From the NCBI GenBank assembly GCA_022425945.1, contig JAKMEK010000095.1, positions 1 through 51,233 on the forward strand: a stretch of DNA of 51,233 nucleotides. Direction: 5' to 3'. Numbering within the stretch: position 1 is the first letter of the stretch; every line of letters begins with the position of its first letter. This DNA is from Flavobacteriaceae bacterium (GTDB lineage: Bacteria; Bacteroidota; Bacteroidia; Flavobacteriales; Flavobacteriaceae). The notes under the pieces were generated by a model, which ran no database searches, was not told where the DNA came from, and worked only from the letters and a program-made list of their open reading frames with translations. Positions 1 to 51,233 of this stretch are shown one piece after another. The position numbers and the translations under genes were made by a program.

Positions 1-45
1 GTATAGACCCCTAATCTATTCTTACACCATGACCTACGTTTGCCC

Positions 46-118
46 AAAAACCCGTTTTTATTCGGTTTCCACTTGGTGGAAACCACTTTCTGTATTTTCT
101 TTTTTGGAATGGGTTTTT
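46..118. repeat. Nested inverted repeat
   Basis: The outer arms are AAAAACCC (46-53) and GGGTTTTT (111-118). Inside lies a perfect 9-bp hairpin, GGTTTCCAC (64-72) and GTGGAAACC (76-84), with a 3-nt loop. The arms are seen directly. Their role is unknown: an end of a mobile element, a REP-like element or a terminator remnant are all possible. Confidence 0.6.
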
Positions 119-237
119 ATTTACAAAACCGACGCGCTTAAATTTTCTTTTGATCGAATTTATGAGACAGTCCATTCTACAATACAGCCCCATGTGGGAG
201 GTATTGTTGAACAAAATAAATATATAACGGAAATAAA

Positions 238-276
238 CACACCTAAAGGTGTGCATACACCATAGTTGTGGTGCAT
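238..276. repeat. Two adjacent hairpins immediately upstream of the orphan gene
   Basis: CACACCT (238-244) and AGGTGTG (247-253) form a perfect 7-bp inverted repeat around AA. ATACACCA (255-262) and TGGTGCAT (269-276) form a second one with a single mismatch around TAGTTG. They end 12 bp before the ATG at 289. A folded element next to an isolated, AT-rich gene is reminiscent of gene-cassette junctions, but it does not fit the canonical integron attC core sites. Confidence 0.5.
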
Positions 277-288
277 TAACAATAACAA

Positions 289-738
289 ATGAGTGACAAG
301 GGTAATTTTAAAGATGAATTCTACTTTATAAATAAGGAGTCATTTCCAAATGATTTCTTGCCTGTCTATAAAAAGGCAGAAATTCATCCAAAGAGAATCT
401 TCCAAAGTGCAGTTATCCTTCCTTTTCATATACCTATTCAAAGTGGCACTTGTGTTACTATGGTTCTCGATGATAATCTCGCATTTACTTTAGTTTTTGG
501 TGATGTAAATACTACTAACAAATTCACAGCAGGAATTGTAAGAAATGAACCATTCGAGATACCTGTTAGCAGAACCGTTGCTGAATTTAATCTAGTTACA
601 AGTTCAGCAAAATTTCATGAGGAAGAAGGAGAAGAAGATTTTGATTTGATGTCTTACCTATTTGATTTTTATGCAAATGAACCCACAAAATGGTTAGAGC
701 CCATTTCTGAAGAAACATATCTTTCATTAGAGAAATAA
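289..738 (+). CDS. Hypothetical protein (149 aa), orphan
   Basis: I do not recognise this protein. It is soluble and acidic, with no signal peptide or membrane segment. A hydrophobic strand-rich middle (about residues 40-100) is followed by a strongly acidic patch (EEEGEEDFD, about residues 111-119) and an aromatic C-terminal part. The gene is visibly more AT-rich than the neighbouring housekeeping genes and sits alone behind two hairpins, which suggests recent acquisition. Starting at ATG 289 gives the full frame; there is no clear ribosome binding site, as is normal in this phylum. That the frame is coding is likely from its length and composition, but no function can be assigned. Confidence 0.65.
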   Translation: MSDKGNFKDEFYFINKESFPNDFLPVYKKAEIHPKRIFQSAVILPFHIPIQSGTCVTMVLDDNLAFTLVFGDVNTTNKFTAGIVRNEPFEIPVSRTVAEFNLVTSSAKFHEEEGEEDFDLMSYLFDFYANEPTKWLEPISEETYLSLEK

Positions 739-757
739 AAGAACCAAAAAGGGAAAG

Positions 758-1420
758 CTAAGTATTCTGAAACACCCGGCCATACTGCTCCACCCGAAAA
801 TCAATAGTGGTATAACGGGGATCCTGCGCTTTGGCTTCTTTATAGGCGAGCATACTCCCAATAGCTCTATTGGCTGTCCCAGAAGGAGCGGTTAAACTAT
901 GGGTTATTATCGTTCTCCCCGCCCAATTAAATTGATGTTTACGCGGCACCTGATTGTCTATACACTCCAAGGGGATTTTCGCTTTTTTAAGTAGTTGTCG
1001 AAAAAAATACTCTGGGCCATTCTTGCTATTGCCCCCAGTAAAGATTAAGGTATTCACTTTGGGATGTTGTACGAGTATTCCCAGAAGGTCGCGTAATTCG
1101 GGTTGCTGCATGCCAAGGTCAGAGGCGTCGATTTTATCGCGGTAAGCTGCGCCAACAATATCGCAGATCCCAATTTTTTCTCGTTTCAAAAAAGCCTTAC
1201 GTTGTTCTATGGCAAAGTGAGTATTCTCATAGACCAAGTTGAGGTCATACAAACGATCCCATATTTTCCACAACATACCGTTGCTGCTACCATAACAGAA
1301 ATCCAAATCTTGGGTGTTTAACTCCCCAGTAGTGAAACGTGGTGGTGGTAGCGTCCCCACAATCAATCGAGTACTGTCTTCTAAAATGTAAGGAGGATAA
1401 GGATGCGTGTGATGAAACAT
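758..1420 (-). CDS. Uracil-DNA glycosylase family protein
   Basis: This is a UDG-superfamily protein, probably a DNA base-excision glycosylase of the mismatch/uracil type. Near the N-terminus stands IVGTLPPPRF, in the place of the superfamily's water-activating motif, followed by FCYGSSNGMLW. Near the C-terminus HSLTAPSGTANRAIG matches the leucine-loop region, and LIFTGGNSKNGPEYFF lies between them. The frame can be extended to a TTG at 1462, but ATG 1420 gives the usual beginning (MFHHTHPYPP) and 220 residues. The substrate is not known from sequence; many flavobacterial homologues are simply called UDG-family. The fold assignment is firm, the exact base specificity is not. Confidence 0.8.
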   Translation of the reverse strand: MFHHTHPYPPYILEDSTRLIVGTLPPPRFTTGELNTQDLDFCYGSSNGMLWKIWDRLYDLNLVYENTHFAIEQRKAFLKREKIGICDIVGAAYRDKIDASDLGMQQPELRDLLGILVQHPKVNTLIFTGGNSKNGPEYFFRQLLKKAKIPLECIDNQVPRKHQFNWAGRTIITHSLTAPSGTANRAIGSMLAYKEAKAQDPRYTTIDFRVEQYGRVFQNT

Positions 1421-1473
1421 TTGGTGGTCTGTATAAAAACGATTAAGTTTAGGTCCAACCAAATCTACTACTT

Positions 1474-1584
1474 ATGGGCAAAGGAGACAAAAAAACGCGT
1501 CGCGGAAAAATCAACAAAGGAACCTATGGCGTGCGCCGCAAGACCAAACGTAACGAACGGAAAGAAGCAGTAAAGAAAGCCTAG
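1474..1584 (+). CDS. 30S ribosomal protein THX
   Basis: This is a 36-codon gene whose product begins MGKGDKKTRRGKI and continues with GTYGVRRK. That is the pattern of the small, very basic Thx protein, which sits in a cavity at the top of the 30S head and stabilises rRNA there. About half of the residues are Lys or Arg, and the length is normal for the family in Bacteroidota. Its stop codon lies in CTAG (1581-1584), a palindrome that also supplies the stop of the convergent yaaA gene, so the two genes overlap by 4 bp. It starts 53 bp from the UDG-family start and is divergent from it. Confidence 0.9.
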   Translation: MGKGDKKTRRGKINKGTYGVRRKTKRNERKEAVKKA

Positions 1585-2342
1585 CGAATAAAGACCGGCT
1601 GATTTTCGTGTGCTGTATGGGTTTCGCTGTATTGGTAACCATCGCTAGAAAAACCTTTGATATCGTCTAGGTTTTTACAGTTGTGGTCTAAAACATAGCG
1701 CACCATCATGCCACGAGCTTTCTTGGCAAAGAAGGATATCATTTTGAGTTTCCCGTCTTTAAAATCCTTGAACTGTGGGGTAATCACCTCAGTTTTTAGG
1801 GCTTTGGTATCTACGGCGGCGAAATACTCGTTACTGGCTAAGTTTAAAAAGGTTTCCTCTTTGGTCAATTCTTCATTCAGGCTTTGGGTCACTTTATCCT
1901 TCCAAAAGGCAGGCAAGTTTTTCTTTACCCCCACCGGAAACTTGGTGCCCATTTCTAGGCGGTAAGGCTGAATTAAATCGAGGGGTTTTAGGAGGCCATA
2001 GAGACCAGAGAGTATGCGCAATTGATCTTGCAGCTGCGGAATTTTTTCAGCCGGAATGCTGTAGGCATCCATGCCCGTGTACACATCCCCATCAAAAGCA
2101 TAGATCGCAGGACGGGCATTGTCTGCAGTGAAGGGCAGTTGAAAATCTTGGTTGCGTTGCCAGTTGAGCGTAGAGAGGTTTTCTGAAATCCCCATGAGTT
2201 TTCCAATGGACTTGACCGACTTCTTCTTCAATAGCTTATTGATGCGTTCCGCTTCGGTTAAAAAACGAGCATCGGTATGTTCTGTGGTGGGAAGTGCACT
2301 GTCAAAATTAAGTGACTTTGCAGGAGAAATAATCATTTTCAT
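1581..2342 (-). CDS. yaaA: Peroxide stress protein YaaA (DUF328/UPF0246)
   Basis: YaaA lowers intracellular free iron and limits DNA damage during peroxide stress in E. coli. The product has the family N-terminus (MIISPAKSLNF), the central GDVYTGMDA and LSGLYGLLKPLDLIQPYRLEMG blocks, LNLASNEYF and the C-terminal KKARGMM motif. At 253 residues the length is normal. Met1 at 2342 and Met3 are both usable starts. The gene is monocistronic, with its own promoter upstream, and ends on a stop shared with the THX gene. The family call is firm; the peroxide role is transferred from E. coli. Confidence 0.93.
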   Translation of the reverse strand: MKMIISPAKSLNFDSALPTTEHTDARFLTEAERINKLLKKKSVKSIGKLMGISENLSTLNWQRNQDFQLPFTADNARPAIYAFDGDVYTGMDAYSIPAEKIPQLQDQLRILSGLYGLLKPLDLIQPYRLEMGTKFPVGVKKNLPAFWKDKVTQSLNEELTKEETFLNLASNEYFAAVDTKALKTEVITPQFKDFKDGKLKMISFFAKKARGMMVRYVLDHNCKNLDDIKGFSSDGYQYSETHTAHENQPVFIR

Positions 2343-2358
2343 GGCGCAGCATTTTACC

Positions 2359-2390
2359 CAAAAATAAGTGGCTTTTTACAATTCCCCAAA
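2359..2390 (-). promoter_or_regulatory. Predicted yaaA promoter
   Basis: On the minus strand TTTG (2387-2390), 20 nt and TATTTTTG (2359-2366) match the Bacteroidetes -33/-7 pattern (TTTG, about 19 nt, TAnnTTTG). The -7 box ends 16 bp before the yaaA start codon. Confidence 0.55.
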
Positions 2391-2420
2391 GCAAAGGGAT
2401 AGCAATCTTTGATGCTTCTA

Positions 2421-3458
2421 TTACAACTGCTTATGTTGGGCGTAATTACGCCACTTGACCAAGACGGCTTGCAGGTCAGCTGGAATTTCTGAATCGAACT
2501 GCATCCACTCCCCTGTTTTGGGATGTTCAAAACCAAGGGTTTTGGCATGCAAGGCCTGTCGTGGAATTAGCTTGAAACAATTTTCTACAAACTGCTTGTA
2601 CTTGCTAAACGAAATTCCTTTTAAAATCGAATCCCCGCCATAGCGTTCATCATTGAATAAGGTATGTCCAATGTGCTTCATATGCGCACGGATTTGATGG
2701 GTACGTCCAGTTTCCAATTGACATTCGACCAAAGTAACATATCCCAATCGTTCGAGCACCTTGTAGTGGGTCACCGCATGCTTCCCTGTCTCCCCTTCAG
2801 GGTAAACAAGCATTTGCAAACGGTTCTTAGGGTGACGACCTATATGGCCTTCTACTGTTCCTGCCTCATCGGCAACATTGCCCCAAACCAAGGCCAAGTA
2901 TTTTCGCTCAGATGTTTTATCAAAAAATTGTTTGGACAGATGCGTCAAGGCTTCTTCGGTCTTGGCAATCACCAAGAGGCCACTAGTGTCTTTGTCAATG
3001 CGATGCACCAATCCGGGACGCTGCTGTTCATTTTGCGGTAAATTGTCAAAATGAAACAACAGGGCATTGATAAGGGTACCGGAATAATTTCCATGCCCAG
3101 GATGTACCACCATGCCAGCTGCCTTGTTGACTACTACCACAGTATCGTCCTCATAGACCACCTCTAGCGGTAAGTCTTCTGGCACCAATAGATTTTCGTA
3201 GGGAGGATGACCAAACATGACGCGCACCACATTACCCCCTTTGACTTTATAATTCGATTTTACAGCCACGTCGTCAACAAAGATATTCCCATCTTTTGCC
3301 GCTTGCTGAATTTTTGTTCGTGTCGCATTTTCGATGCGGTTCATCAAATATTTATCGACCCGTAAAGGCTCTTGCCCCTTGTCGGCTGTAAAAGAAAAGT
3401 GCTCGTGTAATACGGTTGTTTCTTGGAATTCTTCTTCTAGTGAATTATCATTTTCCAT
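2421..3458 (-). CDS. rluD: RluA-family 23S rRNA pseudouridine synthase (RluD-like)
   Basis: This enzyme isomerises uridine to pseudouridine in large-subunit rRNA. An S4-like RNA-binding domain (about residues 32-80, LRVDKYLMNR) precedes the catalytic domain. The signature GLVHRIDKDTSG (residues 149-160) holds the catalytic Asp155, and LETGRTHQIRAHM is the second conserved RluA-family block. The length of 345 residues fits RluD. The start overlaps the end of the PASTA gene by 11 bp, so the two are probably co-transcribed and coupled. Target positions (1911/1915/1917 in E. coli) are inferred only from similarity. Confidence 0.9.
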   Translation of the reverse strand: MENDNSLEEEFQETTVLHEHFSFTADKGQEPLRVDKYLMNRIENATRTKIQQAAKDGNIFVDDVAVKSNYKVKGGNVVRVMFGHPPYENLLVPEDLPLEVVYEDDTVVVVNKAAGMVVHPGHGNYSGTLINALLFHFDNLPQNEQQRPGLVHRIDKDTSGLLVIAKTEEALTHLSKQFFDKTSERKYLALVWGNVADEAGTVEGHIGRHPKNRLQMLVYPEGETGKHAVTHYKVLERLGYVTLVECQLETGRTHQIRAHMKHIGHTLFNDERYGGDSILKGISFSKYKQFVENCFKLIPRQALHAKTLGFEHPKTGEWMQFDSEIPADLQAVLVKWRNYAQHKQL

Positions 3459-3996
3459 TTCCTAAGACTAAGTCTATTTTAGATGTTTTGGGTAAGATCA
3501 CCCCAGGTGCTATTTTTTTTCCTTCATACCGTATTTCCAAGACCATGTCTTTTCCGATATTGTCACGATAGGTGATTTCTCCAAGTTCGAAGCCAACAGC
3601 TGTCAAGCGTGTTTCAGCATTCCGTTTGGTGATTTGAATCACATCAGGAACTTTTAATTTTCGAAATCCCGAGGGATTCAAGGTAAAGTATATTTTTCGT
3701 CCGCGTTTCACCTCAGATCCTGCTTTGGGAAGCTGTTCTATGACGGCATAAGGCGGATAATTTGGGTTGAATTTGGCAGAATCTAAGACTTCATAGCGCA
3801 ATTCATAACGCTCAAAAATAGAAGGAATTTCTTCCAATGACAAGGTCTCAACGTCTGGCACAGTAACGTGTTGGTTGTTCTGTGTTGCCGCGCTCAATCC
3901 GTAATACACTCCTATCAAAACAAGACAGCTAACTACAAAAGCATAGCACAATTGTCTAAGGAATGATTTACTAAAAAGAAAACGTAAGAAATTCAT
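3448..3996 (-). CDS. PASTA domain-containing membrane protein
   Basis: A short cytoplasmic N-terminus and one membrane segment (about residues 14-36) are followed by two PASTA domains (about 41-112 and 115-180), each opening with VPDV or a similar motif and carrying the G-x-x-V spacing. PASTA domains bind peptidoglycan or muropeptides, usually in Ser/Thr kinases or PBPs. Here they stand alone, with no kinase or transpeptidase attached, as often in Bacteroidota. The gene is upstream of and overlaps rluD, and is divergent from ddl, a cell-wall gene, which fits an envelope role. The exact ligand is unknown. Confidence 0.85.
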   Translation of the reverse strand: MNFLRFLFSKSFLRQLCYAFVVSCLVLIGVYYGLSAATQNNQHVTVPDVETLSLEEIPSIFERYELRYEVLDSAKFNPNYPPYAVIEQLPKAGSEVKRGRKIYFTLNPSGFRKLKVPDVIQITKRNAETRLTAVGFELGEITYRDNIGKDMVLEIRYEGKKIAPGVILPKTSKIDLVLGNGK

Positions 3997-4087
3997 GGCA
4001 TTTAATTCTTGGGTAAAGATAAGAAACCCATTGCGAATGATGCGAGGAAACTGTTGTCCATTCCAAAACGATTAGTAATTTTACGTT

Positions 4088-5071
4088 ATGAGAAAAATTA
4101 TTGGCGTCGCAAGTGGTGGATTTACATCAGAACGAGAAATTTCGAAAAAGAGTGGTCAGGTAGTATTCAACTGCCTCTTGGATGGGCCCTATGAATGCTA
4201 TCAAATTGATTTAGCCAAAGACCAATGGACCGTTGAAGATGCTGCAGGAAACACCTATTCACTTCAAAAGGGCAACTTTGGTTTTACCATCAATGGACAA
4301 GAAAAGCAATTCGACTGTATTGTCAATATGATCCATGGCGCTCCAGGAGAAAACGGACAGTTTGCGGGCTATCTCGAAATGCTCGACATTGCCCACACCA
4401 GTTGTCCAAGCGAAGTAGCCGCCTTGACCTACAACAAGCGAGATTGCCTTGCAGTTGCAGCAGCCATGGGAATTCCTACTGCAAATCGCTACACCCTCAA
4501 TCAAGGAGAAACCATTTCGCTCGATGCCATCGAAGAGAAGGTAGGCTTTCCTTGTTTTGTCAAAGCCAATCGAGCCGGAAGTAGCTTTGGAGTGTATAAA
4601 GTTTATGATAAAAATGAGCTCCAACCCGCCATTGAAAAAGCCTTTAAAGAAGACCACCAACTCCTCATAGAAACTGCTTTGCAGGGAAAAGAAATTACGG
4701 TAGGTGTTTTGGAATGGGAAAATGAAGTAAAGGTTTTGCCCATCACAGAAATCATCAGCGAAAATGATTTTTTCGACTATCAGGCCAAATACGAAGGTAA
4801 GTCAACAGAAATCACCCCCGCGCAATTACCTACCGAATGGGAAGCAAGCGCAAAAAAAATGGCAAAGCAACTCTATAGCCAAATGGGACTCAAGGGCATT
4901 AGTCGTTCAGAATTCATTTTCCAAGACGGTGTTCCGCATTTACTCGAAATAAATACCATCCCAGGAATGACCTTGCAAAGCATCATTCCACAACAAGCAG
5001 AGGCCGCCGGAATACCCCTACTCCAACTCCTCTCTGGGGTAATTGAAACCAGCTTAGCAAAAAAAGCGTAA
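4088..5071 (+). CDS. ddl: D-alanine--D-alanine ligase
   Basis: Ddl joins two D-alanines with ATP to give the dipeptide that ends the peptidoglycan stem peptide. It has an N-terminal GGFTSEREIS motif (substrate-binding loop) and an ATP-grasp domain with VKANRAGSSFGVYKV and the metal-binding end HLLEINTIPGMT. The length of 327 residues is normal. It begins 91 bp from the divergent PASTA gene, and coaD follows after 9 bp, so the two probably form one transcript. The -7 candidate just before the start (TAATTTTA) is a weak match to the usual promoter. Confidence 0.95.
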   Translation: MRKIIGVASGGFTSEREISKKSGQVVFNCLLDGPYECYQIDLAKDQWTVEDAAGNTYSLQKGNFGFTINGQEKQFDCIVNMIHGAPGENGQFAGYLEMLDIAHTSCPSEVAALTYNKRDCLAVAAAMGIPTANRYTLNQGETISLDAIEEKVGFPCFVKANRAGSSFGVYKVYDKNELQPAIEKAFKEDHQLLIETALQGKEITVGVLEWENEVKVLPITEIISENDFFDYQAKYEGKSTEITPAQLPTEWEASAKKMAKQLYSQMGLKGISRSEFIFQDGVPHLLEINTIPGMTLQSIIPQQAEAAGIPLLQLLSGVIETSLAKKA

Positions 5072-5080
5072 TTTTATTCT

Positions 5081-5533
5081 ATGAGACGTGCAATTTTTCC
5101 CGGTTCTTTTGACCCCATCACCATGGGGCATGTAGACATCATCAAACGCTCCTTGCCTTTGTTTGACGAATTAGTCATTGCCATAGGTGTGAATTCCACC
5201 AAGAAGTACATGTTTTCACTCGAACAACGAAAAGCCTTTATCGAAGCTAGCTTTGCTGATGAGCCTAAAATAAAAGTAGACACCTATTCAGGTTTAACCG
5301 TTGATTACTGCCAGTCGATCGATGCTAACTTTATCTTAAGGGGACTGCGAAACCCGGCTGATTTTGAATTCGAAAAAACCATCACTCAGGTAAACAGACG
5401 TTTATCTAGTATTGAAACGGTTTTTCTACTGACGTCCTCAGAAACTTCTTTTATCAGCAGTAGTATAGTTCGCGAAGTTATTCAATTTGGAGGAGACTAC
5501 AGTTCAATGGTCCCCAGTGCAGTAAAGCTATAA
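5081..5533 (+). CDS. coaD: Phosphopantetheine adenylyltransferase
   Basis: CoaD transfers AMP from ATP to 4'-phosphopantetheine, the penultimate step of coenzyme A synthesis. The nucleotidyltransferase motif is T14-M-G-H17 inside GSFDPITMGH, FILRGLRNPADFE is the substrate-binding helix, and ISSSIVRE is the C-terminal signature. The length of 150 residues is typical. It follows ddl by 9 bp. Its 3' end overlaps the convergent Nudix gene by 6 bp (5528-5533), so there is no room for a terminator between them. Confidence 0.95.
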   Translation: MRRAIFPGSFDPITMGHVDIIKRSLPLFDELVIAIGVNSTKKYMFSLEQRKAFIEASFADEPKIKVDTYSGLTVDYCQSIDANFILRGLRNPADFEFEKTITQVNRRLSSIETVFLLTSSETSFISSSIVREVIQFGGDYSSMVPSAVKL

Positions 5534-6130
5534 ATCGGCTTTCTCCCAGAGTAATTTAATGTTTGCATAGGCATTCTCAAACAATGCTGGCACCTCTTCT
5601 TTTGCTTTCCACATTGCCTTTTGAATTCCTTCATTTGCTTGTGGAACCAAATCACCAGAAAAGCTGGTTTCCATCGCATACCAATACGTTTTCTTTAATC
5701 GATATTTCCCATTGCGATTAAACACATGAAAGGTGGCTATCAAAGGCTTAAGGACTGCTAAATTCATTACACCCGTTTCTTCTTCCACCTCACGAATGGC
5801 TGCAGCACGAACAGCTTCCCCCTTTTCGATTCGGCCTTTGGGTAAATCCCATTTATCATTTCGATAAATGAATAAGTATTTTTTGGAGTCAGTGTGTTGA
5901 ACAATACCCCCTGCTGCTTCAATGATTTTGAACAAAGCTAAAAACAGTTCCCATAAGCGCTCTTCTTTGGGGTGATAGAGATATAACATCTTTACTTTTT
6001 TGGATTTCAAGGCAGCAACTATATTTTTTTTGGAAGTGAATTTCACAAAAAAGAGGGGCGCCTCTTCGGTTTGTGTCTCAAATGATATCGTTAATATAAT
6101 TGGTTTCTGATTGAAAAATACTTTATACAT
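5528..6130 (-). CDS. Nudix hydrolase
   Basis: A Nudix-fold pyrophosphohydrolase acting on an unknown nucleoside-diphosphate-linked substrate. A complete Nudix box runs from G99 to V121 (GRIEKGEA, then REVEEETGV), with all metal-binding glutamates in place. The first about 70 residues form an extra N-terminal domain found in Bacteroidota homologues next to pyrE. The frame continues upstream to 6175, but that would run into pyrE; ATG 6130 (MYKVFFNQKP) is the likely start, giving 200 residues. It is divergent from pyrE with only 6 bp between start codons, an arrangement I recall as common in this family. Confidence 0.87.
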   Translation of the reverse strand: MYKVFFNQKPIILTISFETQTEEAPLFFVKFTSKKNIVAALKSKKVKMLYLYHPKEERLWELFLALFKIIEAAGGIVQHTDSKKYLFIYRNDKWDLPKGRIEKGEAVRAAAIREVEEETGVMNLAVLKPLIATFHVFNRNGKYRLKKTYWYAMETSFSGDLVPQANEGIQKAMWKAKEEVPALFENAYANIKLLWEKADL

Positions 6131-6137
6131 TTGTATA
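6124..6137. promoter_or_regulatory. Palindrome with -7 box between the Nudix and pyrE start codons
   Basis: TATACATTTGTATA is an inverted repeat (6-bp arms TATACA/TGTATA around TT) spanning the gap between the two divergent start codons. On the plus strand it contains TACATTTG (6126-6133), a perfect TAnnTTTG -7 box, with a possible -33 TTGG at 6100-6103. If used, transcription would begin at or just after the pyrE ATG (6137), implying a leaderless mRNA or an alternative promoter further upstream. Confidence 0.4.
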
Positions 6138-6778
6138 TGATTTATAGTAAACAAACGGCAGCAGCTACGGCGCAATTTCTCTTACAAATTAATGCAATAA
6201 AATTGAATCCTGAAAACCCTTTTATTTGGGCAAGTGGATGGAAATCTCCAATATATTGTGATAACCGCCTAGCGCTTTCATATCCTGAAGTACGGGAATT
6301 TTTAGCAACTAACTTAGCTGAACAGGTAGAAAAATTATACGGTACAGCCGTTACCATCGCTGGGGTAGCTACGGGTGCCATTGGCATTGGAATGTTAGTC
6401 GCCCAAAAACTCGATGTTCCTTTTGTTTATGTGCGTCCTGAACCAAAAAAACACGGTCGAAAAAATCAAATGGAAGGCCATGCACCAGAAGGAAAGCCCA
6501 TCGTTGTGATAGAAGACTTGATCAGTACAGGTAAAAGTAGCCTCAACGCTGTCAAGGCACTAAAAGAAGAAGGTTTAGAGGTTTTGGGAATGTTGGCTTT
6601 GTTTTCCTATTGCTTTGCGGTTGCGGAAGAAAACTTTAAATCTAATGATGTTGTTTTACACACCCTGAGTGACTATGATCACCTCTTGCTTCATGCAAAA
6701 GAAGAGGATGCAATTAGTGAAGCACAATTAAAAACACTTTCTGGCTGGCGCGTAGATCCGGCGAACTGGACCCCTTAA
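6137..6778 (+). CDS. pyrE: Orotate phosphoribosyltransferase
   Basis: PyrE joins orotate and PRPP to give orotidine monophosphate, the fifth step of pyrimidine synthesis. The PRPP motif VVIEDLISTGKSS is at residues 123-135, with the substrate region FIWASGWKSPIYCDNR near residues 29-44 and the flexible-loop lysines KKHGRK near 104-109. The length of 213 residues is normal. A TTG at 6131 would add two residues; ATG 6137 (MIYSKQTA) matches relatives better. The stop lies in TTAA (6775-6778), which is shared with the stop of the convergent birA. Confidence 0.95.
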   Translation: MIYSKQTAAATAQFLLQINAIKLNPENPFIWASGWKSPIYCDNRLALSYPEVREFLATNLAEQVEKLYGTAVTIAGVATGAIGIGMLVAQKLDVPFVYVRPEPKKHGRKNQMEGHAPEGKPIVVIEDLISTGKSSLNAVKALKEEGLEVLGMLALFSYCFAVAEENFKSNDVVLHTLSDYDHLLLHAKEEDAISEAQLKTLSGWRVDPANWTP

Positions 6779-7506
6779 TACACCCATTCAATTTCTTTCA
6801 GCTGGTGCTTCGAGTGTATCCCATTTGTATCGATTAACACCAAGTATCCTTCTTGGTTTACCCCTACTACGCTTGCATTGAATTCTTTACCATGCTTACG
6901 GAAAAGACGGGATTCATTGCGACCAAAAAGCCTTGCATTGTATTTTTCGAGTACCACTGCATAGCTTTCATTTTGGTTCAGCAGTCGTTCAATTTCTTGC
7001 AAGAGGGTATCGAGTACCTCTTTTACCTTAAACTGAACACCCGAACACAGTCGCATAGAACTGGCACGAGGAAAAGTCGAAAAATCTTCTTGGTTGACAT
7101 TTAGACCAATGCCGACAATAGATCCCTGCAATTGAGTTCCGCGATAAAGATTTTCAATTAAAACACCGCACAATTTTCTGTTCTCTGACAAAATGTCGTT
7201 TGGCCACTTAATAGTGACAGTAGGAATGGCAAAGTAATTTAGGGTATTTCTAATCGCCAAAGCAACCAAACAATTGAGGTGAAATGAAGAGCCTAAAGCG
7301 AGCTTATCATGCGCTACAAAAAAAGAAAATGTGAGGTTTTTGTTTGGCTCAACCACCCATTGGGCTGCTCGTTGTCCTTTCCCTTGTGTCTGATGAAGCG
7401 CCCACAAAACATCCCCATGCTGCAGCAGCCCTTGTTGGTAGCTTTCTTTGAGGGCTACATTGGTTGAACCAATGGCATCAATTTTGTTTATTTGGAAATA
7501 TGACAT
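6775..7506 (-). CDS. birA: Biotin--[acetyl-CoA-carboxylase] ligase
   Basis: BirA activates biotin with ATP and attaches it to the carrier lysine of acetyl-CoA carboxylase. The catalytic core shows IGSTNVALK, the biotin-binding loop QGKGQRAAQW, LTFSFF, IKWPNDIL, and LCGVLIE followed by VGIGLNVNQ. No N-terminal helix-turn-helix is present, so this is a monofunctional ligase, not a repressor. The frame extends to 7674, but ATG 7506 (MSYFQINKI) gives the normal 243 residues and does not run into rsfS. It is divergent from rsfS and convergent with pyrE, sharing a stop palindrome. Confidence 0.9.
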   Translation of the reverse strand: MSYFQINKIDAIGSTNVALKESYQQGLLQHGDVLWALHQTQGKGQRAAQWVVEPNKNLTFSFFVAHDKLALGSSFHLNCLVALAIRNTLNYFAIPTVTIKWPNDILSENRKLCGVLIENLYRGTQLQGSIVGIGLNVNQEDFSTFPRASSMRLCSGVQFKVKEVLDTLLQEIERLLNQNESYAVVLEKYNARLFGRNESRLFRKHGKEFNASVVGVNQEGYLVLIDTNGIHSKHQLKEIEWVY

Positions 7507-7509
7507 AAG

Positions 7510-7543
7510 TTGCTGTATTGTCGCCAATAAAGTAATAAATTTG
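7510..7543 (+). promoter_or_regulatory. Predicted rsfS-ftsH promoter
   Basis: TTG (7510-7512), 23 nt and TAAATTTG (7536-7543) fit the Bacteroidetes promoter pattern. The -7 box ends 18 bp before the rsfS ATG and lies in the 55-bp gap between the divergent birA and rsfS starts. Confidence 0.55.
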
Positions 7544-7561
7544 CAGAAACAAACTAGATTA

Positions 7562-7933
7562 ATGACAAAACCTTCAAATGCCGCAGACAACCTAATCGCA
7601 CAAATCATTTTGGGCATTGAGGAAGTAAAAGGAATAGACATCAAATTATTGGATTTGCGACCACTCGACAACACCGTCTGCGACTATTTTGTCGTTTGCT
7701 CCGGTACCTCGAATACTCATGTGGCCGCCCTTACACAATCCATACAAAAGGTAGTCAGTAAAGCCTTGAAAGAAAAGCCCTTTCACACAGAAGGATTGGA
7801 CAATGCCGAATGGGTGTTGATGGATTATATAAATGTAGTGGTTCATGTTTTCCAAAAACCTATCCGTGAGTTTTATAATATCGAAGAATTATGGGGGGAC
7901 GCAGAAACCACCCAAATCGCCTCAAACTATTAG
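7562..7933 (+). CDS. rsfS: Ribosome silencing factor RsfS
   Basis: RsfS (RsfA/Iojap family) binds ribosomal protein L14 and blocks subunit joining when nutrients are short. The family core is present: LRPLDNTVCDYFVVCSG, SNTHVAALT, EGLDNAEWVLMDY, VVHVFQKPIREFYNIEELW. ATG 7562 gives 123 residues; upstream in-frame codons would overlap birA and are not needed. ftsH follows after 3 bp, so the two are surely co-transcribed, a common flavobacterial order. Confidence 0.94.
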   Translation: MTKPSNAADNLIAQIILGIEEVKGIDIKLLDLRPLDNTVCDYFVVCSGTSNTHVAALTQSIQKVVSKALKEKPFHTEGLDNAEWVLMDYINVVVHVFQKPIREFYNIEELWGDAETTQIASNY

Positions 7934-7936
7934 AAG

Positions 7937-9892
7937 ATGACTGAAAAAAATAAACAAAATAAACCACGTTTCAATCCTTATTGGCTTTATGGAATGGTCA
8001 TCGTTCTCCTTTTAAGCGTCAGCTTTTTTGGTGACGGTGGAGCTCAGTCTACTGGAAAAACAAATACCTCTGAATTTGAGCGTTACCTCAACAACGGAGA
8101 CATTGAAAAGGTAGTGATTCAGAATGAGAAAATGGCCCGCATTTATTTGAAACGCGAAGCCCTAGACAAATCTGAACACCAAGCATTAAAAGAAGAAAAC
8201 TTTTTAGGACAAACCAATATTCAAGGACCACATTACGCCTTTGAATTTGGGGATTTAAAATTATTTCAAGAGAAACTGGAACGCGCCAGAGCAAACAATG
8301 TGGAATTCAACTATGAATTCGTAACCATTGAAAACAAGTTTTTCGATGTCATCTTAAGCTTCCTGCCCATTATCGTCATTGTATTGGTGTGGATTTTTAT
8401 CATGCGTCGCATGTCTGGAAATGCTGGAGGTGGTGCTGGTGGACAGATCTTCAATATTGGAAAGTCAAAAGCCAAGCTATTTGACGAAAAAACTGATATT
8501 AAGGTCACCTTTAAAGATGTTGCTGGACTAGAAGGAGCCAAAGAAGAGGTACAAGAAATTGTCGACTTTCTTAAGAATCCTGAAAAATATACTATTCTCG
8601 GAGGGAAAATCCCAAAGGGTGCCTTATTGGTTGGCCAGCCTGGAACAGGAAAAACTTTATTGGCAAAAGCTGTAGCCGGAGAAGCAAAAGTACCTTTCTT
8701 CTCTCTATCTGGATCAGATTTTGTAGAGATGTTTGTGGGGGTTGGTGCATCTCGTGTACGAGACCTTTTCAAACAAGCCAAAGACAAATCTCCCGCGATT
8801 ATTTTTATCGATGAAATAGATGCCATCGGTCGTGCACGTGGAAAAAGCAATATGACCGGCTCCAACGATGAACGCGAAAACACCCTCAATCAATTATTGA
8901 CGGAAATGGATGGCTTTGGCACAAACACTAACGTAATTGTTTTGGCGGCAACCAACCGTGCAGATGTGTTGGACAAAGCCCTAATGCGTGCCGGACGATT
9001 TGACCGTCAAATCTATGTGGACCTACCCGATGTTAGAGAACGTAAAGAAATCTTTAAAGTACACTTAAAGCCGCTGAAGACAACCAAAACCTTGGATGTA
9101 GATTTCCTTTCAAAACAAACGCCAGGTTTTTCAGGCGCTGATATAGCGAATGTATGTAATGAAGCAGCATTGATTGCAGCACGGAAAAACAAAAAATCGG
9201 TTGGAAAACAAGATTTCCTCGATGCTGTTGATCGCATCATTGGAGGGCTTGAAAAGAAAAACAAAATCATCACCCAAGAGGAAAAGAAAACCATCGCTTT
9301 CCACGAAGCTGGACATGCCATGGTGAGTTGGTTACTCGAGTTTGCCGCTCCCTTGGTAAAGGTGACCATCGTGCCAAGAGGACAATCGTTAGGAGCAGCC
9401 TGGTACCTTCCAGAAGAACGCATGATTGTACGCACCGAACAAATGTTGGATGAAATGTGTGCTACCCTTGGTGGACGTGCAGCTGAAAAAATAATGTTTG
9501 ACAAAATATCGACCGGAGCCCTTAGTGATCTTGAGAAAGTTACTCGTCAGGCCAAAGCAATGGTTACCGTCTATGGACTGAATGAAGAAATTGGAAATGT
9601 AACTTATTACGATTCTAGTGGTCAAAGTGATTACAACTTCTCCAAACCTTATTCTGAGGAAACTGCACAAGTCATTGATAAAGAAATTTCTAAAATCATT
9701 GAATTGCAGTACGATCGTGCCTGTAAATTAGTGGAAGAAAATAAGGATAAGTTGACTTCACTCGCCAATCGTTTGTTGGAAAAAGAAGTCATTTTCAAAG
9801 ATGACTTAGTAAACATTTTAGGGGAACGCCCTTTCGGTGCACCAAAAGAGGAAGAAGAAGCTAAGTCAGACACAACAACTAAAGAAGCTTAA
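7937..9892 (+). CDS. ftsH: ATP-dependent zinc metalloprotease FtsH
   Basis: FtsH is a membrane-anchored AAA+ protease that degrades misassembled membrane proteins and regulators. Two membrane segments (about 13-31 and 135-156) flank a periplasmic part. The AAA domain has Walker A GQPGTGKT (233-240), Walker B IIFIDEID (288-295) and the arginine-finger region RAGRFDR. The zinc site HEAGH is at 456-460. The C-terminal tail is acidic and low-complexity. At 651 residues the length is normal. It is downstream of rsfS and upstream of the LUD protein and the phospholipid genes cdsA and psd, all closely spaced. Confidence 0.97.
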
Positions 9893-9898
9893 CCATAA

Positions 9899-10477
9899 GT
9901 GGGGTTTTTCGAACAATTTTTTGGGGCTAAAAAACCGAGTTCATCTGACGGAAAAAGTCCGTATCTCCCAAAAGAGAGTGATCCAAAAGAAATTCTATTC
10001 GCCAAAAAGTTCATTGAACGAGGAGGGAAATTCATTTACTGTGAAGATGCAACAACAACTGCCTCATTTTTCAATCAAATCATTGAGGAGAATGGTTGGT
10101 TTAACGATGAAATAGAAAGCAGTAGTTCTGTACTATCTTCTTTCTTCAATTTAGTTCCGTCCGAAAAGGAGTCAAAAGCACTCGTTTTGCACTGTGAGTA
10201 CCTGATCGCAAACAAGGGGGCCATTTTAATTTGCAACCGACAAATTCAAGAACGCAAACTGAGTGAATTACCGGAAAACCTTATCATCATTGCAAAGACG
10301 AACGACTTCAAAAATGATGTCAGTGAAGCCATGACTTCCATCAACCAAAAGTACAAAAACAACCTCCCGACCAATATCACCACATTGAATGCATTTGACC
10401 CAACAAAAGAAAACGATTTTCTTTCCTATGGGGGAAATGCAAAACATCTATATTTGTTGGTTCAGGAAGTAAACTAA
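9899..10477 (+). CDS. LUD (LutC/YkgG-like) domain protein
   Basis: This 192-residue protein belongs to the LUD family (formerly DUF162), best known from the LutABC lactate oxidation system, but in flavobacteria found alone between ftsH and cdsA. Recognisable parts are the N-terminal GFFEQFFGAKK, KFIYCED, the conserved core ALVLHCEYLIANKGAILICNRQIQ and the C-terminal YGGNAKHLYLLVQE. The start is GTG 9899, six bases after the ftsH stop. Its last base overlaps the first base of cdsA. No lutA or lutB is near, so a role in lactate oxidation should not be assumed. Confidence 0.82.
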   Translation: MGFFEQFFGAKKPSSSDGKSPYLPKESDPKEILFAKKFIERGGKFIYCEDATTTASFFNQIIEENGWFNDEIESSSSVLSSFFNLVPSEKESKALVLHCEYLIANKGAILICNRQIQERKLSELPENLIIIAKTNDFKNDVSEAMTSINQKYKNNLPTNITTLNAFDPTKENDFLSYGGNAKHLYLLVQEVN

Positions 10478-11265
10478 TGAACGAATTCACCACACGTGTT
10501 ATATCGGGAAGTCTCTATGTTGCATTGCTCACTGCAACCATGTTCTTTTCTCCCCTCGCATTTTACGCTCTAATTGGTATTTTTTCGGTCTTGGCTTTGT
10601 GGGAGTTTCAACGTCTAATTGATTTCAACTCTTCCTTTTGGCCTTTCGTTCTCCTATCACTTTTTTCTTTGAGTTATTTAGGATTCCTCGCTGAAAACAT
10701 CATCAAAATCATGATTGGGTTGGCCATTGGCGTCAATTTGTTTTTAACCTACCTTTGTCTACGTCAGAAAAAACCAAACTATTCGCGCGTACTCAAAACC
10801 AGCTTTACGCTTTTTTACCTAATTACATCGAGTGTATTCATCCCCTTATTGATGGATCTTTCTTTATCTGAACAACCCTTTTACTTGCTGCTATTTTACC
10901 TCTCCATTTGGGTCAATAACTCTTTTGCGTATTTGGTTGGCTCTCGCTTTGGAAAAACAAAACTATTCGCGGCAATCTCTCCCAAAAAATCATGGGAAGG
11001 CTACTGGGGCGGAACAGTTGCCACCCTCCTATTGCTTTATTTGGTCGAAGATACACTTCAATTATTTGGCGCTTTATGGTGGGCAATAGGATTACTTATT
11101 CCATTATTTGCTACTTTAGGGGACTTTATACAATCGTATTTCAAACGAAGAGCAAATGTCAAAGATAGCGGTAGTTTACTCCCCGGTCATGGTGGCTTTT
11201 ACGATCGCATGGACAGTGTTATCTACACTGCTCCCTTTTATTACTTATTATTAAAATTCATCTAA
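10477..11265 (+). CDS. cdsA: Phosphatidate cytidylyltransferase
   Basis: CdsA makes CDP-diacylglycerol from phosphatidate and CTP, the branch point of phospholipid synthesis. It is an integral membrane protein with about seven or eight hydrophobic segments. The C-terminal signature S-x-F-K-R...K-D-S-G...P-G-H-G-G-F-Y-D-R-M-D is complete (about residues 221-247). The length of 262 residues fits. The gene overlaps the LUD gene by one base and is followed after one base by psd, which acts later in the same pathway. Confidence 0.94.
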   Translation: MNEFTTRVISGSLYVALLTATMFFSPLAFYALIGIFSVLALWEFQRLIDFNSSFWPFVLLSLFSLSYLGFLAENIIKIMIGLAIGVNLFLTYLCLRQKKPNYSRVLKTSFTLFYLITSSVFIPLLMDLSLSEQPFYLLLFYLSIWVNNSFAYLVGSRFGKTKLFAAISPKKSWEGYWGGTVATLLLLYLVEDTLQLFGALWWAIGLLIPLFATLGDFIQSYFKRRANVKDSGSLLPGHGGFYDRMDSVIYTAPFYYLLLKFI

Positions 11266-11266
11266 T

Positions 11267-11917
11267 ATGTTTCATAAAGAAGGTTATTTCATCATTATCA
11301 CCACATTCCTAATTTGCGCTGCAATTGCCTTAGGTGCTGAGTACTTCATTGGTCATAAACTTGGGAAATTAAGCCTACAAATAGGCGCCTTGGTTGCCTT
11401 GGTTTTGGTACTACAATTTTTCAGAAACCCCAACAGAAATACTGTCTTAAACGACAACCACCTTTTGGCTCCAGTCGATGGAAAAGTGGTCATCATAGAA
11501 GAAGTTTACGAAAAAGAATATTTCAAAGATCAGCGTTTGCAAGTATCCATCTTCATGTCCCCTATCAATGTACATGTAACGCGTTATCCCATGAGTGGTA
11601 AAGTGAATTTCAGCAAATATCATCCGGGCAAATACTTGGTTGCCTGGCATCCAAAATCATCAGAATTAAACGAACGCACAACCATTGTGGTCGAAAACGA
11701 ACAATTTGGGGAAATACTTTACCGCCAAATCGCAGGTGCAGTGGCCAGACGCATTGTAAACTATGCTAAGGTTGGAGATACTGCCGTACAAGGAGAAGAT
11801 GCAGGTTTCATCAAATTTGGATCGCGTGTAGATTTGTTTCTACCTGTAGGAACACCCGTGAACCTAGTTCTAGATCAAGTGGTCCGTGGAGGAGAAACCA
11901 TTATTTCAGAAAAATAA
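11267..11917 (+). CDS. psd: Phosphatidylserine decarboxylase family protein
   Basis: This enzyme converts phosphatidylserine to phosphatidylethanolamine using a pyruvoyl group made by self-cleavage. It is the short form (216 residues). Two hydrophobic segments at the N-terminus (about 7-51) precede LLAPVDGKVV, IFMSPINVHVTRYP and the cleavage region FIKFGSRVDLFLP, where Gly-Ser is the predicted processing site. It directly follows cdsA (1 bp) and ends 2 bp from the convergent valS stop. No phosphatidylserine synthase gene is seen in the window. Confidence 0.93.
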   Translation: MFHKEGYFIIITTFLICAAIALGAEYFIGHKLGKLSLQIGALVALVLVLQFFRNPNRNTVLNDNHLLAPVDGKVVIIEEVYEKEYFKDQRLQVSIFMSPINVHVTRYPMSGKVNFSKYHPGKYLVAWHPKSSELNERTTIVVENEQFGEILYRQIAGAVARRIVNYAKVGDTAVQGEDAGFIKFGSRVDLFLPVGTPVNLVLDQVVRGGETIISEK

Positions 11918-11919
11918 CC

Positions 11920-14550
11920 TTAGAGAGCTGCCAAGCTTTTTTCAATAACACTTATTTTCTCTAGCGCATCTGCTTCTTTTTTGCGCTCCATCTCCAATAC
12001 TTTTGCGGGTGCGTTACTGACAAAACGCTCGTTATCTAATTTTTTACGCACCGATTGTAAGAATCCTTTGGCGTACTTCAGTTCTTCCTCAAGTTTTGCT
12101 TTCTCGGCTTCGGCATCTACAGCTCCTTCCAAGGGAATGAAACACTCAAACGTATCTACCCTAAAAGCCGCTCCAGAAGTAGAGGGGGTCTCTTTTACCC
12201 AAATGATTTCTTCAACTCCAGCCATTTTCTGGATTAAGGCGTGATAACTTATCTGTGAAGCCTCTGCCACAACATATAACTTAAGGGTCTCCTTGTAAGA
12301 TATGTTTCGCTCTTTTCTGAAATTACGAACACCACTGACGACCTTCGTTGCTAATTCAAATGCTTCCAAGCAATTTTGATCTACAGCTTTTGGCGTTGGC
12401 CATGCAGCAATAATCAATGCATCTTCTCCGGTTCGCTCATTCATATGCTGCCATAATTCTTCTGTCAAGAAAGGCATGAAGGGATGCAGTAACTTCAGGT
12501 TTAGTTCAAACAGCGCTTTGATACGTTCCAGAGAGGGCGCGTCAATTTGCGCACCGTAAGCTGGCTTAATGGCCTCCAACAACCAAGAACAGAAATCATC
12601 CCATAATAATTTATAGGCAGCCATTAACGCATCAGAAATTCTGTATTTTTCAAAATGATCTTCAATGCTAGCAAGCGTCGCATAAAACTTTTGCTCGTAC
12701 CAATCCAGTGCCGCAGCATTGTTTGCATCGGCTGCACAATTTTTATCCACCTCCCAACCGTCGATTAGGCGGTAAGCATTCCAGATTTTATTAGCAAAGT
12801 TCTTCCCTTGTTGGCATAAATTTTCATCGAACAACAAATCATTCCCAGCAGCAGAACTCAACATGAGACCAACCCGAACTGCGTCGGCACCATAGTCTTC
12901 AATCAGCTTTAACGCATCAGGAGAATTCCCTAACTGCTTCGACATTTTACGTCCCTGAGGATCGCGAACAAGTCCGGTCAAATAAACATTGCTAAAGGGC
13001 TGTTCTTTTCTGTACTCATAGCCAGAAATAATCATTCGAGCTACCCAGAAAAACAATATGTCTGGACCAGTGACGAGGTCCTGAGTAGGATAATAATAAT
13101 TTATCTCCTCATTGTCTGGGTTTCGAATTCCATCAAAAACCGAAATTGGCCATAACCAAGAAGAAAACCATGTATCCAAAACATCAGCATCTTGGCGAAG
13201 GTCTGATAGCGCAAGAGAGGCATTTCCTGTTTTAGTCTTCGCTAAGCTAAGTGCCTCTTCTGGCGTTTCAGCAACAACGAAGTCTTCTTTACCATCTCCA
13301 TAGAAATAGGCAGGTATTTGTTGTCCCCACCACAATTGACGAGATATATTCCAATCGCGGATGTTTTCCATCCAGTGGCGATAAGTATTGTTGAATTTAG
13401 ACGGAACAAGGTTCACCTCATCTGAATGCAAGACTGCGTCGATGGCAGGCTTAGCCAAATCTTCCATTTTTAAGAACCATTGATCTGACAGGCGTGGTTC
13501 AATCACAGCTTTAGTACGTTCTGAAGTTCCCACATTGTGATTGTAGTTTTCCTTTTTGACCAAAACATTCAATGACTCTAGTTCTTTTGCAATTGCTTTA
13601 CGAACAACAAAACGATCTTTCCCTTCATAATGCAAACCAAAACTGTTTAGAGTGGCGTCTGCATTAAAAATATCGATGAGTTCTAAATTATGCTTTTCCC
13701 CTAATGCCTTATCGTTAATGTCATGCGCAGGCGTAACTTTTAGACAACCGGTACCAAATTCACGATCAACGTATTCATCCTCGATAATAGGGATGGAACG
13801 ATTGGCAATAGGAACTATCACACGTTTTCCTTTTAAATGTTGGTAACGTTCATCCTCTGGATGAATGCAGACTGCAGTATCCCCTAAAAGGGTTTCTGGC
13901 CTGGTGGTCGCAATAATCACCTGCTCATCACTTCCTTCTACTTGATAAGCGATGTGGAACAAAAAGCCAGGTTTCTCGACAAAGATCACCTCTTCATCAG
14001 ACAAGGTGGTTTGTGCCTCAGGATCCCAGTTTACCATGCGGTAACCGCGATAAATAAGCCCTTTATTGTACAGGTCGACAAAAACCTTGATGACCGACTC
14101 ATACATGTCTGGATCGAGGGTAAATTTAGTTCTGTCCCAATCACATGAACAGCCCAGTTTTTTAAGTTGCTGTAAAATCACACCCCCAAATTCATCTGTC
14201 CAATCCCAAGCATGCTTTAAAAATTCTTCACGCGTAAGGTCATTCTTATCTATCCCCTGCTTCTTTAAGCGAGCAACCACTTTTGCCTCGGTTGCAATGG
14301 ATGCATGGTCAGTACCGGGTACCCAACAAGCATTTAATCCTTTCATTCTTGCTCGACGGATGAGAATATCTTGTAAAGAATTATTCAACATATGCCCCAT
14401 GTGAAGCACACCCGTTACATTTGGCGGTGGAATAACAATGGAATAGGATTCACGTGCATCGGGAGTAGAAGCAAAATAATTTTGCTCCATCCAGTATGCA
14501 TACCACTTTTCTTCTACTTGAGAAGCGTCAAATTTTGAAGGGATAGCCAT
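11920..14550 (-). CDS. valS: Valine--tRNA ligase
   Basis: ValS charges tRNA-Val and edits misactivated threonine. The class I HIGH motif is HMGH at 50-53 within PPPNVTGVLHMGHM, and KMSKS appears as KMSKQ at 535-539. The editing domain (TTRPETLLGDTAV) lies near 215-228, and the C-terminal coiled-coil arm is at about 810-870. ATG 14550 (MAIPSKFDAS) gives 876 residues; the frame continues to 14580 but the added residues lie across a palindrome and do not look coding. It is convergent with psd. Confidence 0.97.
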   Translation of the reverse strand: MAIPSKFDASQVEEKWYAYWMEQNYFASTPDARESYSIVIPPPNVTGVLHMGHMLNNSLQDILIRRARMKGLNACWVPGTDHASIATEAKVVARLKKQGIDKNDLTREEFLKHAWDWTDEFGGVILQQLKKLGCSCDWDRTKFTLDPDMYESVIKVFVDLYNKGLIYRGYRMVNWDPEAQTTLSDEEVIFVEKPGFLFHIAYQVEGSDEQVIIATTRPETLLGDTAVCIHPEDERYQHLKGKRVIVPIANRSIPIIEDEYVDREFGTGCLKVTPAHDINDKALGEKHNLELIDIFNADATLNSFGLHYEGKDRFVVRKAIAKELESLNVLVKKENYNHNVGTSERTKAVIEPRLSDQWFLKMEDLAKPAIDAVLHSDEVNLVPSKFNNTYRHWMENIRDWNISRQLWWGQQIPAYFYGDGKEDFVVAETPEEALSLAKTKTGNASLALSDLRQDADVLDTWFSSWLWPISVFDGIRNPDNEEINYYYPTQDLVTGPDILFFWVARMIISGYEYRKEQPFSNVYLTGLVRDPQGRKMSKQLGNSPDALKLIEDYGADAVRVGLMLSSAAGNDLLFDENLCQQGKNFANKIWNAYRLIDGWEVDKNCAADANNAAALDWYEQKFYATLASIEDHFEKYRISDALMAAYKLLWDDFCSWLLEAIKPAYGAQIDAPSLERIKALFELNLKLLHPFMPFLTEELWQHMNERTGEDALIIAAWPTPKAVDQNCLEAFELATKVVSGVRNFRKERNISYKETLKLYVVAEASQISYHALIQKMAGVEEIIWVKETPSTSGAAFRVDTFECFIPLEGAVDAEAEKAKLEEELKYAKGFLQSVRKKLDNERFVSNAPAKVLEMERKKEADALEKISVIEKSLAAL

Positions 14551-14560
14551 TAATGGTCTG

Positions 14561-14585
14561 ATTTTTGTTATAAATAACAAAAATA
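14561..14585 (-). promoter_or_regulatory. 24-bp palindrome overlapping the predicted valS -7 box
   Basis: ATTTTTGTTAT (14561-14571) and ATAACAAAAAT (14574-14584) are perfect 11-bp inverted arms around AA. On the minus strand the upstream arm contains TATTTTTG (14578-14585), a good -7 box 27 bp before the valS ATG; no clear -33 box is seen. The palindrome could be an operator or a 5'-UTR hairpin. Confidence 0.45.
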
Positions 14586-14687
14586 ATCCTACTTCAGTGA
14601 AAACGAAAGAAAACAGAAGACTTTCTAAGCAAGAAGTATGAACGACCTAAAAAATTGTATATTAGAACTCCAAATAAAACAGCAGAC

Positions 14688-15065
14688 ATGAAAACAATTG
14701 TTACTTTTTTTGCTTTGTTTATGGCCCTAAACCTAAACGCTCAAACCCCAGAAAATGGCCCTGTCATTAACTTTACTTCCATTACGGTAGACTATGGCGA
14801 AATCGAAAGAGGCAGTGATGGCATTCGTGTTTTCGAATTCACCAACACTGGTGATGAACCACTCATTATTTCAAAAGTTTACTCGTCCTGCGGATGCACC
14901 ATCCCTAAAAAACCTGAAGCACCCATTGCACCAGGGGAAAAAGGAGAAATTCAAGTGAAATACGACACCAATCGCATGGGTCCCATCCGTAAAACAATCA
15001 CAGTAAATTCAAACGCCAAGGGCACGCCCATAGTCTCGTTAAAAATCAAGGGGACTGTGATATAG
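14688..15065 (+). CDS. DUF1573 domain-containing exported protein
   Basis: A secreted or periplasmic 125-residue protein: signal peptide MKTIVTFFALFMALNLNAQ (cleavage after about residue 19) followed by one DUF1573 domain, an immunoglobulin-like ASH/MSP-related fold. The typical pieces are FTSITVDYGEIERG, FEFTNTGDEPLIISKVYSSCGC and the closing VSLKIKGTV. The function of the family is unknown. Upstream TTG extension to 14655 is unnecessary because ATG 14688 gives a clean signal peptide. Its last 20 bases overlap the end of the convergent protease gene. Confidence 0.87.
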   Translation: MKTIVTFFALFMALNLNAQTPENGPVINFTSITVDYGEIERGSDGIRVFEFTNTGDEPLIISKVYSSCGCTIPKKPEAPIAPGEKGEIQVKYDTNRMGPIRKTITVNSNAKGTPIVSLKIKGTVI

Positions 15066-16386
15066 TGTCAAAAAATGATTGAAGCGTAAAGTTAAATTTT
15101 ATCTTTTTTTCTTTCCGTTCAACGATAAGCCTTATCCGTTCTCCGGGTTCCTTTTGCAGTACCCCCAAGACATGCTCAAGAGGCATATCGTATACTTTCC
15201 TTCCGTTTATCTGAAGCAGAACATCTCCCACAAGGATGCCGGCTTTGTGCGCAGGGGAATTTGGACGCACATAAGATACAGCCATAGAAGGGTGCAATAC
15301 AAGTTGAAACCGATCGTGTAGTACAATTTCTATGCCTCGGTTTTGCTCATTTTCATTGCGCTGAATACTCGCTAACTTTTGTTTCACTACACGCATACCA
15401 TCGTATTCGATTTCCAAACCCGACAAATTGTAATAAAAAGGCTTTTTAGTTTGTTGTGTTGGCATAAAACTAATTTTAGCATTCGGGTAATCAATCAACA
15501 CCTTAAAGCGAGAAAGTAATTCTGCTCCTATACTCCCAATACGATTTTCGGCAATGGGTGAAGCTTGAATAGAATCGACTTGTGGGTAGGCGACTTTTAC
15601 ATCTTTCAATTCCTTAGAGCCCAACAAAAAACGAGAGAGTTTTCCACGTTGACCAAATACATCTCCATTGATTCCTGTTCCTAAAAAGTCATCAAAAACA
15701 GGTGGAATTTGAACAACATCTCTCGCGCTTGGAAAAAGCCACACAGCATCACTCAAGCCGGTATCCAACATTAACTCACCTTGGATCGTTCCCTTATTCA
15801 TTTGAGGGACATCCAATTGTATGTGAGGTTTTCTCCGATGAAATAGCAATGGGAAATGCAGAATCTTGTCTGACTTCCATCTTCTAGCCAAAGAAGTTGG
15901 ATTAATCCGCAAGAACTTTCGTTGATAATCAATCAAAACAGTGTAATCCGAAAACAAATCATGACCAATAATTCCATCAATTTGGGTTCCCATTCGCCGA
16001 CTCAACTCGAATTCATTTTCTGGAAGCACCAAGGCATCATGCTCAACAAAACTAAGGTCGCCAATTTGTAAATGAGTAAGTGAGACTCTATAGGCCTCAA
16101 GCGCAGGTTGATTTCCCAGCCCTCTGAGCATATAAGGTTGGTCTGTCGCTAAACCCAATTGTTTTGCTTTGTGATTATCAAAAATTAACGTAAAACTAAC
16201 CCCAGTATCGACTAGAAAATTCAACTCAACCCCATTGATCACAACAGGAACAATGATCAGATTTGATTTTAGATGAAAGGGGATTTTTGCCTCTGTTTTA
16301 TTGTGGGCAAAGCTGAATTTTGATTGTGCCCCAAGGGGAGCGCATAGCATGAATAAAATCGCAAAAAAGATTGATTTTTGAAGCAT
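15046..16386 (-). CDS. Retropepsin-like aspartyl protease with PDZ domain
   Basis: An exported 446-residue protein: signal peptide (about residues 1-20, ending LGAQS), two aspartyl protease lobes with catalytic D-T-G motifs at 60-62 (FLVDTGVSF) and 208-210 (LMLDTGLSD), and a C-terminal PDZ domain (about 365-440, SPAHKAGILVGDVLLQINGR). Two DTG motifs in one chain make a complete active site without the dimerisation used by viral retropepsins. Substrates are unknown; a periplasmic or surface processing role is likely. It overlaps the convergent DUF1573 gene by 20 bp. Confidence 0.85.
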   Translation of the reverse strand: MLQKSIFFAILFMLCAPLGAQSKFSFAHNKTEAKIPFHLKSNLIIVPVVINGVELNFLVDTGVSFTLIFDNHKAKQLGLATDQPYMLRGLGNQPALEAYRVSLTHLQIGDLSFVEHDALVLPENEFELSRRMGTQIDGIIGHDLFSDYTVLIDYQRKFLRINPTSLARRWKSDKILHFPLLFHRRKPHIQLDVPQMNKGTIQGELMLDTGLSDAVWLFPSARDVVQIPPVFDDFLGTGINGDVFGQRGKLSRFLLGSKELKDVKVAYPQVDSIQASPIAENRIGSIGAELLSRFKVLIDYPNAKISFMPTQQTKKPFYYNLSGLEIEYDGMRVVKQKLASIQRNENEQNRGIEIVLHDRFQLVLHPSMAVSYVRPNSPAHKAGILVGDVLLQINGRKVYDMPLEHVLGVLQKEPGERIRLIVERKEKKIKFNFTLQSFFDTISQSP

Positions 16387-16517
16387 AAATAAATCTTAGG
16401 ACACCCACCCACTAATTTGCACAATTAACGAGCATTTTGTTAAATCTAAACAAATTTCATTCCATAAAACCAAGTAGGTACTTTTTTTATGATATTTGCA
16501 GCAGATTTAGTACAACT

Positions 16518-17714
16518 ATGCCTGAAATTTCACAAAAAGGAAACGATCTTCCGGAGTCACCCATTCGAAAACTGGTTCAGTTTGCGGATGCTGCAAAGGC
16601 AAATGGCATACATGTACACCATCTAAACATTGGACAACCAGACATCCACGCCCCAGTTGAGGCTATGGAGGTTGTCAAAAATAGTTCGCTTGAATTACTA
16701 CCCTATGGCTCTTCAGAAGGTTCGCTGGATTACAGAGAAGCCTTAGCCAAATATTATTCTACGCACAACATAAGCATTCGTCCAGAAGAAATCATTGTTA
16801 CTACGGGTGCGAGTGAGGCCTTGGCATTTACCCTAAACAGCATTTGTGATGCTGGTGATGAAATCATCATCCCAGAACCATTTTATGCCAATTACAACGG
16901 TTTTGCTGCTGCAGCAAGCGTAAATGTCATTCCGGTAGTCTCCCTCTTTGACGATCAATTTAAACTTCCTTCATTGGAAGAGATTGAAGCGAAGATAACC
17001 GCAAAAACACGAGCAATCCTCTTATGTAATCCAAGTAATCCAACGGGCTACTTATACACAGAAGAAGAAATAACTGCGCTGGGTAAACTTAGTTTGAAAC
17101 ATGACTTATTTTTTATTGTGGATGAAGTTTATCGAGAATTTATTCACGACGAAAGTCTTTCGCATTTTTCAGTACTTCAGCTAGCCGATTTAAAAGAAAA
17201 CGCCATCATGATCGACTCTGTGTCCAAACGCTACAGCATGTGTGGTGCACGTGTAGGCGCTATGGTTAGTCGTAACAAAAGATTATTGGCCACCGCGCTT
17301 AAATTTGCTCACCTTCGACTATCACCAGCAACTTATGCGCTAATGGCTAGTGAAGCTGCACTAAAGGCACCCTCCAGTTATCTAGCTGGTGTAATCAAAG
17401 AATATACGGCACGAAAAAACACCTTAATTAAAGCCTTAAGCAATATAGAAGGAGTACGTGTATCCAATCCTACTGGTGCTTTTTACTGTATGGTTGAACT
17501 CCCTGTCAAAGATGCCGAGCACTTTTCAAAATGGCTATTGACTGATTTTTCGTATGAAAAGGAAACGGTGATGTTTGCCCCAGCAGCAGGTTTTTATTCT
17601 ACCCCAGGCTATGGTCTAAAAGAAGTTCGAATTGGTTTTGTGCTCAATGAAGACAAGTTAATTCGTACAGCTGAGATTTTAGAAAAAGCACTACAAGCTT
17701 ATCCAAATCCCTAA
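16518..17714 (+). CDS. Pyridoxal phosphate-dependent aminotransferase (class I/II)
   Basis: A fold-type I aminotransferase of 398 residues. It shows LNIGQPDIHAP near the N-terminus, the cofactor loop TTGASEAL, LLCNPSNPTGYLY, FIVDEVYREF and the PLP-binding lysine in SVSKRYSMCGARVG. The amino donor cannot be told from sequence; aspartate or aromatic substrates are typical for relatives. The frame reaches back to a TTG at 16437, but ATG 16518 gives the usual N-terminus and leaves room for a promoter (GATATTTG, 16492-16499). murB follows 32 bp later. It is divergent from the protease. Confidence 0.87.
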   Translation: MPEISQKGNDLPESPIRKLVQFADAAKANGIHVHHLNIGQPDIHAPVEAMEVVKNSSLELLPYGSSEGSLDYREALAKYYSTHNISIRPEEIIVTTGASEALAFTLNSICDAGDEIIIPEPFYANYNGFAAAASVNVIPVVSLFDDQFKLPSLEEIEAKITAKTRAILLCNPSNPTGYLYTEEEITALGKLSLKHDLFFIVDEVYREFIHDESLSHFSVLQLADLKENAIMIDSVSKRYSMCGARVGAMVSRNKRLLATALKFAHLRLSPATYALMASEAALKAPSSYLAGVIKEYTARKNTLIKALSNIEGVRVSNPTGAFYCMVELPVKDAEHFSKWLLTDFSYEKETVMFAPAAGFYSTPGYGLKEVRIGFVLNEDKLIRTAEILEKALQAYPNP

Positions 17715-17746
17715 GGATTGGTTAACTTGCTTTCAAGTAAATTTTC

Positions 17747-18751
17747 ATGGAGATTCAATCCTCTTTCTCGTTAAAAGATTACAACAGCTTTGGCATTGAC
17801 CAAACCGCTGAGGCCTTTGTCTCAGTCCACAGTGAAGCAGAGCTAAAAGAAGCATTGACCCTAAAGGATTATCCTAAAAAATTTATTCTCGGCGGCGGAA
17901 GTAATTTACTACTCACACGTCCTCTTGAAGGATTGTGTATTCACATCAACACCAAGGGAATTCAAGTCATCGAGGAAGATGAAGAAACAGTGATTGTAGA
18001 AGCCATGGCCGGAGAAAACTGGCACAATTTCGTCCAATGGAGCATTGAACGAGGCTACGGAGGAATGGAGAACTTATCCCTGATCCCCGGAAATGTCGGA
18101 ACTGCATCCATTCAAAACATCGGCGCCTACGGGGTAGAACTCAAAGATGTTTTTATCAGTTGCAGCGCCATTGCGCTAAACGATTTACACGAAAAAGAGT
18201 TTAACCTTGAGGCAGCAGCTTTTGGTTACCGAAACTCCGTTTTTAAAACCACTGCCCGAGGAAAGTATGTCATCACACGGTTACGTGTGCGACTCACCAA
18301 GACCAAGCATCAACTTAATATTGCTTATGGAGCCATTAAAGAAGCATTGGGCAAATTACCTCCAAATCCCAAAAATATAGGGGCAGCGGTCATTGCTATT
18401 CGACAAAGCAAACTCCCAAACCCCAAGGAGATCGGAAACAGTGGAAGCTTTTTCAAAAATCCTGTAATCGCAAAAAAACACTACTGTCAACTTCAAGAAA
18501 AGCACCCCACTATTCCCTCATACCCTGTAAACAGTGAACAAGTTAAGGTTCCTGCCGGCTGGTTAATCGACACCCTTGGCTTCAAAGGTTACCGTAAAGG
18601 AGATGCTGGAGTTCACAAGCATCAAGCCCTCGTTTTGGTCAATTACGGAGAGGCAAAAGGAGAAGAGCTTTTGGCTTTAGCCAATGAAATTCAGCAAAAA
18701 GTGAAAGAAGCGTTTGACATTTCACTCGAAACAGAGGTCAACATTATTTAG
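17747..18751 (+). CDS. murB: UDP-N-acetylmuramate dehydrogenase
   Basis: MurB reduces UDP-GlcNAc-enolpyruvate to UDP-MurNAc with NADPH and FAD, completing muramic acid synthesis. The FAD-binding motif ILGGGSNLLLT, LSLIPGNVGTASIQNIGAYG, the type I tyrosine loop GYRNSVFK, the catalytic serine region GNSGSFFKNP and the C-terminal PAGWLIDTLGFKG are all present. The length of 334 residues fits the E. coli-like type I enzyme. It ends 2 bp before the stop of the convergent dtd. Confidence 0.96.
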   Translation: MEIQSSFSLKDYNSFGIDQTAEAFVSVHSEAELKEALTLKDYPKKFILGGGSNLLLTRPLEGLCIHINTKGIQVIEEDEETVIVEAMAGENWHNFVQWSIERGYGGMENLSLIPGNVGTASIQNIGAYGVELKDVFISCSAIALNDLHEKEFNLEAAAFGYRNSVFKTTARGKYVITRLRVRLTKTKHQLNIAYGAIKEALGKLPPNPKNIGAAVIAIRQSKLPNPKEIGNSGSFFKNPVIAKKHYCQLQEKHPTIPSYPVNSEQVKVPAGWLIDTLGFKGYRKGDAGVHKHQALVLVNYGEAKGEELLALANEIQQKVKEAFDISLETEVNII

Positions 18752-18753
18752 GT

Positions 18754-19206
18754 CTAGTTTTTGTTTTTCGAATCAATCTGAATGGTAACAGGCCCATCAT
18801 TCACCAATGCCACTTTCATATCTGCCCCAAAAACACCGCGTTCTACTTTTCTACCCAAGAGTTTTTCGGCTTGTTCACAGAAAGCCTCATACATAGGAAT
18901 GGCATGGTTATGGTTCGCCGCTTTAATGTAGGAGGGGCGATTTCCTTTTTTCGTTGAAGCCATTAGGGTAAACTGACTAACGATCAAGACTTCTCCATTG
19001 ACATCGAGCAAGGAGGAGTTCATCACCCCATTGACATCGTTAAAAATACGAAGCTGCAACATCTTATTGACCAGCCAATCGATGTCTTCTTGGGTATCGG
19101 CTGCTTCCACACCCAGTAAAACCATCAGCCCTTGATTGATTTTTCCTACAATGGTTTGATCCACTGTAACCGATGCTTCGCTAACACGTTGAATGACCAC
19201 TCGCAT
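18754..19206 (-). CDS. dtd: D-aminoacyl-tRNA deacylase
   Basis: Dtd removes D-amino acids (and glycine from tRNA-Ala) mistakenly attached to tRNA. The start MRVVIQRVSEASVTVD, the catalytic motif SQFTLMA, the GNRPSY block and the C-terminal NDGPVT motif (NxGPVT) are all present. ATG 19206 gives 150 residues, the normal size; the longer frame to 19287 lies inside rsgA and is not needed. It is separated from rsgA by one base, so the two are co-transcribed. Confidence 0.94.
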   Translation of the reverse strand: MRVVIQRVSEASVTVDQTIVGKINQGLMVLLGVEAADTQEDIDWLVNKMLQLRIFNDVNGVMNSSLLDVNGEVLIVSQFTLMASTKKGNRPSYIKAANHNHAIPMYEAFCEQAEKLLGRKVERGVFGADMKVALVNDGPVTIQIDSKNKN

Positions 19207-19207
19207 A

Positions 19208-20140
19208 CTAATTTCTATAAGGGGTGTCTTGTTCCAATAATTGCAAATAACTAGCATAACGAGAAGCAGCGATGCTGCCTTTTTCAACCCCCTCTTTTAC
19301 AGCACAACGCGGCTCGTCTACATGCAAGCAGTTGTTGAATTTACAATCGGATTTCACCGCATGAAATTCAGTAAAATAGCTCCCTAATTCTTCGGGCTGC
19401 ATATCAACCACACCAAAACCTTTTATTCCGGGCGTATCAATGATGCGCGCTGCGTTGGGTAAATCGAACATTTCAGCATAGGTGGTGGTGTGCTGTCCTT
19501 GTTGGTGTTGCTCAGAAATTTCGGCCGTACGCAAACGTAAATCTGGTGACAAGACATTGAGTAAGGTCGACTTTCCAACCCCACTATGTCCAGAAAACAT
19601 GGAAGATTTTTCGCGCATCACTGCATCGATCATCGACACATCGTCAGGATTGAAACATGAAATTGAGTAGCAGTCAAAGTCCAAGCTAGTGTATACACTT
19701 TTCATGAATTCTATCTCTGCAATTTCTTCTTCGCTATAGGTGTCCATTTTATTGAATAATAAAACAACAGGGATTTGATAGGCTTGTGCAGTAATTAGAA
19801 ATCGATCAATAAAGGCAAAGAAAGTAGGGGGATTGTTGAGCGTAATGAGTAAAAATGCCTGATCAATATTTGCTGCAATGATTTGAGTTTGCTTGGATAA
19901 GTTCACCGACTTTCTGACAATGTAATTGTGCCTTGGCTCAATTTCTTCAATGATCCCTTTTGTTTCCTCCCCTTCAGTAAAGAGACTAAACACAACACGA
20001 TCGCCTACAGCGACAGGATTGGTGTGTTTGATTCCTTTGAGGCGAAACTTCCCTTTGATACGGCATTGATAAAAAACACCTTCGGCACTTTTGACCAAGT
20101 ACCAACTTCCGGTAGAACGATAAACGATTCCCTTTTGCAA
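19208..20140 (-). CDS. rsgA: Small ribosomal subunit biogenesis GTPase RsgA
   Basis: RsgA is a circularly permuted GTPase that assists late 30S maturation. It has an N-terminal OB fold (about 1-75), then G4 LFNKMD, G1 GHSGVGKSTLLN and G3 DTPGIKGFG in the permuted order, and a C-terminal zinc-binding site C-x5-C-x-H-x5-C (CKFNNCLHVDEPRC). At 310 residues the length is typical. The gene is divergent from gpmI and upstream of dtd. Confidence 0.96.
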   Translation of the reverse strand: MQKGIVYRSTGSWYLVKSAEGVFYQCRIKGKFRLKGIKHTNPVAVGDRVVFSLFTEGEETKGIIEEIEPRHNYIVRKSVNLSKQTQIIAANIDQAFLLITLNNPPTFFAFIDRFLITAQAYQIPVVLLFNKMDTYSEEEIAEIEFMKSVYTSLDFDCYSISCFNPDDVSMIDAVMREKSSMFSGHSGVGKSTLLNVLSPDLRLRTAEISEQHQQGQHTTTYAEMFDLPNAARIIDTPGIKGFGVVDMQPEELGSYFTEFHAVKSDCKFNNCLHVDEPRCAVKEGVEKGSIAASRYASYLQLLEQDTPYRN

Positions 20141-20180
20141 TGCAAACGTTTTAACTGGGTTAAAGATAAGTTAGATTTGC

Positions 20181-20218
20181 CAAAAATAGTAGGATTCTTT
20201 CTTCATTTACTATCTTTG
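20181..20218. promoter_or_regulatory. Divergent promoter region of rsgA and gpmI
   Basis: The 93-bp gap holds two -7 boxes facing opposite ways: TATTTTTG on the minus strand (20181-20188), 40 bp before the rsgA ATG, and TATCTTTG on the plus strand (20211-20218), 15 bp before the gpmI ATG. No convincing -33 box at the usual distance was found for either. Confidence 0.5.
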
Positions 20219-20233
20219 CACAAAACAAATTGA

Positions 20234-21739
20234 ATGTCCAAAAAAACGATTTTAATGATCTTAGACGGTTGGGGAAAAGCACCCAATCCCGAGGTCTCAG
20301 CAGTTGACCAAGCCAAAACTCCTTTCATAGATAGCCTCTATCAAAACTTCTCTCACAATGATTTGTTTACCGACGGAATGCATGTTGGACTTCCTGAAGG
20401 ACAAATGGGAAATAGTGAGGTTGGCCACATGAATTTGGGTGCTGGTAGAATTGTTTATCAAGATTTAGCAAAAATAAACCTAGCCATTGAGCAGAACACC
20501 CTGAAAGACGAAGTCGTTCTTAAAGAAGCTATGGCCTATGCCAAAGCCAATGATAAGACCATCCACCTACTTGGACTATTATCAAACGGTGGGGTTCACT
20601 CCCACCTCAACCACATCAAAAGCTTACTCAGTATTCTGAGCGAGAATGAATGTGCTAAAGTTGCGCTTCACGGATTTACAGACGGACGAGATGTTGACCC
20701 GCAGTCGGGCGCAGATTTTGTCGCTGATTTAGAGGCACATATGGGAAAAACCACCGGAAAAGTTGGAAGCCTTATTGGTCGCTATTTTGCCATGGATAGA
20801 GATCAACGTTGGGATAGAGTGCAGAAAGCTTTTGCGCTTTTGGTCAATGGAGAAGGAAAAGATACAAGCGATTTTGTCGGTGCACTCAAAGCTTCTTATC
20901 AAAATGGGGTAACCGATGAATTTATAGAACCACTCATCAATAATGATGGAGACACTAAAATTGAGCAAGGAGATGTTGTTTTATTTTTCAACTTCAGAAC
21001 CGACAGAGGAAGAGAACTAACACAAATGCTCTCCCAAAAAGCATTTCCAGAGCAAGGAACTAGTCCACTCGATTTGCACTATGTCACCATGACCAACTAC
21101 GACAGTAATTACAAGAACGTGAATGTAATCTTTAACAAAGAAAACATTACCGACACCTTGGGAGAAACCATTTCCAATGCAGGTAAAATTCAAATCCGAA
21201 TTGCTGAAACAGAAAAATATCCACACGTAACCTTCTTTTTCAATGGTGGACGTGAAGAACCTTTTAAAGGGGAAGAACGCATTCTCTGCCCATCTCCTAA
21301 AGTAGCCACCTATGATCTTCAACCAGAAATGAGTGCCTACGAAATTCGAGATGCCATCATTCCGGAAATTCAAAAAGAAACAGCTGACTTCATCTGCTTG
21401 AACTTTGCGAACCCAGATATGGTTGGGCATACCGGAGATTTGAATGCTGCTATCAAGGCTTGTGAGGTTGTAGACGAATGCACTGAATCCATCGTTGAAG
21501 CTGCCTTGGCAAAAGATTACTCCATCCTCGTTATTGCAGATCATGGAAATTGTGAAACCATGCTCAACGAAGACGGAAGCCCAAATACTGCTCACACAAC
21601 CAATCCCGTTCCAGTAATCTTGGTTGAAAATGAAAAAAGAACAATTCAGTCAGGTGTATTGGGTGCGATTGCTCCTACCCTCCTTGATCTGATGGGAATT
21701 GCTCAACCAACTGCGATGACACAAAAATCATTACTTTAG
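20234..21739 (+). CDS. gpmI: 2,3-bisphosphoglycerate-independent phosphoglycerate mutase
   Basis: GpmI interconverts 3- and 2-phosphoglycerate in glycolysis and gluconeogenesis, using two metal ions and a phosphoserine. The alkaline phosphatase-like fold opens with LMILDGWG; the catalytic serine lies in GQMGNSEVGHMNLGAGR. The substrate loop FTDGRDVDP, metal ligands in NFANPDMVGHTGD and the late IADHGNCE are also seen. The length of 501 residues is normal. The thioredoxin-like lipoprotein gene follows after 3 bp. Confidence 0.97.
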   Translation: MSKKTILMILDGWGKAPNPEVSAVDQAKTPFIDSLYQNFSHNDLFTDGMHVGLPEGQMGNSEVGHMNLGAGRIVYQDLAKINLAIEQNTLKDEVVLKEAMAYAKANDKTIHLLGLLSNGGVHSHLNHIKSLLSILSENECAKVALHGFTDGRDVDPQSGADFVADLEAHMGKTTGKVGSLIGRYFAMDRDQRWDRVQKAFALLVNGEGKDTSDFVGALKASYQNGVTDEFIEPLINNDGDTKIEQGDVVLFFNFRTDRGRELTQMLSQKAFPEQGTSPLDLHYVTMTNYDSNYKNVNVIFNKENITDTLGETISNAGKIQIRIAETEKYPHVTFFFNGGREEPFKGEERILCPSPKVATYDLQPEMSAYEIRDAIIPEIQKETADFICLNFANPDMVGHTGDLNAAIKACEVVDECTESIVEAALAKDYSILVIADHGNCETMLNEDGSPNTAHTTNPVPVILVENEKRTIQSGVLGAIAPTLLDLMGIAQPTAMTQKSLL

Positions 21740-21742
21740 CAT

Positions 21743-22315
21743 ATGCGCGTTTTATATTTAACATTTTGCCTTCTGATCATTGCCTGTGCAGACCAACCCA
21801 AAAAAAAGGTTGTTGCACCCATTGAAAAAGAAAAAACAGCAATTCCAGACCACTTAATAGGTAAGGATTTTGATGGTGAAGAAATCTTAATCGGAAAAGT
21901 AAGTCTCTCACAGTTGAGCGAATTTAGCGCTGCTTGGTACACGAATGAATACAATAGCTACAAGGTGAATCAATCTATTTTGGCCGAAATTAAAAGCGTT
22001 TTGAACAGCCGAAAAGTCAGCTTAATTATGGGAACCTGGTGTGAAGACAGTCAACGAGAAGTTCCTGGAATGATCAAAATTCTAACCGAGGCAGGCTACT
22101 CCACCGCAGACATGGAGATTATTGCTGTTGATGAGGACAAAACAACACCAGAAAAATTAGAAAAAACCTATAATCTATTCAATGTTCCTACGCTTATTTT
22201 CTCCGAAAATGGCACCGAACTTAATCGAATTGTTGAGTTTCCTATCCGTAGCTTAGAGCATGATATCCTGGCTATTTTAAAAGGAGAAGACTATAAAAAT
22301 GCATACGCAGAATGA
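21743..22315 (+). CDS. Thioredoxin-family lipoprotein with a monothiol active site
   Basis: A predicted lipoprotein: signal with lipobox LIIAC, lipidated at Cys15. The thioredoxin-like domain occupies about residues 85-185, with SLIMGTWCEDSQREVP in the active-site position and VPTLIF as the cis-proline loop. The active site is C100-E-D-S103, not CxxC, so a simple disulfide exchange is unlikely; such single-Cys forms occur in reductases or binding proteins. Its end overlaps map by 4 bp (ATGA), and gpmI lies 3 bp upstream, so it is part of one operon. The exact role is unknown. Confidence 0.83.
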   Translation: MRVLYLTFCLLIIACADQPKKKVVAPIEKEKTAIPDHLIGKDFDGEEILIGKVSLSQLSEFSAAWYTNEYNSYKVNQSILAEIKSVLNSRKVSLIMGTWCEDSQREVPGMIKILTEAGYSTADMEIIAVDEDKTTPEKLEKTYNLFNVPTLIFSENGTELNRIVEFPIRSLEHDILAILKGEDYKNAYAE

Positions 22316-23136
22316 GCGCTATAATCTTAAAAAATGCAGAAGAAATTGAATTAATGCGCGAAAGCGCATTAATTGTTTCCAAAACATTGGGCATGTTGGC
22401 CAGCGAAATCAAACCCGGAATTTCCACACTTGACTTGGATGCAAAAGCGGAAAGTTTTATTCGAGATCACGGAGCTGAACCAGGTTTTCTTGGACTATAC
22501 GATTTTCCCAACACCCTGTGCATGAGTCCCAATGCTCAGGTCGTACATGGGATTCCCAACAGTGAACCTCTGCAAGATGGCGATATTATTTCCATCGATT
22601 GTGGCGCATTAAAAAACGGCTTTTACGGAGATCATGCCTATACTTTTGCTGTTGGAGAAATTGAACCAGCCACTGAAAAATTATTGCGCATTACCAAAGA
22701 ATCTCTTTATGTTGGGATTAATGCCTTTCGTGCTGGAAACAGAATTGGAGACATGGGTTTTGCCATACAACAGTACTGTGAAAAGGAGGGTTATGGTGTA
22801 GTGCGCGAATTGGTAGGCCATGGTTTAGGAACCACCATGCACGAAGGACCTGAAGTTCCCAATTACGGAAGGCGTGGACGCGGAAAGAAATTTGTTGATG
22901 GAATGGTTTTGGCCATTGAACCCATGATTAACGGTGGAACTCATCGCATTAAACAACTGAAAGACGGCTGGACAATCTTAACTGCCGACGGAAAACCATC
23001 AGCACATTTTGAACACAATGTAGCTCTAGTGGACGGAAAACCAGAATTGTTATCTACCTTCCATTACATCTATGAAGCACTCGGTATTCAGAGTGATGAA
23101 GAAATATCGTTTCGAAAACAACCACTAACGGCATGA
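22312..23136 (+). CDS. map: Type I methionine aminopeptidase
   Basis: Map removes the initiator methionine from nascent proteins. It is a pita-bread metalloprotease with the five metal ligands in the expected places: the two Asp in SIDCGALKNGFYGDH, the His in GHGLGTTMHEGPEVPNYG, Glu in LAIEPMIN and Glu in HFEHNVAL. The length of 274 residues is slightly longer than the E. coli enzyme because of a C-terminal tail. It overlaps both neighbours by 4 bp, so translation is probably coupled. Confidence 0.96.
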   Translation: MSAIILKNAEEIELMRESALIVSKTLGMLASEIKPGISTLDLDAKAESFIRDHGAEPGFLGLYDFPNTLCMSPNAQVVHGIPNSEPLQDGDIISIDCGALKNGFYGDHAYTFAVGEIEPATEKLLRITKESLYVGINAFRAGNRIGDMGFAIQQYCEKEGYGVVRELVGHGLGTTMHEGPEVPNYGRRGRGKKFVDGMVLAIEPMINGGTHRIKQLKDGWTILTADGKPSAHFEHNVALVDGKPELLSTFHYIYEALGIQSDEEISFRKQPLTA

Positions 23137-23885
23137 AATGGTTGCTGAACCTTTTTCCACGCCCTTGGCTAATCTCGTTAAGCATTTGGCTTCGTCCATT
23201 GATAAAGCTTTATTACAGTGGAAATCGTTTCGAAGACCCAATCGACGGAAGTAGCTATCGGAAATTTCTGCCCTATGGCTATGATAAGTTAAGAGAAAAC
23301 GCACTGTGCCCTGGGACATTATCCCTTGAACGTCACCGGTTACTCTGGCTCTACCTATCAAGGGAAACCTCTTTTTTAAAGGACAACATTAGGGTATTGC
23401 ACATTGCTCCAGAACAGGTGTTTTACACCAAATTTAAGGGGCTTGACCATTGGGATTACACCACAACAGACCTTCATTCTCCTTTGGCCGATGTAAAAGC
23501 GGACATTTGTGCTCTCCCCTTTGAAAGCGATAATTACGATTTGATTTTATGCAATCATGTTTTGGAACATATTCCGGATGATCACACTGCCATGAAAGAA
23601 TTGTATCGTGTCTTAAAAAAGGGCGGTACGTTGATTGCGCAAGTTCCATTGGATGAAAATAGATCGGTTACTTTTGAAGACGATAGCATTACAGATCAAA
23701 AGGAGCGAACTAAAATATTTGGTCAATATGATCACGTTCGTGTGTATGGTACGGATTATTTCAATCGCATAGAAAGCGTTGGATTTTCGGCTGAGGGAGT
23801 CAACTATTTACCCAAGCTTAGTTCTGAGGAACGCAGTCGCTATGCCTTACCAAAAGAAGAAAGAATCCCCGTCGCTAAAAAATAG
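23133..23885 (+). CDS. Class I SAM-dependent methyltransferase
   Basis: A 250-residue protein with a methyltransferase domain at about residues 80-200. In place of the usual GxGxG stands VLHIAPEQ, followed by the acidic strand end YTTTDLHS, DICALPFESDNYDLILCNHVLEHIPDD and LKKGGTLIAQVP. The N-terminal 50 residues (hydrophobic stretch then FLPYGYDKLRENALCPGT) are typical of a group common in Bacteroidota and may contact membranes. The substrate is unknown. It overlaps map by 4 bp and is convergent with the broken adhesin gene, 2 bp away. Confidence 0.87.
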   Translation: MKWLLNLFPRPWLISLSIWLRPLIKLYYSGNRFEDPIDGSSYRKFLPYGYDKLRENALCPGTLSLERHRLLWLYLSRETSFLKDNIRVLHIAPEQVFYTKFKGLDHWDYTTTDLHSPLADVKADICALPFESDNYDLILCNHVLEHIPDDHTAMKELYRVLKKGGTLIAQVPLDENRSVTFEDDSITDQKERTKIFGQYDHVRVYGTDYFNRIESVGFSAEGVNYLPKLSSEERSRYALPKEERIPVAKK

Positions 23886-23887
23886 AC

Positions 23888-24454
23888 TTACTGTTTACGT
23901 ATTAGTTCATCAACTAAAGCGGAAACGGTTCTTTCTAATTGTTTGATACGCTTCTCCTGTTCAATCGTAAACAAATACAATTCCTCAATTTTTTCTAGCT
24001 GGCGTTCAGATGCGCGATTCAGTTCAATTCCACCTTGGTCTTGAATCATTTCTGCACTTGGAATATTGGGTAAATGATGGTTGCTTTGAATGAACTGCTC
24101 AATTTCCGTTAAAACAGGAAAGCGGTACTCAGGATTATCTTTACTTTTTCCCGTATAAAAATATTCAAACACATAGTCAGGGGTTAGCGTAGCTGAGGCA
24201 ATGATACTTTTTGAGGCAACTATCGTTCCAGATACGACCAGAGTTCCTTCTGTTGGCGTACTGTCTCCAATGCCAATATTTCCGTTTTTTAAAACTACAA
24301 GAGCATCGGATTTATTGGAAGAACTTGATCCATTTCCAAGAACAAACAAACGATCGGCAGCATTCCAAGAAGAAGTACTTAAAGGAGAAATAATGGTGTT
24401 ATAACTTCCAAAAGCCGTTGCAGCATAACTTTGCGCTTCGGTAGCATTCCCCAT
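23888..24454 (-). pseudogene. C-terminal part of a frameshifted tail-fibre/YadA-head-like protein
   Basis: This frame continues the protein that starts at 25746; the reading frame changes near 24473. It begins with [20 protein letters not shown], which has the period of YadA-type head repeats, then a short beta-rich part (ALVVLKNGNIGIGDSTP). It closes with a domain common at the end of Bacteroidota tail-fibre-like surface proteins: FPVLTEIEQFIQSNHHLPNIPS followed by a coiled coil (LEKIEELYLFTIEQEKRIKQLE). Such ends usually trimerise, and some contain chaperone-like self-cleaving parts, although none can be seen here. The ATG at 24454 is probably not a real start. Confidence 0.7.
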
Positions 24455-24720
24455 GGCAATACTTCGATCGCCAAAGCCTGTGTTCGATAGCCCATTCCAA
24501 AAGAACGTTCACCAATATTGATTTCATTCCAAGAGTTCCCTGATGCATAGCCCGCACGAAAAGCGGCCTTACTTTTATCAAAAAAGAAGCGAGCGTCATC
24601 TAAGGCACCCGTTTGATTATCTAGCGTATCAGATCCGAATACAAAATCATGAGAAGAGGTACCAACTGAGGACCGAACTACATTACCATCAACTTCGAAT
24701 AAATTAACCACAGCTAAGGC

Positions 24721-24940
24721 GGATAAATCGAGTGTTTGCGTATTTCCGTTACTGATGGCTAGCGTTAAGGTATTACTAGCATTTAGGCTGGATACCTGAA
24801 TTGTTTGACTATCTGTATTGGTTGAAGTCGAGGATAAAGAAGACAAGTCCAATGTTTCCGTATTACCATTGCTGATAGCTATCGTTAAGGTTTTGCTTCC
24901 GTTTAAAGAAGAAACTGTAAGTGTTTGACTATCCGTATTT
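24721..24940 (-). repeat. Tandem 120-bp (40-residue) coding repeats
   Basis: Two adjacent copies with a 120-bp period encode segments beginning [18 protein letters not shown] and [18 protein letters not shown] and ending in [12 protein letters not shown] and [13 protein letters not shown] degenerate partial copy ([19 protein letters not shown]) lies near 25180-25240. Such repeats form beta-rich stalks in surface fibres and are prone to copy-number change. Confidence 0.75.
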
Positions 24941-24959
24941 GAAGAAATCGCTAAAACTC

Positions 24960-25078
24960 CCGGTGGACCTTGAATACCAGGAATTCCTTGCTCTCTAATT
25001 GGGCCTTGAATACCTTGAACTCCTGAAGGGCCCTCTATGCCGGGTATACCCCGATCTCCTCTATCTCCCTTAGGACCA
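24960..25078 (-). repeat. Collagen-like Gly-X-Y repeats
   Basis: About thirteen Gly-X-Y triplets run [27 protein letters not shown], then REQ, then GIP GIQ GPP. One triplet begins with Arg instead of Gly, which would kink or break a triple helix at that point. Proline content and GDR/GPK triplets are typical of bacterial collagen-like trimerising stalks. Confidence 0.75.
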
Positions 25079-25832
25079 ACAAGCGTGGAAGTATTAACAC
25101 CTAGTTGTGCTAAAGCTAAAGTGAGGATCGGCTGAACGTCAACTTGATTCCCGTTAGTGATGCCAATCATTGTTTCTGATACAGTCAAGGTTTGACTATC
25201 AGAAGTGGAAAGCGAACTCAAATCAAGCGTTTCTTCAGTGCCATTTGACCGCACATATCGAATGTGTTGATTAAAAACAGGTGATCTCTCGAAAAAATAA
25301 TTTGTCCCAGCGATTAAAATCCATCTTTGCAAAACAGCATTATATATGTACAAATCGTTTTCTTCCTCCTGATAATAGACCATTCCGTTAGTTGGATTTT
25401 CTAGAGTAGATGTTCCCCCGCTACTTTGCGATAAAATGCGTTCATTGGAAATATTTTCCCACAACATTTCAATCTTCTTAGTTGTTGAAGATAACTGTGA
25501 ACGAACATATTGTATTTTTTGCGTGTCCGAATTAAAGATTATCATACCAGCTGGCACGTCATCACCAAAAAAAGTATTGCGCTGCTGGGTTGATAGGCGC
25601 GGAATAAGTAAGCCTTTTTCTCCGCTCTCTAATTCAAGTAAAGCATAGGGTGAAATGGATTCAATGTTATCTCCTATTTTAATTTGTGCTTGTAAGGTAT
25701 CTACAACCAACCACAAGGCTGCCGTGAATAAAAAGACGTATTTCATAGGTCAAGATTTTAGATTTTGGGAAATATAAAATCAACATATTGTATACATAAA
25801 TAAACAAAATTTATTAGAAATGCAAACGGATT

Positions 25833-26822
25833 CTACCAACGAGAGGAAAACACTTCTTCTAGTTGACCACCATCTGAACTCAGAATCCAGTAGGCAGCTA
25901 AACGATTGTTTGATTCAATTAAAGCTTTACTTTCATCGAAAGGCATTACCATGAGTGCAGTAGCATACGCATCAGCCATCATGCAATTTGGGGCTTTAAC
26001 CGAAACACTTAAGACCTTAGAACGGACAGGTATACCGCTCAATGGATTGATGGAGTGGACGTATTTGTCGCCCGTTAATTCATCCAGGCGAAACTTGCGG
26101 TAATTACCCGAGGTCGCCAAGGCTTGATTGCTTAGAGCGACAATGGATTGTAAAGAACGCTCTCCTGTTTCATTTGGCTTATCTATCCCAATTTTCCAGG
26201 CTTTACCACTTTTAGGACTATTCCCTTTGGCAACAACTTCGCCGCCAATTTCCACCAAATGATTTTGGCTACCTAATTGAATTAAATAATCCGCTATTAC
26301 ATCAACTGCATAGCCTTTTGCCAAGGCATTAAAGTCGATATAAATCTCTGGCTTTTCTTTACGTATTCGATGATCGGGAGTCAGGTGAATTTTATCCCAG
26401 CCCGTAATTTGCATTAAGCTATCGCGTTGTAGCTTGCTGATATTGGTCAATGCCTTATCTGGCCCAAAGCCATAAGCATTTACCCAAGCGCCAATGGTGG
26501 GGTCAAAATACCCTTTAGTTGCTTTCCATACTTTGTCGGCTTGTACGTAGACCCTTTGAAAATGCTTATCAACAATGACGAGAGAATCACCTTGATTAAT
26601 TTGTGAAATGGCCGATGCAGGGAGGTAGGTAGATAGTGATGCATTGATTACATAAAAGAGGGAATCTATCCCTTGTTGAACAGTATCATACGAATGATCT
26701 ATTGGTGCATATTGCACCCCATAGGACGTCCCTAAAGCATAGCCCTGATGAACAAGGGTGTCTGCTTGTTTCTCACAACCTATCCAGCACAATACTAAAG
26801 TGAGGAGAATGTGTTTATCCAT
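25833..26822 (-). CDS. apbE: FAD:protein FMN transferase (ApbE)
   Basis: ApbE links FMN covalently to threonine in NqrB, NqrC and related proteins. It is a predicted lipoprotein (lipobox LCWIGC, lipidated Cys16), so it acts outside the cytoplasmic membrane, where the Nqr flavin domains are. Family motifs are LSTYLPASAISQIN near the N-terminus, DFNALAKGYAVD, LVEIGGEVVAKG and the metal/FAD-binding MMADAYATAL near the end. At 329 residues the length is normal. It overlaps the small gene upstream by 8 bp and lies at the end of the nqr cluster, which fits its function well. Confidence 0.95.
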   Translation of the reverse strand: MDKHILLTLVLCWIGCEKQADTLVHQGYALGTSYGVQYAPIDHSYDTVQQGIDSLFYVINASLSTYLPASAISQINQGDSLVIVDKHFQRVYVQADKVWKATKGYFDPTIGAWVNAYGFGPDKALTNISKLQRDSLMQITGWDKIHLTPDHRIRKEKPEIYIDFNALAKGYAVDVIADYLIQLGSQNHLVEIGGEVVAKGNSPKSGKAWKIGIDKPNETGERSLQSIVALSNQALATSGNYRKFRLDELTGDKYVHSINPLSGIPVRSKVLSVSVKAPNCMMADAYATALMVMPFDESKALIESNNRLAAYWILSSDGGQLEEVFSSRW

Positions 26823-27177
26823 GAAGCGTTATTTCTTGTAATCCTTGATAATTCACAGCGCAGGGTGCATCTAACACTAAAGGCAATTCGTAATCATCGC
26901 CATGAGCTAGTCCAACACCTGCATAATAAGTACGCGCCTCAAATTTTTCTGCATGGGAACGTATTTTTTCCATAAAAACTCCATCGTAATCAACAGGGTT
27001 ATTGGGGTAACTGATAGCACGAACAATAATAAAGTGCAATTTCTTCTCTCTTAAACAAACAAACTGCGGGTCCTTTTTTAATTCAGAATTCACGGTCATA
27101 AACTCAAACCCATCTTCTTCTAGCTGTTTACCAACAACTTCCATCGCCAGATTGTGTAATTCTTGTTCGTTTAGCAT
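26815..27177 (-). CDS. Conserved nqr-linked protein of unknown function
   Basis: A 120-residue soluble protein with no membrane segment or cofactor motif (ELHNLAMEVVGKQLEE at the N-terminus, FVCLREKKLHFIIVRA in the middle, ARTYYAGVGLAHGDDYELP towards the end). I recall close relatives next to nqrF and apbE in flavobacteria, sometimes labelled as an Nqr subunit F; it is not NqrF, which is encoded by the gene upstream. The fold looks like a small mixed alpha/beta, possibly nuclease-like, domain, but this is a guess. It overlaps apbE by 8 bp, so the pair is co-translated. Confidence 0.75.
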   Translation of the reverse strand: MLNEQELHNLAMEVVGKQLEEDGFEFMTVNSELKKDPQFVCLREKKLHFIIVRAISYPNNPVDYDGVFMEKIRSHAEKFEARTYYAGVGLAHGDDYELPLVLDAPCAVNYQGLQEITLHG

Positions 27178-27189
27178 GAATATTCTTTT

Positions 27190-27218
27190 AAAAAAAAAGG
27201 GGCAACATACGTAGCCCC
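27190..27218 (-). terminator. Intrinsic terminator downstream of nqrF
   Basis: On the minus strand GGGGC (27218-27214), a 10-nt loop and GCCCC (27203-27199) are followed by a run of nine T residues (27198-27190). It lies in the 53-bp gap between nqrF and the next gene of the same strand, so transcription into apbE probably depends on read-through or on another promoter. Confidence 0.8.
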
Positions 27219-27230
27219 ATTTTCAACAAT

Positions 27231-28526
27231 TTATCCTCCAAAGTCGTCGAAACGAACATTTTCTGGTGGAATTCCGAAGTCATCGGCCATTTTTTCAACC
27301 GCTTGATTCATTAACGGTGGACCACAGAAGTATACTTCAATATCTTCTGGAGCTTCATGGGCTGACAAATAGTTGTCAATCACCACTTGATGAACGAATC
27401 CTTTGAATCCGTCTCCCTCACCATCTAATCCTTCTTTTACTTTCCAGTTGTCTTCTTCAGAAGGCTCTGAAAGTGCAACGTAGAATTTAAAGTTTGGATA
27501 ATCTTTTTCTAAAGCTCTGAAGTGTTCTAAGTAAAACAATTCACGCTTTGAACGACCACCATACCAGAAGGTAACCTTACGTCCAGTTTTGATGGTTCTA
27601 AATAATTCGTATAAATGAGAACGCATCGGTGCCATTCCTGCACCACCTCCTACGTATAACATTTCTGAATCAGACTCGTTTATGAAAAACTCACCAAAAG
27701 GACCAGAGATGGTAACTTTATCCCCTGGCTTTTTTGCAAAAATATAAGAAGATGCAATTCCTGGGTTTACTTCCATCCAACCGTTCTTAGCGCGATCCCA
27801 TGGTGGGGTAGCAATACGAACATTGAGCATTACTTCTCTTCCTTCTGCAGGATAAGAAGCCATGGAGTAAGCACGTTCTACAGATTCTGGATTTTTCATT
27901 TTCAATGGCCAAAGACCAAACTTATCCCATTCCAGTTTAAATTTATCGGGTTCACCTGGATGTTCCTCTGGGTGTGCAGAGATATCCATGTCTTGATAAT
28001 TAATTTCACAAGCTGGGATCTCAATTTGAATGTATCCCCCTGCTTTATAATCCATTTCTTCAGGAAGCTCGACCACAAATTCTTTGATGAAAGAGGCGAC
28101 ATTCCAGTTACGCACTACCGTAGCTTCCCATTTTTTGATCCCAAAAACTTCTTCTGGAACTTGGATAACCATGTTTTCTTTCACCTTTACTTGACAACCT
28201 AAACGCCATCCTTCAGCTATTTCTTTTCTAGAAAAGTGGGGCTTCTCTGTAGGAAGAATTTCTCCTCCACCTTCCATAACCTGACACTTACACTGAATAC
28301 AAGTTCCTCCACCACCACAGGCAGAAGGTAAAAATATCTTGTTATCTCCGAGAGTGTTTAACAATGTACTCCCAGAGGAAACCTCTACATTGTTACCACC
28401 ATTGATGAACAAAGAAACTGGCCCAGAAGGCATCAATTTGGCTTTAGCTCCCAACAACATTCCTACCAACAAAAAGATGATGCCCAAGAAGACAATCACA
28501 CACGCTAAAATAATTGTATAATCCAT
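27231..28526 (-). CDS. nqrF: Na+-translocating NADH:quinone reductase subunit F
   Basis: NqrF is the NADH-oxidising entry subunit. One membrane helix (about 3-26), then a ferredoxin domain with Cys70, Cys76, Cys79 and Cys111 for the 2Fe-2S cluster ([12 protein letters not shown]), then an FAD domain with RAYSMASYP and GPFGEFF, and a NADH domain with [16 protein letters not shown] and [13 protein letters not shown]. The length of 431 residues is slightly longer than in Vibrio (about 408). It ends the nqrABCDEF run and is followed by a terminator. Confidence 0.96.
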
Positions 28527-28534
28527 TTCTTTAT

Positions 28535-29152
28535 TTATAATTTAATTCCCATAAAACTCATAAAACCAATCGCCATTAAGCCCGTAATGATGAAGGTAAT
28601 TCCCAAACCACGAAGTGGCGCAGGTACATTGGAGTAGGTGATTTTTTCACGAATGGCTGCAATAGCAATAATGGCTAAAAACCAACCAATTCCCGAACCA
28701 AATCCATAAACTGCTGATTCACCAACTCCGCCAAAATCTTTTTGCTGCATAAACAACGAACCTCCTAAAATGGCACAGTTTACAGCAATCAAGGGTAAGA
28801 AAATACCTAGCGCACCATAGAGGGCGGGAGCAAATTTCTCCACAATCATTTCAACCAGCTGAACCATAGAAGCAATTACCGCAATGAACATAATGAAGCT
28901 TAAAAAACTCAAGTCTAACTCAGCATATTCTCCACCTAACCAAGCAAGAGCACCTGGCTTTAACAAATAGGTATCTAGTAAAAAGTTAATTGGCACTGTA
29001 ATCGATAATACAAAGATTACTGCAGCACCTAAACCAACAGCTGTTTTCACCGTTTTGGAAACCGCTAAATAGGAACACATCCCTAAGAAGTAGGCGAAAA
29101 TCATATTTTCGATGAAAATACTCTTGACAAATAAATTTACATATGTTTCCAT
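28535..29152 (-). CDS. nqrE: Na+-translocating NADH:quinone reductase subunit E
   Basis: NqrE is one of two paralogous membrane subunits (with NqrD) that form part of the sodium channel; it has about six helices. The beginning [21 protein letters not shown] carries the conserved Cys that helps bind the intramembrane iron centre between NqrD and NqrE. The length of 205 residues is normal. Gaps to nqrD (3 bp) and nqrF (8 bp) are short. Confidence 0.95.
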
Positions 29153-29155
29153 TGC

Positions 29156-29848
29156 TTAGTTTTTTTCGATGAGTTTACGGTTACGTGATCGTTGGATCCA
29201 AATAAAAATTCCAACAGTAATCAATGCCATGGGCGACAACAACATTAGTCCATTGTTTTCATACCCCATTGCATAAGCAGCATCAGGAATTACTTGGTAA
29301 CCCAATAATTTCCCTGAGCCGAGAAGTTCTCTAAAAAAAGCAACGATAATAAGGATAAATCCATATCCAGCTGCATTTCCAATTCCATCGAGGAACGACT
29401 TCCACACGCCATTTCCTAGGGCAAAAGCCTCTAGGCGTCCCATAACAATACAGTTGGTGATGATCAATCCAATAAAGATGGATAATTCCTTGTATACGTC
29501 ATAAGCAAATGCTTTTAGGATTTGATCCACCAACACTACCATGGCCGCTACAACAACCAATTGTACAATGATTCGAATACGGTTGGGGATTAAATTACGC
29601 AACAATGAGATGATGACATTTGATGCAGCCATTACTGCCATTACCGAAATACTCATTACAATGGCTGGTTTAAGTTGCACCGTGATGGCCAAAGCAGAAC
29701 AAATTCCGAGAACTTGTACTGTAATTGGGTTATTGTCGTCCATTGGATCTGACAATAGGGCACGATTCTTTTTTGAGAAGAGTGCTTCTTTTTCTTTGTT
29801 CACAAAAAACAAAGTCGGTTTTTGTGTAGGGTTATTTTCCTTTGACAT
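29156..29848 (-). CDS. nqrD: Na+-translocating NADH:quinone reductase subunit D
   Basis: NqrD is a six-helix membrane subunit paired with NqrE. LGICSALAITVQLKPA contains the conserved Cys that binds the iron centre, and LIITNCIVMGRLEAFA is the second half of the pseudo-symmetric repeat with its own Cys. The chosen ATG 29848 (MSKENNPTQ) leaves 4 bp after nqrC; ATG 29869 would overlap nqrC by 17 bp. The N-terminus carries about 30 residues more than Vibrio NqrD; a shorter start is possible. Confidence 0.93.
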   Translation of the reverse strand: MSKENNPTQKPTLFFVNKEKEALFSKKNRALLSDPMDDNNPITVQVLGICSALAITVQLKPAIVMSISVMAVMAASNVIISLLRNLIPNRIRIIVQLVVVAAMVVLVDQILKAFAYDVYKELSIFIGLIITNCIVMGRLEAFALGNGVWKSFLDGIGNAAGYGFILIIVAFFRELLGSGKLLGYQVIPDAAYAMGYENNGLMLLSPMALITVGIFIWIQRSRNRKLIEKN

Positions 29849-29852
29849 GCGT

Positions 29853-30650
29853 TTAATTTTGGTAAGCAATAGTGGTTTCTTCCGTAGCTTCTTCTAGCGC
29901 TTGTTCTGCTTCAGTTGCATCGATTGCTGGTTCTACAGTCGTTGCGTTCTGTTTGAAATAGGGGGTGTAATGCGCTAAACGTTCGCTAATCATATCGGTT
30001 ACACCGTCTCCAGTAATGGTTGCACCAGAAATGGCGTCTACTTCATGATCTTCTTTGTCGGCCCCCTGTGGGTCATTGTTTGTCTTGGAAACATTGATTC
30101 CTACAAGTACACCTTCTGCATCGTAAATTTTTTCACCTTTAAAACGGTCTTGAAACCATTGCTGTGTAATCTCAGCACCCAAACCAGCTGTTTCACCTTT
30201 GTGATCGAACACTGCTCCTTTGATGGTAGTCATATCGTCCTCCAGGGCAATATATCCCCAAATGGCATCCCAAAGTCCAGCTCCACGGAGCGGAACAATA
30301 TAGTATTTTGCATCTTCCACTTCTGCTATGTAAAGGGGGAAACGCTGCTGCTCAATTGGCTTTTTGGTTTCGGTAGCTAATTTAATTTTAAACGCATTGA
30401 CCGAGGTATCGGTACTTCCGTCTTTCACTAAAGACAATTGCTCTTTGATGTATTCGTTGTAGAGTCCTTCTGCTTGGTCTCTATCGGTTTCAATTCCAAT
30501 CGTCGATAAGATGTTTTGCATCTGTTCTTTGCGGACATTTTCGTCTTGCTTACTCTTCAATGATGTTGCAGTATAGGCTAAAGATGAAGCCACTACAATG
30601 ACCATTATGGTTGCAAAAAGAAAAGTATACCCATTGCTATCTCTATTCAT
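29853..30650 (-). CDS. nqrC: Na+-translocating NADH:quinone reductase subunit C
   Basis: NqrC carries a covalently bound FMN on the periplasmic side. One membrane helix (about 8-28), then an FMN-binding domain with the flavinylation motif S208-G-A-T211 inside VDAISGATIT, where Thr211 is the expected attachment point for ApbE. GLWDAIWGYIAL and DHKGETAGLGAEI are also typical. At 265 residues the length is close to that in Vibrio (257). It ends with an acidic, Glu- and Ala-rich tail (about 240-262). Confidence 0.95.
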   Translation of the reverse strand: MNRDSNGYTFLFATIMVIVVASSLAYTATSLKSKQDENVRKEQMQNILSTIGIETDRDQAEGLYNEYIKEQLSLVKDGSTDTSVNAFKIKLATETKKPIEQQRFPLYIAEVEDAKYYIVPLRGAGLWDAIWGYIALEDDMTTIKGAVFDHKGETAGLGAEITQQWFQDRFKGEKIYDAEGVLVGINVSKTNNDPQGADKEDHEVDAISGATITGDGVTDMISERLAHYTPYFKQNATTVEPAIDATEAEQALEEATEETTIAYQN

Positions 30651-30652
30651 GA

Positions 30653-31810
30653 TTAGGCAGTTTTAAGTTGTGCCGCAGCCCAACGTTTTTTTCTTCGATT
30701 AATGTTTCCTTCAACCACGTAGTGATCGATGGTTGGTGCAAATACATTCATGAGTAGAATGGCTAACATTACTCCTTCTGGGTAGGCTGGGTTGAAGACG
30801 CGTATTAGAATACAAAAGATTCCAACTAAGATTCCATAAATCCATTTCCCTTTGTTGGTTTGTGCTGCAGACACAGGGTCGGTCGCCATAAAAACAATAC
30901 CAAAGGCAAAACCTCCAACAACGAGGTGATTCATCCAATCAAAACTCATTAAAGCATTTGCTCCCCATAGGTTGAACAAGAAGCCCATGATCGCTGCTCC
31001 ACCAATTCCACCAACAATAATACGCCAGCTACCAACGCCAGTAAAAATAAGGATCAATGCACCTACAGCCACCCAAAGGGTAGATGTTTCGGCAATTGAA
31101 CCAGGAATGGCACCTTGGAACATTTCGAAGAAGCTATAATTCACATTGTTCCCCGCTGCCAAGCTCCCAAGAATGGTTTCTCCAGATATAGCATCAACAT
31201 TGGATGCTTCCGAAACCCATACTTTGTTCCCCGACATATAAGTTGGGTAAGCAAAAAATGCAAAGGCACGTGCTGTTAAAGCAGGATTGAGAATGTTCAT
31301 CCCCGTTCCTCCGAAAGCTTCTTTGGCGATCAATACTGCAAAAGCAACAGAAATTGCTACCATCCAAAGCGGAATATCTACTGGCATAATCATTGGGATC
31401 AAAAGTCCTGTTACCAAATAGCCTTCGTTTACTTCATGCCCTCTGTAAATGGCGAAGATAAATTCTATGGTTAGTCCTACAATATAAGAGACTGCTATCA
31501 TTGGAACAATCTTCCATGCCCCGTGAATGAAAGCATCTAAAAAAGTAAACGCCTCTCCAGTTTGGATGAAGTACTGGTAGCCTGTATTGTAAATTCCGTA
31601 AATCAATGCGGGCAACAATGCAATGATTACGGTTACCATTGTACGCTTTAAATCAACCGCATCGCGAACGTGAGCTCCCTTGTTAGTGGTGTGATTTGGT
31701 ACAAATAAAAAAGTATCGAATGCATTAATTGCCGGAGCAAAGCGCTCGTATTTCTCCCCTTTTCCGAAGGGCTTTTTTATGTTATCGAGTGATTTTCTTA
31801 AAAAATTCAT
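30653..31810 (-). CDS. nqrB: Na+-translocating NADH:quinone reductase subunit B
   Basis: NqrB is the main sodium-conducting subunit, with ten helices, covalent FMN and riboflavin. Recognisable blocks are the N-terminal FLFVPNHTTNKGAHVRDAVDLKR region, EVNEGYLVTGLLIPMIMP, GMNILNPALTARAFAFFAYP and FGIVFMATDPVSAAQTNKGK. The motif for FMN attachment reads S209-G-E-T212 (VDAISGET) instead of SGAT, which is unusual; Thr212 is still available. The length of 385 residues is slightly shorter than in Vibrio (about 415). It is 2 bp from nqrC. Confidence 0.95.
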   Translation of the reverse strand: MNFLRKSLDNIKKPFGKGEKYERFAPAINAFDTFLFVPNHTTNKGAHVRDAVDLKRTMVTVIIALLPALIYGIYNTGYQYFIQTGEAFTFLDAFIHGAWKIVPMIAVSYIVGLTIEFIFAIYRGHEVNEGYLVTGLLIPMIMPVDIPLWMVAISVAFAVLIAKEAFGGTGMNILNPALTARAFAFFAYPTYMSGNKVWVSEASNVDAISGETILGSLAAGNNVNYSFFEMFQGAIPGSIAETSTLWVAVGALILIFTGVGSWRIIVGGIGGAAIMGFLFNLWGANALMSFDWMNHLVVGGFAFGIVFMATDPVSAAQTNKGKWIYGILVGIFCILIRVFNPAYPEGVMLAILLMNVFAPTIDHYVVEGNINRRKKRWAAAQLKTA

Positions 31811-31819
31811 ACTAGTTGT

Positions 31820-33169
31820 TTATCCTTCTTCTTTTATCATTAATTCAACTCCTCTTCTGATAATCTCTTGTGCTTCCAGTTTAGAAGTACTTGAATAGTC
31901 AATCAATGCAAAGTCTTGGGGCACGACTTCGTAAATCCCCAATACCTCCATGCGCTCAACATCCTCAATCATGCAAGATTTTATTAGTTGCATAGGATAG
32001 ATATCCATTGGAAATACTTTTTCCATTTCTCCCGTAACCACAAGGGCACGTTCTTCACCATTTAAGTTGGTGTCAACCTTCGCTTTACGTTTTCCGAAAA
32101 TCCATGAAAGTGATGTTTTGGACATACTTGGGATCTTGTTGTCTACAAAAGGTAACCATCCGAACATGCGGTAGTGATTTCCTTCAGGGATAACCGAAAA
32201 CAGGTTGTTGTAGTAACTCAAGTAACCACCTAAAGAAGTCGCTGTTCCTGTTAAAACATCTCCATTGATAAGTCGGTTAGGTTGGGCATCATCAAGGTTT
32301 GATTGCTGCAGCAAAGACGCAACAGATGCACCAATAGTAGTTTTGTAGTACTGTGGGTTTTTTACAGATGAACCTACAACAGCAACGGTACGCTGTGCAG
32401 AAAATTCACCTGTTAAAAACAAAGCACCTATGTTGGCAACGTCTTCTGGATTAACCACCCATACACGCTCTCCAGCATTGACTGGATTTAAGTGATGAAT
32501 CTGAACACCTACATTTCCTGCAGGATGCTGTCCTTTGATTCCAACTACATTGGCGTTGTTTACTTTCTCAAAGAAACCTTTAAAGTTCCCATCAGCAGTA
32601 AGTGTCACCTCCGCGAGTTTGGCTAAAACATCAATTCCTTTTTGGAATTCTGCCTTATTGTTTTTTAACAAAAAATCGTAATCTACATCCAACGGTGCCG
32701 TGGTAAATGAAGATACAAAAATTGCTTTTGGGGTATCTTCTGGCTGTGCAATCGTACCATAGGGACGTTGGCTAATGAACGGCCAAGCACCTGCTTTAAG
32801 TAGCACTTCTTTCAATTGTTCTTGCTCAAGTGATTCAAGCGAAGGAATCTCGTGTTTTACCGAACCCTGTGCTTCGTCTTGGGTAATTACAATTTCTAAT
32901 ATTTTTCTTTTTGCACCTCGAACAATCGCGGTAACCTCACCACCAACAGGCGATACAAAATGGATACGTGGATTTTGCTTCGAAAAGAACAAAGGACTTC
33001 CTTTTTGTACCTTTTCACCTTCTTTCACAAGAAGCTTGGGGGTAGTGTAGAAAAAGTCGTCTGGCTTAAGTGCGAATGTTTTGGATTGGTGAGTATCAAC
33101 CAATATCTTATTGGCTTCACCTTCAAGGCTTAAATTAAAACCTTTCCTTATTCGTATGTCTTTGGACAT
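31820..33169 (-). CDS. nqrA: Na+-translocating NADH:quinone reductase subunit A
   Basis: NqrA is the peripheral cytoplasmic subunit, first in the operon. Characteristic are the N-terminal IRIRKGFNLSLEGEA, the biotinyl/lipoyl-like barrel LVKEGEKVQKGSPLFF...SPVGGEVTAIVRGAKR, and RVWVVNPEDVANIGALFLTGEF near the middle. The length of 449 residues fits. A strong promoter lies 24 bp upstream. The operon order nqrABCDEF is canonical. Confidence 0.95.
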   Translation of the reverse strand: MSKDIRIRKGFNLSLEGEANKILVDTHQSKTFALKPDDFFYTTPKLLVKEGEKVQKGSPLFFSKQNPRIHFVSPVGGEVTAIVRGAKRKILEIVITQDEAQGSVKHEIPSLESLEQEQLKEVLLKAGAWPFISQRPYGTIAQPEDTPKAIFVSSFTTAPLDVDYDFLLKNNKAEFQKGIDVLAKLAEVTLTADGNFKGFFEKVNNANVVGIKGQHPAGNVGVQIHHLNPVNAGERVWVVNPEDVANIGALFLTGEFSAQRTVAVVGSSVKNPQYYKTTIGASVASLLQQSNLDDAQPNRLINGDVLTGTATSLGGYLSYYNNLFSVIPEGNHYRMFGWLPFVDNKIPSMSKTSLSWIFGKRKAKVDTNLNGEERALVVTGEMEKVFPMDIYPMQLIKSCMIEDVERMEVLGIYEVVPQDFALIDYSSTSKLEAQEIIRRGVELMIKEEG

Positions 33170-33192
33170 CTGTATAAATTCTAAAATTCATG

Positions 33193-33223
33193 CAAATTTA
33201 GCAATTAATCCTTGCTATACAAA
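33193..33223 (-). promoter_or_regulatory. nqr operon promoter
   Basis: On the minus strand TTTG (33220-33223), exactly 19 nt and TAAATTTG (33193-33200) match the Bacteroidetes housekeeping promoter fully. It ends 23 bp before the nqrA ATG. The spacing is identical to the aromatic operon promoter at 45909-45939. Confidence 0.75.
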
Positions 33224-33338
33224 ACCCTACCAAAACGAATTTAACTTATTTATAAACATTCTTAATAATCTGTTTAAGCTTTGAAGAGCTTGACCATGTC
33301 AATGGATGGGTGAATAAACTTTTCCGTATCTTAGTGGG

Positions 33339-34583
33339 ATGAAATTTCGAATTTTAACCTACTTAATGTTAGTCACTGCTTTATGGCTCCAAGGGCAAGT
33401 TGCAAAAGAACAAAATAAGGTTGATTTCATCAAATCAATCCAGTTCAAAGGGACAGAATACGCAGGTCAATTTCCACTGGTAAGGTTAAACGAAACGTTT
33501 ACGCTTAGCTTTGATGACCTTTTGGCCCTTGACAACGACTATTACTACCGAATAAAACACTTCAACCGCGATTGGACACCAAGTGAATTATTTACCAATC
33601 AATACTTGACGGGATACGACAACCTCCGCATTGACACCTACCAGAGTTCTTTTAGCACACTTCAACGCTACACACACTATAGCCTTAGCCTCCCCAACGA
33701 GAGAACTCAATTTAAAGTGTCCGGAAACTATATGTTGGAAGTGTACAACTCAGGTGATGAATTGGTCTTTTCGCGAAAGTTCTTGGTATATGAGGACAGG
33801 GTTCAAGTTCAGGCGGGTACCTATCCTGCAAGAGATCTATCCAATTTTGCCAGCCACCAAAACATTCAGTTTACCGTAACACCGTTAAATTTCAGCATAC
33901 GCAATCCTCAGGAAGATTTGAATGTATTGTTGCTCCAAAACGACCAATGGGATACTGCTTTTTTTTCTCCCCCACCCCAATTTAACACAGGAAATAGCTA
34001 TGTTTATCGATACGACAGCCAAACGCAATTCGAAGGAGGAAATGAATTTCTATACTTTGACTCTAAAGACATTCGTGTTGCCACCCCCAACATTAGTTAT
34101 GTAAATCGTGAAGAAGTGTATCAGCATTACTTGTATTTAGACGTGCCAAGAGAAAGGGAAGCCTACACCTATTTTCCCGACATCAATGGCGATTTCTCCA
34201 TCAATACCTTGCAAGGCTCTAACCCAGATATTGAAGCCGACTATAGCGTTGTTTATTTTAGCCTTGCCAAACAATATGAACTGAATGATGAGGAAATTTT
34301 CATTTATGGGAAATTCAATAATTATGCGCTAACCGATGAGAATAAAATGATTTACAATCCTAGTCTAGAAGTCTATGAGGGTATTTTGTTTTTAAAACAA
34401 GGCTTTTACAACTACAAATATGTAAGTCGTCTGGATGGTATATTGGACAAAAACAAGCTTTCCGGAAACCATGCTTCTACCGAAAACAATTACCTTATCC
34501 TTGTGTATCATCGCGCCATTGGAGCGCTTTATGACGCTTTGGTTGGCTGGGGAAATGTGCAATCTTTTGAACTACAGAATTAG
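33339..34583 (+). CDS. Type IX secretion system plug-like protein (DUF5103)
   Basis: An exported 414-residue, beta-rich protein with a signal peptide (about 1-19, ending LWLQG). It matches the DUF5103 family, since renamed for its similarity to the Plug protein that closes the SprA translocon of the type IX secretion system. Typical elements are YYYRIKHFNRDWTPSEL near the N-terminus, NQYLTGYDNLRIDTYQSSF, the central SNFASHQNIQFTV and the C-terminal YGKFNNYALTDENKM block. Whether it is the main plug or a paralogue cannot be told. A -7 box variant (TATCTTAG, 33327-33334) ends 4 bp before the start codon. Confidence 0.82.
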   Translation: MKFRILTYLMLVTALWLQGQVAKEQNKVDFIKSIQFKGTEYAGQFPLVRLNETFTLSFDDLLALDNDYYYRIKHFNRDWTPSELFTNQYLTGYDNLRIDTYQSSFSTLQRYTHYSLSLPNERTQFKVSGNYMLEVYNSGDELVFSRKFLVYEDRVQVQAGTYPARDLSNFASHQNIQFTVTPLNFSIRNPQEDLNVLLLQNDQWDTAFFSPPPQFNTGNSYVYRYDSQTQFEGGNEFLYFDSKDIRVATPNISYVNREEVYQHYLYLDVPREREAYTYFPDINGDFSINTLQGSNPDIEADYSVVYFSLAKQYELNDEEIFIYGKFNNYALTDENKMIYNPSLEVYEGILFLKQGFYNYKYVSRLDGILDKNKLSGNHASTENNYLILVYHRAIGALYDALVGWGNVQSFELQN

Positions 34584-34610
34584 CTGTTGAACAACAAAAA
34601 CTGATTTCTT

Positions 34611-34624
34611 AACCGATGTCGGTT
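34611..34624. terminator. Possible weak terminator after the DUF5103 gene
   Basis: AACCG, ATGT, CGGTT forms a 5-bp hairpin 27 bp after the stop, followed by an imperfect T-rich tract (GTATTCATTTTTA). The stem is short, so this is a weak prediction. Confidence 0.35.
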
Positions 34625-34667
34625 GTATTCATTTTTATATTAACTTGCTATAAATTAAGCAACTATC

Positions 34668-35054
34668 ATGTTTCAACAGGTGACCAAAGGGATAAAAATC
34701 TCTGTACTGACAAAGTTTGAAGGGACATTCATGAAAAACAACGTTCCCAATTACGCTTTCCGCTACACTGTTCGCATTGAAAACCAAGGTAAAGATGTTG
34801 TTCAGCTAACCAATCGTCATTGGAAAATAATGGAGTCTAACCGAAGACCACATTACGTAGACGGCGCGGGTGTTATTGGAAAAAAACCCATCCTTAAGTC
34901 TGGTGATTCCCACACTTATCAATCCAACTGTTTACTTACCTCTCCCATCGGGGCAATGAGCGGCTACTACACCATGATAAATTTTTCTTCAGCACAAGAG
35001 TTTGATGTCGAAATTCCCACTTTTAAATTAGCCACAACCTTTGCGCTTAATTAA
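34668..35054 (+). CDS. apaG: ApaG family protein
   Basis: A 128-residue fibronectin III-like single-domain protein. Family markers are the N-terminal TKGIKISVLTKFEG, FRYTVRIENQG, QLTNRHWKI and the glycine-rich motif GAGVIGKKPILKSGDSHTYQS. ApaG is historically linked to Co2+ and Mg2+ efflux in Salmonella (CorD), but its biochemical role is not settled. It stands alone between the DUF5103 gene and pruA with 35 bp to the latter. Confidence 0.94.
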   Translation: MFQQVTKGIKISVLTKFEGTFMKNNVPNYAFRYTVRIENQGKDVVQLTNRHWKIMESNRRPHYVDGAGVIGKKPILKSGDSHTYQSNCLLTSPIGAMSGYYTMINFSSAQEFDVEIPTFKLATTFALN

Positions 35055-35089
35055 AGTATTTTTTTCTTTATTTGATAAAAATATACGTC

Positions 35090-36715
35090 ATGCACAATAG
35101 TTTTCCCAAAAGTCCGAAAGCCATCAACGAACCCATCAAAGGTTTTGCTCCAGGTAGTCCGGAACGCAAAGAGGTATTAGACACCTACAAAAGCTTGTAC
35201 AAGCAAACCATTCATGTTCCTTTAAGCATAAATGGTGAAAAAATAAATGCTGCAAAAAATGCAGAAATGCATCCACCACATGACCACCAACATTTGTTGG
35301 GCACCTATAGTTTAGCCGATGAAAAACATATTGATCTAGCCATTGATAGCGCACTAAATGCCCGTAAAAAATGGAGCCAACTTTCGTTTGAACATCGCTC
35401 AACCATTTTTCTAAAGGCAGCTGATTTATTGGCTGGTCCATATCGAGCAAAAATTAATGCCGTTACCATGTTAGCGCAATCAAAAACCATCCATCAAGCA
35501 GAAATTGATGCGGCCTGTGAGTTTATTGATTTTTTGCGTTTCAATGTTCAATTTGCAGAAGAAATTTATGCAGAACAACCCAATTCTGGAGACGGGATAT
35601 GGAATCGATTGAGTTATCGTCCCTTAGAGGGTTTTGTGTATGCAGTGAGCCCTTTTAACTTTACAGCCATTGCAGGAAACCTATCGGCGGCCCCAGCCCT
35701 AATGGGGAATACAATTGTTTGGAAACCAAGTGATCATCAAGTTTATTCTGCACAAGTCATCATGGAAGTATTTGAAGAAGCTGGCCTACCCCCCGGTGTA
35801 ATCAACATGGTCATGGGCGACCCAGCAATGATTACTGAAAAGGTATTGTCTTCTTCAGATTTTGCGGGAATTCACTTTACGGGCTCAACCTTTGTATTTA
35901 AAAATATTTGGCAAAAAATAGGTGAGAACATTCATCATTACAAAACCTATCCACGAATTGTTGGAGAGACAGGAGGAAAAGATTTCATTATAGCACATCC
36001 AAGTGCAGATGTAAACGAAGTTGCCACCGGAATTGTGCGCGGTGCATTTGAGTTCCAAGGACAAAAATGCTCGGCTGCCTCAAGGGTTTACCTGCCCAAA
36101 TCGAGTTCGAAAGCTATATTAGATGAAGTGGTAAGAAGCCTGAATGAAATTACCATGGGATCGCCAGAGGACTTTAATAATTTTGTCACTGCGGTGATTC
36201 ATCAGGGTTCTTTTGATCGATTAAAAGAGGCCATTGATCGTGCTAAAAAATCTCCGGAAGTAACGCTAATACATGGCGGAAATTGCGATGACAGCAAAGG
36301 ATATTTTGTAGAACCAACTGTTCTTCTGACCGCCAATCCTAAGTACGAAACAATGGAACGAGAACTTTTTGGTCCAGTCGTCACTGTTTACCTTTACGAA
36401 GACGAAGACTATGCCGCTACCTTAGAATTGGTAGATCAAACTTCGGACTATGCCTTAACGGGTGCTATTTTCTCCAAAGATCGTTATGCAGCAGAACAAG
36501 CGCTTGTTGCGCTAGAAAATAGCGCAGGGAATTTCTACATCAACGATAAACCAACCGGAGCCGTTGTGGGACAACAACCTTTCGGAGGAGCGAGAGCTTC
36601 AGGTACAAATGATAAAGCAGGGTCCAAACTTAACCTTTTGCGTTGGGTGTCTCCGCGTCTAATCAAAGAACCTTTACTAACGCCAAAAAACTACCGATAT
36701 CCCTTTTTAGGGTAA
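35090..36715 (+). CDS. pruA: L-glutamate gamma-semialdehyde dehydrogenase (1-pyrroline-5-carboxylate dehydrogenase)
   Basis: PruA oxidises glutamate semialdehyde to glutamate with NAD+, the second step of proline breakdown. It is a stand-alone aldehyde dehydrogenase (541 residues from ATG 35090) without a fused proline dehydrogenase. The cofactor region is YAVSPFNFTAIAGNLSAAP and GIHFTGST; the catalytic Glu lies in IVGETGGKD, and the catalytic Cys in FEFQGQKCSAASR. PFGGARASGTNDKAG closes the domain. A TTG 18 bp upstream would lengthen it slightly, but ATG 35090 is the better start. Confidence 0.94.
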   Translation: MHNSFPKSPKAINEPIKGFAPGSPERKEVLDTYKSLYKQTIHVPLSINGEKINAAKNAEMHPPHDHQHLLGTYSLADEKHIDLAIDSALNARKKWSQLSFEHRSTIFLKAADLLAGPYRAKINAVTMLAQSKTIHQAEIDAACEFIDFLRFNVQFAEEIYAEQPNSGDGIWNRLSYRPLEGFVYAVSPFNFTAIAGNLSAAPALMGNTIVWKPSDHQVYSAQVIMEVFEEAGLPPGVINMVMGDPAMITEKVLSSSDFAGIHFTGSTFVFKNIWQKIGENIHHYKTYPRIVGETGGKDFIIAHPSADVNEVATGIVRGAFEFQGQKCSAASRVYLPKSSSKAILDEVVRSLNEITMGSPEDFNNFVTAVIHQGSFDRLKEAIDRAKKSPEVTLIHGGNCDDSKGYFVEPTVLLTANPKYETMERELFGPVVTVYLYEDEDYAATLELVDQTSDYALTGAIFSKDRYAAEQALVALENSAGNFYINDKPTGAVVGQQPFGGARASGTNDKAGSKLNLLRWVSPRLIKEPLLTPKNYRYPFLG

Positions 36716-36776
36716 TAAACCTAAAATAAAGAGAAGGGGACAGTGCTGAAGCGCCTGGTGGAGTGGAGATTAACCT

Positions 36777-37397
36777 CTACTTCAAGGGCAAATAAACCAC
36801 CTTTTTGGTGGCAAAAAAAGCTTCGGTATAGTGTTCAGAAAGATCAAATTCTTGAGCTTGTGGAAAGTTTTTCAACTCTTCCGTTAAATCACCTCCTTTG
36901 AGATACAAGATCCCATTGTTTAACTTGTGGGTGCCTTTGTTTTTTATGTTCTTGGACACCCAAGGCACAAAATCCTCCATTTTTGTGACTGCTCTACTGA
37001 CCACAAAATCGACAGGTTGTTTAAATTCTTGCGCTCTTTGATGACGTGCTTCGAGGTTTTTTAAGCCCAAAGCTTCGGCTACAGCCTGGACAACTTTAAT
37101 TTTTTTTCCAATGGAATCGATAAGAAAAAAGTCAACTTTTGGAAACAAAATGGCTAAAGGAATTCCTGGAAAACCACCACCAGTTCCTACATCAAGAACG
37201 CGCGATCCTGTTTTAAATGATTGAATCTTAGCGATTCCCAAAGAATGAAGCACATGCTTTTCATACAAGGCATCAATGTCTTTACGTGAGATAACATTAA
37301 TTTGAGCATTCCATTCTTTGTAGAGATCTTCTAGTTGAAGGAATTGCTTTTTTTGATGAACAGAAAGTGTGGGGAAATAGTGGTTTAAACGATCCAA
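36777..37397 (-). CDS. rsmG: 16S rRNA (guanine-N7)-methyltransferase RsmG
   Basis: RsmG methylates G527 of 16S rRNA (E. coli numbering). The SAM-binding motif is VLDVGTGGGFPGIPLA, preceded by the family block QINVISRKDIDALYEKHVLHSLG and followed by VVSRAV. No ATG is available at the right place: the open frame runs to 37511 and into the desaturase gene, but a -7 box at 37425-37432 excludes those codons. A TTG at 37397 (followed by DRLNHYFPTLS) gives 206 residues, the usual size, and about 20 nt of leader. An ATA codon a little upstream would be the alternative. Confidence 0.88.
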   Translation of the reverse strand: MDRLNHYFPTLSVHQKKQFLQLEDLYKEWNAQINVISRKDIDALYEKHVLHSLGIAKIQSFKTGSRVLDVGTGGGFPGIPLAILFPKVDFFLIDSIGKKIKVVQAVAEALGLKNLEARHQRAQEFKQPVDFVVSRAVTKMEDFVPWVSKNIKNKGTHKLNNGILYLKGGDLTEELKNFPQAQEFDLSEHYTEAFFATKKVVYLPLK

Positions 37398-37424
37398 AAG
37401 TTGTAGTTTTATTAAAAATCTAAA

Positions 37425-37432
37425 CAAAGATA
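37425..37432 (-). promoter_or_regulatory. Predicted rsmG -7 box
   Basis: TATCTTTG on the minus strand, 13 bp from the start of the divergent desaturase gene. It decides the rsmG start, since in-frame codons upstream of it would not be transcribed from here. No -33 box at the usual distance was seen. Confidence 0.5.
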
Positions 37433-37445
37433 CATCTTCCTTGCT

Positions 37446-38552
37446 ATGGAAAATAATTCTACACACAAACCCTTGCGTTTTTCGCGCAATGACCCAAAAA
37501 AGTTTTTTCAAACCCTAAACAAAAGGGTCAATGAGCACTTTCAAAAACACAAAGCATCCAAAACTGGGAACTGGCAATTATATGTCAAAACCTTAATTAT
37601 GTTTGCTCTTCTGGTCACCCCCTACTTCCTGATCCTTTTGACTGATTTCAACCCTTGGATTAAACTTTCCCTCGCTGTTTTGATGGGTGTCGGAATGGCT
37701 GGCGTTGGAATGAATGTTATGCACGACGGAAACCATAATTCATTTTCTCGCCATGCTTGGATCAATAAATTGATGGGGTCAAGCATTTATCTTCTCGCAG
37801 GAAATGTACACAACTGGAAAGTTCAACACAACATACTCCATCATACCTTCACCAATATTCACGGGCATGATGAAGATCTAGACGCCGGTCGAGTCATTCG
37901 CTTTTCTCAACATAGCGACTGGCAGTGGTACCATCGTTTCCAGCACTATTACTCTGTGTTCATTTATGGCTTACTGACCATAAACTGGGTAATTAGTTCT
38001 GATTTTAGACAAATTACGCGCTATTTAAAGAAGAAATTGACCTATCGAAAAGAACTGCACCCAAAACGTCAGTGGTTAATTCTAATCGGCACAAAAATTA
38101 TGTATTCAGGGATTTGGATTATACTACCAATGTTGGTTATGAACATGCCTTGGTGGCAAATTTTGATTGGGTTTTTCGTAATGCATTACACTGCCGGTTT
38201 AATTTTGAGCCTTACTTTTCAGCTCGCACACGTTATTGAAGATGCGCAAATGCCTTTACCTGATGAAAAAACGGGAACCATGAAAAATACATGGGCCATT
38301 CATCAATTACTGACAACGGTAAATTTCTCCACAAGAAATCGCTTCATCAACTGGTTTACTGGTGGGCTCAACCATCAAATTGAACACCACATTTTTCCGC
38401 ACATTAGTCATATACATTACACAGATATTGCTAAAATTGTGAAAAAAACGGCAAAAGAGTTTAATTTACCCTATAACGAGTATAAAACTACGCGAAGTGC
38501 ATTATTTTCGCACTTCAAACATTTAAAAAATATGGGGGTTCAACCCGCATAA
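37446..38552 (+). CDS. Membrane fatty acid desaturase (acyl-CoA/lipid desaturase type)
   Basis: A di-iron membrane desaturase of 368 residues with the three histidine boxes of the front-end (delta-5/6-like) family: HDGNH (93-97), HNILHH (128-133) and HQIEHH (310-315). The last has Gln in place of the first His, typical of that family. Hydrophobic segments lie at about 48-66, 72-92, 170-182 and 218-262. No fused cytochrome b5 domain is present, so an external electron donor is needed. It probably adjusts membrane fluidity; the double-bond position is not known. It is divergent from rsmG, and an aminotransferase gene follows after 15 bp. Confidence 0.88.
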   Translation: MENNSTHKPLRFSRNDPKKFFQTLNKRVNEHFQKHKASKTGNWQLYVKTLIMFALLVTPYFLILLTDFNPWIKLSLAVLMGVGMAGVGMNVMHDGNHNSFSRHAWINKLMGSSIYLLAGNVHNWKVQHNILHHTFTNIHGHDEDLDAGRVIRFSQHSDWQWYHRFQHYYSVFIYGLLTINWVISSDFRQITRYLKKKLTYRKELHPKRQWLILIGTKIMYSGIWIILPMLVMNMPWWQILIGFFVMHYTAGLILSLTFQLAHVIEDAQMPLPDEKTGTMKNTWAIHQLLTTVNFSTRNRFINWFTGGLNHQIEHHIFPHISHIHYTDIAKIVKKTAKEFNLPYNEYKTTRSALFSHFKHLKNMGVQPA

Positions 38553-38567
38553 TTAACGACTAGTTTT

Positions 38568-39752
38568 ATGGACGCACTTTCAGCACGAATTAACAGTTTA
38601 CCCGTATCGGCTACGCTAGCCATGGCCGCAAAAGCCAGAGAATTAAAAAATGAAGGCATTGATGTAATTGGTTTAAGTTTGGGAGAACCCGACTTTAACA
38701 CACCAGAATTCATCAAAGATGCAGCCATACAGGCCGTAAATGACAATTATAACTCCTACTCACCTGTTGACGGATATGCCGATTTGAAACAGGCCATTTG
38801 CAATAAATTCAAACGGGATAACGGAATTGAGTACGGTCTTGATCAGATTGTCGTTTCAACTGGAGCAAAACAGTCGATTGCAAATGTGTGCATGGTATTG
38901 CTCGATCCGGGAGATGAAGTGTTACTTCCTGCTCCTTATTGGGTTAGCTATTCAGCCATCGCTACATTGGCAGAAGCAACTTCAACCATCATCCCTTCCA
39001 GCATTGACACCGACTTCAAAATCACTCCAGAACAACTGGAAGCGGCCATTACGCCCAAAACGAAGCTCATCATGTTCAACTCGCCTAACAATCCGAGTGG
39101 AACCATCTATACAGAAGCTGAATACCGTGCATTAGGGAAGGTGCTCGAAAAGCATCCCGATATCTATATTTTATCGGATGAAATCTATGAACACATTAAC
39201 TACGGTACCAAGCACTTTAGCATTGCTGCCATTCCGGAACTTTATGACCGAACCATCACGGTGAATGGTGTTGCTAAAGCATTTGCGATGACGGGTTGGC
39301 GAATTGGATACATTGGCGCCCCGGCTTGGATTGCAAAAGCTTGTAATAAAATGCAAGGACAAATCACTTCTGGCGCAAACTGTATTGCTCAACGTGCTAC
39401 CATTACTGCACTAGATGCCCCGGTAAGCAACATTCAATACATGATCGATGAATTTCAAGTTCGCCGTGAATTAATTATTGAACTGTTATCGGCTATCCCA
39501 GGTTTTCGTTTAAATCAGCCAGCTGGAGCATTTTATGTTTTTCCAGATGTGTCGCACTATTTTGGAAAAACACTTGGTGGAAAAACAATCAACGATGCTA
39601 GTGATTTTGCCTTATATCTTTTGGAGGAAGCTCACGTAGCTACTGTAACAGGTGATGCTTTTGGAAATGGAAACTGTATCCGAATTTCTTATGCTGCCTC
39701 ACAAGACAGTATCAAAGAAGCCATTGCAAGAATAGCGAAAGCCTTGGTCTAA
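38568..39752 (+). CDS. Aspartate aminotransferase (class I, subgroup Ib)
   Basis: A 394-residue PLP enzyme that transfers the amino group between aspartate and 2-oxoglutarate in relatives. Seen are GLSLGEPDFNTPEFI, VSTGAKQSIANVC, FNSPNNPSGTIY, ILSDEIYEHINYG and the PLP lysine in VNGVAKAFAMTGWRIGY. The N-terminus (LSARINSLPVSATLAM) is typical of the Thermus-like type. It follows the desaturase by 15 bp and ends before a strong terminator. Other amino acids may also be accepted. Confidence 0.9.
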   Translation: MDALSARINSLPVSATLAMAAKARELKNEGIDVIGLSLGEPDFNTPEFIKDAAIQAVNDNYNSYSPVDGYADLKQAICNKFKRDNGIEYGLDQIVVSTGAKQSIANVCMVLLDPGDEVLLPAPYWVSYSAIATLAEATSTIIPSSIDTDFKITPEQLEAAITPKTKLIMFNSPNNPSGTIYTEAEYRALGKVLEKHPDIYILSDEIYEHINYGTKHFSIAAIPELYDRTITVNGVAKAFAMTGWRIGYIGAPAWIAKACNKMQGQITSGANCIAQRATITALDAPVSNIQYMIDEFQVRRELIIELLSAIPGFRLNQPAGAFYVFPDVSHYFGKTLGGKTINDASDFALYLLEEAHVATVTGDAFGNGNCIRISYAASQDSIKEAIARIAKALV

Positions 39753-39770
39753 ACCTTTGAACAACTCATA

Positions 39771-39798
39771 AAAAAACCGCTCTAAAGCGGTTTTTTTT
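39771..39798 (+). terminator. Intrinsic terminator after the aspartate aminotransferase
   Basis: AAAAAACCGC, TCTAAA and GCGGTTTTTTTT form a 10-bp stem ending in eight T. The A-rich left arm makes it usable in both directions. Confidence 0.85.
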
Positions 39799-39851
39799 AT
39801 TTACGCATAGATCAAAAATATAAGCGTACTTTAGCAGAATTATTCAACTAC

Positions 39852-41099
39852 ATGACATTTAAAGACCTAGCCCTAGAGGCCCCCATACTTAAAGCACTTG
39901 AAAAACAAGGCTATACACAACCCACTCCCATCCAAGAACAAGCCATCCCAATTCTATTAAAAGGAGATGACTTATTGGGAGTTGCCCAAACGGGAACAGG
40001 AAAAACAGCTGCCTTTGGCATCCCCATTCTAAATCACCTATCCAAAGATCCTACTGCAGGAAAAGGAAAACGAAAAATAAAAGCTTTGGTCGTTACGCCA
40101 ACCCGAGAATTGGCCATTCAAATTGCTGAAAACTTTACTGATTACAGTCAATTTACCAATCTGAAAAATACGGTCATTTTTGGTGGCGTAAAACAAGCTC
40201 AACAAGTAAATAGCCTGCGCAGTGGTGTAGACATCTTGATTGCGACACCGGGACGACTATTGGATTTAATGAGTCAAGGATACATTAGTTTTAAAGACCT
40301 AAAGTATGTTGTCTTGGATGAAGCCGACCAAATGCTGGATATGGGCTTTATTCATGATGTTAAAAAAATCATCGCCAAATTACCCCCAAAACGACAATCA
40401 CTTTTTTTCTCGGCCACTATGCCAAAAACCATTGTTGAGCTATCTCAAAAGATGTTGGGCGATTTTCAGCGTGTCACCATAAAACCGGAGCAAGCAACTG
40501 CTGAAAGAGTAGAACAAGGGGTTTATTTTGTCAATAAAGGCAACAAACCTAAGTTACTTGTTCATTTGTTGGAACAACGCAGTAATGATTCTGTATTGGT
40601 CTTTTCACGCACCAAGCACGGAGCAAATAAAATTGTAAAAAAACTAGATCAGGCGGGTATCCGCTCGGCTGCCATTCATGGAAATAAATCACAGAACATG
40701 CGTCAGAAGGCATTGGGTGATTTTAAAGATGGTAAACTCAAAGTACTGATTGCCACAGATATTGCCGCAAGAGGAATTGACGTCGATGAATTGTCATTGG
40801 TCATTAATTTCGATCTACCCAATGTATCTGAAACTTATGTTCATCGTATTGGTCGAACAGGGCGTGCCAGTGCAAGCGGAATTGCGCTTTCCTTCTGTAT
40901 GGCAGAAGAACGCCCTTATTTGAAAGACATTGAAAAACTAATCAAACAACAGGTCCCGCGTCTAGGTGATCATCCGTTTATGGAAGATCATGATGCCATT
41001 GAAGAAGCCAGTGTTAAGAAGGCCGGAAAACCTAGACCAAATAATCGCAATCGACCGAGTAATAAAAACAGAAACAATAGAAACCGATATAGGAACTAG
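39852..41099 (+). CDS. DEAD-box ATP-dependent RNA helicase (RhlE-like)
   Basis: A 415-residue RNA helicase with all motifs in order: Q motif (YTQPTPIQEQAIP), I AQTGTGKT, Ia PTRELA, Ib TPGR, II DEAD, III SAT, IV VLVFSRTKHGA, V ATDIAARGID and VI HRIGRTGR. The C-terminal tail (about 385-415) is basic and Asn-Arg-rich (NNRNRPSNKN), as often in cold-adapted RhlE helicases, and binds RNA non-specifically. It likely unwinds rRNA or mRNA during ribosome assembly or at low temperature. It is flanked by terminators on both sides, so it is monocistronic. Confidence 0.94.
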   Translation: MTFKDLALEAPILKALEKQGYTQPTPIQEQAIPILLKGDDLLGVAQTGTGKTAAFGIPILNHLSKDPTAGKGKRKIKALVVTPTRELAIQIAENFTDYSQFTNLKNTVIFGGVKQAQQVNSLRSGVDILIATPGRLLDLMSQGYISFKDLKYVVLDEADQMLDMGFIHDVKKIIAKLPPKRQSLFFSATMPKTIVELSQKMLGDFQRVTIKPEQATAERVEQGVYFVNKGNKPKLLVHLLEQRSNDSVLVFSRTKHGANKIVKKLDQAGIRSAAIHGNKSQNMRQKALGDFKDGKLKVLIATDIAARGIDVDELSLVINFDLPNVSETYVHRIGRTGRASASGIALSFCMAEERPYLKDIEKLIKQQVPRLGDHPFMEDHDAIEEASVKKAGKPRPNNRNRPSNKNRNNRNRYRN

Positions 41100-41133
41100 C
41101 GTTTCAATAAAATTACTTCCCGTTCTAAAAAAG

Positions 41134-41162
41134 AAAAAAACTGCATTAAAGCGGTTTTTTTT
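41134..41162. terminator. Bidirectional terminator between the helicase and the DUF975-type gene
   Basis: AAAAAAACTGC, ATTAAA and GCGGTTTTTTTT form an 11-bp stem with one T-G wobble. It lies between convergent genes and has A and T runs on both sides, so it can serve both. Confidence 0.8.
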
Positions 41163-41179
41163 GCTGTTGTATTAAGTCA

Positions 41180-41776
41180 TCAATCTGTTCGAACAGCTTT
41201 GACTTCCTCATGAAAACGGGCAATGGTTGCTTGGTGCCATGGAATAACCATGAGCATTCCGACACCTAGGCATAAAATCCCTAGTAAATACCAGGGAATG
41301 AAACGTATTGAAAGCCCCAAATACTTTAGTTTGTAACCGTCCATAAGCTGCCAACTTTCTTGTAGACAGTCGGTAAACGATAACTCAGGTCGATCGGCCA
41401 TCACAAAGAAGGTGAGGCCAAAACCAAGTGCTACAATTATCCCTGGAATGATAAATAAAACCATTCCTACAATGATCAGAATAGTATAACAGAGGTAAGC
41501 TAAAAAGCTTTTAAAAAAAATTGGTGACTGAAACCCTTGAAAAAGTTGATAGAAATGTGGTTCCTCATTCCTAATTATTGAAAAAGAAAATAGGGCTATA
41601 CCCACGGAAAAAGGTCCAGCTAAAATTAAAGGGATCGCACCAGCTAATCCATCAAAAACATTGGAAGGAGCCCCAATAATGACTGCATAAATAAAAGCCA
41701 CCAAAACAGCTACACCCCAGTGAGGTGAAAGTACTTTGCGTGTGTCACGCATAAGATCAAGGTTGGAAAAAGTCAT
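41180..41776 (-). CDS. DUF975-like integral membrane protein
   Basis: A 198-residue protein with about five hydrophobic segments (near 22-40, 45-70, 90-128 as a pair, and 160-182). The N-terminus (LMRDTRKVLSPHWGVAVLVAFI) and the glycine-rich IIVGMVLFIIPGIIVALG match the DUF975 family. The role is unknown. The gene stands alone between two terminators. Confidence 0.7.
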   Translation of the reverse strand: MTFSNLDLMRDTRKVLSPHWGVAVLVAFIYAVIIGAPSNVFDGLAGAIPLILAGPFSVGIALFSFSIIRNEEPHFYQLFQGFQSPIFFKSFLAYLCYTILIIVGMVLFIIPGIIVALGFGLTFFVMADRPELSFTDCLQESWQLMDGYKLKYLGLSIRFIPWYLLGILCLGVGMLMVIPWHQATIARFHEEVKAVRTD

Positions 41777-41807
41777 GTTGAATCGATTTAGATTAACTCA
41801 AATGTAT

Positions 41808-41836
41808 AAAAAAACCGACTTAAGTCGGTTTTTTTT
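41808..41836 (-). terminator. Terminator of the aromatic amino acid operon
   Basis: AAAAAAACCGACTT and AAGTCGGTTTTTTT are perfect 14-bp inverted arms with no separate loop, 3 bp beyond the stop of the DAHP synthase gene on the minus strand. It closes the pheA operon; the palindrome can also act on the opposite strand. Confidence 0.85.
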
Positions 41837-41839
41837 ATT

Positions 41840-42922
41840 TTATGCTTTCACAATCTGTTCTTGATGATTGATGGATTCTTGATGAATCGCCTTGAACATG
41901 CGCAAGATAAATTCTTCAGACAAACCACGGCTTTCTCCTTCCAAAACCATTTTTCCTAGAATTTCATTCCAACGTTTGTTTTGCAATACAGCAACATTGT
42001 TCTCTTTTTTAAGCTCTCCAATTTCTTCGGCAACTTTCATTCGTTTCCCTAAAGTATCCAAAATGGCTTGATCAGCGATATCTATTTGAGCGCGAAGATT
42101 TTGAAGTGCCGTTTGATAAGAAGCTTCATCAGTCGTAGCTTCACGTATTTTCAAATCATGCATGATTTGCACCAAATTTGATGGCGTCACTTGTTGAGCA
42201 GCATCACTCCAAGCATTATCTGGATCCCAGTGACTTTCAATCATTAGTCCATCAAAATTTAAATCCAAAGCCATTTGACAAGTATCAAAAATCATTTCAC
42301 GGTTTCCAGTAATGTGTGAGGGGTCACAAATCAACGGTAAATCTGGGAATCTATTTTGCACCTCAACAGCAATTTGCCATTCTGGATTGTTTCTGTATTT
42401 CGACTTTCCATAAGCCGAAAATCCACGGTGAATTAGACCTAAGTTTTTAATGTTTGCTGTATACAAACGTTCTACTCCACCTAACCATAGGGCTACATCT
42501 GGATTAACAGGATTTTTCACCAAAACGATCTTGTCTGTACCTTCCAAAGCATCCGCAATTTCCTGAACAATAAATGGACTTACCGTAGAACGGGCACCAA
42601 TCCACAAGATATCGATGTCATGCTCTAACGCTAACTTGACATGATCTTTATTGGCTACTTCAGTCGCCGTTAACATTCCTGTTTCTTCCTTCACGCGTTG
42701 TAACCACTTTAATCCAATGGCTCCTACACCTTCGAACATACCTGGGCGTGTTCTGGGTTTCCAAATTCCAGCACGATATACCGTCACATCAGTATCTTTC
42801 AATTCGTGAGCAATTTTCATAACTTGTTCTTCTGTTTCGGCGCTACAAGGACCACCAATAACTAAGGGATGCGATAGACCGAAGTTGTTCAACCATTCGC
42901 GCATTGCGGGAGTATTCTCCAT
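41840..42922 (-). CDS. Bifunctional DAHP synthase / chorismate mutase
   Basis: Residues 1 to about 260 form a DAHP synthase of the type related to KDO8P synthase (PLVIGGPCSAET, YRAGIWKPRTRP, IGARSTVSPF, KNPVNPDVALWLGG, PLICDPSHITGNR). Residues about 270-355 form an AroQ chorismate mutase (LRAQIDIADQAILDTLGKRMKVAEEIGELKK). DAHP synthase starts the shikimate pathway; chorismate mutase makes prephenate. In such fusions the mutase domain can be the feedback sensor for prephenate. The length of 360 residues fits. It is the last gene of the operon, 2 bp after tyrA. Confidence 0.93.
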   Translation of the reverse strand: MENTPAMREWLNNFGLSHPLVIGGPCSAETEEQVMKIAHELKDTDVTVYRAGIWKPRTRPGMFEGVGAIGLKWLQRVKEETGMLTATEVANKDHVKLALEHDIDILWIGARSTVSPFIVQEIADALEGTDKIVLVKNPVNPDVALWLGGVERLYTANIKNLGLIHRGFSAYGKSKYRNNPEWQIAVEVQNRFPDLPLICDPSHITGNREMIFDTCQMALDLNFDGLMIESHWDPDNAWSDAAQQVTPSNLVQIMHDLKIREATTDEASYQTALQNLRAQIDIADQAILDTLGKRMKVAEEIGELKKENNVAVLQNKRWNEILGKMVLEGESRGLSEEFILRMFKAIHQESINHQEQIVKA

Positions 42923-42924
42923 AA

Positions 42925-43782
42925 CTAATTGTTGTGTTTAATCCCGTTAAGGATTGTTGTTAATTGATTTGTATGTTTCATTTGTTGGTGCAAATCTTCA
43001 ATGTCATCATTTTCTAATTTGCGTTTAAAATTCTCTAAATTCTCAATGTATGAAGATAAAATGTTCAATACATTGTCTTTGTTCTGCTCAAAAATAGGAG
43101 CCCACATGTTTGGGGAACTTTTGGCCAGACGAACGGTTGATTCAAATCCACTTCCAGCTAAATCAAAAATATTTTGTTCATCTTCTTCTTGCTCAAGGAC
43201 TGTTTTTCCGAGCATAAAAGAGCTAATGTGGGAAAGGTGCGAAACATAGGCCATGTGCTTGTCATGCTCATCGGCTTCCATGAAACGGAGGTACATACCC
43301 ATCTGACGAAAACTGGTTTTTGCCCAGCTCAGTAAATCATCTCTTGTTTTTTTGGCTTCACACAAAATTTGTGGCTTTCCGTCAAATAGACCTAAGTGTG
43401 CAGCCTGTGGACCTGAAAATTCAGTTCCAGCAATGGGGTGCGCCGCCAAATACTGATCGCGTTTGGAGTGCTCTTCAACCGCCTTACAGAGCGTTGCCTT
43501 GGTTGAACCTACATCCCACAATAATGCCTCCTCCTTTAATTGATCTAAAAGATGCGGTAGCATGGCCAAACTCTCTTTCACAGGGATACTCAGAATAACA
43601 CGATCGGCTTGGTTGATGTCCGCTATATTTCCTTTCTTGTCGATGATACCAAGTGCAAGTGCTTCGTCCAAATGTGCCTCATTGGTGTCTACTCCAATAA
43701 CTTCAATAGCTGCATCACACTTTTTCAACTCCATGGCCATGGAGCCTCCAATTAATCCGATACCGATAACGTATAGTTTCAT
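42925..43782 (-). CDS. tyrA: Prephenate dehydrogenase
   Basis: TyrA oxidises prephenate to 4-hydroxyphenylpyruvate with NAD(P)+, leading to tyrosine. The Rossmann motif IGIGLIGGSMA is at the N-terminus, LWDVGSTKATLC follows, and the active-site His lies in LAAHPIAGTEFSGPQAA. The helical domain contains HMAYVSHLSHI. No ACT or mutase domain is attached; the mutase activity is supplied by the next gene. The length is 285 residues. It overlaps the upstream aminotransferase by 4 bp. Confidence 0.94.
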   Translation of the reverse strand: MKLYVIGIGLIGGSMAMELKKCDAAIEVIGVDTNEAHLDEALALGIIDKKGNIADINQADRVILSIPVKESLAMLPHLLDQLKEEALLWDVGSTKATLCKAVEEHSKRDQYLAAHPIAGTEFSGPQAAHLGLFDGKPQILCEAKKTRDDLLSWAKTSFRQMGMYLRFMEADEHDKHMAYVSHLSHISSFMLGKTVLEQEEDEQNIFDLAGSGFESTVRLAKSSPNMWAPIFEQNKDNVLNILSSYIENLENFKRKLENDDIEDLHQQMKHTNQLTTILNGIKHNN

Positions 43783-44933
43783 GCGTTGATTCGATTAATG
43801 GCTGTTTGTATTTGATCTTCCGTCACACAAAGTGAAAAGCGAATATAACCTTCTCCCTGACTCCCGAAAATTGTTCCAGGGGTTATGAAGATGTCTTTTT
43901 CGTATAAAACCTTATCAATAAAGGCTTCAGATGAGAGCGCGCTGTCGTTTAGTTTGGCCCAAACAAACATCCCTACACTATTCTTATCTGGAGTGGCTTG
44001 CATTAAACCTGCCAATTCCTCTACCAATGCGCGTCTTCTTTTGTAGACTGCATTGAGTTCGTCGAACCAGTCATTGGGCGCATTGAGCGCAGCAATAGCT
44101 CCTTGCTGAATCCCATAGAACATGCCCGAATCCATATTACTTTTAACCTTCAAAACCGATTGAATATTCGCTTGATTTCCTGCCAAAATCCCTACACGCC
44201 AACCTGCCATGTTAAATGACTTACTAAGGGAATTCAACTCCATACAAACATCTGATGCGCCGGGTAGAGACAAAATACTTTGCGGATGATCATTGAGAAT
44301 AAAGCTATAAGGGTTATCGTTTATTAGCAGTACCTCATTTTCTTTAGCCCATTTGATTAAACGGGTAAAGCTTGCTGTTTGCGCATTGGCACCTGTTGGC
44401 ATATGCGGATAATTCAACCACATTAGCTTGATCTTAGCGGTATCCATGGACTCAAGCTTTGCAAAATCGGGTTGCCAATCATTGTTGGCTGCTAGGTCAT
44501 AAAAAACTGGACTTGCTTCAACCATTTGTGTAACCGAGTTGTAGGTGGGATACCCTGGATTAGGAATAAGCACCTCATCGCCTTTATTCAAAAAGGCAAG
44601 AGAAATGTGCATGATGCCTTCTTTGGAGCCCATTAGAGGAAGAATATCCGAGGCAGGGTCTAGCGCTACATCATAGTTTCGTTTGTAAAAAGCTGCCATT
44701 GCTTCACGTAAGGCCGGTAGACCTTGATAGCTTTGGTACATATGCGCCTTTGGATGCGATAGTCCTTGCTGTAACGCTTCAACCACAGATGGATGAGGAG
44801 GTAAATCTGGGCTTCCAATTCCCATATTCAATACAGGTTTTCCTGCCTGAACTAGCCCAGCTACTTCTCTTAATTTCTTAGAGAAATAATATTCTTTTAC
44901 ACTTTCAAGACGGGTTGCAGTGGTCATTTTCAT
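43779..44933 (-). CDS. Aminotransferase, probably acting on aromatic amino acids
   Basis: A fold-type I PLP enzyme of 384 residues (MGIGSPDLPPHPSV, PLMGSKEGIMHI, LNYPHMPTGA, LINDNPYSFIL, PLP lysine in LNSLSKSFNMAGWRVG). On sequence alone it resembles the LL-diaminopimelate/aspartate group. Its position between pheA and tyrA, overlapping each by 4 bp, points to transamination of phenylpyruvate and hydroxyphenylpyruvate. That is inference from context. Met1 at 44933 or Met3 may be the true start. Confidence 0.88.
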   Translation of the reverse strand: MKMTTATRLESVKEYYFSKKLREVAGLVQAGKPVLNMGIGSPDLPPHPSVVEALQQGLSHPKAHMYQSYQGLPALREAMAAFYKRNYDVALDPASDILPLMGSKEGIMHISLAFLNKGDEVLIPNPGYPTYNSVTQMVEASPVFYDLAANNDWQPDFAKLESMDTAKIKLMWLNYPHMPTGANAQTASFTRLIKWAKENEVLLINDNPYSFILNDHPQSILSLPGASDVCMELNSLSKSFNMAGWRVGILAGNQANIQSVLKVKSNMDSGMFYGIQQGAIAALNAPNDWFDELNAVYKRRRALVEELAGLMQATPDKNSVGMFVWAKLNDSALSSEAFIDKVLYEKDIFITPGTIFGSQGEGYIRFSLCVTEDQIQTAINRINA

Positions 44934-45757
44934 TTTTTGGCATTGGTGTATTCACCTAAGATTTTGAATTCTAAGGCCATAATTGATAATATTTTACGTG
45001 CTTTCTCATAGTATTGAAACTGATCAAAGGTAACGTCTACAAAAAACGCATATTTCCCTGGGGTTTCTATGACTGGCAGGGATTGAATCTTGGTGAGGTT
45101 TAACAAACAATCGCTCATTACATTGAGCACTGCGGCTAAACTTCCACGTTGGTGATCCAAAATAATTTTTAACGAAGCCTTGTTAATTTTTTCTTTCTCG
45201 ACTGTGCCATTGCTTTTTTGGACAATCACAAAGCGCGTTACATTATCTTGAATGGTTTGTATGGAATGTGCTAGAATAGTCAAATCATAGATTGATGCAG
45301 CTTGTTTTGGTGCAATTGCGCCAATTCCCTTTCTATTTTCAGTAGCTATTGACCGAGCAACGTCTGCTGTGTCGGCAGCCTCTACGAGACGGATTTGTGG
45401 ATAAGCACGGAAAAACTCCTTGCATTGCAGTAAAGCCATTGGATGTGAATGCACTTCGGTTAAATCTTCAATGGTTTCCCCTTCCAATGCCATCAGGTTG
45501 TGATGAATGGTGAGGTTGTATTCTCCCACGATCGACAAATCATTTTGATCAATTAAAGCATAGTTAGGGATAATGGATCCAGCAATTGAGTTTTCGAGAG
45601 CCATGACAGCGTGCGATGCATCAGCAGAGATAACAGCTGTCACCAGAGTGTCAAAACTCAAGCACTCGAGTAATTCAACTTCCCGATGATAGTAATCCAT
45701 TGCCACAGCATGGTGAAATGAACCTTTAATTCCTTGTATCGCTATTTTTGTTTCCAT
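44930..45757 (-). CDS. pheA: Prephenate dehydratase
   Basis: PheA converts prephenate to phenylpyruvate for phenylalanine. It has IAIQGIKGSFHHAVA at the N-terminus, ALENSIAGSI, a mid-chain LALLQC-like segment, and the catalytic T-R-F in NVTRFVIVQ, then an ACT domain (about 190-270, LKIILDHQRGSLAAVLNV) that binds phenylalanine for feedback inhibition. There is no mutase domain. The frame runs to 45787, but ATG 45757 (METKIAIQG) avoids the terminator hairpin and gives 275 residues. It is first in the operon, behind the leader described at 45768-45939. Confidence 0.95.
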   Translation of the reverse strand: METKIAIQGIKGSFHHAVAMDYYHREVELLECLSFDTLVTAVISADASHAVMALENSIAGSIIPNYALIDQNDLSIVGEYNLTIHHNLMALEGETIEDLTEVHSHPMALLQCKEFFRAYPQIRLVEAADTADVARSIATENRKGIGAIAPKQAASIYDLTILAHSIQTIQDNVTRFVIVQKSNGTVEKEKINKASLKIILDHQRGSLAAVLNVMSDCLLNLTKIQSLPVIETPGKYAFFVDVTFDQFQYYEKARKILSIMALEFKILGEYTNAKK

Positions 45758-45767
45758 AGTATGCCCC

Positions 45768-45800
45768 AAAAAAAAAGTCCCGAACAAATGTCAGGACTTT
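45768..45800 (-). terminator. Attenuator terminator in the pheA leader
   Basis: On the minus strand AAAGTCC (45800-45794) and GGACTTT (45780-45774) form a 7-bp stem around a 13-nt loop, followed by an unbroken run of nine U in the RNA (45776-45768). It lies 10 bp before the pheA ATG with no gene end between it and the promoter, so its only evident job is to stop transcription inside the leader. Its 5' arm (45793-45800) is also perfectly complementary to 45826-45833 in the leader ORF, which forms the competing antiterminator. Confidence 0.88.
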
Positions 45801-45821
45801 AACTATCGTTGCGTTGATATA

Positions 45822-45890
45822 TTACAAAGTCCTTTCTACCTCATTGAAGAAGTAAAAAAAAGTGTTGCGATATATAAACGAGTTGTTCAT
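45822..45890 (-). CDS. Phe/Tyr-rich leader peptide of the pheA operon
   Basis: A 22-codon ORF encoding MNNSFIYRNTFFYFFNEVER followed by TL. Codons 11-15 read TTT TTT TAC TTC TTC; in total five Phe and two Tyr. It starts 19 bp after the -7 box of a strong promoter and stops 22 nt before the terminator hairpin. RNA of codons 11-14 (45849-45860) can pair with 45831-45842 (12 bp with G-U pairs), and 45826-45833 can instead pair with the terminator arm 45793-45800 (8 bp). This is the architecture of pheL/trpL-type attenuation: stalling at Phe or Tyr codons would free the antiterminator. The gene is inferred from sequence only; it is too short for homology. Confidence 0.85.
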   Translation of the reverse strand: MNNSFIYRNTFFYFFNEVERTL

Positions 45891-45908
45891 TTTTGTTCAA
45901 ATAGGTTA

Positions 45909-45939
45909 CAAACATAAGCCTCACTTGGAAATAAACAAA
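45909..45939 (-). promoter_or_regulatory. Promoter of the aromatic amino acid operon
   Basis: On the minus strand TTTG (45936-45939), exactly 19 nt and TATGTTTG (45909-45916) match the Bacteroidetes promoter. The predicted transcript starts near 45902, about 12 nt before the leader peptide ATG and about 145 nt before pheA. Confidence 0.75.
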
Positions 45940-46031
45940 CATTTCTGTTGTTTTTTTTTTCATGGATTGGAACTTATATGTTATTTTCTCTTAAAAAAGG
46001 GCTAATTTAATGGTCTATTGAAGATCAACTT

Positions 46032-47615
46032 ATGAAATCATCTCTATTTTCCCTGTTGCTGCTAACGGTTTTACTTAGCTGCAATGAAAATGAACAGAAG
46101 ACAACAGCGCAATTAAACGATTTTAATTACCTAGAGGCAAACATTACAACACTTACTACTGGATACGAGACTGGTGAATTTAGTATTGTTGACGTCACTC
46201 AGGCCTATCTAGATCGGATAGAAGCCATTGATAAAAATGGGCCAAATCTGCAATCAATCATAGAAATCAACCCAGATGCATTAACTATTGCTAGAGAATT
46301 GGATGCAGAATTCGCAAAAGGTAAAAAGCGTGGACCCTTACACGGTATTCCCATTGTACTAAAAGACAATATTGACACCCACGACAAGATGTCAACTACC
46401 GCAGGTTCTCGAGCATTAAAAAACTCAAAACCACTTCAAGACAGTGAAGTAGCAAAAAAACTAAGAGCCGCTGGAGCAATTATATTAGCGAAAGCCAATT
46501 TGAGTGAATGGGCCAACTTTCGAGGACAGAACTCTTCTAGCGGTTGGAGTGGTATAAATGGTCAAACGAAAAATCCTTATGTATTGACCCGTAATCCTTG
46601 TGGATCTAGTGCAGGCTCTGGAGCAGCTGTTTCAGCCAATCTTACCGTTTTAGCGATTGGCACAGAAACCAACGGATCCATTGTATGCCCGTCGAATGCC
46701 AACGGAATTGTAGGAATTAAACCTACGGTTGGACTCATCAGTCGCTCCGGAATCATCCCTATTTCGTTTACCCAAGATACCGCTGGACCCATGGCTCGCA
46801 CACTTACTGATGCTGTGTTAACCCTCGGCGCTTTGACTGGTGTAGATGATAAAGACAGTAAAACATTAGCCAGTAAAGAACATGCATTGACAGATTACTC
46901 ACCTTTTCTAAAGCTTGAAGGTGTTCAAGGAAAACGCATTGCATTGTACACTGCCCCCCTAGGAGAAAATGCAGAGGTAGATAGCCTTGTCCGCAAGTCG
47001 GTTAGAACATTAAAAAACTTGGGCGCGGAAATCATTGAAATTGATGCCATTACCCCTCGAGGAACAGGACAACATTCCTTTCAAGTAATGCTGCACGAAT
47101 ACAAAGATGGACTAAATACCTACTTTGCTTCGCTTGGAGAAAATGCTCCCATTAAAAATTTAGATGAGCTAATTGCTTTCAACGAACAAGATTCCATTGA
47201 ATTAAAGTACTATAATCAAGCCTATCTAAAAATGGCCAACGAAAAGGAAGGATTGGAAAGCGAGGCTTATCAAACAGCATTAGAAAATTTGATCCGCATG
47301 AGTCAACAAGAAGGGATTGATCGCATCATGAACGAGCACAATCTGGATGCTATCATTGCGCCAACAGGGAGTCCAGCTTGGAGTACCGATTGGCTCAATG
47401 GCGACAACTATCACCTAGGAAGTTCCTCTCCAGCTGCTTGGTCGGGCTACCCAAATATCACCGTTCCAATGGGGAATATACACGGCTTACCAGTGGGTCT
47501 TTCCTTTTTCGGAAGAGCCTGGAGCGAACCAATACTAATTGAAATCGCCTTTGGCTTTGAACAAAACACAAACGCCAGAATCACCCCAACTTTTAGAGCA
47601 AACGACGAGGAATAA
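46032..47615 (+). CDS. Amidase-signature family lipoprotein
   Basis: A 527-residue enzyme with a lipoprotein signal (lipobox VLLSC, Cys17), so it is exported and anchored. The amidase signature domain has the catalytic Ser-Ser-Lys triad: Lys in PIVLKDNIDT, Ser in the CGSSAGSGAAVS loop and the nucleophile Ser in GTETNGSIVCPS. GatA shares this fold, but GatA is cytoplasmic and lacks a signal, so this is not the tRNA amidotransferase. Substrates may be amides or short peptides outside the membrane. Its stop overlaps the start of the next gene by one base (TAATG). Confidence 0.88.
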   Translation: MKSSLFSLLLLTVLLSCNENEQKTTAQLNDFNYLEANITTLTTGYETGEFSIVDVTQAYLDRIEAIDKNGPNLQSIIEINPDALTIARELDAEFAKGKKRGPLHGIPIVLKDNIDTHDKMSTTAGSRALKNSKPLQDSEVAKKLRAAGAIILAKANLSEWANFRGQNSSSGWSGINGQTKNPYVLTRNPCGSSAGSGAAVSANLTVLAIGTETNGSIVCPSNANGIVGIKPTVGLISRSGIIPISFTQDTAGPMARTLTDAVLTLGALTGVDDKDSKTLASKEHALTDYSPFLKLEGVQGKRIALYTAPLGENAEVDSLVRKSVRTLKNLGAEIIEIDAITPRGTGQHSFQVMLHEYKDGLNTYFASLGENAPIKNLDELIAFNEQDSIELKYYNQAYLKMANEKEGLESEAYQTALENLIRMSQQEGIDRIMNEHNLDAIIAPTGSPAWSTDWLNGDNYHLGSSSPAAWSGYPNITVPMGNIHGLPVGLSFFGRAWSEPILIEIAFGFEQNTNARITPTFRANDEE

Positions 47616-48706
47616 TGAAGGATTTAGTTACACAACTATTGGCCATTGACAACTTTGATGTCGTCTTGGTTTTGAGCATTTTAATTGGGTTTGGATTGGT
47701 GGAAACGGTCTCCGGTTTCCTCACAAATTCTAAACGAAAAAAAGGAGATTGGGTACAAGAAATACTTAGCTTCTTGCTATTGTCAACAGGCATTAAACCC
47801 GCCATTGTCTTCAGTGTTTATTTGATTGGAAGTCGTTTTTTCCCCGAACAACACTACCTCTTTAACGAAATTTCTTTTGGCTGGGGTTTACTCATCTACC
47901 TCCTCATTGATGATGTGCTACAGTATTGGTACCACAGAACTGCGCATGAAACACCCTTCCTGTGGAAACTCCATCGATCACATCACCAGGCTGAAGAAAT
48001 GGGTTATTTTGTTTCCTATAGAAATGCTTTCTTGTACTATGTGCTGATGCCCAATATCTGGTGGGTAGGCCTAGTAGTTTATTCCGGTGGAGGAAAAGCA
48101 GTTGCCCTAGGTTTGGTATTAAAACAATTGGTTATCATCGGCTCGCATAGTCGACTGCGATGGGACAAACCATTTTATACATATCCCATTTTACGTCCGC
48201 TAATTAAAGTCATCGAACGCATCATCATCACTCCTTCCTTTCATCATTCGCACCACGGCACATCACTGCTCGATGAAGCCAGTGATCCCAATGGCAATTT
48301 TGGCAACATGTTCAGCTTCTGGGATCAACTTTTTGGGACCGCAACTTTTCAGCGAAGTTACCCAAAGCAGTACGGACTTCAGAAAAAAACAAACGATCCT
48401 TGGACTTCGGCTTATTTTTACCCCTTTGTTACTTCCCCAGACAAACAAAGTGATTGGCACAAAGACCACCAAATAAAAAAAACCGCAACCAAGGAGGCAG
48501 CAACTTTGACCTTAACCAAAGGAGAAAACTATTTGTGGTGTGCCTGTGGGCGGAGTGCCACTCAGCCCTTTTGCGATGGCTCCCATCACGGCTCTAAAAT
48601 CAAGCCGCAGAAATTCACTGCAAAACGAACAGGAGAAGTTCGTTTGTGCAATTGCAAGAAAACAGCAAAGGGACCCTTTTGCGACGACACTCACCTAAAT
48701 CTATAA
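47615..48706 (+). CDS. Sterol desaturase-family membrane protein fused to two CDGSH iron-sulfur motifs
   Basis: Residues 15-280 form a membrane di-iron hydroxylase of the sterol desaturase (FA_hydroxylase) family, with His clusters HRTAH (107-111), HRSHH (120-124) and HHSHH (210-214). Residues 305-363 hold two CDGSH-type 2Fe-2S motifs: C309, C311, C320, H324 (CACGRSATQPFCDGSH) and C345, C347, C356, H360 (CNCKKTAKGPFCDDTH). Having both in one chain suggests that the Fe-S part passes electrons to the di-iron site; this is inference. The substrate is unknown. The start overlaps the amidase stop by one base, and an SDR gene follows after 1 bp. Confidence 0.88.
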   Translation: MKDLVTQLLAIDNFDVVLVLSILIGFGLVETVSGFLTNSKRKKGDWVQEILSFLLLSTGIKPAIVFSVYLIGSRFFPEQHYLFNEISFGWGLLIYLLIDDVLQYWYHRTAHETPFLWKLHRSHHQAEEMGYFVSYRNAFLYYVLMPNIWWVGLVVYSGGGKAVALGLVLKQLVIIGSHSRLRWDKPFYTYPILRPLIKVIERIIITPSFHHSHHGTSLLDEASDPNGNFGNMFSFWDQLFGTATFQRSYPKQYGLQKKTNDPWTSAYFYPFVTSPDKQSDWHKDHQIKKTATKEAATLTLTKGENYLWCACGRSATQPFCDGSHHGSKIKPQKFTAKRTGEVRLCNCKKTAKGPFCDDTHLNL

Positions 48707-48707
48707 T

Positions 48708-49424
48708 ATGTCAAAAAAAGCCATCATCGTTGGAGCGAGCTCCGGAATTGGAAAAGCCTTAGCCATCGTACTTGCACAACAAGGATACACGGTAGGAATA
48801 ACCGGTCGAAGAGGAGAAATGCTCAACGAAATAAAAGCCCTCTACCCTGAGCAAATAATCACCATGGTAGCCGATGCTACCCACCCAAAAGCGGATGAGG
48901 AACTCGATGCATTGGTTCATCAACTAGGAGGACTTGACCTATTGATCATCTCGGCAGGAGTTGCCTTTATCAACAAAACATTGGACTTCGCACTAGAGGA
49001 CCACACCAATCAACTCAACGTGGTGGCCTTTACAAAATTGGCCAATTGGGGGATGCACTTTTTTGAACGTCAAGGCCATGGACATATGGCGAATATATCC
49101 TCAGTAGCGAGTCGAAGAGGAGGAAGACATGCGCCGGCCTATCACGCCTCCAAAGCCTATCAATCTAATTATTTTGAAGGAATGCGTCAACGCTTCCACA
49201 AAAGAAAACTTCCCATTGCAACAACCGACATTCGCCCGGGTTTTGTGGATACGGCCATGGCAAAAGGAAATGGGCTTTTTTGGGTAGCTACCAAAGAAAA
49301 AGCAGCAAAACAAATCTATCGTGCACTTCAACGTAAAAAAGCGGTCGTCTACATTACCAAACGATGGCGTATCATTGGGTTTATCTTTTCCAATATGCCA
49401 AAATGGATGCATAAAAGACTGTAA
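48708..49424 (+). CDS. Short-chain dehydrogenase/reductase (SDR)
   Basis: A classical SDR of 238 residues: cofactor motif GASSGIGKAL (8-17), ITGRR after the second strand (NADP+ preference likely), ISAGVA in the NNAG position, and the catalytic Ser in ISSVASRRG with YHASKAY (YxxxK). The C-terminus has a basic hydrophobic patch (IGFIFSNMPKWMHKRL), perhaps membrane-associated. It follows the sterol desaturase-like gene after 1 bp, so the two may modify the same lipid; this is a context inference. Confidence 0.9.
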   Translation: MSKKAIIVGASSGIGKALAIVLAQQGYTVGITGRRGEMLNEIKALYPEQIITMVADATHPKADEELDALVHQLGGLDLLIISAGVAFINKTLDFALEDHTNQLNVVAFTKLANWGMHFFERQGHGHMANISSVASRRGGRHAPAYHASKAYQSNYFEGMRQRFHKRKLPIATTDIRPGFVDTAMAKGNGLFWVATKEKAAKQIYRALQRKKAVVYITKRWRIIGFIFSNMPKWMHKRL

Positions 49425-49449
49425 AACTTTATCTTTAACAAAAAAACTA

Positions 49450-50340
49450 GTGCTTACACTCCAACACATTCATAAAAACTATGCAAACCTTCAGGCACTA
49501 AAAGATGTGTCTTTTTCACTTCAGCCTGGAGAAGTGGTAGGTTTACTCGGTCCCAACGGTGCTGGGAAATCTACCCTAATGAAAATCTTGACCGGTTACT
49601 TGAAAGAATGGGAAGGAGAGATTCGCTATGGAGAACAAAATTTACGTACTGCCACAAAAGCCATTCAGCAGGTCACGGGTTATTTACCCGAAAATAACCC
49701 GCTTTACCCAGAGCTTTATGTGCAAGAATATTTGCAGTTTATTTCCGAACTGTACAAAATACCTCAGCCACCCTTTATTGATGTTCTCGATAAAGTAGGG
49801 TTAACCGAGATGAAAAACAGGAAAATAAACACCCTTTCCAAAGGCTATCAACAACGTGTGGGCTTGGCAGCTGCCCTACTCCACAATCCAGAGATTTTGA
49901 TTCTGGATGAACCCACCACAGGACTCGATCCTAACCAATTGATTGAGATTCGGAAATTGATCCGTCAATTAGGAGAAGAAAAGATCGTCTTGCTGTCTAC
50001 CCATATCTTATCAGAGGTAGAAAGCATTTGCGATCGCGTCATCATCATTCGAAAAGGAGAAGTAGTGGCCGATGAAGCCCTTGAAAGCTTGCGAAAAGGA
50101 CAACAACAAATTGTACAAGTGGAGTTTGATTACCGCATTGAAACAGAAGCCTTGGCCAAGATTCCCGGAGTCAATAAGGCCGTCAATACCTTTGATTTTA
50201 ACTACGAATTGTATTGCAGTAAAGAAGAAGACGTGCGACCCAAGGTCTTTGACTTTGCCCATGATAATCAATTGAAAATTCTTTCCCTTCAACAGAAAAA
50301 TGAGAATCTTGCTGCCCTATTCAACTCTCTAACCAGTTGA
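49450..50340 (+). CDS. gldA: Gliding motility-associated ABC transporter ATP-binding protein GldA
   Basis: An ABC ATPase of 296 residues: Walker A GPNGAGKST (35-42 area), LPENNPLYPELYVQEY typical of GldA, signature LSKGYQQRVGLA, Walker B ILILDEPTTGLDPNQL and the switch His in LLSTHILSEVE. GldA works with the membrane proteins GldF and GldG in gliding of Flavobacterium; neither lies in this window. The frame extends upstream into the SDR gene, but GTG 49450 (followed by LTLQHIHKNY) gives the proper start. The exact subtype is likely, not certain, since related exporters are similar. Confidence 0.83.
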   Translation: MLTLQHIHKNYANLQALKDVSFSLQPGEVVGLLGPNGAGKSTLMKILTGYLKEWEGEIRYGEQNLRTATKAIQQVTGYLPENNPLYPELYVQEYLQFISELYKIPQPPFIDVLDKVGLTEMKNRKINTLSKGYQQRVGLAAALLHNPEILILDEPTTGLDPNQLIEIRKLIRQLGEEKIVLLSTHILSEVESICDRVIIIRKGEVVADEALESLRKGQQQIVQVEFDYRIETEALAKIPGVNKAVNTFDFNYELYCSKEEDVRPKVFDFAHDNQLKILSLQQKNENLAALFNSLTS

Positions 50341-50347
50341 CATTAAA

Positions 50348-50884
50348 ATGATCTGTACGCCCCGCTTGTCCATACTGCCGCTTGAACCGTCTGACCAGGC
50401 GGCTATACATGCAAAAAACTGTTTCCCAGAAGTCGCCAAATTCAATACCATTGGCATCCCCAAAAGCATTGAAGACACCCAGAAGCTATTAGCCCCTTTG
50501 TTTGAAAAACAGCAGCCAGAAAAAGGACAGCAACTAGGTTGGGTCATTCGTTTAAAAACTGATAACGCCTTCATTGGTGAACTAGGTATGCGACTGAGCA
50601 CTCCCAAATACAACAAAGGGGAGATTCATTACAGCCTGCTTCCCTCCCATTGGAACAAAGGCTATGCTACCGAAGCAGTAAAAGCATTACTTCATTATGG
50701 TATGGAAACGCTAAACCTTCACCGCATAGAAGCTGGTGTTCATACCCAGAACATTCGCTCCATTCGATTACTCGAAAATGTTGGCATGCAACGCGAAGGA
50801 AAGCATCGAAGAATCTTGCCCATAGGCGGAAAATGGGAAGATAATTATAGCTATGCTATTTTGCGGGAAAACGGGATTCAATAA
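50348..50884 (+). CDS. GNAT family N-acetyltransferase (RimJ/RimL-like)
   Basis: A 178-residue acetyltransferase of the RimJ/RimL group (Acetyltransf_3). Seen are the N-terminal TPRLSILPLEPSD, FIGELGMRL, YSLLPSHWNKGYATEAVKALL (acetyl-CoA loop) and NIRSIRLLENVGMQREG. Relatives acetylate ribosomal protein N-termini, amines or antibiotics, so the substrate is open. It begins 7 bp after gldA. Confidence 0.88.
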   Translation: MICTPRLSILPLEPSDQAAIHAKNCFPEVAKFNTIGIPKSIEDTQKLLAPLFEKQQPEKGQQLGWVIRLKTDNAFIGELGMRLSTPKYNKGEIHYSLLPSHWNKGYATEAVKALLHYGMETLNLHRIEAGVHTQNIRSIRLLENVGMQREGKHRRILPIGGKWEDNYSYAILRENGIQ

Positions 50885-50919
50885 AATTAATTAACTTGTA
50901 GGTTCCTAAATACTTACTG

Positions 50920-51233
50920 ATGAAAAACCTGTTGGGGTTAATGTTACTCCTTTCACAAGTTTCTTTAGCGCAAAATCATTTTTATGGTGTTTTATTAGAT
51001 GCACATACACAGGAAAAAATTCCTTTTGGACATTTTAATTATGATGCTAACAAAGGCTTTATTTCGAACGATAAAGGAGATTTTGGAGAGGCATCACTTC
51101 CTATGGGATGGGTGCAGATGGCAAATGGCGACTTAAATTCATCAACTACAAAACCGGTTTTAAACGAAAAAATAGCAATAAAAAATTCTACCTCAACACC
51201 ACCTATTTTGCTACTCAACACCTCAATGAAACT
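50920..51233 (+). CDS. Exported protein with carboxypeptidase-regulatory-like N-terminus (truncated by the window end, possible frameshift)
   Basis: ATG 50920 opens with a clear signal peptide (MKNLLGLMLLLSQVSLAQ), then FYGVLLDAHTQEKIPFGHF and KGFISNDKGDF, which resemble the CarboxypepD_reg-like domain at the start of many Bacteroidota outer-membrane proteins. After the T run at 51081-51084 the frame continues open to the window end but looks poor. The frame shifted by one (adding one T) reads GADGKWRLKFINYKTGFKRK and then FYLNTTYFATQHLNET, which looks like real beta-rich protein. The gene is cut off by the window edge, so its type cannot be settled. Confidence 0.6.
   Translation, partial: MKNLLGLMLLLSQVSLAQNHFYGVLLDAHTQEKIPFGHFNYDANKGFISNDKGDFGEASLPMGWVQMANGDLNSSTTKPVLNEKIAIKNSTSTPPILLLNTSMK

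Follow-up and report, generated by a model that had tools for sequence, protein, structure and literature searches.

The window, a stretch of 51,233 nucleotides from a Flavobacteriaceae bacterium, carries on its minus strand an operon for the synthesis of aromatic amino acids. Its first gene is pheA, encoding prephenate dehydratase (44930-45757; Pfam PF00800, 183.7 bits), which is followed by a class I/II aminotransferase (43779-44933; Pfam PF00155), tyrA, encoding prephenate dehydrogenase (42925-43782; NCBIfam NF006307 above the cut-off, and Pfam PF02153), and a DAHP synthase fused to chorismate mutase (41840-42922; Pfam PF00793 and PF01817). This gene set indicates that the operon produces Phe as well as Tyr and also covers the opening step of the pathway they share.

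Upstream of pheA, positions 45939-45757 of the minus strand contain the full set of parts of an attenuator, lying where a preliminary description of this DNA had placed them. Reading the sequence identified a promoter, TTTG-N19-TATGTTTG (45909-45939), which we take to be of the Bacteroidota -33/-7 type, and a leader peptide ORF of 22 codons, MNNSFIYRNTFFYFFNEVERTL (45822-45890; ATG at 45890, TAA ending at 45822), which has no Shine-Dalgarno site. Codons 11-15 of this ORF (45846-45860), the regulatory codons, read Phe-Phe-Tyr-Phe-Phe. An intrinsic terminator hairpin made of arms 3 and 4 was called by the terminator scan (45774-45800; -11.5 kcal/mol) together with a run of nine T (45768-45776), the first three of which are paired in the stem. 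The run ends at 45768, 10 nt upstream of pheA, whose ATG is at 45757, and 64 nt separate this ATG from the leader stop codon. The promoter, leader ORF, codon run and nine-T terminator had all been claimed in the preliminary description and were all recovered here.

The leader RNA can form three stems. In the fold of the leader up to arm 3, stem 1:2 has 13 pairs (-21.0 kcal/mol), formed between arm 1 (45849-45861), which lies within the regulatory codons and was placed by RNA folds and by the pairing of own versus swapped arms, and its 3' side (45830-45842), placed by RNA folds. In the pairing analysis, arm 2, AGGACTTTG (45833-45825), abuts the leader stop codon and pairs with arm 3, TAAAGTCCT (45801-45793), to give the antiterminator 2:3; this stem had been described before with 8 pairs, and its presence was borne out with 9. 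Arm 3 can instead pair with arm 4 through 45794-45800. Folding of the 136-nt leader gives -37.6 kcal/mol, compared to a mean of -19.6 for shuffled sequences (z -5.9; 0/200 shuffles were as good), and the leader terminator was the single site called in a terminator scan of 45700-46060, where 0.2 would be expected.

These parts, and the conservation, co-variation and geometry described below, are visible in the sequences themselves. We interpret the unit as a ribosome-mediated transcription attenuator of the pheA-aminotransferase-tyrA-DAHP synthase/chorismate mutase operon, probably sensing charged tRNA-Phe and tRNA-Tyr together, and put the probability of this reading at roughly 0.9. Transcription would start from the promoter and the leader would be translated without a Shine-Dalgarno site. 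When charged tRNA-Phe and tRNA-Tyr are both plentiful, the leading ribosome would reach the leader stop codon and cover arm 2, leaving arm 3 to pair with arm 4, and RNA polymerase would terminate at around 45768. With either tRNA uncharged, the ribosome would stall within the Phe/Tyr run with arm 2 free, and 2:3 would form before arm 4 is synthesised, allowing transcription to enter pheA. Such a response to Phe and Tyr would depend on kinetic coupling between ribosome and polymerase.

To follow the element in other genomes, a unit was required to have an ORF 14-40 codons long, in which five or more codons out of ten encode Phe or Tyr, and a terminator of -8 kcal/mol or lower starting -5 to 90 nt past the ORF stop. 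When the 277-nt intergenic region of the window was dinucleotide-shuffled, 1/3000 sequences passed this detection criterion, and 0/3000 did when an antiterminator of -11 kcal/mol or lower was also required. The unit was present in 55 of the 56 related pheA regions, all collected in one PheA scan of genome contigs and counted in addition to the window, with a single miss (L049); three named Flavobacterium species (L044, L047, L052) have it. A promoter of the form TTTG-N18-20-TAnnTTTG was found at most 80 nt from the leader start in 32/56 leaders, window included, the mean count in base shuffles being 0.02. In a class- and order-wide sample, 31/54 pheA regions had the unit and 23 failed this strict rule. 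It was seen in 0/373 control regions, taken from the same sequences in front of other long ORFs, which were mechanically called on both strands (at least 120 aa, some not genes) and from which pheA regions showing a known unit had been removed before the count, while unit-less pheA regions could stay.

The misses group by family, with 0/6 in f2, 0/4 in f13 and 0/4 in f77, the last having genomes of 0.6 Mb. Among the strict misses, L063 and L074 have an aromatic ORF with no terminator called, L069, L080 and L082 have a terminator but no ORF that meets the rule, and G002 and G059 would pass a looser rule in which Phe, Tyr or Trp is counted and 12-42 codons are allowed. The looser rule was used for nine further genomes, and with these the tally reaches 38/63 genomes and 20/29 sampled families of class Bacteroidia, the base being 64 genomes with a pheA match besides the window's own, less one partial match (G188). 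A phylum-wide sample added three genomes of the window's family, all with an aromatic ORF and terminator, and one class member with an aromatic ORF and no terminator called. Outside the class, the phylum-level sample gave 77 genomes with a pheA match. Of the 44 that were scanned, one (G223, locus L227) had a Phe/Tyr-rich ORF and terminator upstream of pheA; for 11 of these 44, the domain match begins over 150 nt into the open frame, and the scanned stretch may be intragenic. That the L227 unit is an attenuator outside the class is doubtful, because its best 2:3 partner sits within the codon run.

In the course of these scans, a prephenate dehydratase match was found in only 39/149 genomes of the class sample, compared to 102/118 in the phylum-wide sample. 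Synthesis of Phe via prephenate dehydratase may often be missing in class Bacteroidia.

Codon patterns point to translation of the leader ORF. Across the 56 near leaders, window included, Phe and Tyr account for a fraction of 0.67 in frame 0 and of 0.19 in either of the other frames. Pairwise comparison of 24 distinct leaders of 22 codons shows differences that, over codons 5-15, rise from 0.153 and 0.248 at the first and second codon positions to 0.388 at the third, and that are nearly flat (0.358, 0.345 and 0.413) over codons 16-22, inside which arm 2 lies; codons 12-14 of these leaders are Phe and Tyr only. A Shine-Dalgarno-like 4-mer was found upstream of 1/56 leaders. An A at -3, reported to favour initiation in F. 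johnsoniae (PMC6847099), is frequent (0.68 of the 56 leaders).

Both Phe and Tyr are present in 86/87 leaders, which supports the mixed Phe/Tyr sensing put forward in the preliminary description; the exception is G170. We consider it improbable that the attenuator is ribosome-mediated but effectively Phe-only, with Tyr codons merely tolerated as TAY and TTY are one base apart and both fit arm 1. Phe is somewhat commoner than Tyr (means of 4.6 and 3.8 per near leader) and the enterobacterial pheA leader, which serves as the reference, senses Phe only, both of which would agree with such a reading, but it sits poorly with the retention of both amino acids in nearly every leader, with leaders in which a single Phe codon stands beside six or seven Tyr codons (L023, L024, L054, L057) and with tyrA as the third gene of the operon. 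The G170 units, which have no Tyr in a genome that shows no tyrA, also argue against it. Sensing of Trp as a third amino acid was considered and rejected, with no enrichment among the leaders: one Trp codon occurs in 15/56 near and 8/31 wider leaders, never two, and Trp makes up 1.2% and 1.1% of their residues, respectively.

Units can also be stacked. In G170 (L156), the ~480 nt before pheA hold three leader-plus-terminator units in series, all with Phe and without Tyr codons, and in its operon the aminotransferase is followed by DAHP synthase with tyrA absent between them; a PF02153 search of this genome, which is 83% complete, found no tyrA. Two units in series were found upstream of pheA in G142 (L137), G058 (L158) and G111 (L165). 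In the family of G170, pheA was found in one of two genomes, G170 itself, and gave no second Tyr-less case. A strict link between Tyr codons and tyrA was considered and rejected. Several genomes that keep Tyr codons showed no tyrA after pheA by phmmer; four of these Tyr-keeping genomes (G139, G032, G073, G107) have a weaker PF02153 match ~3 kb downstream of pheA, and G083 and G111, with no PF02153 match, and G192, with a sub-threshold match only, keep Tyr codons too. These last three run counter to strict tracking, and only G170 supports it.

Co-variation of the stems was assessed with an alignment-free comparison of own and swapped arms in 80 distinct units out of the 87 (10,000 permutations), rather than by counting covarying pairs, because a MAFFT alignment moves arm 2 between lineages. 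Own arms paired better than swapped arms in all three stems: -12.97 against -9.11 kcal/mol for 2:3, -13.61 against -9.86 for 1:2 and -15.30 against -10.08 for 3:4, with 0/10,000 permutations reaching the observed value in each case. The advantage in 2:3 and 1:2 held within the 49 near units and the 31 wide units taken separately, and the units contain 64 distinct 2:3 cores. With the unit in 55/56 related regions and arms that co-vary, the conservation of ORF and alternative stems in relatives, on which the preliminary description had made its reading depend, is in keeping with that reading.

The geometry was examined with a simple footprint model in which the ribosome spans -17 to +12 about the A-site codon. 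With a ribosome stalled at one or more Phe/Tyr codons, arm 2 is free in 87/87 units, and a ribosome at the stop codon overlaps arm 2 by at least 4 nt in 84/87, the three failures being L084, L106 and L109; the two positions therefore favour opposite stems, with both conditions holding, in 84/87 units. The predicted probability of nascent 2:3 has a median of 0.92 with a stalled ribosome, 0.00 with the ribosome at the stop and 0.73 with no ribosome, and exceeds 0.5 in 87/87, 4/87 and 56/87 units, respectively. In the model, the switch that holds robustly is the covering of arm 2 by a ribosome at the stop codon. Stem 1:2 appears to be a weak protector, because nascent 2:3 exceeds 0.5 without a ribosome in those 56 units (predicted at 0.84 in the window), and its role is the weakest part of the case. 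The overlap between stem 1:2 and arm 2 of 2:3 is only 4 nt in the window, so that the two can nearly coexist and there is no strict exclusion. Of the three-stem switch claimed at the outset, the opposing effects of stalling and of reaching the stop codon hold up in the model. When full-length RNA is taken at equilibrium, the terminator prevails in most units even if the ribosome is stalled (median 0.94; in the window, terminator 0.36 against 0.56 for 2:3), and timing must therefore decide.

A structure this strong (z -5.9) with a terminator would also suit a metabolite- or protein-sensing RNA switch, such as a riboswitch, a T-box or the target of an RNA-binding protein, overlapping a short ORF by chance. 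We regard this as very unlikely: Rfam 15 gave no match at gathering score across the whole window, T-box and riboswitch families included, no T-box appeared even in the loose match list, the only protein-binding leader in that list, PyrR, scored 17.5 bits against 54, and the aromatic codons are enriched in a single frame whose third positions are the most variable. It is equally improbable that the leader ORF, though conserved and upstream of pheA, encodes a small peptide with a function of its own, or raises pheA translation through reinitiation, while the terminator sets only a basal level, given that the leader peptides are alike in aromatic content more than in sequence, that the leader stop and pheA ATG are so far apart in the window and that arm 2 co-varies with arm 3.

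The attenuator we propose resembles the enterobacterial pheA leader (pheL), a Phe-only system which has a leader peptide, alternative 2:3 and 3:4 stems and a terminator before pheA, in all of these parts. It differs in pairing Phe with Tyr, in being without a Shine-Dalgarno site and in preceding an operon that includes tyrA and DAHP synthase. The Rfam model of the Phe leader (RF01859) aligns end to end over 45769-45891, but it scores 17.7 bits (E 1.1), where the gathering score is 55, and stands amid other chance matches, so that the window unit is not a member of this family. Bivalent leader peptides are found in enterobacterial thrL (Thr/Ile) and ilvL (Ile/Val/Leu). Like these, the window leader would sense more than one product of its operon; it differs in combining Phe with Tyr, and in belonging to a phylum described as lacking Shine-Dalgarno sites (PMC6847099).

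Among the literature matches listed, no paper describing a mixed Phe/Tyr leader and no dedicated study of ribosome-polymerase coupling in Bacteroidota, a subject that the preliminary description called little studied, was found. A comparative survey by Lopatovskaya et al. (2010) may include Bacteroidetes. The element is not wholly new, as it was flagged earlier, in general terms, in F. psychrophilum (PMC9723704). That 2021 paper reports a conserved structured 5' element upstream of pheA, the same gene in the same bacterial family as the window unit, notes that the pheA and hisG 5' elements occur in other Flavobacteriaceae genera with no Rfam hits, and sees 'strong clues' that amino-acid operons are preceded by leader peptide attenuation (PMC9723704). 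Its section on 5' cis-regulatory RNAs names no sensed amino acids, stems or spread beyond the family. In B. thetaiotaomicron, short ORFs reminiscent of leader peptides are mentioned (PMC7366714). The present analysis adds how far the element extends within class Bacteroidia, its combination of Phe with Tyr, and the units in tandem.

Leaders with terminators also precede other amino-acid genes. The hisG gene of the window's own genome (L188, G000:C22) has a His-containing leader, MKKNTLHTHHFTFRSNES, with a terminator, comparable to hisL-type attenuators and differing from the pheA unit in amino acid and operon, and such a leader with a terminator was found at 11/11 hisG loci, L185 among them. 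The trpE gene of the same genome (L248, G000:C28) has a Trp-Trp leader, MKTRNNSTNWWNE, with a strong terminator, and a Trp-Trp leader with a terminator was found at 8/8 trpE loci examined of 13 listed, including L244. No good antiterminator partner was found in two trp units of the window's own genus (-4.7 and -4.4 kcal/mol) or in L242 (-3.1 kcal/mol), and a good one was found in L250 (-10.5 kcal/mol); the L248 leader is without a good partner and may follow a different rule. In L188, L187 and L184 (his) and in L248 and L243 (trp), just 5-8 nt separate the leader ATG from the TATATTTG box before it, compared to 12-20 nt in pheA leaders (39/56 with a box). Because of this short distance, these his and trp leader mRNAs may be nearly leaderless.

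On balance, we favour the view that Bacteroidia possess their own wide-spread leader-peptide attenuators (pheA/tyrA, his and trp), which would imply tight ribosome-polymerase coupling at operon starts, the aromatic attenuator being bivalent, stackable two- to threefold and able to lose its Tyr codons along with tyrA. Stalling of a ribosome can attenuate transcription only where the first ribosome stays close behind RNA polymerase. A co-varying attenuator in 20/29 sampled families would be evolutionary evidence that coupling in the class is sufficiently tight, and the interest of the element lies in this spread over a class that initiates without Shine-Dalgarno sites, as well as in its tandem forms. 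The attenuator could serve as a natural reporter for coupling and as a Phe/Tyr-responsive control element for flavobacterial genetics, and the units provide a starting set for an RNA family absent from Rfam 15.

For branched-chain amino acids, no terminator was called upstream of ilvD in 8/9 regions examined of 11 listed, own genome included. In G150 (L261), the region upstream of ilvD has an Ile/Leu/Val-rich ORF, MRVNNVILSIIILLCQL, with a terminator, and is a possible branched-chain attenuator. Upstream of thrA, inspected in 7 genomes, L281, L282 and L284 have Thr/Ile-rich ORFs without a good terminator, and in L279 (own genome) and L280 a terminator precedes the ORF; in none of these five was a terminator called after the ORF. 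All five have short ORFs with Thr-Pro at or near the end, lying over a recurring ACCCC...GGGGT palindrome, and could possibly represent a Thr leader with another output.
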